The notes beneath the pieces were generated by a model. That model was not told the DNA's origin, ran no database searches, and saw only the letters and a program-made list of their open reading frames with translations. 57,514 bases of DNA from Pseudanabaena frigida (GTDB lineage: Bacteria > Cyanobacteriota > Cyanobacteriia > Pseudanabaenales > Pseudanabaenaceae). Shown here in pieces: positions 1 to 57,514 of this stretch; the stretch's first letter is position 1, and each line of letters begins with the position of its first letter. The stretch is from contig QBML01000036.1 in the NCBI GenBank assembly GCA_003242085.1, positions 1 through 57,514 on the forward strand. Reading direction: 5' to 3'. The translations under genes and the position numbers were made by a program.

Positions 1-131
1 TCTTATATCTTTGGGTGGATGAATAAAATATTTAAATAAAGCATACTGATTATGTTAGTAAATAAGACATTAATTAATTTATTAATTTATAGTTTTTTAC
101 TAATTTATCAATACAAAAGAGGATATTAACT

Positions 132-359
132 ATGAGTTTACAAGAAAGAGCTAAAGCGGCTGCCAAAAATGTTGAAGGCAAGATTGAAGAAGCTGTTGGC
201 AATATCACTGGGGATACTGACAAACAAGCTGAGGGCAAAGCTAAACAGGTTGAAGCCAATGTTCGTAATGCATCAGAAGATGTAAAAGACAAGGCTAAAG
301 ATGTGGCTGATGCTGTAAAAGACAAGGCTAAAGATGTGGCTGATGCCTTAAAGAAATAA
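132..359 (+). CDS. CsbD family stress-response protein
   Basis: A 75-residue, Ala/Lys/Glu/Asp-rich, predicted all-helical cytosolic protein. Residues about 12-45 carry the CsbD signature (NVEGKIEEAVGNITGD, then KAKQVE). CsbD proteins are general-stress proteins of unknown mechanism. The C-terminal tail consists of two identical 11-residue units, VKDKAKDVADA, from a perfect 33-bp tandem duplication (281-313 and 314-346), giving it a LEA-like character. The ATG follows a purine-rich AGAGG site. A hairpin at 420-456 ends the unit. The next gene encodes a second CsbD-type protein, so this is a local stress cluster. Confidence 0.93.
   Translation: MSLQERAKAAAKNVEGKIEEAVGNITGDTDKQAEGKAKQVEANVRNASEDVKDKAKDVADAVKDKAKDVADALKK
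281..346 (+). repeat. 33-bp perfect tandem duplication inside csbD
   Basis: Two adjacent identical 33-bp units, starting tgtaaaagacaaggct, encode the 11-mer VKDKAKDVADA twice. The identity at DNA level points to a recent duplication. Confidence 0.9.
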
Positions 360-419
360 TACTAAAAGTATTAAAGAAAAAATTGATTAGTTTTACAATA
401 AATTAGTTAATTTTAAATT

Positions 420-456
420 TTTCGAGACAGTTTTATCTGATAAAACTGTCTCGAAA
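420..456 (+). terminator. Hairpin after the first csbD gene
   Basis: Perfect arms tttcgagacagtttta and taaaactgtctcgaaa around a 5-nt loop (tctga). It lies 60 bp past the stop codon in an otherwise AT-rich gap. Likely an intrinsic terminator. Confidence 0.6.
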
Positions 457-557
457 TTCTAAATTTTGCTGTTGATTATTGTAATAAAAATTAGCCTTTA
501 ATTGGTTATTTTAGATAATCAAAACCTTACCCAATTTTTAATTTCCTGGAAGCTACA

Positions 558-1043
558 ATGATTGCTCAAATTTACAGATCGTTACTAACTGTTAGTCTGA
601 TTTCTTTGTTCTCATTTACCTTAGTCCTTGGGCTAGATGTCGATCATGCTTGGGCAAAAAATCCGCTTACGCAGCTAGTTAATTCTTTCAACGCTCCGAT
701 CGCTACAGTTGAGAAGGTAAAAGCCACTACTAGAGGTCTTGAAGGTAAAGTTCAAGAAGAAATCGGTAATATAACGGGCGATCGCAAAGATCGATTAGCT
801 GGCGTGGCGAAACAGGTAGAAGCTAGCGTTCGGAATAATGTTGAAAATGTCAAAGAAAGTGTGAAGTTGCCAGAGCGCATTCAATCGATCAACAAAAATA
901 TTGAAGGTAAAGCTCAAGAAACAATGGGAAATATAACGGGCGATCGCCAAGATCGAGTTGCTGGCAAGGCAAAACAAGTTGAGTCAAAGACCCGTAACTT
1001 GATTGAAGATGCCAAAGATAAAGTCAAAGAAATATTCCAGTAG
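558..1043 (+). CDS. Exported protein with two CsbD repeats
   Basis: 161 residues. Residues 1-34 look like a Sec signal peptide: a basic start, a hydrophobic core (SLISLFSFTLVLGL) and an AWA-K cleavage site. The mature part holds two CsbD units, at about 58-95 and 104-150, each with EGK...GNITGDR and a following AKQVE. CsbD proteins are normally single-domain and cytosolic, so a secreted tandem version is unusual. Both repeats contain a HIP1 octamer at the same place (ggGCGATCGC), so they probably arose by internal duplication. The ATG follows a GGAAG site. Function is unknown; a periplasmic or thylakoid-lumen stress role is inference. Confidence 0.85.
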   Translation: MIAQIYRSLLTVSLISLFSFTLVLGLDVDHAWAKNPLTQLVNSFNAPIATVEKVKATTRGLEGKVQEEIGNITGDRKDRLAGVAKQVEASVRNNVENVKESVKLPERIQSINKNIEGKAQETMGNITGDRQDRVAGKAKQVESKTRNLIEDAKDKVKEIFQ

Positions 1044-1188
1044 AAGTGATTTTGAGTAAGAGCTAGTCTCTACTTAACTCCTATTGAAATGTAGAAATCT
1101 CCTTGAATGGGACATAGGAGATTGAGAGATTCTCAAATGTTTGCGACGAAAAAGCTTCTTAACTTAATGTACGAAAGGATATAAATAT

Positions 1189-1434
1189 ATGAATTTTATT
1201 TGGTTTATTTTGATTGGCTTAGCTGCTGGTTGGCTGGCAGGACAACTCGTAAGAGGTGGTGGATTTGGACTGGGAGGCGACATCATTGTCGGTGTAATTG
1301 GTGCATTGCTTGGTGGTTTTCTATTTACCACTTTCGGTGTATCCACAGGTGGCGGATTACTCGGCAGTCTAATCGTGGCAACGATAGGAGCAGTTGTACT
1401 TCTAGTCGGTTTGCGACTCATCAAGTCAGCTTAA
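1189..1434 (+). CDS. GlsB/YeaQ/YmgE family stress-response membrane protein
   Basis: 81 residues, Gly-rich, with three predicted membrane helices (residues about 4-20, 28-48 and 56-76). The pattern LAAGWLAGQLVRGGGFGLGGDIIVGVIGALLG splits into the family's GWLAG and GD-IVG motifs. This family, also called transglycosylase-associated, consists of small inner-membrane proteins induced by stress; biochemical activity is not established. The ATG follows a GAAAGGA site. It sits between a CsbD-type gene and a small membrane-anchored protein, which supports a stress regulon. Confidence 0.92.
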   Translation: MNFIWFILIGLAAGWLAGQLVRGGGFGLGGDIIVGVIGALLGGFLFTTFGVSTGGGLLGSLIVATIGAVVLLVGLRLIKSA

Positions 1435-1513
1435 TTAGCTATTACAGGCAACACACAAAATTGTTTGTACTAGTTCTACGTAACCAATTGACAATTAAAT
1501 AAAGGTAAAAATC

Positions 1514-2002
1514 ATGTCTGATGAAATCGATAGAGAAATTACAACAAAGAAGGTTACCTCGCGTTCAAACACTCCTGTGAATGGATATGAAGTATCCGAG
1601 CAACGGACTTCCAACGTGAGTGATGGGAATGGTGCTAATGGATTAATACTTGGTGTTTTACTAGCTTTGGCTGTAGGTGGTGGAGCAATTGCCTATTTCA
1701 TGAACAATCGCCCAGTTCCTGCACAAATTTTAGTTCCTGGCGCAACTAATACTGTGAAAGAGAACAAATCAACAGTGATTGAGCGAAATAATACAACAAC
1801 AAAAGAAACTAATCCTGCAACTCCTCAACCTACGCCCACGGTGGATGTTAATATTCCCGTGACCATCACCCAGCCACCTTCAGCGCCAGTTCCCGAACCA
1901 AGAGCAACTGTGACGGTACAGCCAATAGTTCCAGTCCCTGCTCCAAAAGCAACAACCCAACCGCAAGCAACTCCATCTCCTAGTACGGGTGCTAATAATT
2001 AA
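1514..2002 (+). CDS. Hypothetical single-pass membrane protein with Pro/Thr-rich tail
   Basis: 162 residues. A charged N-terminus (1-43) is followed by one membrane helix at about 44-64 (LILGVLLALAVGGGAIAYF), then a long low-complexity tail rich in Pro, Thr, Val and Ala that should be extracytoplasmic. I recognise no catalytic domain. An AAAGG site precedes the ATG. It is the last gene of the stress cluster and is followed by a perfect hairpin. The tail could span or contact the cell wall, but that is inference from composition. Confidence 0.75.
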   Translation: MSDEIDREITTKKVTSRSNTPVNGYEVSEQRTSNVSDGNGANGLILGVLLALAVGGGAIAYFMNNRPVPAQILVPGATNTVKENKSTVIERNNTTTKETNPATPQPTPTVDVNIPVTITQPPSAPVPEPRATVTVQPIVPVPAPKATTQPQATPSPSTGANN

Positions 2003-2010
2003 ACTATAGA

Positions 2011-2043
2011 GATTTTCATTGTGCCGTAGGCACAATGAAAATC
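2011..2043 (+). terminator. Perfect hairpin after the stress cluster
   Basis: Arms gattttcattgtgcc and ggcacaatgaaaatc with a 3-nt loop (gta), 8 bp past the stop codon. Likely terminator. Confidence 0.7.
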
Positions 2044-2122
2044 TAAAAACCTTACTGAGATTGATTTTTTATTTTTAAATGATTGTTTACTCATTTAAAA
2101 ATCGCTATAGTTAGGTAGTAAT

Positions 2123-2171
2123 AAAAAAGCAGTTAAGTGCCTCGCAGCGCGAGGCACTTAACTGCTTTTTT
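2123..2171. terminator. Long perfect hairpin between convergent genes
   Basis: Twenty-two-bp arms with outer A6/T6 tracts and the core gcagttaagtgcctcg around a 5-nt apex (cagcg). It lies immediately past the stop of the hydrolase gene on the minus strand and works as a terminator in both directions. Confidence 0.8.
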
Positions 2172-2175
2172 ACGA

Positions 2176-3069
2176 TTATATAGTTGCAAACTTTAGCAAA
2201 ATATCATTAACTATATCGGGTACTTCATCCTGTGGACAATGCCCAGCATTAGGAATATCAATAAATTCCTTAACACAAGCAAATTTGGTAAAAGATTTGC
2301 GCCCCAATTCTATCGGCTCCCAAGGATCGCGATCGCCCCACAGCACGATCGCTTCGCAGGGCAAAATCTCTAGCAAATCTTCAGGTCTTGACCCCTGTGA
2401 ATAACGCACAAAAGCCATAAACACATCAACAGCATTGGGGTTTTGGGCTGGCTTCAGCAATATTTCGATTAGTTCATCGGTGATCGCACTGCGATCGATA
2501 TAGGCTTGGGATAAAATCTGTCCGATCGCTCTCCGATTACGCACCCGATCGAAAAATATTTTAGCGATCTCCCTTACGCCCAAAATATTTTGCACCGTTT
2601 TTACACCTATCCGTTTCAGCCAAGGCATATCTAACTGATTTTGTTCTTGCAATAACCGCAGTGAGCAATTAATTAGTACGGTCTTTACGACTATTTCAGG
2701 TGCATAGATCGCCGCTTGCATTGCCACTATAGCTCCTATAGAGTTACCCACCAATATGGCGCGATCTCCTACTATCTCCCGCACAAAATCAGCAATTTGC
2801 TCTCCCCAAGTCTCAAAGGTATAGGCTAATTCACTAGGTTTAGGTTGTGCTGAAGAACCGAAACCAATCAAATCAATCGCATAAACTCTATTACTCTGTG
2901 CCAAGACTGGGATATTTTTCCGCCAATGTCCCACTGATGCACCGAATCCATGAATTAAGACAATCGCAGGCCGATCCAAATTTTTGTCTAATCCTTCTGC
3001 ACAATAGCCAATCTCATAACCGTGCCACGTCCAAAAGCGATCGGCAAATTTACGATAATCAAAAACCAT
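2176..3069 (-). CDS. Alpha/beta hydrolase fold protein
   Basis: 297 residues with a classic alpha/beta hydrolase layout: oxyanion-hole motif HGFGASVGHW (about 39-49), nucleophile elbow GNSIGA (Ser about 110), acid WGDRDPWEP (about 245) and catalytic His in NAGHCPQDE (about 274). The size and spacing fit soluble cytosolic esterases or C-C bond hydrolases common in cyanobacteria. The substrate cannot be read from sequence. It is a single gene convergent with the stress cluster and separated from it by a bidirectional terminator. Confidence 0.88.
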   Translation of the reverse strand: MVFDYRKFADRFWTWHGYEIGYCAEGLDKNLDRPAIVLIHGFGASVGHWRKNIPVLAQSNRVYAIDLIGFGSSAQPKPSELAYTFETWGEQIADFVREIVGDRAILVGNSIGAIVAMQAAIYAPEIVVKTVLINCSLRLLQEQNQLDMPWLKRIGVKTVQNILGVREIAKIFFDRVRNRRAIGQILSQAYIDRSAITDELIEILLKPAQNPNAVDVFMAFVRYSQGSRPEDLLEILPCEAIVLWGDRDPWEPIELGRKSFTKFACVKEFIDIPNAGHCPQDEVPDIVNDILLKFATI

Positions 3070-3165
3070 TGAGATAACTTAATTTTAAAGCTAGAGAGAA
3101 ACGTAGCAATTCTCATTATGAAGCAGATTTCTTAGATTTCAACGTCTTAGGTGCTTAAATCAACA

Positions 3166-3217
3166 AAATATGCTTTTGGAAAGCCATGCGGAAGCTGTCT
3201 TTCCAAAAGCATATTTT
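3166..3217. repeat. Hairpin with 18-19-bp arms upstream of the hydrolase gene
   Basis: Arms aaatatgcttttggaaag and ctttccaaaagcatattt with a 15-nt loop. It lies between two divergent genes, so it is not a plain terminator for either. It may end a transcript that starts inside the gap. Confidence 0.6.
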
Positions 3218-3392
3218 TGCAATGAGAACCGCTGAGAGAAACGAAAATTTGCGATGGTTCTTTCTTAGTAAAGGTAAACTTATATGAAGCAATTAGAACT
3301 AGCTAATTTCGCCTATCCTATCATTGACTAGAGGTTAGCCTCTTGTAATTTTATTTAGCTTATTTAGCCTTAAACTCGTTGTACCGTAATTT

Positions 3393-3415
3393 TCACATTG
3401 ACTTATACAATGTGA
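3393..3415 (+). promoter_or_regulatory. Possible operator upstream of cpcG
   Basis: An inverted repeat tcacattg-N7-caatgtga, about 125 bp before the cpcG start. A TTGACT -35-like hexamer (3398-3403) overlaps it. No well-spaced -10 element is evident (TACAAT lies 21 bp downstream), so this is a weak call. Confidence 0.22.
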
Positions 3416-3539
3416 GAACCGCAATACAATATAAATTTAGGTTTTACAAATTTTAAATTGTCTACAACAACTTAAAATTTGTAATGGATTTAAAAATAAG
3501 TATTTTAGAACTTTTCGATAATTTTTTGGAGATTTAAAC

Positions 3540-4289
3540 GTGGCTCTTCCTTTGTTGAATTACGCTCCAGCATCGCAAAACACTCGCGTAGCTGGCTTTA
3601 CAGTCGGTAGTGACAACACACCTCGCATCTACACTACTGCAAACCTACTCTCTGGCAGCGAGCTAGATGATTTGATCGAAGCTGCCTATCGTCAAATTTT
3701 CTTTCATGCTTTTGCTGCAGATCGTGAAAAATTTCTAGAATCACAATTGCGTTCTGGCAATATTTCGGTTAGACAGTTCGTTCGCGGACTAGTTCTATCT
3801 AATACCTACAGATCAAGTTTTTACGAAAAGAACAGTAACTATCGCTTCGTAGAGCAAACTGTGCAGCGCGTTCTTGGTCGTGATGTATACAGCGAACGTG
3901 AAAAAATTACATGGTCGATCGTAGTTGCAACTAAAGGGATCGAAGGTTTCATCGACGCTCTTCTTAACAGCGAAGAATATCTTGAAGCTTTTGGTGATGA
4001 CACGCTACCTTACCAACGTCGTCGTATTTTACCCAGCCAAGCAGTTGGAGAAGTGCCTTTTAACCTCAAGTCTCCTCGCTACGATGCTTACTATCGTGCA
4101 CAGTTAGGATTCCCTCAACTTATCTGGCAAAATTCTGTCCGCAGCTATGTGGTTACCGACAGAAAGCCACAAACAGGCGATCCAGCATTGTTCTTGAATA
4201 TGGCACGTAGTATTAGTACTGCTCCTGCTAACTCAATTCCAGTATCTGCTCAAAATCTCGACTACGAACGTCTTGTTCCTCGTCGTTAA
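3540..4289 (+). CDS. cpcG: Phycobilisome rod-core linker polypeptide CpcG
   Basis: 249 residues. The N-terminus [17 protein letters not shown] and the following PBS-linker domain (about 18-180, with [15 protein letters not shown] and [10 protein letters not shown]) are diagnostic of CpcG, which attaches phycocyanin rods to the allophycocyanin core. The C-terminus ([19 protein letters not shown]) has no hydrophobic helix. It is therefore the CpcG1-type core-attached linker and not the membrane-anchored CpcL type. The start is GTG, preceded by TTGGAG at good spacing and supported by the conserved N-terminus. The lyase gene cpcS follows after a terminator. It is located outside any cpcBA operon in this window. 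Confidence 0.96.
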
Positions 4290-4347
4290 ATCTAGCTTTA
4301 AAGGGTAAGTTGCTTAAAACAGAACTTTATTTGCCCTTGAAGTTCAG

Positions 4348-4385
4348 AAAGCAAAGGGGAGGCGCTTCGCGCCCCCCCTTTGCTT
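4348..4385 (+). terminator. GC-rich hairpin after cpcG
   Basis: Arms aaagcaaagggg and ccccctttgcttt enclose an inner ggcgc-ttcg-cgcc helix with a TTCG tetraloop. It lies 60 bp past the cpcG stop and likely ends or attenuates transcription before cpcS. Confidence 0.7.
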
Positions 4386-4458
4386 TGATTGCAAATTGCT
4401 ATAAGATTTGAGTCAAAATTTACTAAAGTTTACTAGCCCCTTCTTCACTTTGTCGTTA

Positions 4459-4980
4459 ATGGATATTCATCAATTTCTCGAACTCTTTGTCGGTCGCTGG
4501 CGATCGCAACGTAGCGATCATCAATTTGGAGAGGGGAATGGCAGTGATGCCAGATCTTTGATTGAGATTACAGCCTTAGAGCTTGACGATCCCGAATTAA
4601 TTGCTATTTGCGAAAAGCATGATGTCGATCCCAATTTAGCAATTCACCCTATGAAGTTTTCATGGGAAGAAGAATCTTTGAGTAGTAACAAACCTAAAGG
4701 TAATGTCCTATTTGTGCCGATTCCAAATGATGTTGCTACACCTCAAAAGGGATCGATCTTAAGCGGTCAAAATAAAGGTCTGTATGAGCTTGGTAGCGAT
4801 GAATCGCTAGCAATCCAGACGCTTACAGCTCAAGGTGCGATCGAAGAGCGGATTTGGTATGGTAACCCTAACTTGCGATTTCGCGTTGCAACCTTACTGC
4901 AAAAGAATAATTCGCAAGATCCTCGAGTCCAACGTTCAACTTTTTATTCTGAGATTAGAAGCGCCATGCCCAAGGCTTAA
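4459..4980 (+). CDS. cpcS: Phycobiliprotein lyase, CpcS/CpeS family
   Basis: 173 residues. The N-terminal MDIHQFLELFVGRWRSQRS is the hallmark of CpcS-type bilin lyases, which attach phycocyanobilin to Cys-82/84 of phycobiliproteins. The lipocalin-like barrel is indicated by MKFSWEEES and by RIWYGNPNLRFRVATL near the end. An upstream in-frame TTG at 4408 would add 17 residues, but the conserved N-terminus places the start at ATG 4459. It follows cpcG on the same strand, consistent with phycobilisome assembly. Confidence 0.92.
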   Translation: MDIHQFLELFVGRWRSQRSDHQFGEGNGSDARSLIEITALELDDPELIAICEKHDVDPNLAIHPMKFSWEEESLSSNKPKGNVLFVPIPNDVATPQKGSILSGQNKGLYELGSDESLAIQTLTAQGAIEERIWYGNPNLRFRVATLLQKNNSQDPRVQRSTFYSEIRSAMPKA

Positions 4981-5037
4981 CGAATCTAAGGATTATTAGC
5001 CGTAACAAGAACAAGAGCCGCCCATAATTTGAGGGGT

Positions 5038-5142
5038 TTAGCTTTTTAAGAAATGTGCAATTAATGTACAGACTTCTAAGCCGATAAAACTTGCCAATAA
5101 GACAAAAACTGCAATATTTAAACCAGCCTTAATTTTTTCCAT
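5038..5142 (-). CDS. Possible 34-residue single-helix membrane peptide
   Basis: Reads MEKIKAGLNIAVFVLLASF then IGLEVCTLIAHFLKS. It has a short charged start, one hydrophobic helix of about 22 residues and a basic end, the architecture of small photosynthetic or respiratory membrane subunits. I cannot match it to a known subunit (Psb, Pet, Psa or Ndh small proteins). The ribosome site is weak. AT-rich DNA readily gives hydrophobic chance frames, so confidence is low. It fills part of an otherwise empty 415-bp gap (4981-5395). Confidence 0.3.
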   Translation of the reverse strand: MEKIKAGLNIAVFVLLASFIGLEVCTLIAHFLKS

Positions 5143-5395
5143 TTTTATAGCCTAATTGAAGAGAATAGATAAAAGTTACTTAGTTTGTGTGCTCCATTTT
5201 TGTGCAAACCTAGAAAAAAATGGAGAATTAAGTATCTAATTTGTAACTTTCTGGATTTTATATTTTAACTGCACTGGCGATTGCTGTATTTAAATGCTTA
5301 AATAAACCAATTAATTTAGACTAGATAAAAATATGACTTTATCTAGTTGAGTTAAACTTAACCATTATTACATTCAAGTGTGGGGATGTACTGCT

Positions 5396-6460
5396 GTGAA
5401 TTGGCTCAAAGGGTTTAGTATTTTAGGAACTTTTGCTATTGCTTCATTGACGATCGCTCAATCGGCATCAGCAAATTTTGTGATTTTTGTCTCAGGTAAT
5501 GACGCTGCAACATTACAAAGAGTTCGATCTATATCACCAACTGCATTTAGGACAAAAATTAATGACCAACCTGTGATTCAAGCAGGTACGTTTAATTCTG
5601 AGGCTAGTGCTGATAGCATGGCGATCGCACTACAACAGTCGGGATTGGCAGCTCAAAAATATTTCAGAACATCAGGCGGAAAGGAAAGTACTGTACAAGT
5701 TCCTTTTTCTGAGACGACTACAACTACTACAGCTTTACCTAACCCACAGCAAGTTGTTATTCAACAGGCTCCTAGTTCTCAGCCTGTAGGTATCCAGACA
5801 GAATCTCAGCCGCAAGTTTTTACGACTGTACCTCAACAAAACATAGCCTATACAAGTAATCAATACCAGCAGATTTCAACTAATGCTGTGATCCCACAAG
5901 TTCAAACCCAGCAAGTACTCGTCCCACGCTGGCAACAGGTACTAGTTCCAGAGACTCGTCAGGTTATGACCCAGACAGTCGTACCTCAAACGCAGATTGT
6001 CCCAACTGGCTATGTGCAATCATCTGCTGTACAGCCGACAGCATACGTGCAGCCGACGACCTATGTGCAACCGACAACCACCTATGTGCAGCCACAGACA
6101 GGATTTATTCAATCGTCTTCGGTATTAGCCGCCCCAACTACCTATGACAACTCCATCGTTACTGCTAGCAATTACTCTAATGTAGCCTCCCAACCACTCT
6201 CTACTGGATTGAGTAACGATCAACTATTACCTCAAGCAACCCAAAATCCAAACTTTCGCTATGTTGCCGCTGTGCCAGCCAACTCAAATAACCAGTTTTT
6301 GTTGTCGCGGGTGCGCCAATATGTTCCTAATGCATTTTTAGCAAGTTCTGGACGTGGTACTTATATTCATGCGGGCGCATATCAAAGTCGTGACTCTGCG
6401 GAATCTGTGTCACGTTATCTGCGATCGCAAGGTGTTGACTCACGAGTTCTTTACTTCTAA
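5396..6460 (+). CDS. Secreted protein with duplicated SPOR-like end domains and Gln/Thr/Val linker
   Basis: 354 residues from GTG 5396, which has GGGG upstream and gives a clean signal peptide (MNWLKGFSILGTFAIASLTI, AxA site at SASA). An alternative GTG at 5378 adds six residues. After the signal come an N-terminal module (about 20-80) and a C-terminal one (about 290-354). They share a pattern: V...L.RVR...P.AF, then I.AG.(F/Y)....A-S....L...G, then YF. The IQAGTF and IHAGAY pieces resemble SPOR peptidoglycan-binding domains. The linker is low complexity with YVQPTTYVQPTT repeats. Likely an envelope protein. The five-codon leader and potB-like gene follow directly. Confidence 0.75.
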   Translation: MNWLKGFSILGTFAIASLTIAQSASANFVIFVSGNDAATLQRVRSISPTAFRTKINDQPVIQAGTFNSEASADSMAIALQQSGLAAQKYFRTSGGKESTVQVPFSETTTTTTALPNPQQVVIQQAPSSQPVGIQTESQPQVFTTVPQQNIAYTSNQYQQISTNAVIPQVQTQQVLVPRWQQVLVPETRQVMTQTVVPQTQIVPTGYVQSSAVQPTAYVQPTTYVQPTTTYVQPQTGFIQSSSVLAAPTTYDNSIVTASNYSNVASQPLSTGLSNDQLLPQATQNPNFRYVAAVPANSNNQFLLSRVRQYVPNAFLASSGRGTYIHAGAYQSRDSAESVSRYLRSQGVDSRVLYF

Positions 6461-6462
6461 AT

Positions 6463-6480
6463 ATGACTGGAAATAAATGA
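6463..6480 (+). promoter_or_regulatory. Five-codon leader ORF overlapping the permease start
   Basis: ATG-ACT-GGA-AAT-AAA-TGA encodes MTGNK. Its TGA overlaps the ATG of the permease in an ATGA junction. It arises from a 14-bp tandem duplication (atgactggaaataa at 6463-6476 and 6477-6490), so leader and permease both begin MTGN. It may couple or reduce translation. Confidence 0.4.
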
Positions 6481-7382
6481 CTGGAAATAACGCCTCAAAT
6501 AGCAACGCTTCCTCTGGCCATCGCTCAGGTCGCTACCTTAAATTTCTGGAACCTCTTGCTTTACTTTTCCCAAGTGGGTTTTGGCTAATTACGTTTCTGA
6601 TTATTCCCACAGTTTTTATCTTAATTCAGAGCCTTGTACCCCTTGGCAAAGCTGAGTTCAGTTTAGAAAACTATCAGAGAGTATTTGAGTACGTTGGCGG
6701 TAACTTTATCTACCTAACCGTAGTATGGCGATCGCTGCTCTACGCAACCATTACTACAGGGTTTTGTCTATTACTTGGCTTTCCTGTAGCTTATTGGTTA
6801 GCTGTGATTGCTCCTAAGCGATGGCGCAACATTCTATTGTTGCTATTTGTGCTGCCTCTATGGACTTCATCATTGCTACGCTCCTATGCATGGATTACGA
6901 TTTTGAGACCAACAGGCGTTTTAAATAGTTTTCTTAATTTAATTGGGTTATCAGGTATTAATGTCCTAAATAAAGCCGAGGGTGTAATTATCGGTATGGT
7001 TTATACCTACCTACCCTATATGGTTTTAGTCTTATATACCTCGCTCGAACGTCTCGATCTACGTTTGCTAGAGGCAGCGGCTGACCTCGGCGCTAATGCC
7101 AGACAGACTTTTTGGCAGATTACAGTTCCGCAAGTATCTTCAGGTATTATTGCGGGAACAGCGCTTGTGTCTATCTCTAGCTTTAGCGACTATATAAATC
7201 CTCAACTATTAGGTGGCCCAGGTAGCCGCACGATCGCTTCAATTATTGAGTTGCAATTTTTAGGTGCAAGTAGCAATCGCGGTTTTGGTTCGGCAATTAG
7301 CATGGTACTGATTCTGGCAGTAACGATTGCGATCGCACTATTAATCAAATATGGCGATCGGCGGGTGGTAAGTGATGGCTAG
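6477..7382 (+). CDS. potB: Spermidine/putrescine-type ABC transporter permease, PotB-like
   Basis: 301 residues with six predicted membrane helices. The cytoplasmic EAA loop, EAAADLGANARQTFWQITVP (about 198-217), contacts the ATPase. The N-terminal segment FWLITFLIIPTVFILIQSLVP is typical of PotB/PotH permeases. The gene overlaps the next permease by 8 bp, so the two are translated together and should form a heterodimeric channel. No ATPase (potA) or binding protein (potD) is next to them, so they must be encoded elsewhere. Substrate is inferred from family only: polyamine, or a related cation or small compound. Confidence 0.88.
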   Translation: MTGNNASNSNASSGHRSGRYLKFLEPLALLFPSGFWLITFLIIPTVFILIQSLVPLGKAEFSLENYQRVFEYVGGNFIYLTVVWRSLLYATITTGFCLLLGFPVAYWLAVIAPKRWRNILLLLFVLPLWTSSLLRSYAWITILRPTGVLNSFLNLIGLSGINVLNKAEGVIIGMVYTYLPYMVLVLYTSLERLDLRLLEAAADLGANARQTFWQITVPQVSSGIIAGTALVSISSFSDYINPQLLGGPGSRTIASIIELQFLGASSNRGFGSAISMVLILAVTIAIALLIKYGDRRVVSDG

Positions 7383-8175
7383 TGACATAAATGTTCCACC
7401 AGTTAAGCGCTGGCAAACTTGGTATACGGTACTTGCTTTCTTTTACATGTACTTGCCGATCGCCGTACTCACCATCTTTAGTTTCAATAAGTCTCCATCC
7501 CCATCACAATGGACGGGCTTTACATGGGAGTGGTACTCCAAATTTCTGCAAAATCCAATCTTGCTTGCAGCTCTAAAAAATAGTGTGAGTGTGGCAGTAG
7601 CCGCTGTCTCAGTTTCCGCAGTACTAGGAACGCTTACGGCAGTTGGCTTAGCTAGATATTATTTCCCTGGCAAGAGCTTATATCGAGGTGTTACCTATTT
7701 ACCCTTGATCGTTCCTGATATTGCGATCGCTGTGGCAACCCTTGTATTTTTTGCTGCTATTAAGTTGCCACTTAGCCTCGGCACAATTGTGATTGCTCAC
7801 ATTGTCTTTTGTCTAGCCTATGTTGCTGTTGTCGTATCCAGTCGCCTTGCTAGCATCGATCCCAAGCTCGAAGAGGCTGCTCTCGATCTTGGCGCTACAC
7901 CTGTACAAGCTTTTTTACGAGTATTGTTGCCTCAGCTCTTACCTGGTATCTTGTCAGGCTGTCTCTTGGCATTCATTCTAAGTATGGATGACTTCGTAAT
8001 TGCCTACTTTACTGCAGGTGTTGGATCGACTACTTTGCCAATCGCTATTTTTTCATCATTGCGAAATGGTGGTGTTACTCCTGAATTAAATGCGCTCAGT
8101 GTATTGCTAATTATCGCTTCAGCTTCAATGGCGGCGATCGCGGAAGCTGTTAGAAGTTGGGGTAGTCACGATTAA
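7375..8175 (+). CDS. potC: Spermidine/putrescine-type ABC transporter permease, PotC-like
   Basis: 266 residues from ATG 7375; a GTG at 7372 would add one Met. Six membrane helices are predicted. The N-terminal helix YTVLAFFYMYLPIAVLTIFSF and the motif FNKSPSPSQWTGFTWEWY are typical of PotC. The EAA loop is EEAALDLGATPVQAFLRVLL (about 160-180), and SMDDFVIAYFTAG (about 202-215) is another PotC signature. It overlaps potB by 8 bp. A 346-bp empty gap follows. Confidence 0.9.
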   Translation: MASDINVPPVKRWQTWYTVLAFFYMYLPIAVLTIFSFNKSPSPSQWTGFTWEWYSKFLQNPILLAALKNSVSVAVAAVSVSAVLGTLTAVGLARYYFPGKSLYRGVTYLPLIVPDIAIAVATLVFFAAIKLPLSLGTIVIAHIVFCLAYVAVVVSSRLASIDPKLEEAALDLGATPVQAFLRVLLPQLLPGILSGCLLAFILSMDDFVIAYFTAGVGSTTLPIAIFSSLRNGGVTPELNALSVLLIIASASMAAIAEAVRSWGSHD

Positions 8176-8521
8176 CATTCTGGAGAATCTAGAGATAAAG
8201 TAAAGCATTGATCCTGTATTTACACGGAATTTATTTTAGCGATCATGTCAATTTCCATAAACTAAATAAAATAAATAAGACTTAAAGTGGTTGTAAGTAA
8301 AGTTTAAAAAATCTTTGATTGAGTTGGTTATACCTTTTTTATTGAGATAAATTTAAGCCATAAATTACATGATTTATTTGATTTACGATCCATACAACAC
8401 TTGGTTTTGCAAAATTTTCTTTAAACCCTTATCAAAATTTAATTGGTTTTCCTAACAACGGTTGAGAACCTGTGTTATATTACTTTTGGCAAAGCTAATC
8501 AAAGCTAAAGAATGACTCCCC
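8176..8521. other. 346-bp AT-rich intergenic region
   Basis: No gene, no long hairpin and no clear promoter boxes were found. It separates the permease pair from the regulatory kinase/STAS pair and presumably holds the promoter of the latter. Confidence 0.5.
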
Positions 8522-8965
8522 ATGAGTGAGAAGCCTTTAAAGCTGCGAATCTCAATTCCACCCGTTGAGGGAATCGAGGACATTCCCATCGCGGCAGTCG
8601 AAGTACTCGCTACAAAAATGGGGTTTAGTCCTAATGCTGTGCAAGACGTAGTACAAGCTCTTACGGAAGCTTTAGTTAATGCGGTTCTTTACAGTACATC
8701 TGACCTTGACGTGGAAGTTGTAGTTTTTGCAGCAAATACTAGCCTAACCGTAGAAGTCCATGATCGTGGATCAGGTTTTGATGTTGATAGTGTGCCACCA
8801 CCTGATTTTGATTTGATATCCGAGATTGGTGTCAAAAATGGCGGTTTTGGTATACATATGATCAAAGCGCTGGTTGATAAGGTCGAGATTGAATCTACCG
8901 ATCAAGGTACAACAGTCCGTATGAGTAAGTTTCTGTCTATCCCCAAACCCATTCTCCAATCATGA
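8522..8965 (+). CDS. RsbW-like anti-sigma regulatory factor (serine kinase-type ATPase)
   Basis: 147 residues of the GHKL ATPase fold. The N-box is ALTEALVNAVLYS (about 46-58). The G1 box is HDRGSGFD (about 80-87) and the G2 box GGFGIHMIKALVD (about 111-123). Such proteins bind ATP, sequester sigma factors or partner proteins, and phosphorylate STAS antagonists. The next gene, a STAS protein, overlaps it by 4 bp (ATGA), so the two are translationally coupled and likely form a partner-switch pair. No sigma factor is adjacent. Confidence 0.88.
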   Translation: MSEKPLKLRISIPPVEGIEDIPIAAVEVLATKMGFSPNAVQDVVQALTEALVNAVLYSTSDLDVEVVVFAANTSLTVEVHDRGSGFDVDSVPPPDFDLISEIGVKNGGFGIHMIKALVDKVEIESTDQGTTVRMSKFLSIPKPILQS

Positions 8966-9312
8966 CTCAATCCTCATTTTTACAAGATGAACTCAAGATC
9001 GTCGAACAAATTGATGGCGACCAAGTTATTCTCAAACTGAATGGTGCTTTGAGTGTAACCACAGTTCCATATTTTAGACAAGCCGTACAGCCATTTATAG
9101 ACCGCAAGTTGGTAGCAATTGTCTTAGATTTTGAAGGTGTAACTAAAATTGTTAGTAGGGGCGTAGGTGCTGCGATCGATATGGCAGTTCAAGCCAAAAA
9201 ACAAGGTGGCAAGTTGCGCTTAGAAAACGTTGGTAAATACGGTCGCTCTCTGTATATTCAAGGAGTACATTTAGTTGCCGAAGTACCTGAATTAGAAGGT
9301 TTTGAACCATAA
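8962..9312 (+). CDS. STAS-domain protein, degenerate anti-anti-sigma factor
   Basis: 116 residues forming one STAS domain: LNGALSVTTVPYFRQAVQPF, then LDFEGVTKIVSRGVGAAIDM. It is coupled to the upstream RsbW-like kinase. In canonical antagonists the helix after strand 3 reads D-S-S-G, with the second Ser phosphorylated. Here the same place reads V-S-R-G (about 54-57), so the usual phospho-acceptor is Arg. It may bind the kinase constitutively, use the neighbouring Ser, or have another partner. A very long hairpin follows. Confidence 0.85.
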   Translation: MTQSSFLQDELKIVEQIDGDQVILKLNGALSVTTVPYFRQAVQPFIDRKLVAIVLDFEGVTKIVSRGVGAAIDMAVQAKKQGGKLRLENVGKYGRSLYIQGVHLVAEVPELEGFEP

Positions 9313-9319
9313 ATTTTTT

Positions 9320-9374
9320 AAAACCCAATAAAATAGAGGTAGTGCTTTGCGCTACCTCTATTTTATTGGGTTTT
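9320..9374 (+). terminator. 55-bp hairpin after the STAS gene
   Basis: Twenty-three-bp perfect arms (outer aaaacccaataaaatag, inner aggtag) with apex tgctttgcg. Terminates the kinase/STAS operon before dnaE-C. Confidence 0.8.
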
Positions 9375-9411
9375 AATAGTAATCTTTAATCTACTGTTTT
9401 AGGGAATAAAT

Positions 9412-9516
9412 ATGAAAATTGCTGGTCGTAAATCCTTAGGTGTGCAATGTGTTTTTGACATCGGGCTAAAGCACGATCATAATTTTTTACTAGATAAAGG
9501 ATATATTGCCTCAAAT
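9412..9516 (+). other. Split intein C-terminal fragment (35 residues)
   Basis: Starts MKIAGRKSLGVQCVFDIGLK and ends KGYIASN before Cys36. It has block F, with DHNF, and the terminal Asn needed for succinimide formation. The penultimate residue is Ser in place of the usual His, as in other DnaE split inteins. Gly5, Ser8 and Cys13 are differences I notice against the commonly described Nostoc version. Confidence 0.93.
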
Positions 9517-10779
9517 TGCTTTAATAAATCCCATAGCGTTGCCTACGGATATGTCACATATCAGACTGCATATCTTAAGGCAAATTATCCCGTTGAATAT
9601 ATGGCGGCGCTGTTGTCTTCGGTCAGTGGCGACCAAGATAAGGTTCAGCGATATATTGCTAACTGCCGCAGTATGGGTATTTCAGTTGTTCCTCCTGATG
9701 TTAACAGCTCTGGTGAAGACTTTACCCCGCACGATGAACAAATTTTATTTGGATTAGCCGCGATTAAAAATCTTGGAGCTGGACCGATCGCGGCAATTTT
9801 ACAAGCCCGTCAAGATGGCGCTTTTACATCTTTAGCGGATTTATGCAGTCGTTTAGATTCGAGATCTCTAAACAAAAAAGCTTTAGAAGCGCTGATTCAA
9901 ACTGGAGCGCTCGATTTACTAGAACCAAATCGCCATCAGTTGATGAGCGATCTAGATATCACGATGGAATGGGCTTCACGGCGTGCGAAGGAGCAAGCTT
10001 CGGGACAAGGAAATATCTTTGACTTTTTTGGTGAAAGTAGTAATACGAAAACCTTTGATACTGCTCCTACTACTACTCGCGTACAAGACTATTCATCGCA
10101 AGAAAAGTTGCGGATGGAAAAAGAGTTGTTGGGCTTTTACATTTCCGATCATCCCCTCAGCGTGGTTAGTCGCTCAGCCAAAGTGATGGCTCCGATCAAT
10201 CTCTGCGATATTCCTGAGTCTTCAGAAACTAAAATCGTCACGGCGATCGCCTTAATTCTGGAAATTAAAGAAGTGGTCACCAAAAAAGGCGATCGCATGG
10301 CAATTTTACAACTTGAAGATTTAACAGGTAGTACTGAAGCTGTAGTGTTTCCAAAAACCTTTGATAAGGTCAAGCATCTTTTGGAAAAGGATAAACGTTT
10401 AATGGTTTGGGGCAAAATCGATCGCCGTGATGAGCAAACACAATTAATTATTGATGATATGCAGCCGATTGAGTCCGTGCGAATGGTGCGGGTCGAACTT
10501 ACTCGCGAGCAAGCAAGCGATCGGCAAGTCTTGCAACAACTTAAAACCGTCTTAAATCCTAATCCCAATTATGGCAATTCCAATCAAGGTAAAGGTAATT
10601 CTAGCTATGGCAGAAATGAACCCGAATCTTCTAACAAAATCCCTGTAATTGCGGCGATCGAATATATGCCCAAATTAGTCCGTTTAGGCAATCAATTTTG
10701 GGTGCAAGACGAGCAAACTGCTGTTAAAGCGTTACAACAAGCAGGGTTTAAAGCAACTTATGATGCATTAGTTACTTAA
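9412..10779 (+). CDS. dnaE: DNA polymerase III alpha subunit, C-terminal half, with split C-intein
   Basis: 455 residues. Residues 1-35 are a C-intein (ending GYIASN) and residue 36 is the catalytic Cys that begins the extein CFNKSHSVAYGYVTYQTAYL. Cyanobacterial DnaE is made from two separate genes, and protein trans-splicing joins the halves. The N-half must lie elsewhere. The extein covers the C-terminal fingers/HhH region and an OB-fold (about 270-345, IVTAIALILEIKEVVTKKGD to VWGKID), plus the C-terminal tau-contact region with a low-complexity Asn/Gly insert near 390. The product is the replicative polymerase. The start is supported by AGGGA upstream and the intein N-terminus. Confidence 0.96.
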   Translation: MKIAGRKSLGVQCVFDIGLKHDHNFLLDKGYIASNCFNKSHSVAYGYVTYQTAYLKANYPVEYMAALLSSVSGDQDKVQRYIANCRSMGISVVPPDVNSSGEDFTPHDEQILFGLAAIKNLGAGPIAAILQARQDGAFTSLADLCSRLDSRSLNKKALEALIQTGALDLLEPNRHQLMSDLDITMEWASRRAKEQASGQGNIFDFFGESSNTKTFDTAPTTTRVQDYSSQEKLRMEKELLGFYISDHPLSVVSRSAKVMAPINLCDIPESSETKIVTAIALILEIKEVVTKKGDRMAILQLEDLTGSTEAVVFPKTFDKVKHLLEKDKRLMVWGKIDRRDEQTQLIIDDMQPIESVRMVRVELTREQASDRQVLQQLKTVLNPNPNYGNSNQGKGNSSYGRNEPESSNKIPVIAAIEYMPKLVRLGNQFWVQDEQTAVKALQQAGFKATYDALVT

Positions 10780-10808
10780 AAAGAGCGGTGCGAAGCACCG
10801 CTCTTTTT
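10778..10808. terminator. Bidirectional hairpin between dnaE-C and trmL
   Basis: Arms aaaaagagcggtg and caccgctcttttt, apex cgaag. It starts in the dnaE stop codon and ends next to the trmL stop, so it serves both convergent genes. Confidence 0.85.
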
Positions 10809-11255
10809 TTAAAGTCCTAATTGTCGTCTAGCTTCAAATAAGCCAAGGGCAGCACTAACTGAGAGATTTAAGCTACGGACTTTTGGATGTTCCATCGGAA
10901 TATAAACAGAGGGATTATTGGCGATTAACTCTGCTGGTAAACCGCTTGATTCACTGCCAAATAATAACCAATCGCCATCTTGGTACTGGAATTCCCGAAA
11001 GTGCTGCGGACTGCGAGTACTAAAACAAACCCATCTTCCTCCTCTGGAGGCTTGGCGCAGAGATTCGATATCTGGATGGACTGTGACGTTTACATATTCC
11101 CAGTAATCTATACCAGCCCGTTTGAGTTGGCGATCGCTAATTTCAAAGCCCAGAGGTTCAACCAGATGTAAATGTGTATTTGTAGCGGCACAGGTACGAG
11201 CGATATTGCCAGTATTGGGCGGGATTTCAGGATAAATGAGGGCGACTTGCAGCAT
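10809..11255 (-). CDS. trmL: tRNA (cytidine(34)-2'-O)-methyltransferase
   Basis: 148 residues of the SPOUT class. It starts MLQVALIYPEIPPNTGNIAR, the conserved family N-terminus; an upstream in-frame extension to 11321 is not supported. SAM-binding knot motifs are LLFGSESSGLP (about 95-105) and YIPMEHPKVRSLNLSVSAAL (about 114-133). TrmL methylates the 2'-OH of wobble nucleotide 34 in tRNA-Leu isoacceptors. A tRNA-Leu(CAA), a known type of substrate, is encoded about 0.6 kb away, though this closeness may be coincidence. A hairpin lies in its leader (11268-11307). Confidence 0.93.
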   Translation of the reverse strand: MLQVALIYPEIPPNTGNIARTCAATNTHLHLVEPLGFEISDRQLKRAGIDYWEYVNVTVHPDIESLRQASRGGRWVCFSTRSPQHFREFQYQDGDWLLFGSESSGLPAELIANNPSVYIPMEHPKVRSLNLSVSAALGLFEARRQLGL

Positions 11256-11267
11256 TGACCATAAATA

Positions 11268-11307
11268 TATATTTAAAGATTGTGTTGTTAACACAGTCTT
11301 TAAATAT
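11268..11307. repeat. Hairpin in the trmL leader
   Basis: Arms tatatttaaaga and tctttaaatata, inner tgtgtt/aacaca, 3-nt loop. It lies just upstream of trmL and downstream of the 11337-11732 gene, so it may terminate that transcript. Confidence 0.55.
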
Positions 11308-11336
11308 AACTCAGAAATCAAAGGTGAAATCCTTTA

Positions 11337-11732
11337 CTAAAGTTTAGCGCGTTCCTCAATATCTTCTAGAGTTTGTAAGACTAAGCGCTTAGCTTGGAGT
11401 TGCCAACCCCATTTTTGAATAGCGATCGCCCCACCCGCGCCAATGACAGTAGCAATAAAATCTAATGGTTGTTCCATCGATATTCCTAGTAATAATCCTA
11501 GTCCAGCAATACCCCATAACGGTAAAGAGACGGACTGACGGTTTTTTTCTACTATTTGGCTAATGTCATCAGTTGGCATTTCTGCCAGTAATTCAGATTT
11601 TGCTTGTTTTTGTTCAGCAGTATTGAGAGATAAGCCGATTTTTTGGCGTAGTTTTTCAATTTTGCGGGCAGTTGTGCTGTATTGCACTAACTCATCTTCT
11701 GCCATCATAATTAGACGTTCTAGCTTTGCCAT
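11337..11732 (-). CDS. Hypothetical protein with helical N-terminus and two membrane helices
   Basis: 131 residues from ATG 11732 (MAKLERLIMMAEDELVQYS); the longer in-frame read to 11849 would cross a hairpin and is unlikely. An N-terminal helical region (1-70, Lys/Glu-rich, coiled-coil-like) precedes two hydrophobic segments at about 73-90 (WGIAGLGLLLGIS) and 93-112 (FIATVIGAGGAIAIQKWG), then a short charged tail. I recognise no family. The topology, with both ends cytoplasmic, suggests a small membrane-anchored scaffold. Confidence 0.72.
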   Translation of the reverse strand: MAKLERLIMMAEDELVQYSTTARKIEKLRQKIGLSLNTAEQKQAKSELLAEMPTDDISQIVEKNRQSVSLPLWGIAGLGLLLGISMEQPLDFIATVIGAGGAIAIQKWGWQLQAKRLVLQTLEDIEERAKL

Positions 11733-11765
11733 TTGTAGACTTAAAATAAAATTAGATTGTATAGC

Positions 11766-11802
11766 AAAGAAAGTAGGGATGCGAAGCGTCCCTACTTTCT
11801 TT
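11766..11802. terminator. Hairpin upstream of the 11337-11732 gene
   Basis: Arms aaagaaagtaggga and tccctactttcttt, apex containing GCGAAGC. It lies between that gene's start and the divergent tRNA-Leu. Confidence 0.6.
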
Positions 11803-11876
11803 GTTGGTATATGAGCGCATAAAAAATGTTTGACAAAATGTACCATCATTGTTGTAAGATATAAATCTTGAAAAAA

Positions 11877-11960
11877 GGGCGAGTGGCGGAATTGGTAGAC
11901 GCATCAGACTCAAAATCTGACGACAGCAATGTCATGAGAGTTCGATTCTCTCTTTGCCCA
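11877..11960 (+). tRNA. tRNA-Leu(CAA)
   Basis: 84 nt. The acceptor stem pairs GGGCGAG with TTTGCCC (with G-U pairs) plus A73. The D arm holds GGTAGAC, the anticodon stem TCAGA/TCTGA holds loop CTCAAAA, the variable arm is long (class II), and the T arm holds GTTCGATTC. Anticodon CAA reads UUG. CCA is not encoded and there is no intron. A strong hairpin follows 8 bp later. Confidence 0.95.
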
Positions 11961-11967
11961 TAAACAT

Positions 11968-12002
11968 CAAAAAGGATTCTCACGAAGTGAGAATCCTTTT
12001 TG
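11968..12002. terminator. Terminator after tRNA-Leu
   Basis: Arms caaaaaggattctcac and gtgagaatcctttttg, loop gaa. It also ends next to the stop of the convergent HdrB-like gene. Confidence 0.9.
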
Positions 12003-12006
12003 ATAT

Positions 12007-12897
12007 CTAAAGCTTTTGCAAGACAGGACTTGTAGAAACAATATGGCGATCTAAGCCAAGAACTTTGGGATCGATACCGATCGCTAAACCAATCAACTGC
12101 GGTAAATGCAAAATGGGAATACCAAGTTTTTGACCAATCACATTTTCGACTTCGGGTTGGCGCGAATCGAGGTTGAGATGACAGAGAGGGCATGGTGTAA
12201 CGATGCAATCTGCTCCTGCGGCGATCGCGGCGGTGAGATGTCGTCCTGCCATTGAGAAAGATTCTTTGGGCGCATAGCTAGAAATTGGCCAGCCACAACA
12301 CTGCACCCGACCTTCGTAATAGACAGGTGTTGCGCCTACAGTACGAAAAATATTTTCGAGGGATTCAGGCTTGAAGGGATCGTCAAAGCGTGTCACTGTT
12401 TGCGATCGCAATAAATAGCAGCCATAGAACGCAGCGCATTTGAGATTGGATAGGGAGCGATTTACTCTAGTGGTAAGCTTTTCTAATCCATAATCGCGAA
12501 TTAGAATCCAAAGTAAATGCATAACTTCCGTAGAACCTTGGAAATTATGTCCTTGAGTGTTCAGAAGCGCATTTACTTCGTCTTTGCGTGTGGAATCTGA
12601 GCTTTTAAGTTTATCGTTGACACGCCCAAGTACACCCTGACAAGTACTGCATTGAGTCATTACAGTTAAATTTAATTCTTCAGCAAGAGAAATGTTACGG
12701 GCATTGATTACGTCCTCCATTAGTTCGTCGGTTTCTTTGAATGTTCCCGAACCACAGCAGGTTGCCTTCTGCAATTCCACTAGTTCTATGCCTAAAGCTT
12801 GGGCGATCGCTGTTGTGGATGCATGAAGTTCTTTGCAAGCACCTTTAGCGACACATCCTGAATAGTAGGCATATTTCAATGATTTTGTTTCTGTCAT
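12007..12897 (-). CDS. CoB-CoM heterodisulfide reductase subunit B-like protein (two CCG domains)
   Basis: 296 residues with two cysteine-rich CCG modules. The first has YYSGCVAKGA (about 12-21), ATCCGSG (about 46-52) and QCSTCQG (about 81-87). The second has FYGCYLL, VQCCGWP (about 199-205) and TPCPLCHLN (about 234-242). In HdrB these cysteines bind non-cubane 4Fe-4S clusters that handle disulfides or electrons. Cyanobacteria lack methanogenesis, so it likely serves a related oxidoreductase, such as the SdhE-type succinate dehydrogenase anchor or an Hdr-like complex. No partner subunit is adjacent. Family is sure; role is not. Confidence 0.88.
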   Translation of the reverse strand: MTETKSLKYAYYSGCVAKGACKELHASTTAIAQALGIELVELQKATCCGSGTFKETDELMEDVINARNISLAEELNLTVMTQCSTCQGVLGRVNDKLKSSDSTRKDEVNALLNTQGHNFQGSTEVMHLLWILIRDYGLEKLTTRVNRSLSNLKCAAFYGCYLLRSQTVTRFDDPFKPESLENIFRTVGATPVYYEGRVQCCGWPISSYAPKESFSMAGRHLTAAIAAGADCIVTPCPLCHLNLDSRQPEVENVIGQKLGIPILHLPQLIGLAIGIDPKVLGLDRHIVSTSPVLQKL

Positions 12898-12922
12898 TTC
12901 TTTCTATTGAAGCTTATTTGAC

Positions 12923-12963
12923 AGTAAGTAAAGGGTAGCGCGAAGCCCTGCCCTTTACTTACT
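12923..12963. terminator. Hairpin upstream of the HdrB-like gene
   Basis: Arms agtaagtaaaggg and ccctttacttact around apex tagcgcgaagccctg. It ends the upstream phosphatase transcript on the minus strand. Confidence 0.7.
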
Positions 12964-13429
12964 AGTTTTTTAAAGATTTGAGAAGTCCTCTACAGGCATC
13001 GAAAAGCAAATCGATTACATAATTAAATCCATCTGCACCGCCATAGTAAGGATCGGGAACTTCTTTATCAGAATGGGTTTCGCAATAGCCGCACATCATT
13101 TTTACTTTGTCGGCAAATTTTTTCTGGGGATCGAGGGCAAGAATGTTGCGATAGTTGTCTCTGTCCATCGCCAAAATCAAATCAAATTCTTGCAAATCGA
13201 TCGCTTGAAATTGTCTTGCAGAACCGACAAAATCCATACCGCGTTCTTTGGCTGCTGCTCTCATGCGCCGATCTGGGGGTGCGCCAACATGCCATCCGCC
13301 AGTGCCTGCGGAGTCACAAATAAAGTGTTCGCCTAATCCTTCCCGTGCAATTAGATGATTCATAATATTTTCCGCAGCGGGCGATCGGCAGATATTGCCT
13401 AAGCAAACAAATAGAAGTTTCTGGGTCAT
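12962..13429 (-). CDS. Low-molecular-weight protein-tyrosine phosphatase
   Basis: 155 residues. The P-loop CLGNICRSP (about 9-17, CX5R) holds the nucleophile Cys9 and Arg15. The general acid Asp lies in VPDPYYGG (about 126-133). It removes phosphate from tyrosine, or arginine, in proteins; cyanobacterial members of this family (such as SynPTP) act on phycobilisome- and photosystem-associated proteins in vitro. It has its own terminator and no partner kinase next to it. Confidence 0.94.
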   Translation of the reverse strand: MTQKLLFVCLGNICRSPAAENIMNHLIAREGLGEHFICDSAGTGGWHVGAPPDRRMRAAAKERGMDFVGSARQFQAIDLQEFDLILAMDRDNYRNILALDPQKKFADKVKMMCGYCETHSDKEVPDPYYGGADGFNYVIDLLFDACRGLLKSLKN

Positions 13430-13452
13430 GTTAGTTAAAATTAAGTCAACAT

Positions 13453-13483
13453 ATTAAAGGCTGCGCTTTGTACAGCCTTTAAT
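13453..13483. terminator. Hairpin between phosphatase and alcohol dehydrogenase genes
   Basis: Arms attaaaggctg and cagcctttaat, apex cgctttgta. Ends the alcohol dehydrogenase transcript on the minus strand. Confidence 0.7.
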
Positions 13484-13491
13484 AAAAGATA

Positions 13492-14646
13492 TCAGGCGCA
13501 AAGCGCTAAAATCTGTTCGACAACTTTAGGTGTGACATCTTGATGTTCTCCTAAAGCCACAAATCCTCGTTTCTCAAAACGATCGGTAATGAGGGGAATC
13601 ACATCCAATCCCACGCCATAATCTGATAACTTGGTGCGGATACCAACAACCTCGAAAAAGTCACGAGTTTTGGCGATCGCTAGATCGATGCGCGATTCTT
13701 CAGTACTATCGACTAGACCCCAAACTCTTTCTGCATATTGCAAAAGCTTTTGACGTTTGCGATCGCGTCTGACCGTTAGCAAATTTGGCAAAACGATCGC
13801 TAGAGTTTGAGCATGATCGAGACCGTGTAAAGCCGTCAGCTCATGTCCAATCATATGTGTTGCCCAATCTTGAGGAACACCCACACCGATCAGCCCATTT
13901 AGTGCCATTGTCGCGCACCACATTACATTTGCTCTTGCCTCGTAATTATGGAGATCGGCAAATGTTTTGGGACCTTCTTCGATCAGGGTTTTCAGGATTG
14001 ATTCGGCCATTCGATCTTGCAATGGCGCATTGACGGGATAGGTCAAATACTGTTCCATGACATGGGTAAAGGCATCAACGATTCCATTACTAACTTGTCT
14101 GAGTGGTAACGAGAAAGTTGTTTCTGGATCGAGTATGGAAAAGCGAGGAAATACTAGGGGGCTAGAAAAAAACAATTTTTCTTGAGTTTCCCACTTGGTT
14201 ATAACCGAACTTGTATTCATCTCCGAACCAGTGGCAGGCAAAGTTAATATTGCTCCAAAGGGCATCGCTGTTTTTACAGGTGCTTGTTTTGCCAAAATAT
14301 CCCAAGGATCGCCATCAAAGGGAACTGCCGCTGCAATAAATTTCGTACCATCAACGACCGAACCACCACCGACAGCTAACAAAAAATCTATCCCTTCAGA
14401 GCGAATTAGTTCAACCGCTTTAAGAAGAGTTTCCAAATGAGGGTTAGCTTCAATTCCTCCAAATTCGAGAAAGTTATGTCCTGATAAAGATGCTGTAACT
14501 TGCTCGTAAACACCATTGATTTTGATGCTTCCGCTACCATAGGTAATCAGGATTTTGGCATCAGCAGGAATTTCTGTCGCAATATTCGCGATTTGACCTT
14601 TGCCAAATAGAATTTTGACGGGATTGTAAAAAGCAAAATTTTCCAT
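13492..14646 (-). CDS. Iron-containing alcohol dehydrogenase, YqhD/BDH type
   Basis: 384 residues. The N-terminus (FAFYNPVKILFGKGQI) and GSGSIKINGVYEQV are typical of the YqhD/butanol dehydrogenase branch, which uses NAD(P)H to reduce aldehydes. The nucleotide site is AVGGGSVVDGTKFIA (about 91-105). Metal ligands are expected in VDAFTHVMEQYLTYP (about 190-204), HMIGHELTALHGLDHAQTLA (about 261-280) and the last His of that segment. It probably detoxifies aldehydes from lipid peroxidation or acts in fermentation; the exact substrate is not readable. Confidence 0.93.
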   Translation of the reverse strand: MENFAFYNPVKILFGKGQIANIATEIPADAKILITYGSGSIKINGVYEQVTASLSGHNFLEFGGIEANPHLETLLKAVELIRSEGIDFLLAVGGGSVVDGTKFIAAAVPFDGDPWDILAKQAPVKTAMPFGAILTLPATGSEMNTSSVITKWETQEKLFFSSPLVFPRFSILDPETTFSLPLRQVSNGIVDAFTHVMEQYLTYPVNAPLQDRMAESILKTLIEEGPKTFADLHNYEARANVMWCATMALNGLIGVGVPQDWATHMIGHELTALHGLDHAQTLAIVLPNLLTVRRDRKRQKLLQYAERVWGLVDSTEESRIDLAIAKTRDFFEVVGIRTKLSDYGVGLDVIPLITDRFEKRGFVALGEHQDVTPKVVEQILALCA

Positions 14647-14663
14647 GACTAACTCAAAAAGGA

Positions 14664-14697
14664 ATTGGATAGGGTGCGAAAAACGTACCTATCCAAT
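14664..14697. terminator. Hairpin between alcohol dehydrogenase and pyk
   Basis: Arms attggataggg/acctatccaat with apex gcgaaaaacg. It lies just past the pyruvate kinase stop (minus strand). Confidence 0.7.
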
Positions 14698-14701
14698 ATA
14701 G

Positions 14702-16474
14702 CTAAAACGTGAGATCGTCCGATCGCGAACCAGAATAAATCATCCCTTTGCTAAAGTTAACGCTAAGGGGTTCACCATCGCGAATAAAGCCTGTAGCATT
14801 TCTGACACCTACTAGAACTGGTATACCTAACCTTCTACCAATCACCACTGCATGAGAATCGAGACTAGACTCCTCGGTGATTACAGCTGATGCTTTGCGA
14901 ATTACTTCGATAAAATCAGCATCAGTGCGATCGATTACCAGAATTTCTCCTTCGTTGAAGTCTCGGACATCAAGATGATGGAACGCAACTCTAGCGCGAC
15001 CGTGAACTATGCCAGAACCAATGCTTAAGCCTTTGCCCACTACCGATGAGACAAACTCAACTTTGATTAAGTCAGTCGAACCCGCCACATCTTGCAGGGT
15101 TCCCGCCGACATGACGACGAGGTCACCCGCAGTTAGCAATTTCATCTCTTGAGCGAGGTTGAGTGCTGCTTCAAAGTTTTGTCTTGCCGATGGCAAAGAC
15201 ACTAAAACCAATGGCTGCACTCCCCATACCATTTGCAAACGCCTTGCTACTTGCACATTAGGCGTAACTGCCAAAATCGGAATTGGGGGACGGAATTTAC
15301 TGACGTTGCGAGCGGTCGATCCTGTTTTTGTAAGCGTAACGATCGCGGCTGCATTTAATTGCATGGCAATGTTACCAACGGCCTGACTGATGGCGTTAGG
15401 AACTGCGCGACCCATACTCTCAAGGGGCTGCATTTGGAGATCTTGTTCTCTTTCAATCCGAACAGCGATTCTTGCCATCGTTTCCACTGCCAAGATTGGG
15501 TATTTGCCAACCGCAGTTTCATTAGAAAGCATTACTGCGTCAGTTCCATCAATGATTGCGTTTGCTACATCTGAGATTTCGGCGCGAGTTGCACGGGGAT
15601 TACTGACCATGCTATCGAGCATTTGCGTAGCGGTGATGACAGGAATACCGAGACGATTAGCAGTTTTAATTAATTGCTTTTGGGCGATCGGCACATCTTC
15701 AGCAGGAATCTCTACACCAAGATCGCCTCTCGCTACCATCACGCCATCACATACCGAGAGAATCGCTTCCATATTGGCGATCGCTTCGTGCTTCTCGATT
15801 TTGGCAACAACGCTAGCCTTACGACCTGATGCTGCGATGAGATCTTTAACTTCCAGCACATCTTCAGGTGTACAGACAAAGCTAAGAGCCACCCAGTCCA
15901 CCCCCTCCGATAGTCCAAATCGCAAATCTTCGCGATCCTTATCGGTCATTGCACTGACTAGCAAGTGTACATTGGGGAAATTTACACCTTTATTATTGGA
16001 AAGTGTCCCACCGATGACAACCCGACAGTAAAGATCGCCTAATTCAACATTGACATCTTCGACGACCATTTCCACTTTGCCGTCGTCAAGCATGATCACC
16101 GCACCAATTGGTACTTCTTCTGCGAGGGTGTCGTAGGTAATGCAACTAATTTCATTAGTACCATCAACCTTGCGGCTAGTAAGTGTAAATTTATCACCTT
16201 TATTTAAGTTAATCGGGCCATCTTTAAATACACCAAGGCGAATTTTGGGACCCTGTAAATCTTGCAAAATACCAACAGGTTGGTTTAATTCACTAGATAC
16301 TTGGCGAATATTACAAATGCTGCGATGGTGATCGGCATGAGTGCCATGGGAAAAGTTAAGACGAAAAGTACTTGCACCAGCTTCGATAAGCTGGCGAATC
16401 ATATCGGGGCTACTGGTCGCAGGGCCAATAGTAGCCACAATTTTAGTGCGACGAAAAGTTTCTCTAACGGTCAT
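14702..16474 (-). CDS. pyk: Pyruvate kinase with C-terminal PEP-utilising mobile domain
   Basis: 590 residues, longer than the usual 470. Residues 1-475 form the kinase: RRTKIVATIGPATSS at the start, the active-site Lys in VVAKIEKHEAI (about 222-232), and VMVARGDLGVEIP (about 246-258). Residues about 500-585 are an extra PEP-utiliser swivelling domain with its His in TEESSLDSHAVVIG (about 541-554), as in Bacillus and many cyanobacterial enzymes. It converts PEP and ADP to pyruvate and ATP at the end of glycolysis. The ATG start gives the conserved N-terminus. It is a single gene. Confidence 0.97.
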   Translation of the reverse strand: MTVRETFRRTKIVATIGPATSSPDMIRQLIEAGASTFRLNFSHGTHADHHRSICNIRQVSSELNQPVGILQDLQGPKIRLGVFKDGPINLNKGDKFTLTSRKVDGTNEISCITYDTLAEEVPIGAVIMLDDGKVEMVVEDVNVELGDLYCRVVIGGTLSNNKGVNFPNVHLLVSAMTDKDREDLRFGLSEGVDWVALSFVCTPEDVLEVKDLIAASGRKASVVAKIEKHEAIANMEAILSVCDGVMVARGDLGVEIPAEDVPIAQKQLIKTANRLGIPVITATQMLDSMVSNPRATRAEISDVANAIIDGTDAVMLSNETAVGKYPILAVETMARIAVRIEREQDLQMQPLESMGRAVPNAISQAVGNIAMQLNAAAIVTLTKTGSTARNVSKFRPPIPILAVTPNVQVARRLQMVWGVQPLVLVSLPSARQNFEAALNLAQEMKLLTAGDLVVMSAGTLQDVAGSTDLIKVEFVSSVVGKGLSIGSGIVHGRARVAFHHLDVRDFNEGEILVIDRTDADFIEVIRKASAVITEESSLDSHAVVIGRRLGIPVLVGVRNATGFIRDGEPLSVNFSKGMIYSGSRSDDLTF

Positions 16475-16594
16475 GGATAGTCAGCTAACGGCGAACCTCA
16501 AACATACCAGAATGTCATGACAATTCATCACTACTTATAAATGAGCGATGATGCTTTATATGCGCGAACTTTTATCGCGAACGCTATAAGCGTA

Positions 16595-16623
16595 GGGCAA
16601 GAGCTTAAGCGCTCTTTTTGCCC
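16595..16623 (+). terminator. Hairpin upstream of ribF
   Basis: Arms gggcaagagc and gctctttttgccc (one-sided bulge) around ttaagc. It sits between divergent pyk and ribF and may end a short transcript. Confidence 0.4.
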
Positions 16624-16658
16624 AATTACGAGATATTGACGATCGCTATAATTCTGAG

Positions 16659-17651
16659 ATGACATACAAGAATTGTGTCAAAATATTAAGCGTGAGAGTA
16701 ATATTTGACCCAACCCAAATTTCTCGTCCTACTGCGATCGCCCTCGGTAACTTTGATGGCGTACATGTAGGACATCGCCATGTGATTGCGCCCATCTTGC
16801 CAAACGCATTGCGCGATTATCCTAGAAATTTAACCAGTACTGTTGTCTCCTTTTCGCCGCATCCTCAGGAATTTTTTAGCCAAAAGCCGCGATTATTGCT
16901 TGCACCCTTTGATGAAAAAGTTGCTCTGCTGGAGTCTCTTGGCGTAGAGCAGTTGGTTTTGCTACCTTTCGATGCCGATCTTGCGAAGTTATCGGCATCT
17001 GAATTTATTCAGAAAATTTTGATTGATTCGCTGCAAGTGGAATTAATCAGTGTGGGATTTGATTTTCACTTCGGGCGACAACGTCAAGGCAATGTCGCCG
17101 ATCTCCAAAATCTTTGGGGAGATCGCCTAACTATAATTCCCGAGCAAACCATGAATGTTGGTGGAGTAAATCATCTTCCTGTAAGGATCAGTAGCTCTAA
17201 CATTCGCACTGCCTTAGCCCAAGGTGACATGGATTTAGCCAATTCTCTACTCGGTCGTCCATATAATATCGTCGGCAAAGTTGTACAAGGAAAACAATTA
17301 GGACGTACTATCGGTTTTCCCACGGCAAATTTAGAAGTTCCTACTCAAAAATGTTTGCCGCGTGATGGAGTTTATGCAGTTCAGGTAGCAATTAACGATT
17401 TAGATCCCAACCCAAAATTACCAATGTTTGGTGTTATGAATATTGGCTTACGTCCAACCGTAAATGGAGATCGGCGCACTGTAGAAGTGCATTTGCTAAA
17501 TTGGCAAGGCGATCTCTATGAGCAAGAGCTGAGCGTAACCCCGATCAAATTTATTCGACCCGAGCAGAAATTTAGTTCCCTTGATGCTCTCAAATCCCAG
17601 ATTCAAGCTGATTGTCAAAAATCTTTAAACTATTTTGCTGTTTTAGCTTAG
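16659..17651 (+). CDS. ribF: Bifunctional riboflavin kinase / FAD synthetase
   Basis: 330 residues. The N-terminal adenylyltransferase domain has ALGNFDGVHVGHRHVI (about 27-42), with the nucleotidyltransferase motif GNFDGVHxGH, and RISSSNIRTALAQGD (about 178-192). The C-terminal kinase domain begins near 200 with GRTIGFPTANLEVP (about 217-230). It makes FMN then FAD from riboflavin. The ATG at 16659 has no good ribosome site. A GTG at 16692 (MRVIFDPTQIS) is an alternative that still keeps the whole domain. Not in an operon. Confidence 0.95.
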   Translation: MTYKNCVKILSVRVIFDPTQISRPTAIALGNFDGVHVGHRHVIAPILPNALRDYPRNLTSTVVSFSPHPQEFFSQKPRLLLAPFDEKVALLESLGVEQLVLLPFDADLAKLSASEFIQKILIDSLQVELISVGFDFHFGRQRQGNVADLQNLWGDRLTIIPEQTMNVGGVNHLPVRISSSNIRTALAQGDMDLANSLLGRPYNIVGKVVQGKQLGRTIGFPTANLEVPTQKCLPRDGVYAVQVAINDLDPNPKLPMFGVMNIGLRPTVNGDRRTVEVHLLNWQGDLYEQELSVTPIKFIRPEQKFSSLDALKSQIQADCQKSLNYFAVLA

Positions 17652-17687
17652 TCACTTGCTGAGAAAAAATGTACCACCAAGTTATAT

Positions 17688-17733
17688 AGCTTCGACTACG
17701 CTCAGCTAACTTTGGCTGAGCATAGGCGAAGCC
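17688..17733. repeat. Copy 1 of the GGCTTCGACT palindrome family (imperfect)
   Basis: Left half gcttcgactacgctcagct; right half ggctgagcataggcgaagcc. It matches copies at 42122-42172 and 43373-43427. The right arm is shortened and diverged. Confidence 0.7.
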
Positions 17734-17836
17734 ACAGGTACTTTAATTAATAGCAAGTTCCTTAAAACAATTTTGTGATGATACTGCTATACAAGTGTGG
17801 TTGCATCATCACATTCATAGGAATCTACCGTTTTAA

Positions 17837-17885
17837 AATTAAAGACCTATGGCGCACGCACAGCGTGCGCCATAGGTCTTTAATT
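17837..17885. terminator. 49-bp perfect hairpin between ribF and the VIT/VWA gene
   Basis: Twenty-three-bp arms (outer aattaaagacctatgg, inner cgcacgc/gcgtgcg) with a 3-nt loop (aca). Bidirectional terminator for convergent genes. Confidence 0.85.
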
Positions 17886-17897
17886 ATGCCCAGCTAC

Positions 17898-20411
17898 TTA
17901 TTTCGTTGATGTCACATCTAGCGTCAAACGGATTGTGCCTTTTGCCGTAGATGGGAGTACGACATTTTGGAGCGATCGCTTCAGCATATCGACAAAAGTT
18001 TTATCTTTCAATGTTGAAGCAATGTCATCAAAAATGATTCTTGTTAGTCTGCCATTTTGGAGTGAAATCTCAAAGATCGCAGTACCATTGAAGCCAGCAG
18101 GAACACTCATTGAGCGCAGTTGTTGCTCGATTGCTTGTTGAGCGATCGCCACATCAACTCCAGTCAAACCAGTAATACTGACTACTTGAATCTTTGAGTT
18201 AGGGATTTGTTGCTCAGGCGATGGCAAAGCTTCGCGCGCGATGCTACCATCCTGAGCTTCATTCCTGAGCCTAGTTTGAAGTTGATCCTTGCCTGAAAAT
18301 AAAAAAGGTTTAGAAGCTGGTGGGGAAACTGGAGAGCTATTTTGATTTCCAATAGTGCTAATCGGCGCATTAGCAGAAGCTCTTTTATCAGCACTCTCTC
18401 CAGAAACAATACCAAAGTTTACGCCTTGAGGTAGCAACACAGGGACTTGTACCGTTACCTTGCCGCCATCAGGGTTAACGCGCACTTCTTCACTAACAGC
18501 GACAAAGGCGGTGTATTGAGATAGCAAGCGATAGTTGAGTGCAGTTCGGGTGACAGCATCGACTAGGGATTTTACTTCGCCGCCAAACATTTGATTCATC
18601 AAATCTTTAATGCGTGCGCGTCCCCATAACTGGGCAATGCCAAGATTGCTATTACCATTCTCGAAATTCACATCAAGGGTTTGCTCGTAGCGTTCACCAC
18701 CTGCGGCAATACCTGTGATTTTGAGCTTGCCATTAGCGCGATCGCTTTTCTTCCCAAATAGAACTAGAGGCTGTTCGGCAAATAAATCAGGAGCATTGCT
18801 AGGATAGATTTCGGGAGCCGAACCCTCACCTTCCCATTTCACTTGAATATTCGTGAGTACGGGATTATTAATTTGACGGAAGAATTTCTCGGCAACTTCT
18901 TGCGTTGGCTCATCCTGACGGACAACCCTCGATGTACCGCGTCCCATTTCGGCAATGCGCTCTAGCAAATAGCGGTTAACAGAACTGCCAACACCAAAAC
19001 TGTAGAGACGATTACCTGGCTTGAGATTTTTCTGAACGGCAGCAATCACTTCATTATCGTTGCCAATATAGCCATCGGTAATCAGTACGACACTGCGAAT
19101 GCGTCCATCCGTGGGAGATGGGAAATTGGTCACCGCATTAATTCCGTTCATCAACTCAGTCCCACCATTGGCATCAACTTGATCGATGTATTTCATCGCT
19201 TTCTGGCGATTGATCGCATTATTTTGCAATGGATAGCTGGAAAGCTGACGGGTAGTGCTGGAGAAATCAATAATCGTAAAGGTATCGTTGGGATTCAAGC
19301 CATTGATAAAACGGCGCATCAATTCCCTTGATTTCACAATCGGATCGCCAGATTGGGAACCTGAAGTATCCATCAAGAAAACGACATCTTTCGGCACAAT
19401 TTGGTCGGAGCGATAGGCGATCGCAGGAATTAGGTAACTAGCAAAGTGTGCGCCTTGATCGGTAGTTGTAGTGAGTACTGTGGGCTTGGTGCGATCGCCG
19501 CTAACTTTGTAGCGCACAATCAAATCCTTATTGGGAATATTATCGCCATTAGCGAGTTTTAGCTCGACAGTTTCGCCGTTGTTTTTGACATCAATCCGAT
19601 GGGAAGTGGAATAGAGATTGCGAATCGGAACACCCGCATCAATTTGGAGACTGACACTAATATCGTTTCCAGATCGTGTTTCAGGTCTCAGCACAGGAGG
19701 AGTAATCCGCGAGGCATCAGGAACTTGATTTGTGTTTCCAGAGGCATCGATCGCTACGCCTGGGATATAACGAGGCCCCACGACCATGGGGAACACAAAT
19801 TCGTAATCACCCTGCTCAAATTTCAAGCTTTCGGTGTAGCGAATCGTCACCTTGATTTGCTCCCCTGGTTTGATATTTGCGAGAGATTGGGTGAAGATAT
19901 TATCGCGTTCTTGTTCTAGTAGCCCTGCGGTGCGTCCCTCTTGTCTGGCACGTTCGTAGATTTCTTTCGCTTCTTCACGTTTTTTGATATTGCCTTTAAT
20001 CACGCGATCGCCGATCTTAATTTCCATATCATCAACGGCGGCTTGATCGGGCAATGGAAATACATAAATTGCTTCTAAAGGCTTATCATAGGGATTCTGA
20101 AAGGTTTGTGTGACCTCCACTCGCGAAATGTTGCCTGATATTTTTCCTTTAACATCGGTATTAGTAAGTGTGAATGCTTGCCGACCACGATCCGTAGTCT
20201 GTACATATAGCCCACCGACAGGACGCTCTTTAATATTCTGGCTAGGTACACTGCGATCGCTGACTGGTTCAATAATCCCCGATGTAATCATTGAGCTAGG
20301 AGTTGGCAGAGGCTTATTCATAGTGGACTCCGCTAATGTGCGATGGGCGATCGCACCCACAAGAGCGATCGCAACAGGGATAGCGATATAAATAGGCTTG
20401 ATCGATTTCAT
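17898..20411 (-). CDS. Exported VIT-VWA domain protein (inter-alpha-trypsin-inhibitor-like)
   Basis: 837 residues from ATG 20411, which has GAGGAG upstream and begins a signal peptide (MKSIKPIYIAIPVAIALVGA). A VIT domain at about 70-200 has VTQTFQNPYDKPLEAIYVFP. A von Willebrand A domain at about 340-510 has the MIDAS DTSGSQSG, with Thr in GGTELMNG and Asp in ITDGYIGND. A Ser/Pro-rich linker follows. The C-terminal ~90 residues (VSITGLTGVDVAIAQQAIEQ to LTLDV) resemble TonB-C/AgmX-like ends. Such proteins are envelope-bound adhesion or assembly proteins; the binding partner is unknown. Single gene. Confidence 0.88.
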   Translation of the reverse strand: MKSIKPIYIAIPVAIALVGAIAHRTLAESTMNKPLPTPSSMITSGIIEPVSDRSVPSQNIKERPVGGLYVQTTDRGRQAFTLTNTDVKGKISGNISRVEVTQTFQNPYDKPLEAIYVFPLPDQAAVDDMEIKIGDRVIKGNIKKREEAKEIYERARQEGRTAGLLEQERDNIFTQSLANIKPGEQIKVTIRYTESLKFEQGDYEFVFPMVVGPRYIPGVAIDASGNTNQVPDASRITPPVLRPETRSGNDISVSLQIDAGVPIRNLYSTSHRIDVKNNGETVELKLANGDNIPNKDLIVRYKVSGDRTKPTVLTTTTDQGAHFASYLIPAIAYRSDQIVPKDVVFLMDTSGSQSGDPIVKSRELMRRFINGLNPNDTFTIIDFSSTTRQLSSYPLQNNAINRQKAMKYIDQVDANGGTELMNGINAVTNFPSPTDGRIRSVVLITDGYIGNDNEVIAAVQKNLKPGNRLYSFGVGSSVNRYLLERIAEMGRGTSRVVRQDEPTQEVAEKFFRQINNPVLTNIQVKWEGEGSAPEIYPSNAPDLFAEQPLVLFGKKSDRANGKLKITGIAAGGERYEQTLDVNFENGNSNLGIAQLWGRARIKDLMNQMFGGEVKSLVDAVTRTALNYRLLSQYTAFVAVSEEVRVNPDGGKVTVQVPVLLPQGVNFGIVSGESADKRASANAPISTIGNQNSSPVSPPASKPFLFSGKDQLQTRLRNEAQDGSIAREALPSPEQQIPNSKIQVVSITGLTGVDVAIAQQAIEQQLRSMSVPAGFNGTAIFEISLQNGRLTRIIFDDIASTLKDKTFVDMLKRSLQNVVLPSTAKGTIRLTLDVTSTK

Positions 20412-20579
20412 AGTAAGTTCGCTCCTCAGTGCCTGCTGCATCCTTGAGCTAAGCAGTTCGGCAAGCTGTTAATATTTCCTGAGATTGAGTCTCCCACTAT
20501 TAATAAGGGTTAGCTTGTCAGTTGCAATTTTTGTAACGACAAAAAACAAAAAGGCTGCAACAAGCATCTTTTGCACACT

Positions 20580-20614
20580 AAAAAGCGCTTACTGATAGAC
20601 AGCAAGCGCTTTTT
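20580..20614 (-). terminator. Terminator of tRNA-Ser
   Basis: Arms aaaaagcgctt and aagcgcttttt with a 13-nt loop, 9 bp past the tRNA 3' end on the minus strand, ending in a T run. Confidence 0.8.
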
Positions 20615-20622
20615 GACTTTTA

Positions 20623-20709
20623 CGGAGAGGGGGAGATTCGAACTCCCGTTAGGTGTGACCCTAAATCTGATTTCGAGTCAGACGCATTCAACCACTCTGC
20701 CACCTCTCC
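20623..20709 (-). tRNA. tRNA-Ser(CGA)
   Basis: 87-nt class II tRNA. Acceptor stem GGAGAGG/CCTCTCC with G73. The anticodon stem TCTGA/TCAGA encloses CTCGAAA, anticodon CGA (reads UCG). There is a long variable arm, and the T arm has GTTCGAATC. CCA is not encoded. Confidence 0.95.
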
Positions 20710-20816
20710 AAATATGTTTTGTAGTTTCTTTGGTAAGCAAAGCAGTTGTTATACTACCACAGTATGTATGCTTTTAAAACCCAGAAAGTACAGGTAGCAA
20801 TCCATATTTCTTTTGA

Positions 20817-21914
20817 TTAGCGGAAACCTTTACCCTGTGAAGATTCAGTCCAGATCATTAGCTCTCCATCAGCATTAGATGCCGCTAATTTTTTGCCCAG
20901 TGGTTGCCATTGCAGCGCCGTGATCTCACCCATTGGTGTTTCTAAAGCTTGTACCCAATCCCTAGCATTTTTCCAAATGGCAATTCTGCCATTTTCATCG
21001 GCGGAGGCGAGTACTTCTGATTTGGGCTTAAAGGCAATAGCGCCCACCACGCTGTTATGACCTTTAATCACTTCTCCTTCCCAACCAACATTCAAATCGG
21101 CATGTTTTTCCCAGACAACGACATCAGAACCACTAGAGGAAGATAATAATGGCGAAGTTTTGTTAAATGACCAATCAAAGCTTCGAATCTTGCCAGGAAA
21201 GCCCTGCATTCGCCAAGGTGAAGCGTCAAAGTCATTTCCTATCCATTGCATGACTACAACTAAATTATCAAGGGTGCTAGCGACTAAATATTCTCCTCTG
21301 CGATCCCAAACTATTTTGGCGGTGGCGGTGGGCATCTCAAATAGAATTGGATCTTCGTACCAATCTGTTGATGTCCAAACTTTGATGCCGCCATCACCAC
21401 CGACAGAGAGATATTCGCCGCTTGGATGCCATGCGATCGCCAATACAGTCGATTGCTCAAAATGCAAAGTCGTTACAATGTCCAGAGTCTCCGCGCTCCA
21501 TATCTGCACGTACTTACCTAAGCTAAACGCAAATTCGGAACGGGTTGGATGCCAAGCGAGATGTTCGATCCATGTTTTGCCGAGATCGAGGGTTGCAGCG
21601 ATCGCGGGGTTCTCCCCTTCTAAGTCCCATACTCGTACTTTACCATCCTGTCCCCCAGCCGCAATCCAGCGCCCATCTGCCGAAAATCCCAAACAATCCA
21701 CCGAAATTTCCGTTGGCTCTTGCAATTTATGCAACTTTTGCGCGAGATCGTTACCGACTTTAGCTTCATCAAATAAAGCTAACTCCCCTGACGCAGTCGC
21801 CGCAGCGAGATATTTGCTATTAGATGACCATGCGATCGCGGTGATATATTCGCTAAGGGTAATTTGAGATTGAGGTTTGGGATTAAGGATCGGAGTGGTC
21901 TTAGGCTTGGGCAT
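20817..21914 (-). CDS. WD40 repeat protein
   Basis: 365 residues from ATG 21914; reading upstream would enter a terminator hairpin. About seven WD-type blades are visible, each ending like VRVWDLEG, VQIWSAET, IKVWTSTD, VVVWEKH, IAIWKNA and LMIWTES. That fills a single beta-propeller, a protein-interaction scaffold with no enzymatic motif. The N-terminal 30 residues are Pro/Thr-rich. It is followed by tRNA-Ser and preceded by a UbiB-type kinase gene, from which the 21946-21980 hairpin separates it. Confidence 0.9.
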   Translation of the reverse strand: MPKPKTTPILNPKPQSQITLSEYITAIAWSSNSKYLAAATASGELALFDEAKVGNDLAQKLHKLQEPTEISVDCLGFSADGRWIAAGGQDGKVRVWDLEGENPAIAATLDLGKTWIEHLAWHPTRSEFAFSLGKYVQIWSAETLDIVTTLHFEQSTVLAIAWHPSGEYLSVGGDGGIKVWTSTDWYEDPILFEMPTATAKIVWDRRGEYLVASTLDNLVVVMQWIGNDFDASPWRMQGFPGKIRSFDWSFNKTSPLLSSSSGSDVVVWEKHADLNVGWEGEVIKGHNSVVGAIAFKPKSEVLASADENGRIAIWKNARDWVQALETPMGEITALQWQPLGKKLAASNADGELMIWTESSQGKGFR

Positions 21915-21945
21915 AGTGATTTTTGTGTTTGCTGCTAATCCAGTA

Positions 21946-21980
21946 TAAATAGAGGCGGTGCTTTGCACCGCCTCTATTTA
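21946..21980 (-). terminator. Hairpin after the UbiB-type kinase gene
   Basis: Arms taaatagaggcggtg and caccgcctctattta, loop ctttg. Confidence 0.8.
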
Positions 21981-21992
21981 TCTACCAATTAT

Positions 21993-23972
21993 CTACCAAC
22001 TGCGACCGTTTACCGATCGCCTTAAACCAGAACCATTATTACCAGAGCCAACTAATTCTCTTTCTTCAATTTTAAGATTACGATCGGAATTAAGCTCATT
22101 CATTAGATCTTGCTGCTTATCATCCTGATAATTTTTCTCGTCGCGAAGTAGCACGCCACGAACTGCTCTTACCAGCGATCGCTGAGCTAATTTAGATACA
22201 ACATCGCGCCCAAGCGTGAAGGTCTGACGCTTGCTGAGAATACGCGTTGCTAAGGGCAAAATATCAGTTGGAGCGATCGCTTTATCGCGCTGTAGGATTG
22301 ACCATAATCTGACTATGTAACCCAAGCTAGATGGAGTTTCATTTTTAGCGCTTTCTGCTTTGACTTTAGCATCAACGACAATATCGCCAATGAGCGAAGT
22401 TTGTAAATTGGCAGGCAATCGCTTACTAGCCTCAACCTCAATCCCTTTGACGATTTCATCGATAATACGATCGTGCATGAATTCACTGCGATCGGAAAGC
22501 AAGAAATCAATTCCTTTATCAAGCGTTCCATTCAAGTTGTAGTCTGGATTTGTTTGAGCGTTACTTAATAAATTCTCTAGACGATTCCAGCGAAATTCAC
22601 CGTCACGAAATAATAAATCTTTGAGAGCCATCCGCAATTCTGGAGCAGAATCATTCAGCAAACGATTTGCCACATAGGGATAGGCGACAGCTAATACTTT
22701 GAAGTTCGGATCGACGCTAAAGGCAATTCCTTCTAAAGTTACAAGCGATCGGATAATTAGCGCATAGTAAGCAGGGACTTGGAATGGATAGTCATACATG
22801 ATCTGCGAAAGCTGATCGGTCATGTCTTTAAAATTCATTTCCGTCAGGCTCTGACCCTCAGGCGGATTAAATACTTCCGACAAAGCAGGCACGATCGCTC
22901 CGAAATCGATATCTTCACTCAAAAAACCCAAGCGTACGTAGTCTTTAGAAAGCGCCTTAAAATCACGATTGACTAAATGCACGATCGCTTCGATTAGCCC
23001 AAAACGTTGCTCTGCCGAAACTTGGCTCATCATCCCAAAATCAAGATAAGCAAGACTGCCATCACCCATCACCAATAAATTGCCTGGATGCGGATCTGCG
23101 TGAAAGTATCCATAGTCAAGTAGTTGACGTAAAGAACATTGCACGCCAACTTCGATGATGTGGCGACTATCAAAGCCTGCTTCTTTAACTCCCTGCACAT
23201 TGGTCAGCTTAATGCCTTCAATCCATTCCATTGTCAGAACCCGCTTAGCGGTGTATTGCCAATAGATTTTAGGCACATAAATTCCTTCTAACTCCCCGTA
23301 GTATTTGGCAAACTTTTCCGCATTTTGACCTTCAAAGGTATAGTCCATTTCTTCAAAAATGCGACTAGCAAACTCATCAAGGATTGCTGCTAAATTAGTA
23401 CGCACAAATTTGAAAGTCTTTTTTAGCCATGTAGCAATACCGCGCAAGATATACATGTCGAGAGCAATACCTGCGGCAATATCGGGTCGTTGTACCTTGA
23501 TAGCGACAAGTTCACCAGTTTTTAACTTGCCCTTGTAGACTTGACCTAGAGAAGCAGCAGCGATCGGATCGGCAGAAATTTCTGCATAAACTTCCGACGG
23601 ATCGGCTCCTAGCGCCTCGCGGATAAATTGGAAGGCTATATCATTAGAGAACGGAGGTAACTGATCTTGCAGTTCGGCAAGCTCGTCCATGAATACGGGC
23701 GGCACGATGTCGGGACGGGTCGATAGTGCTTGACCAATTTTGATGAAGGCTGGCCCCAGACGAGTTAATAGTTTTCGCGACTCGATCGCTAGTTTTTTTA
23801 ATTCTGCGGCTGAAGACTTGGCACTGAGTCGCAGTCTTAGAAACAACCAAATCAGTGGCACAAAAATCACTATGCAGCGCCACCAGACCCGCAAAGGTTG
23901 ATTGCGGTAATAGTTAGCGATCGCATTGATGTCATAACGATCTAACTCAAAGTCTGATTTGGTTGCGGACAT
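21993..23972 (-). CDS. AarF/ABC1/UbiB family atypical kinase
   Basis: 659 residues. The KxGQ motif lies in FIKIGQALSTRPDIVP (about 76-91), the Ala-rich loop in AAASLGQVYKG (about 138-148), the ATP Lys in VAIKVQRPD (about 155-163), the catalytic loop in YFHADPHPGNLLV (about 290-302) and the metal motif in YLDFGMM (about 309-315). UbiB-family ATPases help make or move isoprenoid quinones; cyanobacterial and plastid members (ABC1K) affect plastoquinone and tocopherol. The C-terminal ~200 residues may associate with membranes. Several paralogs per genome are usual, so the individual role is uncertain. Confidence 0.93.
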   Translation of the reverse strand: MSATKSDFELDRYDINAIANYYRNQPLRVWWRCIVIFVPLIWLFLRLRLSAKSSAAELKKLAIESRKLLTRLGPAFIKIGQALSTRPDIVPPVFMDELAELQDQLPPFSNDIAFQFIREALGADPSEVYAEISADPIAAASLGQVYKGKLKTGELVAIKVQRPDIAAGIALDMYILRGIATWLKKTFKFVRTNLAAILDEFASRIFEEMDYTFEGQNAEKFAKYYGELEGIYVPKIYWQYTAKRVLTMEWIEGIKLTNVQGVKEAGFDSRHIIEVGVQCSLRQLLDYGYFHADPHPGNLLVMGDGSLAYLDFGMMSQVSAEQRFGLIEAIVHLVNRDFKALSKDYVRLGFLSEDIDFGAIVPALSEVFNPPEGQSLTEMNFKDMTDQLSQIMYDYPFQVPAYYALIIRSLVTLEGIAFSVDPNFKVLAVAYPYVANRLLNDSAPELRMALKDLLFRDGEFRWNRLENLLSNAQTNPDYNLNGTLDKGIDFLLSDRSEFMHDRIIDEIVKGIEVEASKRLPANLQTSLIGDIVVDAKVKAESAKNETPSSLGYIVRLWSILQRDKAIAPTDILPLATRILSKRQTFTLGRDVVSKLAQRSLVRAVRGVLLRDEKNYQDDKQQDLMNELNSDRNLKIEERELVGSGNNGSGLRRSVNGRSW

Positions 23973-24097
23973 AGGATTCTCGTAGACTCAATTTTTAGAC
24001 TTAAATATATAGATTATTTTAACAATTTGTAACACAAATCGGGATAGCTCTCTAGGCTTATGTTTTGAGTATCGCTAATTTTAGGGTTCTGCAATTT

Positions 24098-24160
24098 AAT
24101 AAAGAAACCGATTTTTGATGGCGCGGCGAAGCCACACCATCAAAAATCGGTTTCTTTATT
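24098..24160. terminator. 63-bp hairpin upstream of the UbiB-type gene
   Basis: Twenty-three-bp arms (aataaagaaaccgattttt then gatg) with apex gcgcggcgaagccacac. The arm word AACCGATTTTT recurs in the hairpin at 53591-53645. Confidence 0.8.
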
Positions 24161-24172
24161 TTACGATGATTA

Positions 24173-24475
24173 CTATATTTCTTGGACTGTGGCAACTAGT
24201 CGTAAAACTTGTGGGATTTCATCTGTGTCGGGGGCAAATTCTAGCTGAGTTTCACGAGTGGGCAAATATCCCGACTCCCCAAAGGAAATTAACATTCTCT
24301 GTAGGGCAATCCACACTTCTGATTCAAATTCCCAATCATAGCGAGAGTTTGCCCGACCCGCGATCGATCGCAATGCCCAAAAGTAACTATTACGGACAAT
24401 TGAGCCTTGCTTGTTATATTTCGGCACATCATCGCGATGAATAAATAGAACTTCATTTTCGATCTTGACTCGCAT
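24173..24475 (-). CDS. Conserved-looking hypothetical protein
   Basis: 100 residues, MRVKIENEVLFIHRDDVPKY at the start, soluble, with aromatic-rich SYFWALRSIAGRANSRYDWE and an acidic end. The reading frame fills the space between two hairpin/gene boundaries and ends just before the 24098-24160 terminator, which supports it as a real gene. I recognise no family. It lies 21 bp downstream of the DUF2252 gene on the same strand, so the two probably form an operon. Confidence 0.7.
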   Translation of the reverse strand: MRVKIENEVLFIHRDDVPKYNKQGSIVRNSYFWALRSIAGRANSRYDWEFESEVWIALQRMLISFGESGYLPTRETQLEFAPDTDEIPQVLRLVATVQEI

Positions 24476-24496
24476 ACCCTAAACTTGCCTAAACTT

Positions 24497-25708
24497 TTAT
24501 TTGCAGAACTCGAGCCAATCCTGATGTACCTGCTGGCTATATGCTTTAGCATATTCCATTACTTCAGTTTTCCATTTTGATTTATTAGCAAAATCGATTA
24601 GCCAATCGGCGATCGCTGAGCCTTGTCTGCCACTACTACGCAGATGCGACCAAGCAACTACTTTACCCAAAGACTGCATTAATTGCTCGGATTTCTCCAA
24701 CTTATCATCCCATTTCTCAATTTTTAAGTAATCAGTTGAACTTTGAGTGGACTGAAGTTCGCGCAATACAAATGAATCTTTACCAATAATCACAGAATGG
24801 AGAAAAGCAATTGGGATTGCCTGCGATCGCTTCTGAATCGAAACAATTCGTTCTGCTTCACTCAGCCATTTAGGTTGTTCCCAAATAGTATAAGGAGAAA
24901 GAGAAGAAGGTAATGCTTTCTTTAAATCGAGCAGATAATTACCATCAGGTGAACCTTTACCTTCTACCAACAACACATAACGTTCAACCCCTAAACTGCC
25001 CTTGCCTGCAATGCGTTGGGCTACATCTAGTAATTTAAAAAATTGAGGATTAGATTGTCGTGCAGCGAAGGATTCTATGAAACCTCTTACTTTTTGTTTT
25101 TGTTCGGCAGAAATTGGTTGTGACTTTTTGAAATCGATTTTCAGCGATCGCCTTTGCTTCTCTTTATCGAAAACTGTACGTTCTTCGAGTAATTCTCGGC
25201 GTTTAACCTGATTTTTGCGCGACAACAGATCTTCGATTACTTGAGGAGCCGTATCTTCGCCCATCCAGTAAGATTTGCCCTCGGAAATAGTCTTAGTATA
25301 GGCATTGAGAAATTGCTGACAGAGATTTTCGGCAACTTTCTGTTCTACAGCAAAAGTTTCTGAAGCTACAAAAATACTGGTTAATAAACGTGCAATTTCC
25401 CAAGTACATGGAGCTAGCACAGCTTCATCAAAATCATTAATATCAAAATAAACACGGCGATTGTCTGCTCTAAAATTCCCAAAATTTTCCACATGAAGAT
25501 CGCCGCAAATCCATGTCAGTGGAGCTTTTTTAAACCACGAACTAATTGGTAAGTCTTCGTAAAAAAGATGACAGGTAGCGCGAAAAAAGACAAAGGGGTT
25601 CTCTTTATCCTCACGCATATACGCATATTTCACTTTAAGAAGATTGGGATCGCGTGGTTGACTGAGATTAAATCTCTGAATGCGATCGCGAATATTTCGA
25701 TTTGCCAT
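24497..25708 (-). CDS. DUF2252 domain-containing protein (kinase-like fold)
   Basis: 403 residues from ATG 25708 (MANRNIRDRIQRFNLSQ), with GGGG upstream. The core has KYAYMREDKENPFVFFRATC (about 25-45), the HRD-like WICGDLHVENFGNF (about 65-78) and FDINDFDEAV (about 86-95), the DUF2252 signature that mimics the catalytic and metal loops of aminoglycoside-phosphotransferase-like kinases. Substrate unknown. Likely co-transcribed with the 100-residue gene that follows it. Confidence 0.9.
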   Translation of the reverse strand: MANRNIRDRIQRFNLSQPRDPNLLKVKYAYMREDKENPFVFFRATCHLFYEDLPISSWFKKAPLTWICGDLHVENFGNFRADNRRVYFDINDFDEAVLAPCTWEIARLLTSIFVASETFAVEQKVAENLCQQFLNAYTKTISEGKSYWMGEDTAPQVIEDLLSRKNQVKRRELLEERTVFDKEKQRRSLKIDFKKSQPISAEQKQKVRGFIESFAARQSNPQFFKLLDVAQRIAGKGSLGVERYVLLVEGKGSPDGNYLLDLKKALPSSLSPYTIWEQPKWLSEAERIVSIQKRSQAIPIAFLHSVIIGKDSFVLRELQSTQSSTDYLKIEKWDDKLEKSEQLMQSLGKVVAWSHLRSSGRQGSAIADWLIDFANKSKWKTEVMEYAKAYSQQVHQDWLEFCK

Positions 25709-25731
25709 AAACATCCCCAAATTAATCCCAA

Positions 25732-25770
25732 AATTAATATAGTCAGCGCGAAGCGATGACTATATTAATT
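25732..25770. terminator. Hairpin between the 25765-27090 gene and the DUF2252 gene
   Basis: Arms aattaatatagtca and tgactatattaatt, apex gcgcgaagcga. It overlaps the stop of the upstream gene by a few bases. Confidence 0.75.
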
Positions 25771-27090
25771 TACTTTACTAATTCCTGTATAGACATTCTC
25801 ATCTACTAAGCCTAACCAAGGATCGCTAGCAGGTGTTAGAAACAGTCGATCGTAAACGCGGCGGTTAAGTGCCGTTAGAGCAGTCGCGTCACTATTCATA
25901 AACTCACCATTAGCAAACCAATTATGAATCTGCGCGTGAAACACATACTCATTGCGGACAGTATCCTGCGCGATCGCTCGCTCAAAACTACTCACCACAG
26001 CTGGCATTGAGGCACTAGGTGATAATTTGCGCTCCATAACGTTCAGACTACCTCGATCGAGATATACCCGATTTTGATAAAGCCTTGCTAATCTTGCCCA
26101 ATTAGCATCACTGAGTTTAGAAAATTGAGAAGGCGGCGTAACTTCGGCCAGAGGATCACCAGCAGTACGGCTTAGAGTTGGTAATTCAACCATCGCCTTG
26201 CCGATAGTTAAACGACTCGCTAACATCGCACTAGCCTTTGGATCTGTAACTGCTAAAGGTAGTAATGGCTGGGTGGGTAAACGTAAACGTGTTAGATCTG
26301 CCTGCCATTTTTTTTCTAACTTTGCATAGCGATCGCGATGATATTTGATTAAAACTTCGCGACGCAGGCTCAAATCACCATTGACATTGTTAACTGAGTT
26401 TACTGCTTCTTCAGCATCCTTGAGATTATCGATAAAAGCCTGTGGACTATATAAACCAGGAATCGCATCAACTGGACGACCTTCACTGTCGAGAATATAG
26501 TGAATGCTATTGCCAGTGAGAGTTTGTTCAAGTTTACGACCATCCCCAAAATCAATCGTTACCTTAGGAACGGGACGCTCGGACTGCCAATGTAAAATAA
26601 AGCGATCGCGCAGCAGTTGCGACACAGCTACGTTGGGATAAAGCGCCGTTCGGAAAAATCTGCTATTGGCACAACTGAGCTCGTCGTTGAGATTGCCCAG
26701 TAGTCGCAAAGATAAAATCGGCTTACCAGTTTCTTTCGCGGCAATTTTTGCTGCCTCTAAATCTTTGTACCAATACAAACGCGATGCATCGCAATCTTTT
26801 TGCTGACAAATTGCATCTAAAGTTGCTCGCAATTGGGGATTATTTGGTAACTCTTGTTGATAAGCCTTCCAAAACGCATCAACACCCGCATTTTTAAATT
26901 CACGTAGCTTCGCGATCGCCTCTTGAGATGTCGGGCGATCTTTTGAAGCAGCTTGTTGAACGAGTCTATCGAGATTCATTTGCTCTGAAGCGATCGCAGA
27001 TTGTGGCAAAAAAGAAACTGCTGCGATCGCTATAGTGCCTAGACCTAGTAGAGCAAAACTTGAACTAGCCAGCATTTTTTTTACAAGCAT
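25765..27090 (-). CDS. Exported protein with a thioredoxin-like domain lacking CXXC
   Basis: 441 residues. The signal peptide spans about 1-34 (FALLGLGTIAIAAVSFL, AxA site SAIAS). A thioredoxin-like region at about 105-225 runs from WYKDLEAAKIAAKETGKPIL through FRTALYPNVAVSQLLRDRFI to HYILDSEGRPVDAIPGLYSP. The usual CXXC place reads DELSCANSRF, with one Cys only, so ordinary disulfide exchange is unlikely. The rest is helical with no match I recognise. Periplasmic or lumenal. It is a single gene divergent from glgC. Confidence 0.78.
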   Translation of the reverse strand: MLVKKMLASSSFALLGLGTIAIAAVSFLPQSAIASEQMNLDRLVQQAASKDRPTSQEAIAKLREFKNAGVDAFWKAYQQELPNNPQLRATLDAICQQKDCDASRLYWYKDLEAAKIAAKETGKPILSLRLLGNLNDELSCANSRFFRTALYPNVAVSQLLRDRFILHWQSERPVPKVTIDFGDGRKLEQTLTGNSIHYILDSEGRPVDAIPGLYSPQAFIDNLKDAEEAVNSVNNVNGDLSLRREVLIKYHRDRYAKLEKKWQADLTRLRLPTQPLLPLAVTDPKASAMLASRLTIGKAMVELPTLSRTAGDPLAEVTPPSQFSKLSDANWARLARLYQNRVYLDRGSLNVMERKLSPSASMPAVVSSFERAIAQDTVRNEYVFHAQIHNWFANGEFMNSDATALTALNRRVYDRLFLTPASDPWLGLVDENVYTGISKVN

Positions 27091-27360
27091 ATTAAAAATT
27101 TTCCTAGGCTCTTAGGTTTAACGTTAACGCCAGACGTATTTATTGTCAGTATTGTTCCCCAAAAGCCATAAAACGTTAAGCATTCATCTTTTTTTGATTT
27201 TAGCGATCTACTAGCTAAAGCATCATAAAGACACAAGTCAAAGCTTAAACTTTCTCGGTTTTGTGTTTTAACATTACTTGCAACGATCCCCGCAAAGATA
27301 GAGAATGGTTGCATTCAGAAAAATGTGCGTATAAAAAAGCCAAGATAATCCGAAGAATTT

Positions 27361-28650
27361 ATGAAAAATGTACTGGCTATCATTCTGGGCGGCGGACAGG
27401 GAAGCCGACTATATCCCCTCACTAAAACACGCGCTAAACCCGCCGTCCCCGTAGCAGGCAAATATCGACTGATTGACATTCCTGTGAGTAACTGTATCAA
27501 CTCAGGCATTGAAAAGATCTACATCCTGACACAGTTCAACTCCGCCTCGCTTAACCGCCACGTCAATCAGGCTTATCGACCCGCATCCTATTCCGATGGC
27601 TTTGTAGAAATTTTGGCGGCGCAGCAAACCCCCGATAGCCCAGACTGGTTCCAAGGCACAGCTGATGCAGTCCGTCGCTATGCATGGCTATTAGAATCAT
27701 GGGATGTTAGCGAGTACTTGATCCTATCTGGCGATCACTTGTACAACATGGACTATGAAAAATTTGTCCAACATCACCGCGAAACAGGGGCAGACATCAC
27801 CCTATCAGTGCTACCAGTCGATCAGAAAAAAGCCTCAGCCTTTGGATTACTCAAAACTGATGCCACAGGAAAGGTAATTAATTTCCTTGAAAAGCCTAAA
27901 GGTGAAGCACTCGATGGGATGCGTGTTGATACTACTAAGCTTGGTTTAGATGCAGCCGAGGCGATCGCCAATCCTTTCATTGCCTCTATGGGTATCTATG
28001 TATTCAACAAGCAAGCAATGCTGAAACTGCTTAGTGAAAATCCTGAATACACCGATTTTGGCAAAGAAATTATTCCTGCAGCAATTCACAATTTGAATGT
28101 TCAGGCTTATTTATACAACGGCTATTGGGAAGACATTGGAACGATCGAGTCTTTTTATCAAGCTAATCTCGAACTAACTCGTCATCCTGCAACTGGCTTC
28201 AATTTCTACGAAACAAAAAAACCGATCTATACCCGCGCTCGTTACTTGCCACCTAGTAAAGTGCATGACAGTAAAGTCAAAGATTCGATCATTGGTGAAG
28301 GATGTCTCCTCAACCAATCCACAATTACTAATTCAGTTGTCGGTATTCGGATGCATATTGAAGCAAACTGTACGATCGAGGACACGCTACTAATGGGTTG
28401 TGATTTTTATCAGCCCCAAGAAGAAAGGGAGTCAGATCTCGCAAATAATACAGTACCAATGGGAATAGGCGAAAATACGATCATTCGTCATGCAATTATC
28501 GATAAGAATGCCCGAATTGGTAAAAACGTGCAGATTATCAATAAAGATCGCGTTCAAGATGTGAATCGTGAAGAGCAAGGTTATTGCATTTGTAATGGCA
28601 TTGTCGTTGTTGTCAAAAATGCTGTAATTGCGGATAACACTATCATCTAA
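27361..28650 (+). CDS. glgC: Glucose-1-phosphate adenylyltransferase
   Basis: 429 residues. The pyrophosphorylase signature [20 protein letters not shown] (about 10-29) is followed by the ATP/Glc-1-P site and catalytic [10 protein letters not shown] (about 98-107), GDHLYNMDY (about 126-134), FLEKPKG, and the left-handed beta-helix C-terminus ([17 protein letters not shown] style). It makes ADP-glucose, the committed step of glycogen synthesis, and is activated by 3-phosphoglycerate in cyanobacteria. Length and start match the family. No Shine-Dalgarno is obvious. Confidence 0.98.
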
Positions 28651-28685
28651 CAAAAAAGAGGCGGCACGAATTACAACCTCTTCTT

Positions 28686-28738
28686 TTCTATATAAAAAAT
28701 AAAGCCCTGCTTTGCAGGGCTTTATTTTTTATATAGAA
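28686..28738. terminator. Long hairpin between convergent glgC and gatA
   Basis: Arms tataaaaaataaagccctgc and its complement, extended outward by ttcta/tagaa; loop ttt. The gatA stop codon and last codons lie inside the right arm. Confidence 0.85.
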
Positions 28739-30189
28739 GGTTGACTCTTGTGCCATTCAGTTGACTGCTCAAAGCCGTAGGCAACTTGCAGCAATACATC
28801 TTCTCGCAAAACATTAGATATAAGCTGCAATCCGATCGGCATTCCTTTGGAGTCAAACCCACAGGGAATACTAATTCCCGGTAGCCCAGCCAAGTTAACA
28901 GGAATTGTCATCAAATCTGAGAGATACATCCCAAGAGGGTCTTCAGTCTTACTACCAGCTTGGAAAGCGGTAGTTGGAGCAGTCGGACTAATTAGAACAT
29001 CAACCCGTTCAAAAGCTTTTTGAAAATCTTGAACAATCAGGGTTCTGACTTTTTGCGCTTTTAGATAATAAGCATCGTAATAGCCAGCCGATAGTACATA
29101 CGTACCGATCATGATCCGCCGCTTTACCTCTGTCCCAAAGCCGTGCTCGCGAGTATTTTCATACATGCTAAGTAAGTTATCGGCATTTCGATCGCGGAAG
29201 CCATATTTTACGCCATCATAACGAGCGAGGTTAGCTGATGCCTCAGAAGGAGCAATGATGTAATAAGTCGGTAAGCCATAACGAAAGCGAGGACAGGAAA
29301 TTTCGATTACTTCAGCACCCATACTCTCGAAATGCGCGATCGCCTTTCTAACCGATGCTTCAACTTCGCTATCCAAACCTTCCCCAAAGGTTTCCGTAAT
29401 TACACCAACTTTTTTGCCCTTAAGTGACTGGGTTAAATCTGGTGTCAGTAAAGCGGCATAGTCTGGAACTGGTGCGTTAATGCTAGTCGAGTCTTTGGGG
29501 TCATACCCTGCGATCGCCCCCAAAAATATCGCTGCATCTTCAACTGTATTTGCAAAAGGCCCGATTTGATCGAGAGACGAAGCAAAAGCAACTAGTCCAA
29601 ATCTGGAAACTAGACCATAGGTGGGTTTTAACCCAACCACGCCACAATAGGAGGCGGGTTGACGGATCGATCCTCCAGTATCTGAACCAGTAGCAATTAC
29701 ACATTCACCACTAGAAACTGCTGCTGCCGATCCACCTGACGATCCACCAGGCACATATTCTGTATTCCAAGGGTTAGCTGTTAAGGCGATCGCCGAATTT
29801 TCGGTGGAGCTGCCCATCGCAAACTCATCAAGGTTAGTTTTTCCGACCATTACGGCTCCAGCCGATCGCAGTTTTGCCGTGATTGTCGCTTCGTAGGGTG
29901 GAACAAAATTTTTCAACATATTGGAGCCACAAGTAGTGGGCATCCCCTTGACACACATATTATCTTTGATGCCAATGGGTACGCCTGCTAGGAGTGGAAG
30001 TTTTTCACCTGCGGCGATCGCGGCATCGATTGCCTGTGCTTGGGCGATCGCCACTTCTGGGGTGACAGTCACAAAACTATGTAATTTCGGTTCTAGCCGA
30101 TCGATGCGAGCTAAAAACTCTTGAGCAATTTCAGTTGCTGATCGCTCTTTATTTAGTAAGGTTTGGCGAATTTGGGCGATCGATGACAT
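28729..30189 (-). CDS. gatA: Aspartyl/glutamyl-tRNA amidotransferase subunit A
   Basis: 486 residues from ATG 30189; a TTG two codons upstream is less likely. The amidase Ser-cisSer-Lys triad is visible: Lys in [14 protein letters not shown] (about 74-87), cis-Ser and Ser in [14 protein letters not shown] and [16 protein letters not shown] (about 150-182). GatA releases ammonia from Gln for GatB to convert Glu-tRNA(Gln), or Asp-tRNA(Asn), to the amide. gatB and gatC are not in this window, as is usual for cyanobacteria. A sequence like its leader recurs after the neighbouring TPR gene. Confidence 0.97.
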
Positions 30190-30245
30190 AAACAATCTGA
30201 AGGGTTATTGGGCAGAACCCCAATTATAAAACCAAGCTACCTAAT
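30186..30245. repeat. Left copy of a 60-bp imperfect repeat flanking the TPR gene
   Basis: Begins acataaacaatct at the gatA start codon and ends ctaat. It aligns with 31466-31524 at roughly 78% by hand, sharing acataaacaatct, agggttatt, and aaaaccaa-cta-ctaat. Confidence 0.6.
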
Positions 30246-30428
30246 TTTCGTGGTTTTGCATTAGTAACAGTTATAGCAATTTGAGAATCAGATACTTCTA
30301 CCGTATCTTGATCAATTAACAATTCAATTTTGTTTTGACTTTAATTGACCAACTATTTAACCCTTATCTGACTATAAATGTTCATGTTAATATTATGAAA
30401 ATTTTCATAATATTGAGGAGTTAAGTCT

Positions 30429-31436
30429 ATGTCTTGGCGTTTCCTGGTTCTTATGAGTTTAACATTTACGATTTCTCTGGGGAGGGAAACATTATCTAGT
30501 TATGCTGAACCTGTCGCCCAATCATCAACAAAAGTCTCACCTAAGTTAGCGCAGGCTTATTTGGATTACTTTAATCGTGCATTGGAAAAACAGAACAGGG
30601 GGGACAATTATGGGGCGATCGCTGACTATAACGAAGCCATTCGTCTCAACTCTAACCTTGCAGGAGCTTATCTCAATCGTGGAAGTGCAAAATCTTTACT
30701 AGGAGACAATCAAGAAGCAATAGTTGATTATAATGCGGCTATTCGCCTCAATCCTTACCTTGCCGAAGCCTACTATGGTCGAGGTAGAGCAAAGTTTTTA
30801 CTAGGAAACAATTATAGTGCGATCACCGACTATGACGAAGCCATCCGTCTTAAACCTAACTATGCCGAAGCTTATGGCAGTCGAGGGAGTGCAAAGTCTC
30901 TAACAGGAGACAATCAGAGTGCGATATCTGACTACAACGAAGCCATTCGCCTCAACCCTAACCTTGCCGAAGCTTACTATGGTCTAGGTAGATCAAGGTC
31001 TTTACTAGGAGACAATCAAGGAGCGATCACTGACTCCAATGAAGCTGTTCGCCTCAACCCTAACCTTGCCGAAGCCTACACTGTTCGGGGGAATGCAAAG
31101 TCCAATTTAGGAGATAATCAGGGTGCGATATCTGACTACAACGAAGCTATTCGCCTCAAACCCAACCTTGCCGAATCCCACTATGGTCTAGGTAGAGCAA
31201 AGTATTTACTAGGAGACAATCAAGGAGCGATATCTGACTACAACGAAGCCATCCGACTCAACCCGAACCTTGCATACGCTTATAGTATGCGTGGGAATGC
31301 AAAGTTTATAACAGGAGATAAGTATGGAGCCTTAGCAGACTTTCGTAGGGCAGCACAACTATTTCAGCAGCAGGGAAATACAGAATGGTATCAAAATGTT
31401 CTTAAAGGTATTGAGGAAACAGAGCGTTCTCTTTGA
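30429..31436 (+). CDS. Exported TPR repeat protein
   Basis: 335 residues. The signal peptide spans about 1-26 (LVLMSLTFTISLG). Then come eight tetratricopeptide units of 34 residues, with consensus GDNQGAISDYNEAIRLNPNL and AEAYYGLGRAK. Neighbouring units alternate YGLGRA and RGNAKS types, so the array grew by duplication of a two-unit block (204 bp). The last unit is diverged (GDKYGALADFRRAAQLF). TPRs form a superhelix for protein binding; the location should be periplasm or lumen. The gene sits between two copies of a 60-bp repeat, which may mark its insertion. Confidence 0.88.
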   Translation: MSWRFLVLMSLTFTISLGRETLSSYAEPVAQSSTKVSPKLAQAYLDYFNRALEKQNRGDNYGAIADYNEAIRLNSNLAGAYLNRGSAKSLLGDNQEAIVDYNAAIRLNPYLAEAYYGRGRAKFLLGNNYSAITDYDEAIRLKPNYAEAYGSRGSAKSLTGDNQSAISDYNEAIRLNPNLAEAYYGLGRSRSLLGDNQGAITDSNEAVRLNPNLAEAYTVRGNAKSNLGDNQGAISDYNEAIRLKPNLAESHYGLGRAKYLLGDNQGAISDYNEAIRLNPNLAYAYSMRGNAKFITGDKYGALADFRRAAQLFQQQGNTEWYQNVLKGIEETERSL

Positions 31437-31465
31437 CAAATAACTCGGCACAAATGTCATCAGTA

Positions 31466-31524
31466 ACATAAACAATCTTAGGGTTATTAAGCCAAATCTT
31501 GATAATAAAACCAAACTAGCTAAT
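31466..31524. repeat. Right copy of the 60-bp imperfect repeat
   Basis: Direct-orientation partner of 30186-30245. The TPR gene lies between them. Confidence 0.6.
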
Positions 31525-31613
31525 GCTAGCGACAGGGAAATTTAACAATTTTCTGGACAAGTGCTGAGAAAGCAAATACAATATACCCGCAAATTAAGGT
31601 ACGTTCGCACCCA

Positions 31614-32003
31614 TTGGAGGTCATTATTCCTGAACCGCTAACCCTGACTGTGAGTTTACGAGGCAGCCGCGAAGTCAAGGACACCTATCAATTGATTCGC
31701 CTCACAGGGCTACTGGACGCTTTTTCCGAGCCTGCCTTTAAAAAGGTAATTGGCAAGTGCGTCGAAGATGGTCCTACAAATGTGATTTTAGATCTATCAA
31801 CCATTGATTTTATCGATAGTTCGGGACTTGGGGTTTTAGTGCAAATGGCAAAGAAAACTCAGACCCTGAGTGGTACTCTCCAGATTATTACCAATCCTAG
31901 AGTTACCCAAACAGTCAAACTGGTTCGACTAGATCAATTCTTGTCGCTTCAGACATCAATTGAAAATGCTCTTGCAAAGCTCGATCAAACTAAGAAAGAC
32001 TAG
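31614..32003 (+). CDS. STAS-domain anti-sigma factor antagonist
   Basis: 129 residues if started at TTG 31614. STAS fold: RLTGLLDAFSEPAFKKVIGK, then LDLSTIDFIDSSGLGVLVQM (about 61-80), and QTVKLVRLDQFLSL. The canonical phospho-Ser motif D-S-S-G is intact, unlike in the STAS gene at 8962. It should switch partners with an RsbW-like kinase, possibly the one at 8522. The start is uncertain: a strong GGAGG (31616-31620) lies downstream of the TTG and is well placed for the in-frame ATT at 31626. Confidence 0.88.
   Translation: MEVIIPEPLTLTVSLRGSREVKDTYQLIRLTGLLDAFSEPAFKKVIGKCVEDGPTNVILDLSTIDFIDSSGLGVLVQMAKKTQTLSGTLQIITNPRVTQTVKLVRLDQFLSLQTSIENALAKLDQTKKD
31616..31620 (+). promoter_or_regulatory. 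Strong ribosome site downstream of the nominal TTG start
   Basis: GGAGG overlaps codons 1-3 of the nominal reading. Five bases later an in-frame ATT (31626) could be a rare AUU start; the next standard in-frame start is GTG 31650. Confidence 0.4.
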
Positions 32004-32455
32004 GCAAAGTCAGTACCCATCTAGCGAGATAAAAATGTAAAGCTTTAGATTGAGCTGAATCAAAACTGAGCAATATTTTTCATTAGACATTGAGAAAAAT
32101 TAAGCGGGGCAAATTTCTAAATTTGAGGATGACAGTATGTTTGCAAACTTTCATGAACTCGATCTATTTTGATATTGTCAAAATCAGTCGTAATCAACTT
32201 ATGATGTAAATAAGACAAAATTTACAAACATTTATGGGCAGGCATAGCTTGCCCATAAATGTCTGAAGTGAAGAGCTTAGTTCTGATGACAAGCCAGAAA
32301 CCTTTGTAAAGCTCTGCTCTACAAAGGTTTTTAGAAGAATCTACGGGCTTAGAAAACTTATAAAGTGCTGTAAATCTAAAATATTCAACGTCTGAACATT
32401 TTTGTCTAAACATAAATCGAACAAACTAGTTATTTTGTAATGGCATTATTCTGTA
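32004..32455. other. 452-bp intergenic region
   Basis: No gene. It contains one hairpin (32228-32262) and AT-rich flanks. A second weak repeat of the word aaaggttt/aaacctttg lies near 32298-32330. The mrnC promoter must lie in the right part. Confidence 0.5.
32228..32262. terminator. Hairpin after the STAS gene region
   Basis: Arms acatttatgggca and tgcccataaatgt, apex ggcatagct. It lies 225 bp past the STAS stop. Confidence 0.6.
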
Positions 32456-32851
32456 ATGTCTCTTAATCCAACAGTTAGTAACATCGCTGAGATCCCACCA
32501 TCTGCTCTAGCCTATATTGGTGATGCTGTTTACGAAATGCAAATGCGGTTGCATTACTTACTACCGCAACGCACCGCCAAGCAATATCACCTACTTGTAG
32601 TTAGTCAAGTTAGAGCCGAGCAACAAGCAAAACTCCTCGAAAAACTCGATCTCACAGATTTTGAGTACGATTTAGTCAGACGTGGACGCAATGCTGCGGG
32701 ATCTGCCCCACGTAAAGTCAATCCCAATATTTATCAAAGTGCCACTGGTTTTGAGGCGTTGATTGGTTACCTTTATTTAACCGATCGTGATCGACTTGAC
32801 CAAATTTTTACTCAGCTACTTAGCCACATCGATACCCCAGCGCCGCCATGA
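32456..32851 (+). CDS. mrnC: Mini-ribonuclease III
   Basis: 131 residues, consisting only of the RNase III catalytic domain with no dsRNA-binding domain. Motifs: [20 protein letters not shown] (about 15-35, with the catalytic Asp in GDAVYE), [15 protein letters not shown] (about 75-90), and [11 protein letters not shown] (about 100-110, catalytic Glu). It matures 23S rRNA ends and, in cyanobacteria, affects other RNA processing. It overlaps rlmB by 4 bp (ATGA), so two 23S-rRNA maturation enzymes are translationally coupled. Confidence 0.95.
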
Positions 32852-34314
32852 CAACGCAACCCAGACTGAAATCCAAATCCGACAAGAATTCCGATAGAGA
32901 CGGAGATAGGAGTTACGAGAAACGCTCCGACAAGTCTTTTGATAAATATTCAGATAAACGTTCAGATAATCGCTCCGATCGCAGTACTGGCAAATATACT
33001 GATAAGCGAAATGACAGCCGCGCAGAGAGAGGATCTGAAAAATCCTTTGACAAACCCTACAAATCTGATAAGCCTTACAAGTCCTCAGATCGAAATTTTG
33101 ACAATCGCTCCGATAACCGTTCTGAATCTAAATATTCAGGTAAATCAGACAAGTACGCAGATCGTCGTCCTGAAAAGAGGTTTGACAAGCCCTTTGAGAA
33201 GCGTGCTGAATCATCTGCTGAGCCGAAGTTTGAACGTAAATTTGACAAGCCAGTTGGCAAAAAATTTGGTGATAAGTTCGCTGAAAAGAAATTTGGCGAC
33301 AAGAAATTTGGTGACAAAAAGTTCGGCGATAAAAAGTTTGAACGCAGCGATCGTGCCGATCGCTCTGAACGCGGCGATCGCAACTTTGGCGATCGACCCG
33401 ATCGCAATTTCGGAGATCGTAAGTTTGAACGCGATCGCAATTTTGGCGATCGCGTTCCAAACTTTGAGCGCCGCTCTCTACCGCCAGTTTCGAGCAATTT
33501 CGATCCCGATGGTGAATTAGGGATTGCCCCACCAGCTCATACTCCTGAGAATCCCGATATCGTCTATGGTCGTCATGCAGTTGAAGCTGTACTAAATAGC
33601 GATCGCAGTATTAACCGTGTTTGGGTTACTGCGAGACTGCGTTACGCGCCTGATTTCTTACCCCTAATTGATGAAGCGAAGGCAGCAGGGGCTGTAGTTG
33701 ACGAAGTTGATAATACTCGCCTCGATCGCATTACCGAAAATGGCAGACATCAGGGCATTGCCGTACAGGTTTCAGCTTACGAATATGCCGATCTTGATGA
33801 GTTAATTGTCAGTGCTAAAGAGAAATCCGCTCAGCCTGTGATTGTTATCGCTGATGGAATTACCGATCCCCATAATTTAGGGGCAATTATTCGCAGTGCA
33901 GCAGCTCTCGGAGCCCATGCTCTCGTTATTCCTCAGCGTCGAGCAGCAGGAATAACAGCCACTGTTGCCAAAGTTGCCGCAGGGACATTGGAAATACTTC
34001 CAGTTGCGCGGGTGGTCAATCTCAATCGTGCGCTTGAGAAAATCAAAGAAGCTGGTTTCTGGGTTTATGGAACTATGGCGGACTCTGGAAATGCGATTCA
34101 CAAAACGAAGTTTTCTGGTCCAGTTGCCCTAGTAATTGGTGCAGAGGGAGAAGGATTGAGTCTCTCAATTCAGAAAAATTGTGACTTCCTTGTATCTATA
34201 CCTTTAGAAGGAAAAGTAGATAGCTTAAACGCCTCAGTTGCAACTGGAATGGCTCTATACGAGATTTTTAGACAACGTTGGGTAAATACGTTAAACCTGA
34301 ACAATTTGTCTTGA
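32848..34314 (+). CDS. rlmB: 23S rRNA (guanosine(2251)-2'-O)-methyltransferase RlmB with long disordered N-terminus
   Basis: 488 residues. The last ~250 (from [13 protein letters not shown], about 235) are a complete SpoU/TrmH-type enzyme with [20 protein letters not shown] (about 331-350), [10 protein letters not shown] (about 431-440) and [20 protein letters not shown] (about 451-470). It methylates G2251 in the peptidyl-transferase P loop. Residues 1-235 are low complexity, made of Asp/Arg/Lys/Ser/Phe repeats ([21 protein letters not shown] units), and should be disordered and nucleic-acid binding. The repeats are partly built from HIP1 octamers. Coupled to mrnC. Confidence 0.95.
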
Positions 34315-34409
34315 AGTCATGTTTTAAGTTATATAAAGATATAGAAAGGTGTCCTTGAGTTAAAGGTCTGAACATTCACCTTAACCATTCAATCTATCTG
34401 TTTAAAATC

Positions 34410-34706
34410 ATGGGTGGTAACTTGTTTAAGAATATTTTTACATCAATCCTTGAGACTTTTGGTTTAGCTGTGTGGATCGAAATTGTTACAGATTCACCAC
34501 GTTGTACTTATTATTTCGGCCCTTTTACTAGTGAGGCTGAAGCTGAAGCTGCAAAATTTGGCTATATAGAAGATTTGGAATCTGAAGGTTCCAAAGGTCT
34601 CTCAGTGATGGTAAAGCGTTGCAAGCCTGATGCACTAACGGTCTATGATGATTCACTGGATTTTAAGTTTGACCGCTTTACTGCATTTAGCGGTCAGACT
34701 CTTTAA
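34410..34706 (+). CDS. DUF1816 domain-containing protein
   Basis: 98 residues. Residues about 17-80 carry the DUF1816 pattern: AVWIEIVTDSPRCTYYFGPF, then SEAEAEAAKFGYIEDLESEG and KGLSVMVKRCKPDALT. The family is restricted to cyanobacteria and plants; its function is unknown. In some genomes it accompanies phycobilisome genes, including linker-fused forms. No partner is adjacent here. Confidence 0.9.
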   Translation: MGGNLFKNIFTSILETFGLAVWIEIVTDSPRCTYYFGPFTSEAEAEAAKFGYIEDLESEGSKGLSVMVKRCKPDALTVYDDSLDFKFDRFTAFSGQTL

Positions 34707-34842
34707 TCTTAAAACTGATGAATTGGTTAATGGGCTGGTTCCCTAATTTTCCCTAACTTAATTAATGAGATAAATGCATAATTAAGTTTCTTTGATATGC
34801 ATCTGCATGTTGAAGATTCTAATTACAGAGTTTTGCGATAAA

Positions 34843-34918
34843 AACCAAACCGAGAAAAAATTTTGAAAGCATTGCTTAGCCACGCTTTTAAAATTTTTTT
34901 CTTGTGGTTCGTTTGATT
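34843..34918. repeat. Imperfect 76-bp hairpin
   Basis: Outer arms ccaaaccgagaaaaaattt and a diverged complement, inner aaagcattgcttagccacgctttt. Its mismatches suggest an older member of the hairpin set. Confidence 0.5.
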
Positions 34919-34989
34919 AGTAATTGCTGCAATTTGTGGATTTTCTAAATTCTTGGTGTGATCCCCTAAAATTAGTCAAACGACGAATG

Positions 34990-35034
34990 TTTTAGGATAG
35001 GAGAAGGCATTTAATGCCTTCTCCTATCCTAAAA
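34990..35034. terminator. Perfect hairpin upstream of msrA
   Basis: Arms ttttaggataggagaaggca and its complement, loop tttaa. It ends just 24 bp before the msrA start, so it may be the DUF1816 terminator or an msrA leader element. Confidence 0.65.
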
Positions 35035-35057
35035 AATTTATTCTTTAGAGTGAGCAT

Positions 35058-35717
35058 ATGTTATTTGGACTTGGCAAGAAATTAACGCTCCCAACTGCGG
35101 TAGATGCTCTTCCTGGAAGACCTTCGGCGATTGCTACCGCATCTCATCATTTCGTAAATGGGAATGCGCTTAAGCCGCCTTACCCTGAAGGCATGGAAAC
35201 AGCTGTTTTTGGCTTAGGTTGTTTTTGGGGTGCAGAACGACGTTTCTGGCAACAGAAAGGTGTTTATGTTACTGCTGTTGGTTATGCCGCAGGATTGACT
35301 CCTAACCCTACTTACGAAGAGGTCTGTTCTGGCATGACGGGACATAATGAAGTGGTTTTGGTTGTCTACGATCCCAAAGTAATTAGCTATGCAGATTTAC
35401 TAAAAGTTTTTTGGGAATCTCATAACCCCACACAGGGAATGCAGCAAGGCAATGATAAAGGGACACAATATCGTTCAGGCATTTATGTCTACAATGATAG
35501 CCAAAGAAAGTTGGCTGAGGAATCGCGGGAAGTATACCAAGATGCGCTTAAGACCTCAGGGATGAAGCAAGGCATCACAACTGAAATTCGTGATGCTGGT
35601 GAGTTTTATTATGCAGAAGGTTACCATCAACAATATTTAGCCAAAAATCCTGGTGGATATTGTGGTTTGGGCGGTACAAATGTTTGCTATCCTGCTGTTG
35701 CAGTTTCAAATCCGTAA
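35058..35717 (+). CDS. msrA: Peptide methionine sulfoxide reductase MsrA
   Basis: 219 residues. The active-site Cys lies in [14 protein letters not shown] (about 50-63). Substrate-binding residues are in [18 protein letters not shown] (about 76-93) and [11 protein letters not shown]. The C-terminal [16 protein letters not shown] supplies the resolving cysteines. It repairs methionine-S-sulfoxide, important during photosynthetic oxidative stress. An N-terminal extension of about 45 residues precedes the catalytic domain, as in several cyanobacterial MsrA proteins. Confidence 0.96.
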
Positions 35718-35751
35718 AGTAAAAGCGGCGCAATGCGGAGCCTTTACTTTA
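35715..35751. terminator. Hairpin after msrA
   Basis: Outer arms taaagtaaa and tttacttta, with an imperfect inner helix agcggcgc/ggagcct around an AATG-type apex. Confidence 0.6.
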
Positions 35752-35816
35752 TTCAACTAGGAGGGTAAATACTCCACTGCTCAGCGGTGTAAGTACATTC
35801 TAGTAAAAGAGAATTT

Positions 35817-35847
35817 AATACCTCGCCCACTTGCGGCGGGGTTATTT
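35817..35847. terminator. Hairpin before the LpxB-related gene end
   Basis: Arms aatacctcgcc and ggcggggttatt (one bulge), loop cacttgc. It is the likely terminator for the convergent minus-strand gene. Confidence 0.55.
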
Positions 35848-35867
35848 ATTAGTAGTCGGTTGGTGCT

Positions 35868-37142
35868 TTACGCTGACTCAGTCGCAGGTGTTGAAACCAT
35901 TGCGGCAAGTTTACTTGCTGCTCCAGCTTCACCGCATACCTTCTTTAGCCGATCGCGCATTTTAGTGAGTTCCTCGGGGCGATCGAGGTAAAACAAAATT
36001 TCATTAACTACCTGAGTGGGTGTGAGTTCTCCTAAAAGTTCTGGCACGATCGCTTCACCTGCCCATATATTCGGCCAAGCTAACAATTGACCTTTTTTCT
36101 GAATTTGCGAAATCAGGATGGAATTAATTAAAATTCCGAAGAATTTTCCCAAGAATGGCGCAGCCGCAAGTAAGCCGAGCAAACCATCCCATCCCACTTT
36201 CATGTCTACAAAATTGGTGGGTAATAATACGATCATCGGCTGATTGAGTGCGGCAAGCTCGGCAGTATTTGCGCCGACGGTCGTAATGCAGATCTGACTG
36301 CTGGTTATCAGAGCATGGGCAGGAAATTCACGGTGAATCTTGATCACTGTGCCTTTGGCGGTTAACAAGTTTCCGTCAGCCAAAACTGCTGTTGCTCCTT
36401 CACTGTCGTTTGTAGGAAAGCTATTTTGAGCGTATTGCGCTAAGGTTTCGGGTGTAGTCGTTGGTGCTAGGACAATCACTAATTCCAGATCAGGACGCTG
36501 TTGATTGAGAATATCGGCGATCGCGACAACTAAGGGCACACCGATCTGTAATTTATGTCCTTTGGAACCTGGCATAAAGCAGATTCGTAAATTAGAACCA
36601 GAGCTACTTAGTGACTCTGGTTCTACGCGATCAACCATCAAATCCCCAATCACTGTCGCTTTTGCTCGAAATTCTGTGGGGATCTTGTCGGCGATCGCTT
36701 GATTACGAACCGCAAACAAATCCGCCCAGCGATACCATCGGGCTTCCCATTCCGCATAAATTAAAGTTTTGTAACCTAGCCGCTTGGCGATTGCCACCGC
36801 AAAAAACTGATCTCCCCCTAAAAAAATCACGATTCCTTTTTTTGCCCATTCCCAGTTAGGTGTTTTGCCCCATAACAAAAAATCAAAAAATTGATCCTGC
36901 GGTAACACGCGATCGACATTGGGAAAACTTTGCGCCAGTTGGGCTTCCTGTCCACTTGCATTCTGACAAGGTGAGAGGGCGATCGAGATGCGAGTGTGTG
37001 GTTGAGCTAAATTTTCAGGCGATCGCTGCGCTATTTCTAAAGCTTTGAGAAAAGGATATACCCATGTCGTTAGCTCCCCAGGACCATTCGACAGAATCAA
37101 AATATCTGTGGAAATATCGGTGAGATGAGGAGCGTTAATCAT
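35868..37142 (-). CDS. Lipid-A-disaccharide synthase-related protein
   Basis: 424 residues of a GT-B glycosyltransferase-like fold distantly related to LpxB. It starts DILILSNGPGELTTWVYPFL (about 14-33) and has IVIFLGGDQFFAVAIAKRLG (about 104-123), RICFMPGSKGHKLQIGVPLV (about 186-205) and a C-terminal TVGANTAELAALNQPMIVLLP (split: TVGANTAELAAL, about 297-308). This branch is common in cyanobacteria with unknown product. A true LpxB is encoded about 4 kb away, so the activity is probably different. Confidence 0.86.
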   Translation of the reverse strand: MINAPHLTDISTDILILSNGPGELTTWVYPFLKALEIAQRSPENLAQPHTRISIALSPCQNASGQEAQLAQSFPNVDRVLPQDQFFDFLLWGKTPNWEWAKKGIVIFLGGDQFFAVAIAKRLGYKTLIYAEWEARWYRWADLFAVRNQAIADKIPTEFRAKATVIGDLMVDRVEPESLSSSGSNLRICFMPGSKGHKLQIGVPLVVAIADILNQQRPDLELVIVLAPTTTPETLAQYAQNSFPTNDSEGATAVLADGNLLTAKGTVIKIHREFPAHALITSSQICITTVGANTAELAALNQPMIVLLPTNFVDMKVGWDGLLGLLAAAPFLGKFFGILINSILISQIQKKGQLLAWPNIWAGEAIVPELLGELTPTQVVNEILFYLDRPEELTKMRDRLKKVCGEAGAASKLAAMVSTPATESA

Positions 37143-37146
37143 AGTT

Positions 37147-37202
37147 AATAAACCTGTAAAGTAGACAGAGAACTTCCCGCCCTCTCTACTTTATGGGTTT
37201 AT
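37147..37202. repeat. Imperfect hairpin between divergent genes
   Basis: Outer arms aataaacctgtaaagtaga and its near-complement tctactttatgggtttatt, loop containing cttcccgcc. Confidence 0.45.
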
Positions 37203-37332
37203 TGTCAGAAATTGAAATGACGGGATCGAATTCACGATAAAATTATGCACTTACGATCAAGTTAAATTAAAAGCTAGTTACCAAGCTTTTTGCCCCAATT
37301 TTTTACTCAAGTTTTTTATAAGCGTCACGCAT

Positions 37333-38199
37333 GTGGATTTAAGTAGTTTATTTGATACACCAAAACCCGTCATCGGGGTCATTCATCTTTTGCCACTGCC
37401 TACTTCGCCGCGTTGGGGGAGCAGCCTGAAAGAGGTCATTGATCGTGCTGAACAGGAAGCGACAGCACTCGCCGCAGGCGGTGTACATGGAATTATCGTA
37501 GAAAATTTTTTTGATGCTCCTTTTACCAAAGATCGCGTCGATCCTGCGGTAGTTAGTTCCATGAGTCTGGTTGTCCATCGTGTCAAACAGATGGTTGGCA
37601 TTCCTGTAGGCATTAATGTTTTAAGAAATGATGGCCACAGTGCCCTAGCGATCGCCTCCTGTGTTGGTGCAAAATTTATTCGGGTCAATGTTCTCATGGG
37701 CGTAATGGCAACGGATCAAGGCATTATCGAAGGCGATGCCTACAAACTCTTGCGCTATCGCCGTGAACTAGGCTCAGATGTCAAAATCTTTGCTGATGTT
37801 TTGGTAAAGCACGCTCAGCCTATTTCCGTGCCACAGATTTCCGCCGCAGTTCACGATACAGTCCATCGCGGACTTGCTGATGCCGTAATTTTGTCGGGAT
37901 GGGCGACGGGTCATGCACCGACCTCAGAAGATCTCAAGGAAGCCAAAATTGCCTGTGGCGAGACACCTCTATTTGTTGGCTCTGGCGCGACTTGGGACAA
38001 TGTACCGCAGTTGATGGAATATGCTGACGGTGTGATTGTCTCTAGCTCACTCAAGCGCAATGGTCAGATTCAACAGGCGATCGATCCAATCAGGGTCAGC
38101 CGCTTTGTCGATGCGGTGCGTTTGGATATTGCCAACAAAAAAAATCAGCATATTGCTGAAGAGCAAATACGGCGATCGCCGCCCTTATCAATTGGGTAA
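37333..38199 (+). CDS. btpA: Photosystem I biogenesis protein BtpA
   Basis: 288 residues of the BtpA TIM-barrel family: VIGVIHLLPLPTSPRWGSSL (about 13-32), GGVHGIIVENFFDAPFTKD (about 48-66), GINVLRNDG (about 92-100), and VGSGATWDNVPQLMEYADGV (about 215-234). BtpA is a thylakoid extrinsic protein needed to accumulate or stabilise the photosystem I core, especially at low temperature. The start is GTG 37333: the ATG two bases upstream is out of frame and stops at once. Followed by the VKOR gene on the same strand. Confidence 0.94.
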   Translation: MDLSSLFDTPKPVIGVIHLLPLPTSPRWGSSLKEVIDRAEQEATALAAGGVHGIIVENFFDAPFTKDRVDPAVVSSMSLVVHRVKQMVGIPVGINVLRNDGHSALAIASCVGAKFIRVNVLMGVMATDQGIIEGDAYKLLRYRRELGSDVKIFADVLVKHAQPISVPQISAAVHDTVHRGLADAVILSGWATGHAPTSEDLKEAKIACGETPLFVGSGATWDNVPQLMEYADGVIVSSSLKRNGQIQQAIDPIRVSRFVDAVRLDIANKKNQHIAEEQIRRSPPLSIG

Positions 38200-38270
38200 A
38201 ATCTTATAATTAAAACTCACAGGACAACGCACTGTGAGTTTTAAATGGGTTATTAGCAGGTAGGTGCAAA

Positions 38271-39161
38271 TTGTCAGGAACAGCTACAAGAAAACGATCT
38301 GAGCCTTGGTTGCATCGGTGGTCGCGCCCTGCGATCGTCGCTTTGTCTCTATTTGGCTTTTCTCTTACAACTTATTTGACTGTAACTCATTTCTTTGGGC
38401 AAAAAGTCGCGCTCTGCAACGTTGAAGGTAGTGGCTGCGACTTAGTACTGAGTAGTGAGTATGCCAAAATTTTTGGAATTCCACTGACCATCTTTGGGGC
38501 TTTGGGGTATCTCACTTTAGGATTGCTAGCGGGACTGCCATTATTATTAAAACGCGAAGATCCTAAAGCACAGATCCAAATCAAGGAATTAGCTAACTTC
38601 TTGATGTTTATGGTGTCTTCGGCGACCTTTGTGTTTAGTGGATACCTGATGTATTTACTTGCATCAGGTAGTATCGGTGGACAGCCTCAGGTGTGTTTGT
38701 ATTGCATCTCCTCAGCCGTCACCATGACCACAATCTGGTTGCTAACAGTGTTTGGCAATACATGGAAAGATGTTGGGCAGTTATTCTTTACTGGTGCGAT
38801 CGTGGCGATTGTTACTCTGACTGCAACTCTTGGAATTTATGCTAGCCAAGGTAAACTCGCGGCGCAGAGTAATTCTTTTGCAGGGCGACTTGCCCAGCAC
38901 TTAACGGTAACCAATGCCAAAATGTATGGTGCATATTGGTGCCCACACTGCATGGATCAGAAGAAAAAGTTTGGAGAAGCTCAAAAACTTATTCCTTATA
39001 TTGAGTGCGATCCTAAGGGCGCGAATCCGCAAACTACACTATGTCAACAAAAGGGCATTACTGGGTTTCCGACTTGGGAAATCAATGGAAAGATGCTTTC
39101 TGGTGAGCGGACTCTAGATGAGTTAGCTGATGCATCGGGTTATACTGGAGCTCGTAATTAA
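38271..39161 (+). CDS. Vitamin K epoxide reductase-thioredoxin fusion (disulfide-bond formation)
   Basis: 296 residues. Residues about 20-190 are a four- to five-helix VKOR domain with loop cysteines in CNVEGSGCDLV (about 44-54) and the quinone-side CXXC in QVCLYCISSAV (about 142-152). Residues about 205-296 are a lumenal thioredoxin-like domain with AYWCPHCMDQ and extra cysteines (ECDPKG, TLCQQKG), and cis-Pro in GFPTWEING. It oxidises thiols in exported and lumenal proteins and passes electrons to quinone; homologs are needed for photosystem assembly. The start is TTG with AGGTAGGTG upstream. Confidence 0.94.
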   Translation: MSGTATRKRSEPWLHRWSRPAIVALSLFGFSLTTYLTVTHFFGQKVALCNVEGSGCDLVLSSEYAKIFGIPLTIFGALGYLTLGLLAGLPLLLKREDPKAQIQIKELANFLMFMVSSATFVFSGYLMYLLASGSIGGQPQVCLYCISSAVTMTTIWLLTVFGNTWKDVGQLFFTGAIVAIVTLTATLGIYASQGKLAAQSNSFAGRLAQHLTVTNAKMYGAYWCPHCMDQKKKFGEAQKLIPYIECDPKGANPQTTLCQQKGITGFPTWEINGKMLSGERTLDELADASGYTGARN

Positions 39162-39162
39162 T

Positions 39163-39191
39163 AAAAAAAGAGCGCTTAGCGCTCTTTTTTT
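39163..39191. terminator. Bidirectional hairpin after the VKOR gene
   Basis: Arms aaaaaaagagcgc and gcgctcttttttt, loop tta. Shared with the convergent binding-protein gene. Confidence 0.85.
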
Positions 39192-40017
39192 ATAGCCCCC
39201 AATATTTTGCTCTCTCTTTGAGCCATCCATTTTTACGCCATTTTTCGACAATATCAAATACTCGATCGCGCAAGTCTAAATGCTGTAAACCGCGAGGTAA
39301 AGCGATCGCTAAACTATGTACCGCTAAAGGCTGCCCGATGCTCTCATATTCAGGGTTTTCTTTAATCCATTGAATGAGGCTACTCTTGTCACCTGCAAAG
39401 GCTTTAACTCTTCCAGATTGCAATGCAGCTAGACCATCTTGATAGGAACTTGCCCCAATAATGGCAGCTTTTGGAAATTGCGATTGAATTACGGCAATCG
39501 TGGCAGAATTTTTGATGACTGCGATCGCTACGGGTTGCTTGAGATCTTGAGAGGTTGTCCCACTCTTGGCGATCGCAATCGTGCTGTCGGTGTAATAGGG
39601 TAACGAAAAATCAATTAGGCGAGAACGATTAGAAGTGACAGTAATTTGCGCGATCGCTAAATCAACTTGATTATTTTGTAATGCTGCTAGGCGATCGCGG
39701 TTTTTTAATGGTACTAACTCAATCGGAATATTTAGCTCCTTGGCTAATTCACGGGCAATATCAATTTCTAACCCTGATAAGTTACCAGTGCGATCGCGAA
39801 ATCCGAATGGCGGTAAATTATCTTTGACCCCAATAATTAACTTGCCCCGTTTTTGGATTTTATCGAGAGTATTGATTTCTGGGGTGATGGCTGAGTTTGT
39901 TTCTGCGGCGATCGCCAAATTATGAGGCAGAAGTACTTGGAAATAATTCCCCCCATCAAATAAGGCGATCGTGGCGATCGTTGTTAATACAAAAGTATTG
40001 CTCTGAGTTTTTCTCAC
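39190..40017 (-). CDS. Amino-acid ABC transporter substrate-binding protein (family 3)
   Basis: 275 residues. Signal peptide at about 1-38, ending AIAAE. The family-3 core follows: IQKRGKLIIGVKDNLPPFGF (about 54-73), GNLSGLEIDIARELAKEL (about 78-95), QVDLAIAQITVTSNRSRLID (about 115-134) and FSLPYYTDS (about 135-143). It binds polar amino acids, or a related small ligand, in the periplasm. No lipobox and no permease or ATPase neighbours are present, so it either works with a remote transporter or has a sensory role. A ribosome site GGAGG lies close upstream (40020-40026 on the complement). Confidence 0.88.
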   Translation of the reverse strand: MRKTQSNTFVLTTIATIALFDGGNYFQVLLPHNLAIAAETNSAITPEINTLDKIQKRGKLIIGVKDNLPPFGFRDRTGNLSGLEIDIARELAKELNIPIELVPLKNRDRLAALQNNQVDLAIAQITVTSNRSRLIDFSLPYYTDSTIAIAKSGTTSQDLKQPVAIAVIKNSATIAVIQSQFPKAAIIGASSYQDGLAALQSGRVKAFAGDKSSLIQWIKENPEYESIGQPLAVHSLAIALPRGLQHLDLRDRVFDIVEKWRKNGWLKERAKYWGL

Positions 40018-40039
40018 ACAACCTCCTTAAAATCTCAAA

Positions 40040-40094
40040 AAACCAAAAAAAGAAAAAAGCGGCGCATTGCGCCGCTTTTTTCTTTTTTTGGTTT
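40040..40094. terminator. 55-bp hairpin after rplT
   Basis: Twenty-six-bp arms (aaaccaaaaaaagaaaaaag then cggcgc, and complement), loop att. It ends the rpmI-rplT transcript; the rplT stop codon (40093-40095) overlaps the right edge. Confidence 0.85.
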
Positions 40095-40446
40095 ATACGA
40101 CAGCTTTTGCTTTTTCCACGATTGCAGTAAAAGCTTGTGGATCGAGAATCGCAATTTGAGAAAGCATCTTGCGATTGATGTCGATGTTTGCTTTCTTGAG
40201 CAGACCTGCAAATTTGCTATAGCTCAGACCTTGTTGGCGAGCCGCAGCATTAATGCGGGTAATCCAGAGACTACGGAAATCGCGCTTCTTTTTGCGGCGA
40301 TCGCGGTAGGCATTACGAAGAGCTTTCATTACCTGCTGGTTAGCAGTGCGGAACAGCTTGGAGTGCGATCCGCGAAAGCCCTTGGCTAATTTCAGTACTT
40401 TATTGCGGCGCTTTCTAGCTACGTTACCGCGTTTTACTCTCGTCAT
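40093..40446 (-). CDS. rplT: 50S ribosomal protein L20
   Basis: 117 residues. [20 protein letters not shown] at the start, then [20 protein letters not shown] and [20 protein letters not shown] are the textbook L20 sequence. It binds 23S rRNA early in assembly, and in some bacteria represses its own operon. It follows rpmI on the same strand with a 78-bp gap that contains a hairpin. Confidence 0.98.
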
Positions 40447-40488
40447 GGCAGTTGGTTATTATCGTAAAATCGTTGTATTTTCTTTAAT

Positions 40489-40517
40489 TTTTTTAGGGCG
40501 AAAAACGCCCTAAAAAA
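40489..40517 (-). promoter_or_regulatory. Terminator-like hairpin between rpmI and rplT
   Basis: Stem attttttta-gggcg / cgccc-taaaaaat with an AAAAA loop on the plus-strand reading. It could be an attenuator, an RNA-processing site or a partial terminator that sets the L35:L20 ratio. Confidence 0.55.
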
Positions 40518-40524
40518 TCTTCAA

Positions 40525-40722
40525 TTAGGCGTAAGGCATCATTGCGCTTACTCTGTCATTATCAGTGTCATCAACTATAGCCATCTGACCCAATCTGCTC
40601 TTACGAACAGTAGGCTTATGCTCTAGTAGGTGGTTGCGACCAGCGTGGCGGCGAGCAAACTTGCCGCTACCCGTCACCTTGAATCGCTTGGCGGCAGATT
40701 TACGAGTTTTGAGCTTAGGCAC
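40525..40722 (-). CDS. rpmI: 50S ribosomal protein L35
   Basis: 65 residues: [20 protein letters not shown], then [17 protein letters not shown], basic throughout; it matches the L35 family. In many bacteria the order is infC-rpmI-rplT; here infC is absent upstream and a divergent gene (lpxB) starts instead. It forms a two-gene operon with rplT. Confidence 0.98.
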
Positions 40723-40935
40723 TTCTTTCTAGTCCAATTTTTTGACCTTTACGAGTGTACCATAAAGGGATTCGATATATTGCATTTACTGTGAAATTAC
40801 AATAATTATCATTTTGAAACTGATTTTAGGGCTTTCCATAACTACGACACGGAAAACTCTAAAATCAGTTCTGGTGAAATTCTATTGCACAAACTGCTCT
40901 TAAAACTCAGTATGGGATCTAATTCAGAAATCAAG

Positions 40936-42093
40936 ATGAAACGTCGCATATTTATTAGTACAGGGGAAGTGTCAGGTGACTGGCATGGGGCAATTTTAAT
41001 TGAAGCATTACACGAACGGGCGATCGCCAAAGGGATTGAGCTAGAAATTGTTGGACTTGGTGGCGATCGCATGGAGGCGACAGGTACAAAATTGCTAGGA
41101 AATACCGTCGGTATTGGTTCGATTGGGGCGGTTGAAGCATTGCCCTACATTTTGCCAACAATTCTCGTGCAGGAAGACGCTAAGAAGTGGTTAAAAAAAT
41201 CGCCACCCGATGTGGTCGTATTGATCGACTACATGATGCCAAATCAAGGGATGGGCTATTTTGCCAAGCGGGTTCTTAAAGTTCCTGTTATCTATTACAT
41301 TGCGCCTCAAGAATGGGTCTGGTCATTTAATGACAAAAACACTAAAGCGATCGCCGTTTTCACCGATAAACTTTTAGCGATTTTTCCTCAAGAAGCAGTT
41401 TATTACGAAAAGCAAGGCACAAATGTGCAATGGGTCGGACATCCCTTTGTAGATTTAATGGCAAAGGTTCCCGATCGTGCTGAAGCTCGTAAACAGCTTG
41501 GGATCGCTGCTGATGATTTGGTCGTTACACTGCTGCCAGCTTCACGAACGCAGGAATTGAAATCAGTCATGCCGATTATTCTCAAAGCCGCCAAAATCAT
41601 CCAAGCCAAGTTACCCCATGTCAAATTTTGGTTACCGCTATCTTTGGAGCGCTATCGCCCTGCTGTTGAGAAGTTACTTGCGGAATATGACATCAAAGCC
41701 ACAATTATTTCTGCTCAGTCGCAAATTGCGATTAGTGCTGCGGACTTGGTACTCAGCAAATCTGGAACTGTCAATCTCGAAACAGCTTTGCTGAATGTGC
41801 CACAGGTGATTTTATATCGAGTTAGCGCGATTACAGCTTGGATTGCGCGGTATATTGTCAAACTTCAGTTACCATTTATTTCGCCAGTGAATTTGGTAAA
41901 TATGGAGTCAGTTGTGCCTGAATTTGTTCAGGACAAAGCAATCCCTGAAGCGATCGCGGAGACTGCTTTAGATTTATTAATCAATCCTCAAGCTCGGCAA
42001 ACGATGCTGGATGGATATACAAGAGTCAGAGAAAGCCTAGGTGAAAAAGGTGCGATTAATCGTGTGGCAGATTCGATTATTGATTATTTGTAG
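40936..42093 (+). CDS. lpxB: Lipid-A-disaccharide synthase
   Basis: 385 residues from ATG 40936 (MKRRIFISTGEVSGDWHGAI), which fits the conserved LpxB N-terminus; upstream starts at 40885 (TTG) and 40912 (ATG) give non-conserved leaders. Motifs: GLGGDRMEATG (about 40-50), PVIYYIAPQEWVWS (about 117-130), VGHPFVD (about 170-176), PASRTQELKSVMPIIL (about 204-219), SKSGTVNLETALL (about 280-292). It condenses UDP-diacyl-glucosamine and lipid X to lipid A disaccharide. Ends just before a repeat-rich gap. Confidence 0.95.
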   Translation: MKRRIFISTGEVSGDWHGAILIEALHERAIAKGIELEIVGLGGDRMEATGTKLLGNTVGIGSIGAVEALPYILPTILVQEDAKKWLKKSPPDVVVLIDYMMPNQGMGYFAKRVLKVPVIYYIAPQEWVWSFNDKNTKAIAVFTDKLLAIFPQEAVYYEKQGTNVQWVGHPFVDLMAKVPDRAEARKQLGIAADDLVVTLLPASRTQELKSVMPIILKAAKIIQAKLPHVKFWLPLSLERYRPAVEKLLAEYDIKATIISAQSQIAISAADLVLSKSGTVNLETALLNVPQVILYRVSAITAWIARYIVKLQLPFISPVNLVNMESVVPEFVQDKAIPEAIAETALDLLINPQARQTMLDGYTRVRESLGEKGAINRVADSIIDYL

Positions 42094-42121
42094 ATAGCTA
42101 TAGCATTCCTAAATCATTTTG

Positions 42122-42172
42122 GCTTCGACTTCGCTCAGCCAGCGCAGATAGGGTGCTGAGTGAAGTCGAAGC
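42122..42172. repeat. Copy 2 of the GGCTTCGACT palindrome family
   Basis: Arms gcttcgacttcgctcagc and gctgagtgaagtcgaagc (one mismatch), loop of 15 bp. Compare 17688-17733 and 43373-43427. Confidence 0.8.
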
Positions 42173-42210
42173 TTCCGCCTACCATTTATAGCAATTACCG
42201 AACGAAACAT

Positions 42211-42259
42211 AATAACAACCTTGAAAGCATTGCAAAGCAATGCTTTCAAGGTTGTTATT
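42211..42259. terminator. 49-bp perfect palindrome
   Basis: Arms aataacaaccttgaaagc-attgc and complement, loop aaa; downstream of lpxB. Confidence 0.75.
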
Positions 42260-42306
42260 GGTTTGGGTTTAAGCGCAAAGTGCTGTAGAGCATTAGGACA
42301 AAATCA

Positions 42307-42354
42307 AAAATAAAAGAGAGTAGCATCGCCTAGTGATGCTACTCTCTTTTATTT
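42307..42354. terminator. Perfect hairpin before the 42388 gene end
   Basis: Arms aaaataaaagagagtagcat-c and complement, loop gcctagt. It serves the convergent minus-strand gene. Confidence 0.8.
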
Positions 42355-42387
42355 TCTAAAGTGGTGGCTGTATGTAGAAATTGGCGA

Positions 42388-42810
42388 TCATTTATTCTGA
42401 TTGAATAAAACCTCATTAATATGCCCTTTAAACAAGTCGATACCTAGCGCCGATTTGATGAGATAGAGAATTAAGATCGTAACTGCACTAATCAGCAAAC
42501 TCATGGCAATAATTAGTAAGATTGCAGCTATTGTATTTGCGATTTTGGTGATGCCCTTTATTGGATATTGTCTTTGTTGTTTGCGAATATCTCTTCCAAT
42601 CATTAATACGACGAAGTAGCGAGTAACAATAAGATCGACGACAAAACGCAAATCGATTAATTTAGGAGTTGACTTAGGAACTGCTGTATAAATTACAGAT
42701 CTGATGCTATCAATTTCGTCTTCATTTAGTTTTTCTAGTACATATAAAGGGATTTGATGCATGTAATATTCAGTATCCCTAGAATTAAAATCTTGAGAAG
42801 CTTGAGACAT
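42388..42810 (-). CDS. Hypothetical membrane protein A of a two-gene pair
   Basis: 140 residues. A soluble N-terminus (about 1-60, with YYMHQIPLYVLEKLNEDEID and ending in an RFVVDLIVTRYF-like stretch) precedes a charged loop (RDIRKQQRQYPIKGITK). One or two strongly hydrophobic helices follow at about 91-118 (IAAILLIIAMSLLISAVTIL). No family recognised. It lies 18 bp downstream of another membrane-protein gene on the same strand, so the two probably form an operon and may act together. Confidence 0.72.
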   Translation of the reverse strand: MSQASQDFNSRDTEYYMHQIPLYVLEKLNEDEIDSIRSVIYTAVPKSTPKLIDLRFVVDLIVTRYFVVLMIGRDIRKQQRQYPIKGITKIANTIAAILLIIAMSLLISAVTILILYLIKSALGIDLFKGHINEVLFNQNK

Positions 42811-42828
42811 ATTGTTTGACCGTAATTA

Positions 42829-43275
42829 TTAATATACTGAAACCCATTGATATAAATGCCAACCAATTGTCATTGCTCCCCATACAATAATAATTAATCC
42901 ATAAATAGATTTATTTTTATCTAATCCTAATTTATACATTCTTTGGTTGGCAAATGCTAGTAATAAAATTATGGCAGTAGCTAATATCCAAGATAAAAGT
43001 AATGATAAAGCAACGGTTTTAGCGTTCACTTTCCCTAAAATTAAAGGCTTAGCCCATACAAATACACCGCCCCAAACCCATATAGAGAGAAATGTGATCG
43101 CTAAGCCAATTGAAGAGCTTCCCGTTTGAGCTAACCGCAAAGTAACTATATAGATTCCTATTAAAATAAAATAATTGACATTATAAGCGGCAAGGAGATA
43201 GCCACCAATCACATATCCTAAGAATAAAACTATGAGATAAATAATTGAGTCGTAAGGTATGAATTTTGACTTCAT
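42829..43275 (-). CDS. Hypothetical membrane protein B of a two-gene pair
   Basis: 148 residues with about five predicted membrane helices: SIIYLIVLFLGYVIGGYLL, YFILIGIYIVTLRLA, IGLAITFLSIWVWGGVFVW, VALSLLLSWILATAIILLLA, and YGLIIIVWGAMTIGWHLYQ. Little lies outside the membrane and there are no recognisable catalytic residues. It precedes the 42388-42810 gene in the same direction. Its AT-rich DNA has few HIP1 sites. A start ATG at 43275 is supported by position; function is unknown. Confidence 0.72.
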   Translation of the reverse strand: MKSKFIPYDSIIYLIVLFLGYVIGGYLLAAYNVNYFILIGIYIVTLRLAQTGSSSIGLAITFLSIWVWGGVFVWAKPLILGKVNAKTVALSLLLSWILATAIILLLAFANQRMYKLGLDKNKSIYGLIIIVWGAMTIGWHLYQWVSVY

Positions 43276-43372
43276 AATTTTAAAGAAATAGGTTTACACG
43301 AACCCTAAATCATTCGTAAATTATAGCGATCCTAATTTGTTTATGGGAATAGTTCAGGCTTCAACTCCGCTT

Positions 43373-43427
43373 AGGCTTCGACTACGCTCAGCCAACAGTC
43401 TGCGTTAGCTGAGCGTAGTCGAAGCCT
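43373..43427. repeat. Copy 3 of the GGCTTCGACT palindrome family (perfect)
   Basis: Perfect 20-bp arms aggcttcgactacgctcagc and gctgagcgtagtcgaagcct with a 15-bp loop. A degenerate half (caggcttcaactccgctt, 43355-43372) lies directly to the left. Confidence 0.9.
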
Positions 43428-43494
43428 CATTTATTTCATTAAAGATTTCTATGTAGTAATACCAATGAAGTGTCACTACTAAACTAGGCTAAAT

Positions 43495-44436
43495 CTATTT
43501 TAAAATTTGTTCGTCTGTAGAGAAATCAATATCTGCTTGATGACGATTAGCAGGCATATAGTCTTGCTCGAAAGAAGTTTTTAAGCCAGATAATAAATCA
43601 TACTTAGGTTGCCAGTTTAGATCTTGGGTAGCTTTGTGTACAGAAGCAAAGAAATGCTGCAATCGGAATGGGAATGCTTTCTTTTTACCGAAGTCAAAAT
43701 CTTTAGGATTGTAATAGACAAAGCTTAATTGACTGGGATCTTTACCTGCGGCGATCGCGCATTGTTTGACAAGTCCAGTAAAAGTGACATAGCGAGTATC
43801 GGAAATATTATAAATTTCACCGATCGCTTTTTGATTGCCTAAGACTGCCGCCATTGCACTCGCAAGATCCTCGACATGACCGAGTTGGGTAATAAACTTG
43901 CCATTACCAGGAATGGGAATCGGGCGATCGCGCACAATGCGATCGAAAAACCAAGCTTCAACATCGTTATAGTTTTGTGGCCCATAGATATAGGTCGGAC
44001 GAATGGAAGTATAGGGAAATCCATTTTCGGCACGGACTTGTTGCAAATAGGCTTCAGTATCAAGTTTTCCTTTATGTCTACTTTTAGGATCGGTAGCATC
44101 GGTTTCATGGTAGGGCAAAATATCGCTATCGAGATATACCCCTGCGGAACTCATGTAGACAAAATGTTGGAGGCGATCGCGAAAAATTTCGACTAGAGGT
44201 TGAGTATCACTAAGTTCGCGACCATTATTATCAAAAATCGCATCAAAGGATTCGCCACTAAGTTGGTCTTGCAATTGTTGAGGATCGGTGCGATCGCCAA
44301 TGATAGTCCGCAGCCCTGCAACTGGAGAAGGCTTTTTACCACGATTAAATAGGGTTACGTCATGTCCTTGAGATACCAACAACTTCACTAGTGACACACC
44401 GATAAATCTCGTGCCACCCATTACTAAAATTTTCAT
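43495..44436 (-). CDS. NAD-dependent epimerase/dehydratase, CSP41-like SDR
   Basis: 313 residues. The Rossmann motif is MGGTRFIGVSLVKLL (about 6-20, GGTRFIG). The SDR active region has YMSSAGVYLDSDILPY (about 94-109), and the usual catalytic Tyr-X3-Lys is not clear (KLDTEAYLQQVRAENGF). RPTYIYGPQNYNDVEAWFFD (about 145-164) fits the atypical SDR subgroup that includes plastid CSP41 RNA-binding proteins. CSP41 homologs in cyanobacteria are linked to RNA metabolism and thylakoid proteins. Enzymatic activity is therefore doubtful. Confidence 0.87.
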   Translation of the reverse strand: MKILVMGGTRFIGVSLVKLLVSQGHDVTLFNRGKKPSPVAGLRTIIGDRTDPQQLQDQLSGESFDAIFDNNGRELSDTQPLVEIFRDRLQHFVYMSSAGVYLDSDILPYHETDATDPKSRHKGKLDTEAYLQQVRAENGFPYTSIRPTYIYGPQNYNDVEAWFFDRIVRDRPIPIPGNGKFITQLGHVEDLASAMAAVLGNQKAIGEIYNISDTRYVTFTGLVKQCAIAAGKDPSQLSFVYYNPKDFDFGKKKAFPFRLQHFFASVHKATQDLNWQPKYDLLSGLKTSFEQDYMPANRHQADIDFSTDEQILK

Positions 44437-44499
44437 TTTTATAATTAATTTAATTAGTTTCTTAGTGAGTAGCTAGGTGCAATTAAATATAAAACCTAA

Positions 44500-44536
44500 A
44501 AACCTGCGCCGCCCACTGCGCGGGCAGCGCAGGTTT
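44500..44536. terminator. Hairpin upstream of the SDR gene
   Basis: Arms aaacctgcgc and gcgcaggttt with an inner gccc-actgcgc-gggc helix. Confidence 0.65.
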
Positions 44537-44610
44537 CGATCTGTTTTTTAATTCTGCCGAGCTACTTATTTACTAAATTCACAATATATCGTTTTGCGTC
44601 CGCACTAAAA

Positions 44611-44663
44611 CCAAATAACTTTTTCAAAGCCTTGTTTTGTAAGGCTTTGAAAAAGTTATTTGG
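44611..44663. terminator. 53-bp perfect hairpin upstream of the amidase gene
   Basis: Twenty-three-bp arms ccaaataactttttcaaag-cctt and complement, loop gttttgt. Confidence 0.75.
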
Positions 44664-44746
44664 ATGCCTTATTTGAAAACCGCTATAGCGATAGTATTAG
44701 ATGACGATGTACTGCATCGCTAGTTTTAGACGAGTAATTAGAACTT

Positions 44747-46588
44747 ATGCGGCGACTGATAGGGATTTTTTTGATCGGGATATTGAGCTTTATCTTTGCT
44801 GCTTCCACAGGTGCTCAGCCCTTTGTTCCACCTTCACAACTGCATCTTACCTATCCACCGTTACAACATACCACCACAAGCGATCGCCTGTTTTTTATTG
44901 GCACTGCCCCCAAAAATGGCAATGTTAGCATCAACGGTAAATTGATATCGCGCAGCGATGCAGGACATTTTGCGCCAAGTCTGCCGCTTCAGATGGGCGA
45001 AAATAATTTTAATATCAGATATGTTAATTTAGCTGGAGAACGCGATAGTGAGCGGCAAATAAATGTCAAGGTTCTCCGCGAATCACTAATTAAATTACCG
45101 CCGAAAGATATTGGTTTTATTAAGGATTCCCTATTCCCCACTGTAGATATTGCTCGACAGCCTAATGAACGAATTTGCTTTGATGCGATCGCTACTCCTA
45201 ATGCACAGGTTCTAGTGAGAGTTGGCGATCGCGAAATTCCACTTCTACCACGCCGCCGCAATATTCAATTACCGCCAAACTCCTCAGTACTTACAGGCAA
45301 TAACGAAGCCACTGTAGAATCTCCCTCAGGCTATTTTCGCGGTTGTACTACCTTTGAAGTCGCTAGTAAATTTGACAGTCCCATATATGAAATGCGTCTA
45401 GGCGATCGCATCGTTAAAGAGAAAGCTGTCGGTAAAGTGCAAATTCTCTCAGACAAAAATATTCAAGTTGCAGAAGTAACTTCTATTAGCGCCGATCCGA
45501 GAACTGGAGCAAGTACTGACTTCTCTCGACTCACTCCATTACCTAAAGGTACTAAATCACTAATCACTGGGAAACAAGGCGCTTGGCTGAGGCTTGATTA
45601 TGGCGGTTGGGTAAGAGAGAGCCTAGTTAAGGTAGAAGATGCAGAAGCACCGCCACGTTCGATCGTGCGAAGTATTAACACGAAACAAGTTGTTGATAAA
45701 AACAACCTTAATAATGCTTGGTCAGAGTTAACGATTCCTTTAGAAGTTTCAGTTCCTATCTCAATCGTTCAAGGCGATCGCAACTTTGCAATTACTCTCC
45801 ATAATGTCACGTCTCAGACTGATACAATTTCCATCGATCCTGACTCGATTATTAACAAGATTGACTGGGTACAGACAGAACCCGACAAAGTAACTTATAC
45901 AATTAGCCTCAAGCCCAAGCAGCAATGGGGATATAAAGTTCGCTATCAAGGTACAAATTTAATCTTGGCTCTTAAGCATCCGCCAACTCTATCTCCTATA
46001 TCATCTTCTCTTAAGGAGTCAAAACCACTTCAGGATATCAAGATCCTATTAGATGCGGGGCATGGAGGTAATGAGGATTTAGGAGCTAGAAGTCCAACTA
46101 GTTATCCTGAAAAGGATGCCACTCTCATTACTTCTAAACTGTTACAAGATGAATTACAAAATCGTGGTGCAAAGGTTATAATGACACGCACTGATGATGC
46201 TGATGTTGATTTGGCAACGAGAGTGAATAAAATTGAGCAAGAATCTCCAACGATTTCTGTCAGTATTCATTACAACTCTCTACCTGATAATGGTGATGCA
46301 ATTAATACGTCAGGTGTTGGAGCTTTTTGGTACAATCCACAAGCACAGGATTTTGCTAAGTTTATTAATACCTACCTCTCTCAAAAGTTAAATCGACATG
46401 ATTATGGGGTTTATTGGAATAATCTTGCCCTTGCTAGACCCACAATAGCTCCATCTGTACTTTTAGAATTAGGTTTTATGATTAATCCTATTGAGTTTGA
46501 ATGGATTATAGATCGGCAACAACAAAAGTTACTTGCCACCACCCTCGCCGATGGTATTACCGAATGGATTCTGAATGCTGCTAAATGA
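44747..46588 (+). CDS. Secreted N-acetylmuramoyl-L-alanine amidase (Amidase_3)
   Basis: 613 residues. Signal peptide at about 1-23 (LIGIFLIGILSFIFAASTGA). The long N-terminal part (about 24-420) consists of beta-rich envelope modules with no match I can name firmly. The C-terminal catalytic domain starts at about 426: ILLDAGHGGNEDLGARSP (zinc His), YPEKDATLI (zinc Glu), VSIHYNSLPDNGD (second zinc His, about 504), and LLELGFMINP (catalytic Glu, about 577). It cleaves the amide between MurNAc and L-Ala in peptidoglycan, typically in cell separation or filament remodelling. The next gene overlaps its end by 14 bp. Confidence 0.92.
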   Translation: MRRLIGIFLIGILSFIFAASTGAQPFVPPSQLHLTYPPLQHTTTSDRLFFIGTAPKNGNVSINGKLISRSDAGHFAPSLPLQMGENNFNIRYVNLAGERDSERQINVKVLRESLIKLPPKDIGFIKDSLFPTVDIARQPNERICFDAIATPNAQVLVRVGDREIPLLPRRRNIQLPPNSSVLTGNNEATVESPSGYFRGCTTFEVASKFDSPIYEMRLGDRIVKEKAVGKVQILSDKNIQVAEVTSISADPRTGASTDFSRLTPLPKGTKSLITGKQGAWLRLDYGGWVRESLVKVEDAEAPPRSIVRSINTKQVVDKNNLNNAWSELTIPLEVSVPISIVQGDRNFAITLHNVTSQTDTISIDPDSIINKIDWVQTEPDKVTYTISLKPKQQWGYKVRYQGTNLILALKHPPTLSPISSSLKESKPLQDIKILLDAGHGGNEDLGARSPTSYPEKDATLITSKLLQDELQNRGAKVIMTRTDDADVDLATRVNKIEQESPTISVSIHYNSLPDNGDAINTSGVGAFWYNPQAQDFAKFINTYLSQKLNRHDYGVYWNNLALARPTIAPSVLLELGFMINPIEFEWIIDRQQQKLLATTLADGITEWILNAAK

Positions 46589-47531
46589 TTCTAATAATTT
46601 CTGGTCTATTTTCCATTTGGGCGATCTGATCGATGCTTATATTCCGTTAATGTTATGGACGGGCGTTGGTCTTATAGCTTCCAGATTTGCTCCTAAAAAT
46701 ACTTCTAAATTTCTAGGTGTCGCTCTTTATTGGGTAGGTGTGCCATTACAGTTGTTTGTGCTTGCCAGACATACTGAGTTTTCGGATACGCCATACATTC
46801 CCTATGTGGCGATCGCAGCTTTAATCTTGAGTTGGCTATTAGCATTGATCGGTTGGCAGTTTGCGAAAACTGAGCATAGCGATCGCTCTAGTTTGGGAAG
46901 CTTTATTTTAGCCACGATGCTCGGTAATACTGGGTTTGTCGGGTTAACGCTGACCAATTCTCTAACCAGTTCAACTTTTGCTGATTGGGCGGTTTTATAT
47001 AGTATTGCCAGTAATGTTGCGGGTAATTATGGAATTGCAGTTTTTATTGCTAGTTACTTTGGCAAAAGTGATGTGAAGCCGACTTGGTGGAAGTTATTGC
47101 TCGATGTTGCTACTGTGCCAAGTCTTTGGGCTTTTGCGATTGGTTGGTATACGCGCCCTATTGGTTTGCCAGATGCAATCGAGGCAGGGCTGGACATTGG
47201 CGTATGGGTAACGATCGCCTTTGCTTTATCTCTAGTAGGTTTACGTCTCGGCAAAATCGAGAAGTGGGAAAGTCTCAAACCTGCGGCGATCGCTGCTTTT
47301 TTGCGTGTGGGAATTGTGCCTTTAGCGATCGGGCTTGGAGCTACTGCCTTTGGATTAAAAAGCGATCCAAGGTTAATTCTTACTCTGATGTCTGGAACTC
47401 CAACTGGACTATCAGTATTAATTTTGGCGGAAGTCTATAATCTCGATCGCGATCTACTCATCAGCACGATCGCCTTCTCTTTCATCGGATTAATTTTTAT
47501 GCTTCCAGTCTGGATCGTTTGTTTTGGGTAA
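46575..47531 (+). CDS. AEC family transporter (auxin-efflux-carrier-like permease)
   Basis: 318 residues with about ten predicted membrane helices. Motifs include ATMLGNTGFVGLTLTNSL (about 112-130) and a second inverted-half motif MSGTPTGLSVLILAEVYNLD (about 273-292), as in the AEC/BART fold. Family members move small organic acids such as malate or malonate, or auxins; the substrate here is unknown. The gene overlaps the amidase by 14 bp, so translation is coupled, an odd pairing. It contains the last HIP1 octamer (47284) before a 4.4-kb HIP1-free stretch. Confidence 0.86.
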   Translation: MLLNDSNNFWSIFHLGDLIDAYIPLMLWTGVGLIASRFAPKNTSKFLGVALYWVGVPLQLFVLARHTEFSDTPYIPYVAIAALILSWLLALIGWQFAKTEHSDRSSLGSFILATMLGNTGFVGLTLTNSLTSSTFADWAVLYSIASNVAGNYGIAVFIASYFGKSDVKPTWWKLLLDVATVPSLWAFAIGWYTRPIGLPDAIEAGLDIGVWVTIAFALSLVGLRLGKIEKWESLKPAAIAAFLRVGIVPLAIGLGATAFGLKSDPRLILTLMSGTPTGLSVLILAEVYNLDRDLLISTIAFSFIGLIFMLPVWIVCFG

Positions 47532-47677
47532 TTTATTTACTCATTTTGCAAGAAATCAAAGGACTGCTAAAGCACCATATATCCTGAGCACAATCACTTT
47601 GTAACATGACTAAACTTTTTGAGTCAAAGTTAAGAAAATTTTGATAAGCTAATTTAATATTAACCAATCAGTGAATT

Positions 47678-48067
47678 ATGACTAGTAACGTTTTCGTCAA
47701 CTTGCAATTAGTTGATTCTTCACTGGATGCTGAGGATTTACAAGCGGCGGCGCGTAATTTGCTGAAACTGGTTAGGGCAGTCGATGGTGTCGAAGAAGCT
47801 GATCTCGTTGCTGTAACTGATGTTCCTGAAGGTGCGATGGCTTTGGGTGGATTTGTGGTGGGATTGCTAACTGCTGAGGTTAGTGCGGCGAATTTACAAA
47901 AATTGGGCGGATTTCTCAAGGATCGGATCGTTGGCAAAAACTTGAAAATGTCGGTTGAGGCTTATGGTAAGAAAATCGCGATCGAGGGTAGTAGTCAAGT
48001 AGAATTTGAATATGCGCTCCAAAAAGCTAACGAACAGATTGCACAGTGGGCAAATCAAGGTCAGTAA
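47678..48067 (+). CDS. EACC1-like small component of a caspase conflict module
   Basis: 129 residues. The pattern is VNLQLVDSSLDAEDLQAAAR, then LLKLVRAVDGVEEADLV, VPEGAMALGGFVVGLLTAEV, then KMSVEAYGKKIAIEGSSQVE. It fits the effector-associated constant component family (EACC1): an acidic (s)DAEDL start, a glycine-rich GAMA turn, an alpha helix, a final beta pair and a polar tail. EACC1 genes accompany caspase- and trypsin-like effectors in conflict systems. The family call is from memory of the pattern and needs a profile search. It lies 15 bp before the caspase gene on the same strand, so the two should be co-expressed. Confidence 0.7.
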   Translation: MTSNVFVNLQLVDSSLDAEDLQAAARNLLKLVRAVDGVEEADLVAVTDVPEGAMALGGFVVGLLTAEVSAANLQKLGGFLKDRIVGKNLKMSVEAYGKKIAIEGSSQVEFEYALQKANEQIAQWANQGQ

Positions 48068-48082
48068 GGAAATTAAGTCTGC

Positions 48083-49912
48083 ATGAAACGTTTGGCTTTG
48101 TTGGTTGGCACAAGTGAATATCCTGAACGTGAAAAACTTCCACCTTTGCATGGCTCTTTGCTGGATGTGGATGCGATGCAGCGCGTGTTGGTGGCAAATG
48201 GTGAGTTTGCCACAGAAGATGTTGTGGTTTTAAAAAATGCTTCGAGACAGGTGATCGAGGATGCGATTCACAATTTGTTTAATGGGCGCAATCGCCAAAA
48301 AGATGATCTGGTGCTGTTTTATTTTTCGGGGCATGGGATCGTTGATGAGGCGAACAAGTTGTTTTTGGGTACGCCTAGCACGCGCAAGGAGGGAAATAAG
48401 ATCGTTAAGCCCACAACTGTGGCGGCAAATTATTTGCAAGAAGCGATGAATGATAGCAAGTCACAGCATCAGGTGTTGATTTTTAACTGTTGCTTTAGTG
48501 GTGCATTTGCTCAGGGTATGACGGTGATGGATGATAGTTCGGTGAACCTCAAGAGTCAGTTGGGAGGTAAAGGACGAGCGATTTTGACTTCTTCAAGCTC
48601 AACCCAGTTTTCATTTCAGCCTGATGGGGAGATGTCGATCTATACGCGCTATTTGGTGGAGGGGATTGAGACGGGGGCGGCGGATCGGGATGGAGACAGA
48701 AAAATCTCTGTTGATGAGTTGCATGAATATGCGGCGCTAAAAGTGTCGCAAGAGTCGCCAAATATGACTCCTGCGTTTTATCCTGTGGAGCAGGGTGGCA
48801 AGATTTATATTGCGAAGGTTGCTCAATCGAATGACGATCCGCGCTTGATTTATAGGCGCGAGTTAGAAAGTCGGATTGTGGATGGAAAGTGGTCGATTCC
48901 TGCTAGACGTTTGCTAGATTCTTTGCGAGTTAGATTGGAATTGTCGGCTGAGGATGCTGAAGGGATTAAGTCAGATGTCTTGAAGCCGATACTGGCTAAG
49001 GTGCGGAAACTGGAAGAGTATGAGGAACTGCTAAAGGAAATGCTTGCCGAACGAAATCCTCCATCGACTCAAGAGTTAAAAGATTTGCGAGATTATCAGA
49101 AAGATCATTTGCGATTGCGCGATGAGGATGTTGCGGATATTGATCGCAAACATGAATTAATAGTTTCTTCTAAGATTCGTAACTTGGCTAATAATGAATT
49201 GATCATTGTTAAAGAATACAAACCGCAAAATCTTATTTTGGATTTACCCAATGGCGTGAAATTAGAGTTAGTGGATATTCCTGCGGGAAGTTTCTCAATG
49301 GGAAGTGATGACTATGATAGTGAAAAGCCAATTCATAAAGTTACTTTGCCAGCTTTTAAGATTGGAAAATATCCGATTACGCAGAAGCAATATCAGTCGG
49401 TGATGGGAAATAATCCATCGAATTTCAAAGGTGACAATCTTCCTGTTGAGAAAGTGTCGTGGGATGATGCAATTGCCTTTTGTAAGAAGATATCAAAAAT
49501 AACGGGTCAAAAATTAAGTTTACCTAGCGAAGCCCAATGGGAATATGCTTGTCGGTCTGGAAGTACAGGAAAGTATTGTTTTGGTGATGATGTTAATCAA
49601 TTAGAGAAGTATGCATGGTATGATAAGAACTCAGGAAGTAAAGCTCATCTAGTTGGAGAGAAGTTAGCAAATTCTTGGAGATTGCATGATATGCATGGCA
49701 ATGTCTGGGAATGGTGCGAAGATTTATGGCACGGAAATTATAAGGGTGCACCAACAGATGGAACTGCTTGGCTAAAGGACGGCGAACCAAATATACGCTC
49801 CCTTCGTGGTGGCTCGTGTTTCAGTGGCGGTATCTATTGTCGTTCAGCGTATCGCGGTAGGAACCTTGCAGGCGAACGCAACTACGGTATCGGTTTTCGA
49901 GTTGTAGTTTGA
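48083..49912 (+). CDS. Caspase (orthocaspase) - helical adaptor - FGE-domain protein
   Basis: 609 residues. Residues 1-245 are a C14 caspase-like peptidase: LALLVGTSEY at the start, catalytic His84 in FYFSGHG and Cys137 in FNCCFSG. Canonical prokaryotic sites read D-x-C-x-S-G; here the Asp is Asn135, so the usual S1 acid is missing. Residues about 250-375 are helical with two related units (RRELESRIVDGKWSIPARRL and EYEELLKEMLAERNPPSTQE), resembling effector-associated/TerB-like adaptors. Residues about 390-609 are an FGE-sulfatase fold (LVDIPAGSFSMGS, EAQWEYACRSG, MHGNVWEWCED, RSLRGGS). AAGGAA precedes the ATG. The FGE fold likely senses or binds ligand, and the protease is the effector. Confidence 0.92.
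   Translation: MKRLALLVGTSEYPEREKLPPLHGSLLDVDAMQRVLVANGEFATEDVVVLKNASRQVIEDAIHNLFNGRNRQKDDLVLFYFSGHGIVDEANKLFLGTPSTRKEGNKIVKPTTVAANYLQEAMNDSKSQHQVLIFNCCFSGAFAQGMTVMDDSSVNLKSQLGGKGRAILTSSSSTQFSFQPDGEMSIYTRYLVEGIETGAADRDGDRKISVDELHEYAALKVSQESPNMTPAFYPVEQGGKIYIAKVAQSNDDPRLIYRRELESRIVDGKWSIPARRLLDSLRVRLELSAEDAEGIKSDVLKPILAKVRKLEEYEELLKEMLAERNPPSTQELKDLRDYQKDHLRLRDEDVADIDRKHELIVSSKIRNLANNELIIVKEYKPQNLILDLPNGVKLELVDIPAGSFSMGSDDYDSEKPIHKVTLPAFKIGKYPITQKQYQSVMGNNPSNFKGDNLPVEKVSWDDAIAFCKKISKITGQKLSLPSEAQWEYACRSGSTGKYCFGDDVNQLEKYAWYDKNSGSKAHLVGEKLANSWRLHDMHGNVWEWCEDLWHGNYKGAPTDGTAWLKDGEPNIRSLRGGSCFSGGIYCRSAYRGRNLAGERNYGIGFRVVV
49817..49891 (+). other. Candidate DGR-type variable region at the 3' end of the caspase-FGE gene
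   Basis: This encodes CFSGGIYCRSAYRGRNLAGE then RNYGIG, just before FRVVV and the stop. Diversity-generating-retroelement targets have the same frame (RGGSW, CRSA-R, NR..., IGFRV) with Asn-coded positions randomised. Here the predicted variable codons mostly end in C or T (ttc, agt, ggc, ggt, atc, tat, ctt, tac), as expected if derived from AAY codons by adenine mutagenesis. Plain FGE proteins look similar, so this is a hypothesis. No template repeat or reverse transcriptase is in the window. Confidence 0.3.
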
Positions 49913-50266
49913 GTTTCACTCTTCTTGTTTTTGGGCGTGAGGACTTACGTTCTTTACACTCTTTCCCTTTTTTTCCTCTCGCAGTTAGGCGATTAAATTT
50001 TGAAGGAGCGAAATAATATATTTAAGCAAATAGCTGTGATTTCTATGACGAAGTTACACCACAGCAAATGGCAATAATACCAAGAAATAAATTTCTTGGC
50101 TAAAAGCTAAAGTCAGTTAAAACCGACTAAATCATTATTAATTTTTAATTAACCCGTTTCAACGGGTTTAAGCTCTCAGCCCGCAATTTATTGCAGGGTT
50201 TTTATTGGCATTACAAATTAAAGCTAAAAAGACATATAATCAGAAAAAGTTTAAAGCTACACAGAG
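49913..50266. other. 354-bp gap before the transposase
   Basis: No gene. It holds the left 123-bp repeat of the IS200-like element (50076-50198) and, before it, an AT-rich tail of the caspase gene without a strong terminator hairpin. Confidence 0.6.
50076..50198 (+). repeat. Left 123-bp repeat of the IS200-like element
   Basis: Differs from the right copy at few places. In the first hairpin the closing pair a...t replaces c...g and the loop taaa replaces ttta, so pairing is kept. Confidence 0.85.
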
Positions 50267-50677
50267 ATGGCATTTTGGAGAACCTACTATCATCTGATTT
50301 GGGCTACATCAGCACGTCAACCTTTGATTACACCTGAAAAAGAATCGGAGTTGTATGGATATATAATTGGCAAATCTGATGCATTAAACTGCATTATCCA
50401 TGCGATTAATGGAACCGAAGATCACATTCACATTGTTACATCAATTCCACCCAAAATTTCTATCGCTGATTTTGTAAAGCAAATCAAAGGGAGTAGTGCT
50501 TATCACATGAATCATTTGCCTTCTGCTGCTGAATTAGCTTTTGCTTGGCAGTCAGGTTATGGTGTGTTTACTCTGGGTAGTAAACAACTTGAGACAGCTA
50601 AAAAATACGTTGAAAATCAAAAAGTTCATCACGCTGAGGGAAAGATAATCAAATTACTGGAAATAGAAGAGCATTGA
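50267..50677 (+). CDS. tnpA: IS200-like / REP-associated Y1 transposase
   Basis: 136 residues, complete. The HUH motif is H53-I-H55 in TEDHIHIV. The nucleophile is Tyr114 in QLETAKKYVENQKVHH. FAWQSGYGVFTLGSKQ (about 92-107) is typical of Y1 transposases. It cuts and joins single-stranded DNA at hairpins. Start ATG 50267 is supported by the N-terminus FWRTYYHLIWATSARQPLIT. It sits between two 123-bp direct repeats and looks intact. Confidence 0.93.
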   Translation: MAFWRTYYHLIWATSARQPLITPEKESELYGYIIGKSDALNCIIHAINGTEDHIHIVTSIPPKISIADFVKQIKGSSAYHMNHLPSAAELAFAWQSGYGVFTLGSKQLETAKKYVENQKVHHAEGKIIKLLEIEEH

Positions 50678-50699
50678 GCGCTGTCGGCTATCAACCAAG

Positions 50700-50822
50700 A
50701 ATACCAAGAACTTTAGTTCTTGGCTAAAAGCTAAAGTCAGTTAAAACTGACTAAATCATTATTGATTTTTAATTAACCCGTTTCAACGGGTTTAAGCTTT
50801 CAGCCCGCAATTTATTGCAGGG
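50700..50822 (+). repeat. Right 123-bp repeat of the IS200-like element
   Basis: Direct copy of 50076-50198. It ends directly against the open tail of a truncated gene at 50823. Confidence 0.85.
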
Positions 50823-50903
50823 CGATTTGTCTATGAGCCTTACGAATGGCAAGGAGGGGAACTTCAAGAAGGACTTCCAGTAAAATTTAATCAAAACCAA
50901 TAA
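50796..50903 (+). pseudogene. Tail of a truncated gene interrupted by the repeat
   Basis: From 50823 an open frame reads RFVYEPYEWQGGELQEGLPV then KFNQNQ and stops at TAA 50901-50903, four bases before xisI. It has no start codon and the frame goes back only into the mobile-element repeat (to 50796). The composition looks like real protein. It may be the end of the gene that preceded xisI (the usual partner is xisH, but the tail does not look like XisH to me). Confidence 0.5.
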
Positions 50904-50907
50904 CCAA

Positions 50908-51237
50908 ATGGAAAAACTAGCCAAATATCGCCAAATTGTCCGCGAATTACTAATCGCTCATGCCACTACAAACGAGCCAAACATCGAATGTCAACTCATC
51001 TTTGACACCGAACACGATCGCTACCAAATACTCGATCTTGGCTGGCAAGGACTAACCCGTATTTATGCCTGTTATATCCATTTAGACATTAAAGACAACA
51101 AAATCTGGATTCAGCACAATATGACCGAAGCCGATCTCGGTCAAGAGCTAGTTGAAAAAGGCTTACCAGCCTCAGATATTGTCTTAGGCTTGCATCCCCC
51201 ATACAAGCGTCCTTACACTAACTACGGTGTGGCTTAA
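50908..51237 (+). CDS. xisI: XisI family protein (fdxN element excision controlling factor)
   Basis: 109 residues. MEKLAKYRQIVRELLIAHAT at the start, then DRYQILDLGWQGLTRIYACY and EKGLPASDIVLGLHPPYKRP at the end are the XisI family hallmarks. XisI and XisH regulate excision of the nifD/fdxN elements in heterocyst-forming species, but the pair occurs widely as stand-alone accessory genes. XisH is missing here; the preceding gene is a truncated remnant. The role in a non-heterocystous host is unknown; some authors treat XisHI as toxin-like accessory genes. Confidence 0.93.
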   Translation: MEKLAKYRQIVRELLIAHATTNEPNIECQLIFDTEHDRYQILDLGWQGLTRIYACYIHLDIKDNKIWIQHNMTEADLGQELVEKGLPASDIVLGLHPPYKRPYTNYGVA

Positions 51238-51279
51238 ATGTTTTATGATTTCTAAAATACAATTTAGTTTTACTTTTTC

Positions 51280-53475
51280 TTATTGAAGAAGATCTTTCAA
51301 TTCTTTCTCACAGCGTTTTAGACGCTCTGCTAACAAGCTCACAATAAACTTATGCACTGAAGCTGCTAATTGCGGATCTTCCACTTCTATTTTTTCAAAG
51401 GCTTGGGTAGAAAGATAGTAGAGAAGACTCAATCGATCGGCGACAACAGAAGCGGAACGAGCTGCATAGGTATACAACCCCATCTCCCCTAAGATTGTCC
51501 CATGATTGTATGTCCGTAGACGTTTGGTTTGACCATCAGAGAGTTCTAGAACTACACTGACTTGACCTGATTCCAAAAAATACAACCCATTCGATTCATC
51601 ACCTTGATGAAATAGAAATTTGCCTTCAGGAACCTCTAAGAATTCGAGATAGCCCATTAGCTTACCAACTAATGCATCATCTAATATAAATTCTTGGAGT
51701 TGTTCTTGAAAAGGAATTAATTCGCGATCGCCCATTTGTTTGTTTTCTAAAACCCGATTTTCACACCATTCAATTCCCCGATCTAAGTCGTCAAACACAT
51801 AACAAATACTTGATGTTTGGGTAATTAACCCGCCTTGTTTTAGTTGGTGCGCGATCGCTGGTTGCAGTTGTGTAAACACCAAATCGAAGCGCAGATTTGT
51901 TGCTAACTGCTTTAGCTTCATAAAACTAAGAACGGCTGATGAATCTATTCCATTAACTAAGCGGAAATCAAAAATAACGAATTGAAGTTGTGATAATTCT
52001 TGATTTGCAAGGCGATCGCTAATTTCGTCAATCAAATCATTAGCCGTGCCAAAAAAGATAAAGCCATGGAGAACGAGAATATAGATACAACCTGCTTCTT
52101 CATGCAAACACATGCGTTGTGGAAAAGAGCGCTGCACATTACTGTGATACGTTGTTCCCGATAACGTATATTTGATCCCCGAAGTACGACCGTAGTTAAA
52201 AATAAAGAAAAAACAAGCAATTAGAATCCCCGCACCGACACCCTGTAAAAATCCCCAAATCGCAATAATTATTAAAATCAAAACAATGAGAACATAATCT
52301 ACGGTTGGAAATTCGAACCAAGCATGATAAACCCAACGAATTAGCAAGCCTAACCCAACATATAAGAGCAAACCTCCCAAAATCGTTTTGGGTAAGTAGG
52401 CAAGAAAGGAAGAACCAAAAATTAACGTTGCTCCACAAAATCCACCTGCAATAATCGCTGATAGAGGACTATTAGCTCCTGCTTGCTGATTTAAAAGACT
52501 ACGATGGATTGAAAGATAGCTGACTCCACCACCACAAAATCCATTGATTAAATTGGCAATGCCATTAACGCGCAACTCACGATTTAAATCTACACTTCTA
52601 GCCGTGGCCAGTTCTATACCTGTTGCATTCAAAAGGATCGAGAACATGACAATAACCGCGATCGCCACTACGGTGCTACTTTGGTGGATGAAAATTGACC
52701 AATTAATATGGGTAAATGTAGACCACTGCCAAGCTTGCCAAATTTGCTCCTGTGGAAAGGGCTTAAAAAAATAGTCTTCTGAATTAAGAGGCACTGAAAA
52801 TAAATGAGTCAGTCCCCATAGCCCATCAAAACAAGCAATTCCTGCAAGCAATAGGCTAGGTAAAGCCCAAAAGTGTTTATTGCGATCGAGCATAAATAAG
52901 AGAACTACAGTAAACAGGATTCCTAAAACTGACTGGAATAGAGGTTCTGTTTGGATAAAATTAGGCAATGTTTCCAGACTGAGTGAAAATCCAGTCATCA
53001 CCTTGAAAGAACTGCACGCAATCAGCCAACCAGCGCCAGCCAGAAAACCACCGATCACTGGATAGGGAATAAATCTTACCCATCTTCCCAATCGAAACCA
53101 GCCTAAGAGAAATAGAAATAAACCCGTTGTCAGCGTACTAAAAATAATCGTAGCCCAAACAGTTGGATATAAAGATGCTTCGGTATTAGTCTTGTGAATA
53201 GTGCTAGCAATCTCTGCTGCTGCCAACGATAAAATGACCGCAGAATTCGGATCTGGTCCCGCTAATGCAAAGGGAAAGGAACTGCGCCAAGCAACAACTA
53301 TTGCAGTGATGGTCGCTCCAATCAAGGCAATGCCTAAACCTTGGGGGAAAAAGTATGTAAGGGTTCCCGAAAAAATTAGAGCTGCGAAAGAAATGCTATA
53401 AACAAGGTTTACTAGTCCTGTCGTTATGCCAGCAGATATGTTAGCTAAAAGAGAGGACGTGAAAAATACACGCAT
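51280..53475 (-). CDS. SulP/SLC26 anion transporter with STAS and cyclic-nucleotide-binding domains
   Basis: 731 residues. Residues about 1-415 form the 12-14-helix SulP channel, with ALAGPDPNSAVILSLAAAEI (about 71-90). A STAS domain follows at about 455-560 (FVIFDFRLVNGIDSSAVLSF). A C-terminal cNMP-binding domain lies at about 600-715: FLFHQGDESNGLYFLESGQV, then GTILGEMGLYTYAARSASVV. Family members carry bicarbonate, sulfate or other anions (BicA is one); here the cyclic-nucleotide domain could gate transport by cAMP or cGMP. The anion is unknown. Single gene. Confidence 0.92.
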   Translation of the reverse strand: MRVFFTSSLLANISAGITTGLVNLVYSISFAALIFSGTLTYFFPQGLGIALIGATITAIVVAWRSSFPFALAGPDPNSAVILSLAAAEIASTIHKTNTEASLYPTVWATIIFSTLTTGLFLFLLGWFRLGRWVRFIPYPVIGGFLAGAGWLIACSSFKVMTGFSLSLETLPNFIQTEPLFQSVLGILFTVVLLFMLDRNKHFWALPSLLLAGIACFDGLWGLTHLFSVPLNSEDYFFKPFPQEQIWQAWQWSTFTHINWSIFIHQSSTVVAIAVIVMFSILLNATGIELATARSVDLNRELRVNGIANLINGFCGGGVSYLSIHRSLLNQQAGANSPLSAIIAGGFCGATLIFGSSFLAYLPKTILGGLLLYVGLGLLIRWVYHAWFEFPTVDYVLIVLILIIIAIWGFLQGVGAGILIACFFFIFNYGRTSGIKYTLSGTTYHSNVQRSFPQRMCLHEEAGCIYILVLHGFIFFGTANDLIDEISDRLANQELSQLQFVIFDFRLVNGIDSSAVLSFMKLKQLATNLRFDLVFTQLQPAIAHQLKQGGLITQTSSICYVFDDLDRGIEWCENRVLENKQMGDRELIPFQEQLQEFILDDALVGKLMGYLEFLEVPEGKFLFHQGDESNGLYFLESGQVSVVLELSDGQTKRLRTYNHGTILGEMGLYTYAARSASVVADRLSLLYYLSTQAFEKIEVEDPQLAASVHKFIVSLLAERLKRCEKELKDLLQ

Positions 53476-53590
53476 ACTTTTGAAGATCGCAACAATAATT
53501 ATGCCAAGGATTATATAGCGGTTGGTAAATTGATATTATGCTAGGATCGCAACCTCTTTAATAAACTGACTAAAGACTTACTGTAAAATT

Positions 53591-53645
53591 AAGAACCGAT
53601 TTTTTTGTGGTATAGCGAAGCCGCGCCATAAAAAATCGGTTCCTT
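53591..53645. terminator. Hairpin upstream of tex
   Basis: Outer arms aagaaccgattttttt and aaaaaatcggttcctt, apex gtggtatagcgaagccgcgccat. The arm resembles that of 24098-24160. Confidence 0.7.
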
Positions 53646-53662
53646 AAAATCGCAGAATCCCT

Positions 53663-55837
53663 ATGGAGTTGCTTCGATCAATGCAAAACCCTGAACAACT
53701 AATAATTCAACTCATAGCCCAAGAGCTTTCTCTTCGCGTCGAACACATCAAAAATGCCCTAGAACTTTTTGCTGAAGGAGCAACTATTCCCTTTGTAGCC
53801 CGCTATCGGAAAGAGCGCACTGGAGAGATGAACGAGATTCAATTAAGGGATTTGCAAGATCGTTATGCCTACCTGACCGAATTGCGCGATCGCAAAGCTA
53901 TCATTCTCCAATCGATCGCCGATCAAGGCAAACTAACTGAGACCCTCGAAGCCAAAATCGAGGCAAGTATCCAAAAGACAGAACTCGAAGATCTCTATCT
54001 TCCCTATCGCCCCAAGCGCAGAACCAGAGCAGCGATCGCTAGAGAAAAAGGATTAGAGCCTCTAGCAGAAGCAATTAAATCGTTCAATCGCCCGAATATT
54101 AATACAGCGGCATTGTCACAGGAAGCCGCTAAGTATGTATCGGAACAGGTGAAAACCGTTGAAGAAGCTCTCAAAGGTGCATCGGATATTCTTGCGGAAG
54201 AAGTTGCAGAAAATGCCGAATATCGCGCCCATATTCGAGACTATTTGATGCAGTCAGGAGTGTTTGTCTCACAAATTAAAACAGCGCATCCTGTTGGCAC
54301 GACTAAGTTTGAGATGTACCGCGACTATCAAGCCAAAGTAAAGGCGATCGCACCCCATAATCTTCTCGCTCTGTTGCGTGGTGAAGCCGAAGAAATTCTC
54401 ACATTGCAACTCAATTTTGATGAAGATTATGTGCTTGACTACTTGGAGTCTCAGCAGATTCGGGCGAAAACTCCAGCCGTGCGGCAGTTTTATCAAGAGA
54501 TGCTCAAGGATGCCTTTTGTCGCTTGATTAAAACTTCCGCGATCGCCTCGGTAATCACCGAAAAGAAAGCTTGGGCAGATGGGGAATCAATTAAAACCTT
54601 TGAAGCCAACTTGCGAGACTTGTTGCTAGCTGCGCCTGCGGGGATGAAGCCAACTCTTGCGATCGACCCTGGATTTCGGACAGGATGCAAGACAGCGGTA
54701 ATTAGTGAGACAGGTAAGTTTTTGGAATATCAAACTATCTTTCCGCATCAAGCCCAAGCCCAAAGAGAACAGGCTGCGCGTACTTTGAGAAATCTAATAG
54801 AGAAGTATCAAATCCAACTAATTGCGATCGGCAATGGTACAGCGGGACGAGAAACTGATGCTTTTGTGATGGAAGTAATTCAAGGACTTCAGAATCCTCC
54901 TATCAAAGTAATGGTCAACGAGTCGGGTGCATCGATTTATTCTGCAAGTGATGTGGCAATTTCTGAGTTTCCCGATCTCGATTTGACGGTGCGTGGAGCA
55001 GTCAGCATCGGGCGACGATTGCAAGATCCCCTTGCAGAGCTAGTAAAAATCGATCCAAAATCAATCGGCGTGGGACAGTATCAGCATGACGTAGATCAGA
55101 AGTTACTGAAAAAAAAGCTCGATGAAACCGTTGAGAGTTGCGTTAACTTTGTTGGTGTAGACCTGAATACAGCCTCAAAGGAACTACTTACTTTTGTTTC
55201 AGGGTTGAGTGCCACTATTGCCAATAACATCGTCAACTATCGCAATCAAAATGGTGCTTTTCGCGATCGCCGTCATTTGCTGAAGGTTCCGAAACTCGGT
55301 GCAAAAGCTTTTGAACAGGCGGCTGGATTTTTGCGGATTCGTGGCGGCGATCGCCCCTTAGACAATACCGCAGTGCATCCTGAAAGTTATAAAGTTGTTG
55401 AAGCGATCGCCCGTGACCTGAATGTACCGCTATCGGAAATCTCGCAAGCGGTGGATAAGCTGAAAACAGTGAACCTCAAGCAATATGTGACGGATGCGAT
55501 CGGTGAGCCAACCCTGCGCGATATTTTACGGGAACTGGAAAAACCAGGACGAGATCCGCGTGCTGAGTTTAAGTATGCGACTTTCAGCGATGCGATTCAG
55601 AAAATCTCCGATTTGCAAATTGGTATGGAGATAGAAGGAATTGTCACCAATGTGGCTAACTTTGGTGCATTTGTAGATATTGGGGTGCACCAAGATGGAC
55701 TAATCCATATTTCGCAATTAGCCGATCGCTTTGTCAGCGATCCGAAGCAAATCGTTAAGGTTGGTCAGGTCGTAAAAGTGAGGGTGTTAGAGGTAAATGA
55801 ATCTCTCAAAAGGATTAGCTTATCGATGCGATCGTAG
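53663..55837 (+). CDS. tex: Tex family transcription accessory / RNA-binding protein
   Basis: 724 residues. N-terminal Tex domain (ATIPFVARYRKERTGEMNEI, about 38-57), YqgF-like nuclease domain (LAIDPGFRTGCKTAVISETG, about 332-351), helix-hairpin-helix modules (TFVSGLSATIANNIVNYRNQ, about 512-531), and a C-terminal S1 domain (about 650-722, GIVTNVANFGAFVDIGVHQD). Tex binds nucleic acids and affects transcription and RNA turnover; it is essential in some bacteria. Start ATG 53663 or 53681 (MQNPEQLIIQ); the latter has GGAG upstream. Confidence 0.96.
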   Translation: MELLRSMQNPEQLIIQLIAQELSLRVEHIKNALELFAEGATIPFVARYRKERTGEMNEIQLRDLQDRYAYLTELRDRKAIILQSIADQGKLTETLEAKIEASIQKTELEDLYLPYRPKRRTRAAIAREKGLEPLAEAIKSFNRPNINTAALSQEAAKYVSEQVKTVEEALKGASDILAEEVAENAEYRAHIRDYLMQSGVFVSQIKTAHPVGTTKFEMYRDYQAKVKAIAPHNLLALLRGEAEEILTLQLNFDEDYVLDYLESQQIRAKTPAVRQFYQEMLKDAFCRLIKTSAIASVITEKKAWADGESIKTFEANLRDLLLAAPAGMKPTLAIDPGFRTGCKTAVISETGKFLEYQTIFPHQAQAQREQAARTLRNLIEKYQIQLIAIGNGTAGRETDAFVMEVIQGLQNPPIKVMVNESGASIYSASDVAISEFPDLDLTVRGAVSIGRRLQDPLAELVKIDPKSIGVGQYQHDVDQKLLKKKLDETVESCVNFVGVDLNTASKELLTFVSGLSATIANNIVNYRNQNGAFRDRRHLLKVPKLGAKAFEQAAGFLRIRGGDRPLDNTAVHPESYKVVEAIARDLNVPLSEISQAVDKLKTVNLKQYVTDAIGEPTLRDILRELEKPGRDPRAEFKYATFSDAIQKISDLQIGMEIEGIVTNVANFGAFVDIGVHQDGLIHISQLADRFVSDPKQIVKVGQVVKVRVLEVNESLKRISLSMRS

Positions 55838-55889
55838 ATTTCATGAAGTATCGCGGTTTTATCGCTACAGTCACTTGTCTTAGGACAAA

Positions 55890-55948
55890 TTAAAACCCAA
55901 GACTTGATTGGCGGCGCACTGCGCCGCCAATCAAGTCTTGGGTTTTAA
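55890..55948. terminator. 59-bp perfect palindrome with 1-nt loop
   Basis: Twenty-nine-bp arms (outer ttaaaacccaagacttgatt, inner ggcggcgca) and a single c at the centre. The longest perfect palindrome found in the window; it terminates tex. Confidence 0.9.
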
Positions 55949-56076
55949 GTCTTAGTGCACTTGGTGACAGCTGTAACTAAAATTCTTTAAGTTGACGCTT
56001 TGACTCAAAAATATGTAAATTTAGATACAATGATCATTTTGTATAAATTTATACAATTAGCGAGGAGAGACGTTTC

Positions 56077-57288
56077 GTGATAAAAAATCCCCTAACTCTG
56101 ACTCGTTCAGTTCTGCTATGGGCAATTATAGGAGTTACTTGTGGTTTATTTGGGGCAGCTTATTGGATTGTATTATCCCACTTAATGCAAACCCTTGAGG
56201 ATTTTAGTGGATTCGTCCTATTAATTATCATGCCATTAGCTGGGTTATTAATTGGTTTAGTGATTCACTGGCTAGGGAACCCAGGTGAGATTGGATTAGT
56301 TATCGATAACATCCACCTTAATGAAGGACGGCTAGCTACTCGTGAGAATCCCTCAATGATTCTGTCATCGCTGATTAGTATTGCTAGTGGTGGTAGTGCG
56401 GGACCAGAAGCGCCAATGGTACAAATAACTGGTTCCATAGGTACTTGGTTTGCGGATCGATTCCGATTGACTGGAGAATCATTGCGGACTCTGAGTATTG
56501 CAGGTATGGCATCAGGCTTTACAGTTCTATTTGGTGCTCCATTGGGTGGAACCTTCTTTGCCCTAGAAATTCTGCATCATCAGCATGTTGCGGAGTATGC
56601 AGAAGCAATCTTACCCGCGATCGTCGCTAGTTGTGCCAGCTATACCATTTTTGTAATGCTTACCAATCTTGGGCTGGGACCAACTTGGCATTTTCCTCAG
56701 TACAGCGTTGACCATCTTTTTAATTTTGCGGAAGCTATGCTCTATGGTGTGGTGGGCGCGATCGCAGGTTGGTTATTTGTCGCTATATTCCGCAGTTGCG
56801 ATCGGCTACTAGAATCCCTATCAATTCCCATCTATTGGCGCACTACATTAGCGGGATTCGTACTAGGTGGATTAGCTATTCTCTTTCCACTGACACGTTT
56901 CTTTGGCGAGCATCAACTAGATGAAATCATTAATGGCAACTTTTCGATTACAGTCCTTGTGGTTTTAGCGATCGCTAAAATGCTCACAATTAGCGTAACT
57001 GTGACGGGAGGTTGGCGAGGAGGAATAATAATCCCTCTCTTTTTTATTGGAGCCTGCTTAGGTAGAGCCATTGCGATCGCTAATCCGAATACTAATGAAA
57101 CACTTGCCATGATTTGTGTGATGGCTGCTCTCAATGCCAGTGTCACTAGAACGCCAATTAGTACGACTCTTATACTCGCTAAGTTAGCTGGATTAAGTAT
57201 ATTTACCCCAGTGCTCTTTGCGAGTATGGTCGGATTTCTTTTAGCTCCTAGATATCCTTTTATTGCCTCACAACTGAAAGCCAAATAA
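56077..57288 (+). CDS. ClC-type chloride channel/antiporter
   Basis: 403 residues, all membrane, with the ClC signature: SGGSAGPEAPMVQITGSIG (about 105-123, equivalent of GREGP) and GGWRGGIIIPLFFIGACLGR (about 311-330). The conserved proton Glu should be in GPEAP. It moves Cl- in exchange for H+ or passively, for ion balance. It starts at GTG with GAGGAG upstream. The C-terminus lacks CBS domains, as in the short bacterial class. Single gene before a hairpin. Confidence 0.94.
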   Translation: MIKNPLTLTRSVLLWAIIGVTCGLFGAAYWIVLSHLMQTLEDFSGFVLLIIMPLAGLLIGLVIHWLGNPGEIGLVIDNIHLNEGRLATRENPSMILSSLISIASGGSAGPEAPMVQITGSIGTWFADRFRLTGESLRTLSIAGMASGFTVLFGAPLGGTFFALEILHHQHVAEYAEAILPAIVASCASYTIFVMLTNLGLGPTWHFPQYSVDHLFNFAEAMLYGVVGAIAGWLFVAIFRSCDRLLESLSIPIYWRTTLAGFVLGGLAILFPLTRFFGEHQLDEIINGNFSITVLVVLAIAKMLTISVTVTGGWRGGIIIPLFFIGACLGRAIAIANPNTNETLAMICVMAALNASVTRTPISTTLILAKLAGLSIFTPVLFASMVGFLLAPRYPFIASQLKAK

Positions 57289-57303
57289 GGTGAGCATCAA
57301 CCC

Positions 57304-57346
57304 AAAAAATTCAAACCGATATCAAAGATATTGGTTTGAATTTTTT
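57304..57346 (+). terminator. Terminator after the ClC gene
   Basis: Arms aaaaaattcaaaccgatatc and its near-complement (one G-T pair), loop aaa. Confidence 0.8.
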
Positions 57347-57497
57347 GAATATTTAGGAACTTTGTCTTTCTCTATGAGTATCCTAGTTCATATTGAGTCT
57401 GTATTATAGCAACGGCAAATCGAGGGAGATTGTAGATTGCAGAAAAGAAGATTTTCATTATGGCTTAGCATTATAGCAATCTTAAATAGTTTATAGA

Positions 57498-57514
57498 AGG
57501 CTTCTACTCCGCTC
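57498..57514. repeat. Possible cut-off copy of the GGCTTCGACT family
   Basis: aggcttctactccgctc at the window end matches the left arm of the other copies with two or three changes. The rest lies beyond the window. Confidence 0.45.

What the first reader, a model, noticed from the sequence alone, without database searches (positions are those of the whole stretch)
50076..50822. IS200-like transposase between two 123-bp direct repeats with covarying hairpin
The two repeats differ at few sites, and the first hairpin changes its closing pair from c-g to a-t while pairing stays intact. The loop is also changed from ttta to taaa. This covariation suggests the hairpins are functional (REP/BIME-like) and not just copied ends. 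Such a repeat on both sides could let the unit move or amplify as a cassette together with flanking genes.
Basis: seen in the sequence. Interest (0 to 1): 0.6.

Follow-up and report, generated by a model that had tools for sequence, protein, structure and literature searches.

The report
IS200-like enzyme with dispersed twin-hairpin repeats
A small DNA-cutting enzyme from a little-studied IS200-like group sits between two copies of a short repeat that folds into pairs of hairpins; similar hairpin repeats flank many of its relatives and are scattered through several cyanobacterial genomes, which suggests that the enzyme keeps or spreads such repeats rather than being an ordinary jumping gene.

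Summary
In detail: two 123-bp direct repeats (7 mismatches) flank one intact Y1 transposase gene, and the first-hairpin covariation is real. Each repeat is an inverted pair of twin-hairpin units (H1, ~12-nt linker, H2). Three more full copies lie in this genome away from tnpA, and 26 of 58 genomes searched, this one included, hold the repeat, with pairing kept. The enzyme has the signature of TnpA-Y1 subclass 1.2, tabulated by its describers as REP "no" (PMC6006769). Yet twin hairpins flank 42 of 46 high-scoring (mostly cyanobacterial) and 18 of 59 other subclass 1.2 genes, against 0 of 22 other Y1 tnpA genes and 11 of 144 ordinary ORFs. Linker type changes once on the TnpA tree; units are dispersed in all six genomes tested. 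Best reading: a REPtron/REPIN-like system run by a class-1 enzyme. Against it: 18 of 21 repeat-bearing congeners lack this tnpA, part of the copies sit in TIR-type MITEs, no clean empty site was found, and movement was not observed. Movement of the whole cassette is unsupported.

The parts
50072..50198 (+). repeat copy R1 (inverted pair of twin-hairpin units); H1 50080-50099, H2 50111-50128 (one A.C mismatch), H3 50151-50168, H4 50180-50198 (one bulged A)
50267..50677 (+). tnpA, 136 aa, Y1 HuH transposase with subclass 1.2 signature (DHIH, WQ, YVENQKVHH)
50696..50822 (+). repeat copy R2 (inverted pair of twin-hairpin units); H1 50704-50723, H2 50735-50752, H3 50775-50792, H4 50804-50822
50908..51237 (+). 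flanking gene xisI (PF08869); context, not part of the element
48083..49912 (+). flanking gene: caspase-like (PF00656) plus FGE-sulfatase (PF03781) domains; context only

Best explanation
This is a REPtron-like locus: one chromosomal HuH tyrosine transposase gene of subclass 1.2 flanked by repeats that are its likely substrates. Shown: the repeats are inverted pairs of twin-hairpin units (H1, linker of about 12 nt, H2); units occur dispersed and without tnpA; twin hairpins flank subclass 1.2 genes far more often than control genes; unit type and TnpA clade go together. Inferred: TnpA binds a unit as single-stranded DNA, uses the (G/T)TAG-like bases at the foot of H1 as guide through its invariant WQ region, cleaves beside the unit with Tyr114 and His53/His55, and so moves or copies single units or inverted pairs, while the tnpA gene itself stays in place.
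For: Solo copies in the own genome with a single close tnpA. Twin hairpins in 500-bp flanks: 42 of 46 subclass 1.2 loci over 145 bits and 18 of 59 other subclass 1.2 loci, against 0 of 22 other Y1 tnpA loci and 11 of 144 ordinary ORFs of 1.2-bearing genomes. Left-right flank similarity above the best Y1 control: 39 of 46 and 46 of 59, against 2 of 144. Linker type A (24 loci) or B (13) changes once on the TnpA tree; 10 of 47 loci unlabelled. Many dispersed matches in 6 of 6 genomes tested, with sharp edges about 51 nt apart. CTA/TAG at a linker end: 60 of 118 linkers against a shuffle mean of 16 (largest of 500: 28), and 16 of 31 against 3.9 (largest 10). Two-sided pair changes in H2 and H4. 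Catalytic residues and WQ invariant in 45 of 45 aligned proteins; WQ was part of the search pattern for 13 of these, so 32 count as independent. Only 1 of 72,556 plasmid records holds a relative at E<=1e-15, unlike a spreading IS.
Against: Of 21 congeneric genomes with the repeat (the own one included), 18 lack a close tnpA, among them a single-contig genome, G023, with at least 15 matches. By a strict pattern 15 of 69 genus copies have both ends and 16 one end of a MITE TIR, so part of the spread has another cause. Outside the high-scoring group only 18 of 59 loci pass the twin descriptor. The tag is TTAG or TCAG in the window, not GTAG, and only about half of the linkers are tagged. No clean empty site was found. 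By sequence and fold the protein is nearest to IS608/ISDra2 TnpA, with TnpAREP 4er8 at rank 30. No binding, cleavage or movement was observed; co-diversification can follow from linkage alone.
Confidence: 0.7

Rival explanations
1. An ordinary IS200/IS605 insertion sequence whose end hairpins became near-identical; solo repeats are IS remnants.
For: Fold and sequence nearest to IS608/ISDra2 TnpA; the IS200/IS605 family model scores 92 bits, over its cut-off of 55.
Against: One cassette in the genome; each flank carries a whole four-hairpin repeat; units are dispersed alone; subclass 1.2 signature; 22 other Y1 tnpA controls show no twin hairpins.
Confidence: 0.1
2. The repeats are MITEs spread by TIR (DDE-type) transposases, and tnpA is a bystander caught between two copies.
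For: 15 of 69 genus copies have both ends of TIR TAGGACTTACGCA, 16 have one; 19 such elements have inner length 122-126 nt; two other TIR types also hold the unit; 18 of 21 repeat-bearing congeners lack a close tnpA.
Against: 38 of 69 copies show neither end by that pattern; no match of this TIR with up to 2 mismatches in the window; flank association with subclass 1.2 tnpA across several phyla; single units elsewhere end at the hairpins.
Confidence: 0.12
3. The hairpins act as terminators, mRNA stabilisers or protein sites; their place around tnpA reflects regulation of the gene.
For: Strong hairpins in intergenic DNA with kept pairing.
Against: Tie to one transposase subclass and not to other Y1 tnpA or ordinary ORFs; two-hairpin unit with a shared linker; Rfam matches stay below the gathering scores.
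Confidence: 0.05

Closest known systems
TnpAREP (RAYT) REPtrons with REPs, BIMEs and REPINs (class 2 of Quentin et al. 2018; REPINs of Bertels and Rainey 2011)
   Same: One low-copy chromosomal HuH Y1 gene flanked by repeats whose copies are dispersed as singles and inverted pairs; TAG-like bases at a hairpin foot; WQ as in several class 2 subclasses
   Different: Y motif Y---Q--HH instead of Y---NP; RAYT model 19.8 bits against a cut-off of 80; two-hairpin unit; tag TTAG/TCAG in the window
TnpA-Y1 subclass 1.2 (Quentin et al. 2018)
   Same: DHIH, WQ, Y---Q--HH, low copy number, Cyanobacteria and Bacteroidetes among hosts
   Different: Described as REP 'no' and without typical IS200 end structures; here flanked by twin-hairpin repeats, and hosts in more phyla
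IS200/IS605 insertion sequences (subclass 1.1)
   Same: Single-domain Y1 TnpA fold and catalytic residues
   Different: No second copy of the cassette; whole repeat on both sides; dispersed solo units
TIRYTs/TIRtrons and GTAG repeats of Di Nocera et al. 2013
   Same: Y1 genes flanked by inverted structures; GTAG repeats reported in Cyanobacteria and Planctomycetes; some REP dimers inside longer palindromes
   Different: Quentin et al. place 20 of 26 TIRYTs in subclass 2.1 and 6 in 2.2 and 2.5; the figures with GTAG sequences could not be read, so overlap of repeat families is not excluded

Membership tests
TnpA-Y1 subclass 1.2 | HuH motif DH[IV]H, W motif WQ, Y motif Y---Q--HH | tested here: met
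   DHIH, WQ, YVENQKVHH in the window protein
TnpA-Y1 subclass 1.2 | low genomic copy number | tested here: met
   one match in the own genome
TnpA-Y1 subclass 1.2 | no associated REPs (as tabulated in 2018; a reported property, not a definition) | tested here: not met
   twin-hairpin repeats on both sides and elsewhere
TnpAREP / RAYT (class 2) | Y---NP motif and RAYT model score | tested here: not met
   Y---Q--HH; NF047646 19.8 bits, cut-off 80
REPtron | tnpA flanked by REP-like hairpins with copies elsewhere in the genome | tested here: met
REP | GT[AG]G at the 5' foot of the hairpin | tested here: inconclusive
   TTAG/TCAG in the window; GTAG read in type B and some planctomycete units; CTA/TAG enriched over shuffles
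REPIN / BIME | two REP units in inverted orientation, dispersed | tested here: met
IS200/IS605 insertion sequence | further whole copies of the element in the genome | tested here: not met
   one cassette only; a single-copy IS cannot be excluded by this alone
IS200/IS605 insertion sequence | insertion next to a fixed tetranucleotide without target duplication | not testable with these tools
   no clean empty site found
TIR-type MITE | terminal inverted repeats at the element ends | tested here: not met
   not at the window copies for the TIR tested; met by a subset of genus copies

The most novel reading that the evidence does not exclude
Subclass 1.2 TnpAs are a REP-type transposase lineage of class 1, separate from RAYTs and present in Cyanobacteria, Bacteroidetes, Planctomycetes, Acidobacteria, Chloroflexi and others; each maintains its own family of two-hairpin REPs, in which the (G/T)TAG-tagged hairpin is the cleavage guide and the second hairpin a further recognition part.
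Probability: 0.5. Interest if true: 0.75.

Novelty: new variant of a known kind. Interest (0 to 1): 0.6.

Why it matters
Subclass 1.2 TnpAs were described in 2018 as IS-like enzymes without IS properties and without REPs, so their role was open. A candidate substrate makes their biochemistry directly testable, offers a possible enzyme for abundant hairpin repeats of cyanobacteria, and would mean that REP maintenance exists in class 1 as well as in RAYTs.

Tried and rejected
Cassette transposition: set aside, because no second copy was found. Known RNA family: best match 28.4 bits against a gathering score of 95; taken as chance. Clean empty sites: L265 against 12 genomes gave a 368-bp segment of G025, holding a unit pair, that is absent from G023 but lies between two copies of another 105-bp repeat, so recombination explains it as well. 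L238 against 7 genomes gave a site with two tandem unit pairs in G115, absent from G291, G153 and G123 and replaced by other sequence in G100 and G176; the edges are not clean. Empty palindromes of the TIR3 kind: 0 of 26 genomes for an exact pattern. Structure: the model (mean pLDDT 90.3) matches IS608/ISDra2 TnpA best by E-value and TnpAREP 4er8 at rank 30 with the lowest rmsd of the 30 Y1 matches, 3.3; a monomer model cannot settle the dimer type, so nothing is built on it. The mismatched-pair null (99% point 46.5, exceeded by 24 of 49 and 29 of 61 loci) was dropped as main control because repeats shared between loci contaminate it.

Rows dropped from flank counts: L176 (the window again), L199 (same stretch as L106), loci with a run of N, and loci with under 200 bp on either side. 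The group over 145 bits (46 loci) is cyanobacterial except L100 and L111; 13 of the 46 come, whose search pattern contained WQ; without them 32 of 33 have a twin. The 59 others include at least three cyanobacterial loci (L071, L104, L105). One of the 20 'random' regions of 1.2-bearing genomes, L244, is a contig that holds a tnpA; it had no twin. An earlier count said 22 of 69 copies lie in TIR elements; the recount (15 both ends, 16 one, 38 none) replaces it.

Full report
Observation. The two repeats are real: 127 bp at 50072-50198 and 50696-50822, 94% identical, with 8 mismatches, 7 over the 123 bp named. As single strands the copies fold with z -4.5 and -7.8. Between them lies a 136-aa Y1 transposase (PF01797, 99.2 bits; IS200/IS605 model 92.2 bits, RAYT model 19.8 bits below its cut-off of 80). 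A half repeat, 92.5% identical over 53 nt, lies on a plasmid of Pseudanabaena sp. ABRG5-3, so the genus is probably Pseudanabaena (inference).

Anatomy. Each repeat is an inverted pair of units. Unit one of R2 reads H1 CCAAGAAC..GTTCTTGG, linker CTAAAAGCTAA, H2 AGTCAGTT..AACTGACT. Unit two, on the other strand, has H1 CCCTGCAATAAATTGCGGG with a bulge, linker CTGAAAGCTTA, H2 AACCCGTT..AACGGGTT. Read towards H1, the linker ends in TTAG or TCAG at the hairpin foot, where known REPs carry GTAG.

Copies. The own genome has five full copies: R1, R2 and three solos at 85, 81 and 76%, plus a weak half match at E 0.002. It has one close tnpA. Of 58 genomes searched, 26 hold the repeat, the own one included (at most 15 candidates per genome were scored, so copy counts are lower bounds). 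Within the genus 21 of 26 genomes hold it, and only 3 of these 21 (G000, G006, G016) have a close tnpA. Loss of the enzyme with persistence of repeats, as reported for E. coli REPtrons (PMC3733652), would give this; so would spread by another route.

Pairing. In 69 distinct genus copies, Watson-Crick cells are 517 of 548 (H1), 437 of 483 (H2), 441 of 483 (H3) and 257 of 276 (inner H4); two-sided-change cells are 5, 58, 5 and 43. Registers slid by 1 or 2 pair in at most 56% of cells (H3 slid by +1); inner H4 slid by -2 still shows 25 two-sided cells. Cells count sequences, not events, and template switching in near-palindromes can produce such changes without selection. H1 loops occur in both orientations (CTAAAG 15, CTTTAG 1; CTCAAG 28, CTTGAG 1 of 69), as hairpin inversion would give.

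The enzyme. DHIH, WQ and Y---Q--HH match the signature that Quentin et al. 2018 give for subclass 1.2 (PMC6006769; section 18, part 1 of section 15, and passages read). [quoted passage not shown] Their automatic REP search addressed TnpAREP-encoding genomes; their supplementary files were not readable here. In 386 cyanobacterial genomes, 34 have a hit of 118 bits or more, and the next hits score 81 bits and below. A pattern scan of named genomes gave 80 loci, the best of 578 confirmed, from many phyla; its pattern includes WQ, so WQ in those loci is by construction.

Association. In 500-bp flanks a twin-hairpin descriptor (two perfect stems of at least 6 bp, loops 2-6, 6-18 nt apart) finds a twin at 42 of 46 loci over 145 bits (both sides 25 of 46), at 18 of 59 other subclass 1.2 loci and at 0 of 22 other Y1 tnpA loci; under 1% of dinucleotide-shuffled flanks have one. 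Of 144 ordinary ORFs from 20 regions of 1.2-bearing genomes, 11 have one. Left-right flank similarity above the best of the 22 Y1 controls occurs at 39 of 46 and 46 of 59 loci, against 2 of 144 ORFs. Sampled regions hold 26 twins in 392 kb of 1.2-bearing genomes and 12 in 400 kb of genomes without; family-type units, judged by eye, were seen only in the former. These 26 include twins of other kinds.

Linker and tag. CTA at the start or TAG at the end of a 9-15-nt linker is found in 60 of 118 linkers of the high-scoring group (shuffle mean 16, largest of 500 shuffles 28) and 16 of 31 of the others (3.9, largest 10); by locus, 32 of 42 and 10 of 19. On the TnpA tree (47 rows, quick method) linker type A (24 loci) and B (13) change once; 10 loci were unlabelled. 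Types were set from DNA alone. Linked inheritance would also give this pattern, so it shows long association, not enzymatic action.

Dispersal. Matches to a type A unit pair: 116 in G115, 98 in G291, 42 in G277; to a type B pair: 102 in G178, 75 in G301, 95 in G382. Unit pairs match their own complement, so many places count twice, and 40 candidates per genome were scored. In 32 units read from G115, C at -1 (30) and G at -2 (26) are kept on the H1 side and little beyond; several of these sit in larger shared contexts and are not independent. Outside cyanobacteria genome-wide dispersal was not tested.

Second route of spread. By a strict pattern 15 of 69 genus copies have both ends of TIR TAGGACTTACGCA, 16 one end, 38 neither; 19 elements holding the unit have inner length 122-126 nt. 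Units also sit in two other TIR types. Either MITEs took up the unit, or units insert near the centre of palindromes, as Di Nocera et al. 2013 report for some REP dimers (PMC3733652; section 5 and passages).

Mechanism. Shown: anatomy, dispersal, association, catalytic residues and WQ conserved in 45 of 45 proteins, 32 of them not chosen by a WQ pattern. Inferred: recognition as single strand, tag as guide, Tyr114 cleavage. Quentin et al. call W94, Q95 and R104 well conserved in class 2 groups with typical REPs and tie the region to GTAG recognition in E. coli TnpAREP, while calling the role of W94 unclear. That the WQ here does the same is my inference.

Novelty. Seven searches of the held open-access library listed no report of REPs with subclass 1.2. 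Most subscription papers are not held, and Elhai et al. 2008 on cyanobacterial repeats was not held. The 2021 study of TnpAREP substrates (PMC8266576, passages) does not mention subclasses. Bertels and Rainey 2011 (PMC3116915) was seen in passages only. I rate this a new variant of a known kind: it works like a REPtron, but its enzyme is not a RAYT.

Noticed in passing
L003:1483, L046:1483, L048:1484, L286:295 and others: A MITE with TIR TAGGACTTACGCA...TGCGTAAGTCCTA has the twin-hairpin pair as its body, with near-constant inner length (19 elements of 122-126 nt); two other TIR types (L038, L039, L297) hold it too.
   Followed up: partly
L265:2284-2437: Another repeat of about 154 bp, with at least 24 listed matches of 94% identity or more in genome G023; not identified.
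   Followed up: no
L265:7621-8199: A 368-bp segment with a unit pair is present in G025 and absent from G023, between two copies of a 105-bp repeat.
   Followed up: partly
window 49913-50907: In G008 and G014 the gene before xisI is a 138-139 aa xisH-like ORF (name recalled, not tested by a model); G010 keeps a remnant with stops; in the window the repeat-tnpA-repeat stretch lies there instead.
   Followed up: partly
window 48083-49912: One gene with a caspase domain (PF00656) and an FGE-sulfatase domain (PF03781).
   Followed up: no
L190 and L204, downstream flanks: Tandem arrays of twin units beside tnpA, spaced about 181 bp (L190) and 98 bp (L204).
   Followed up: no
H1 loops of genus copies: Loops occur with their reverse complements (CTAAAG 15, CTTTAG 1; CTCAAG 28, CTTGAG 1 of 69), as hairpin inversion would give.
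   Followed up: partly
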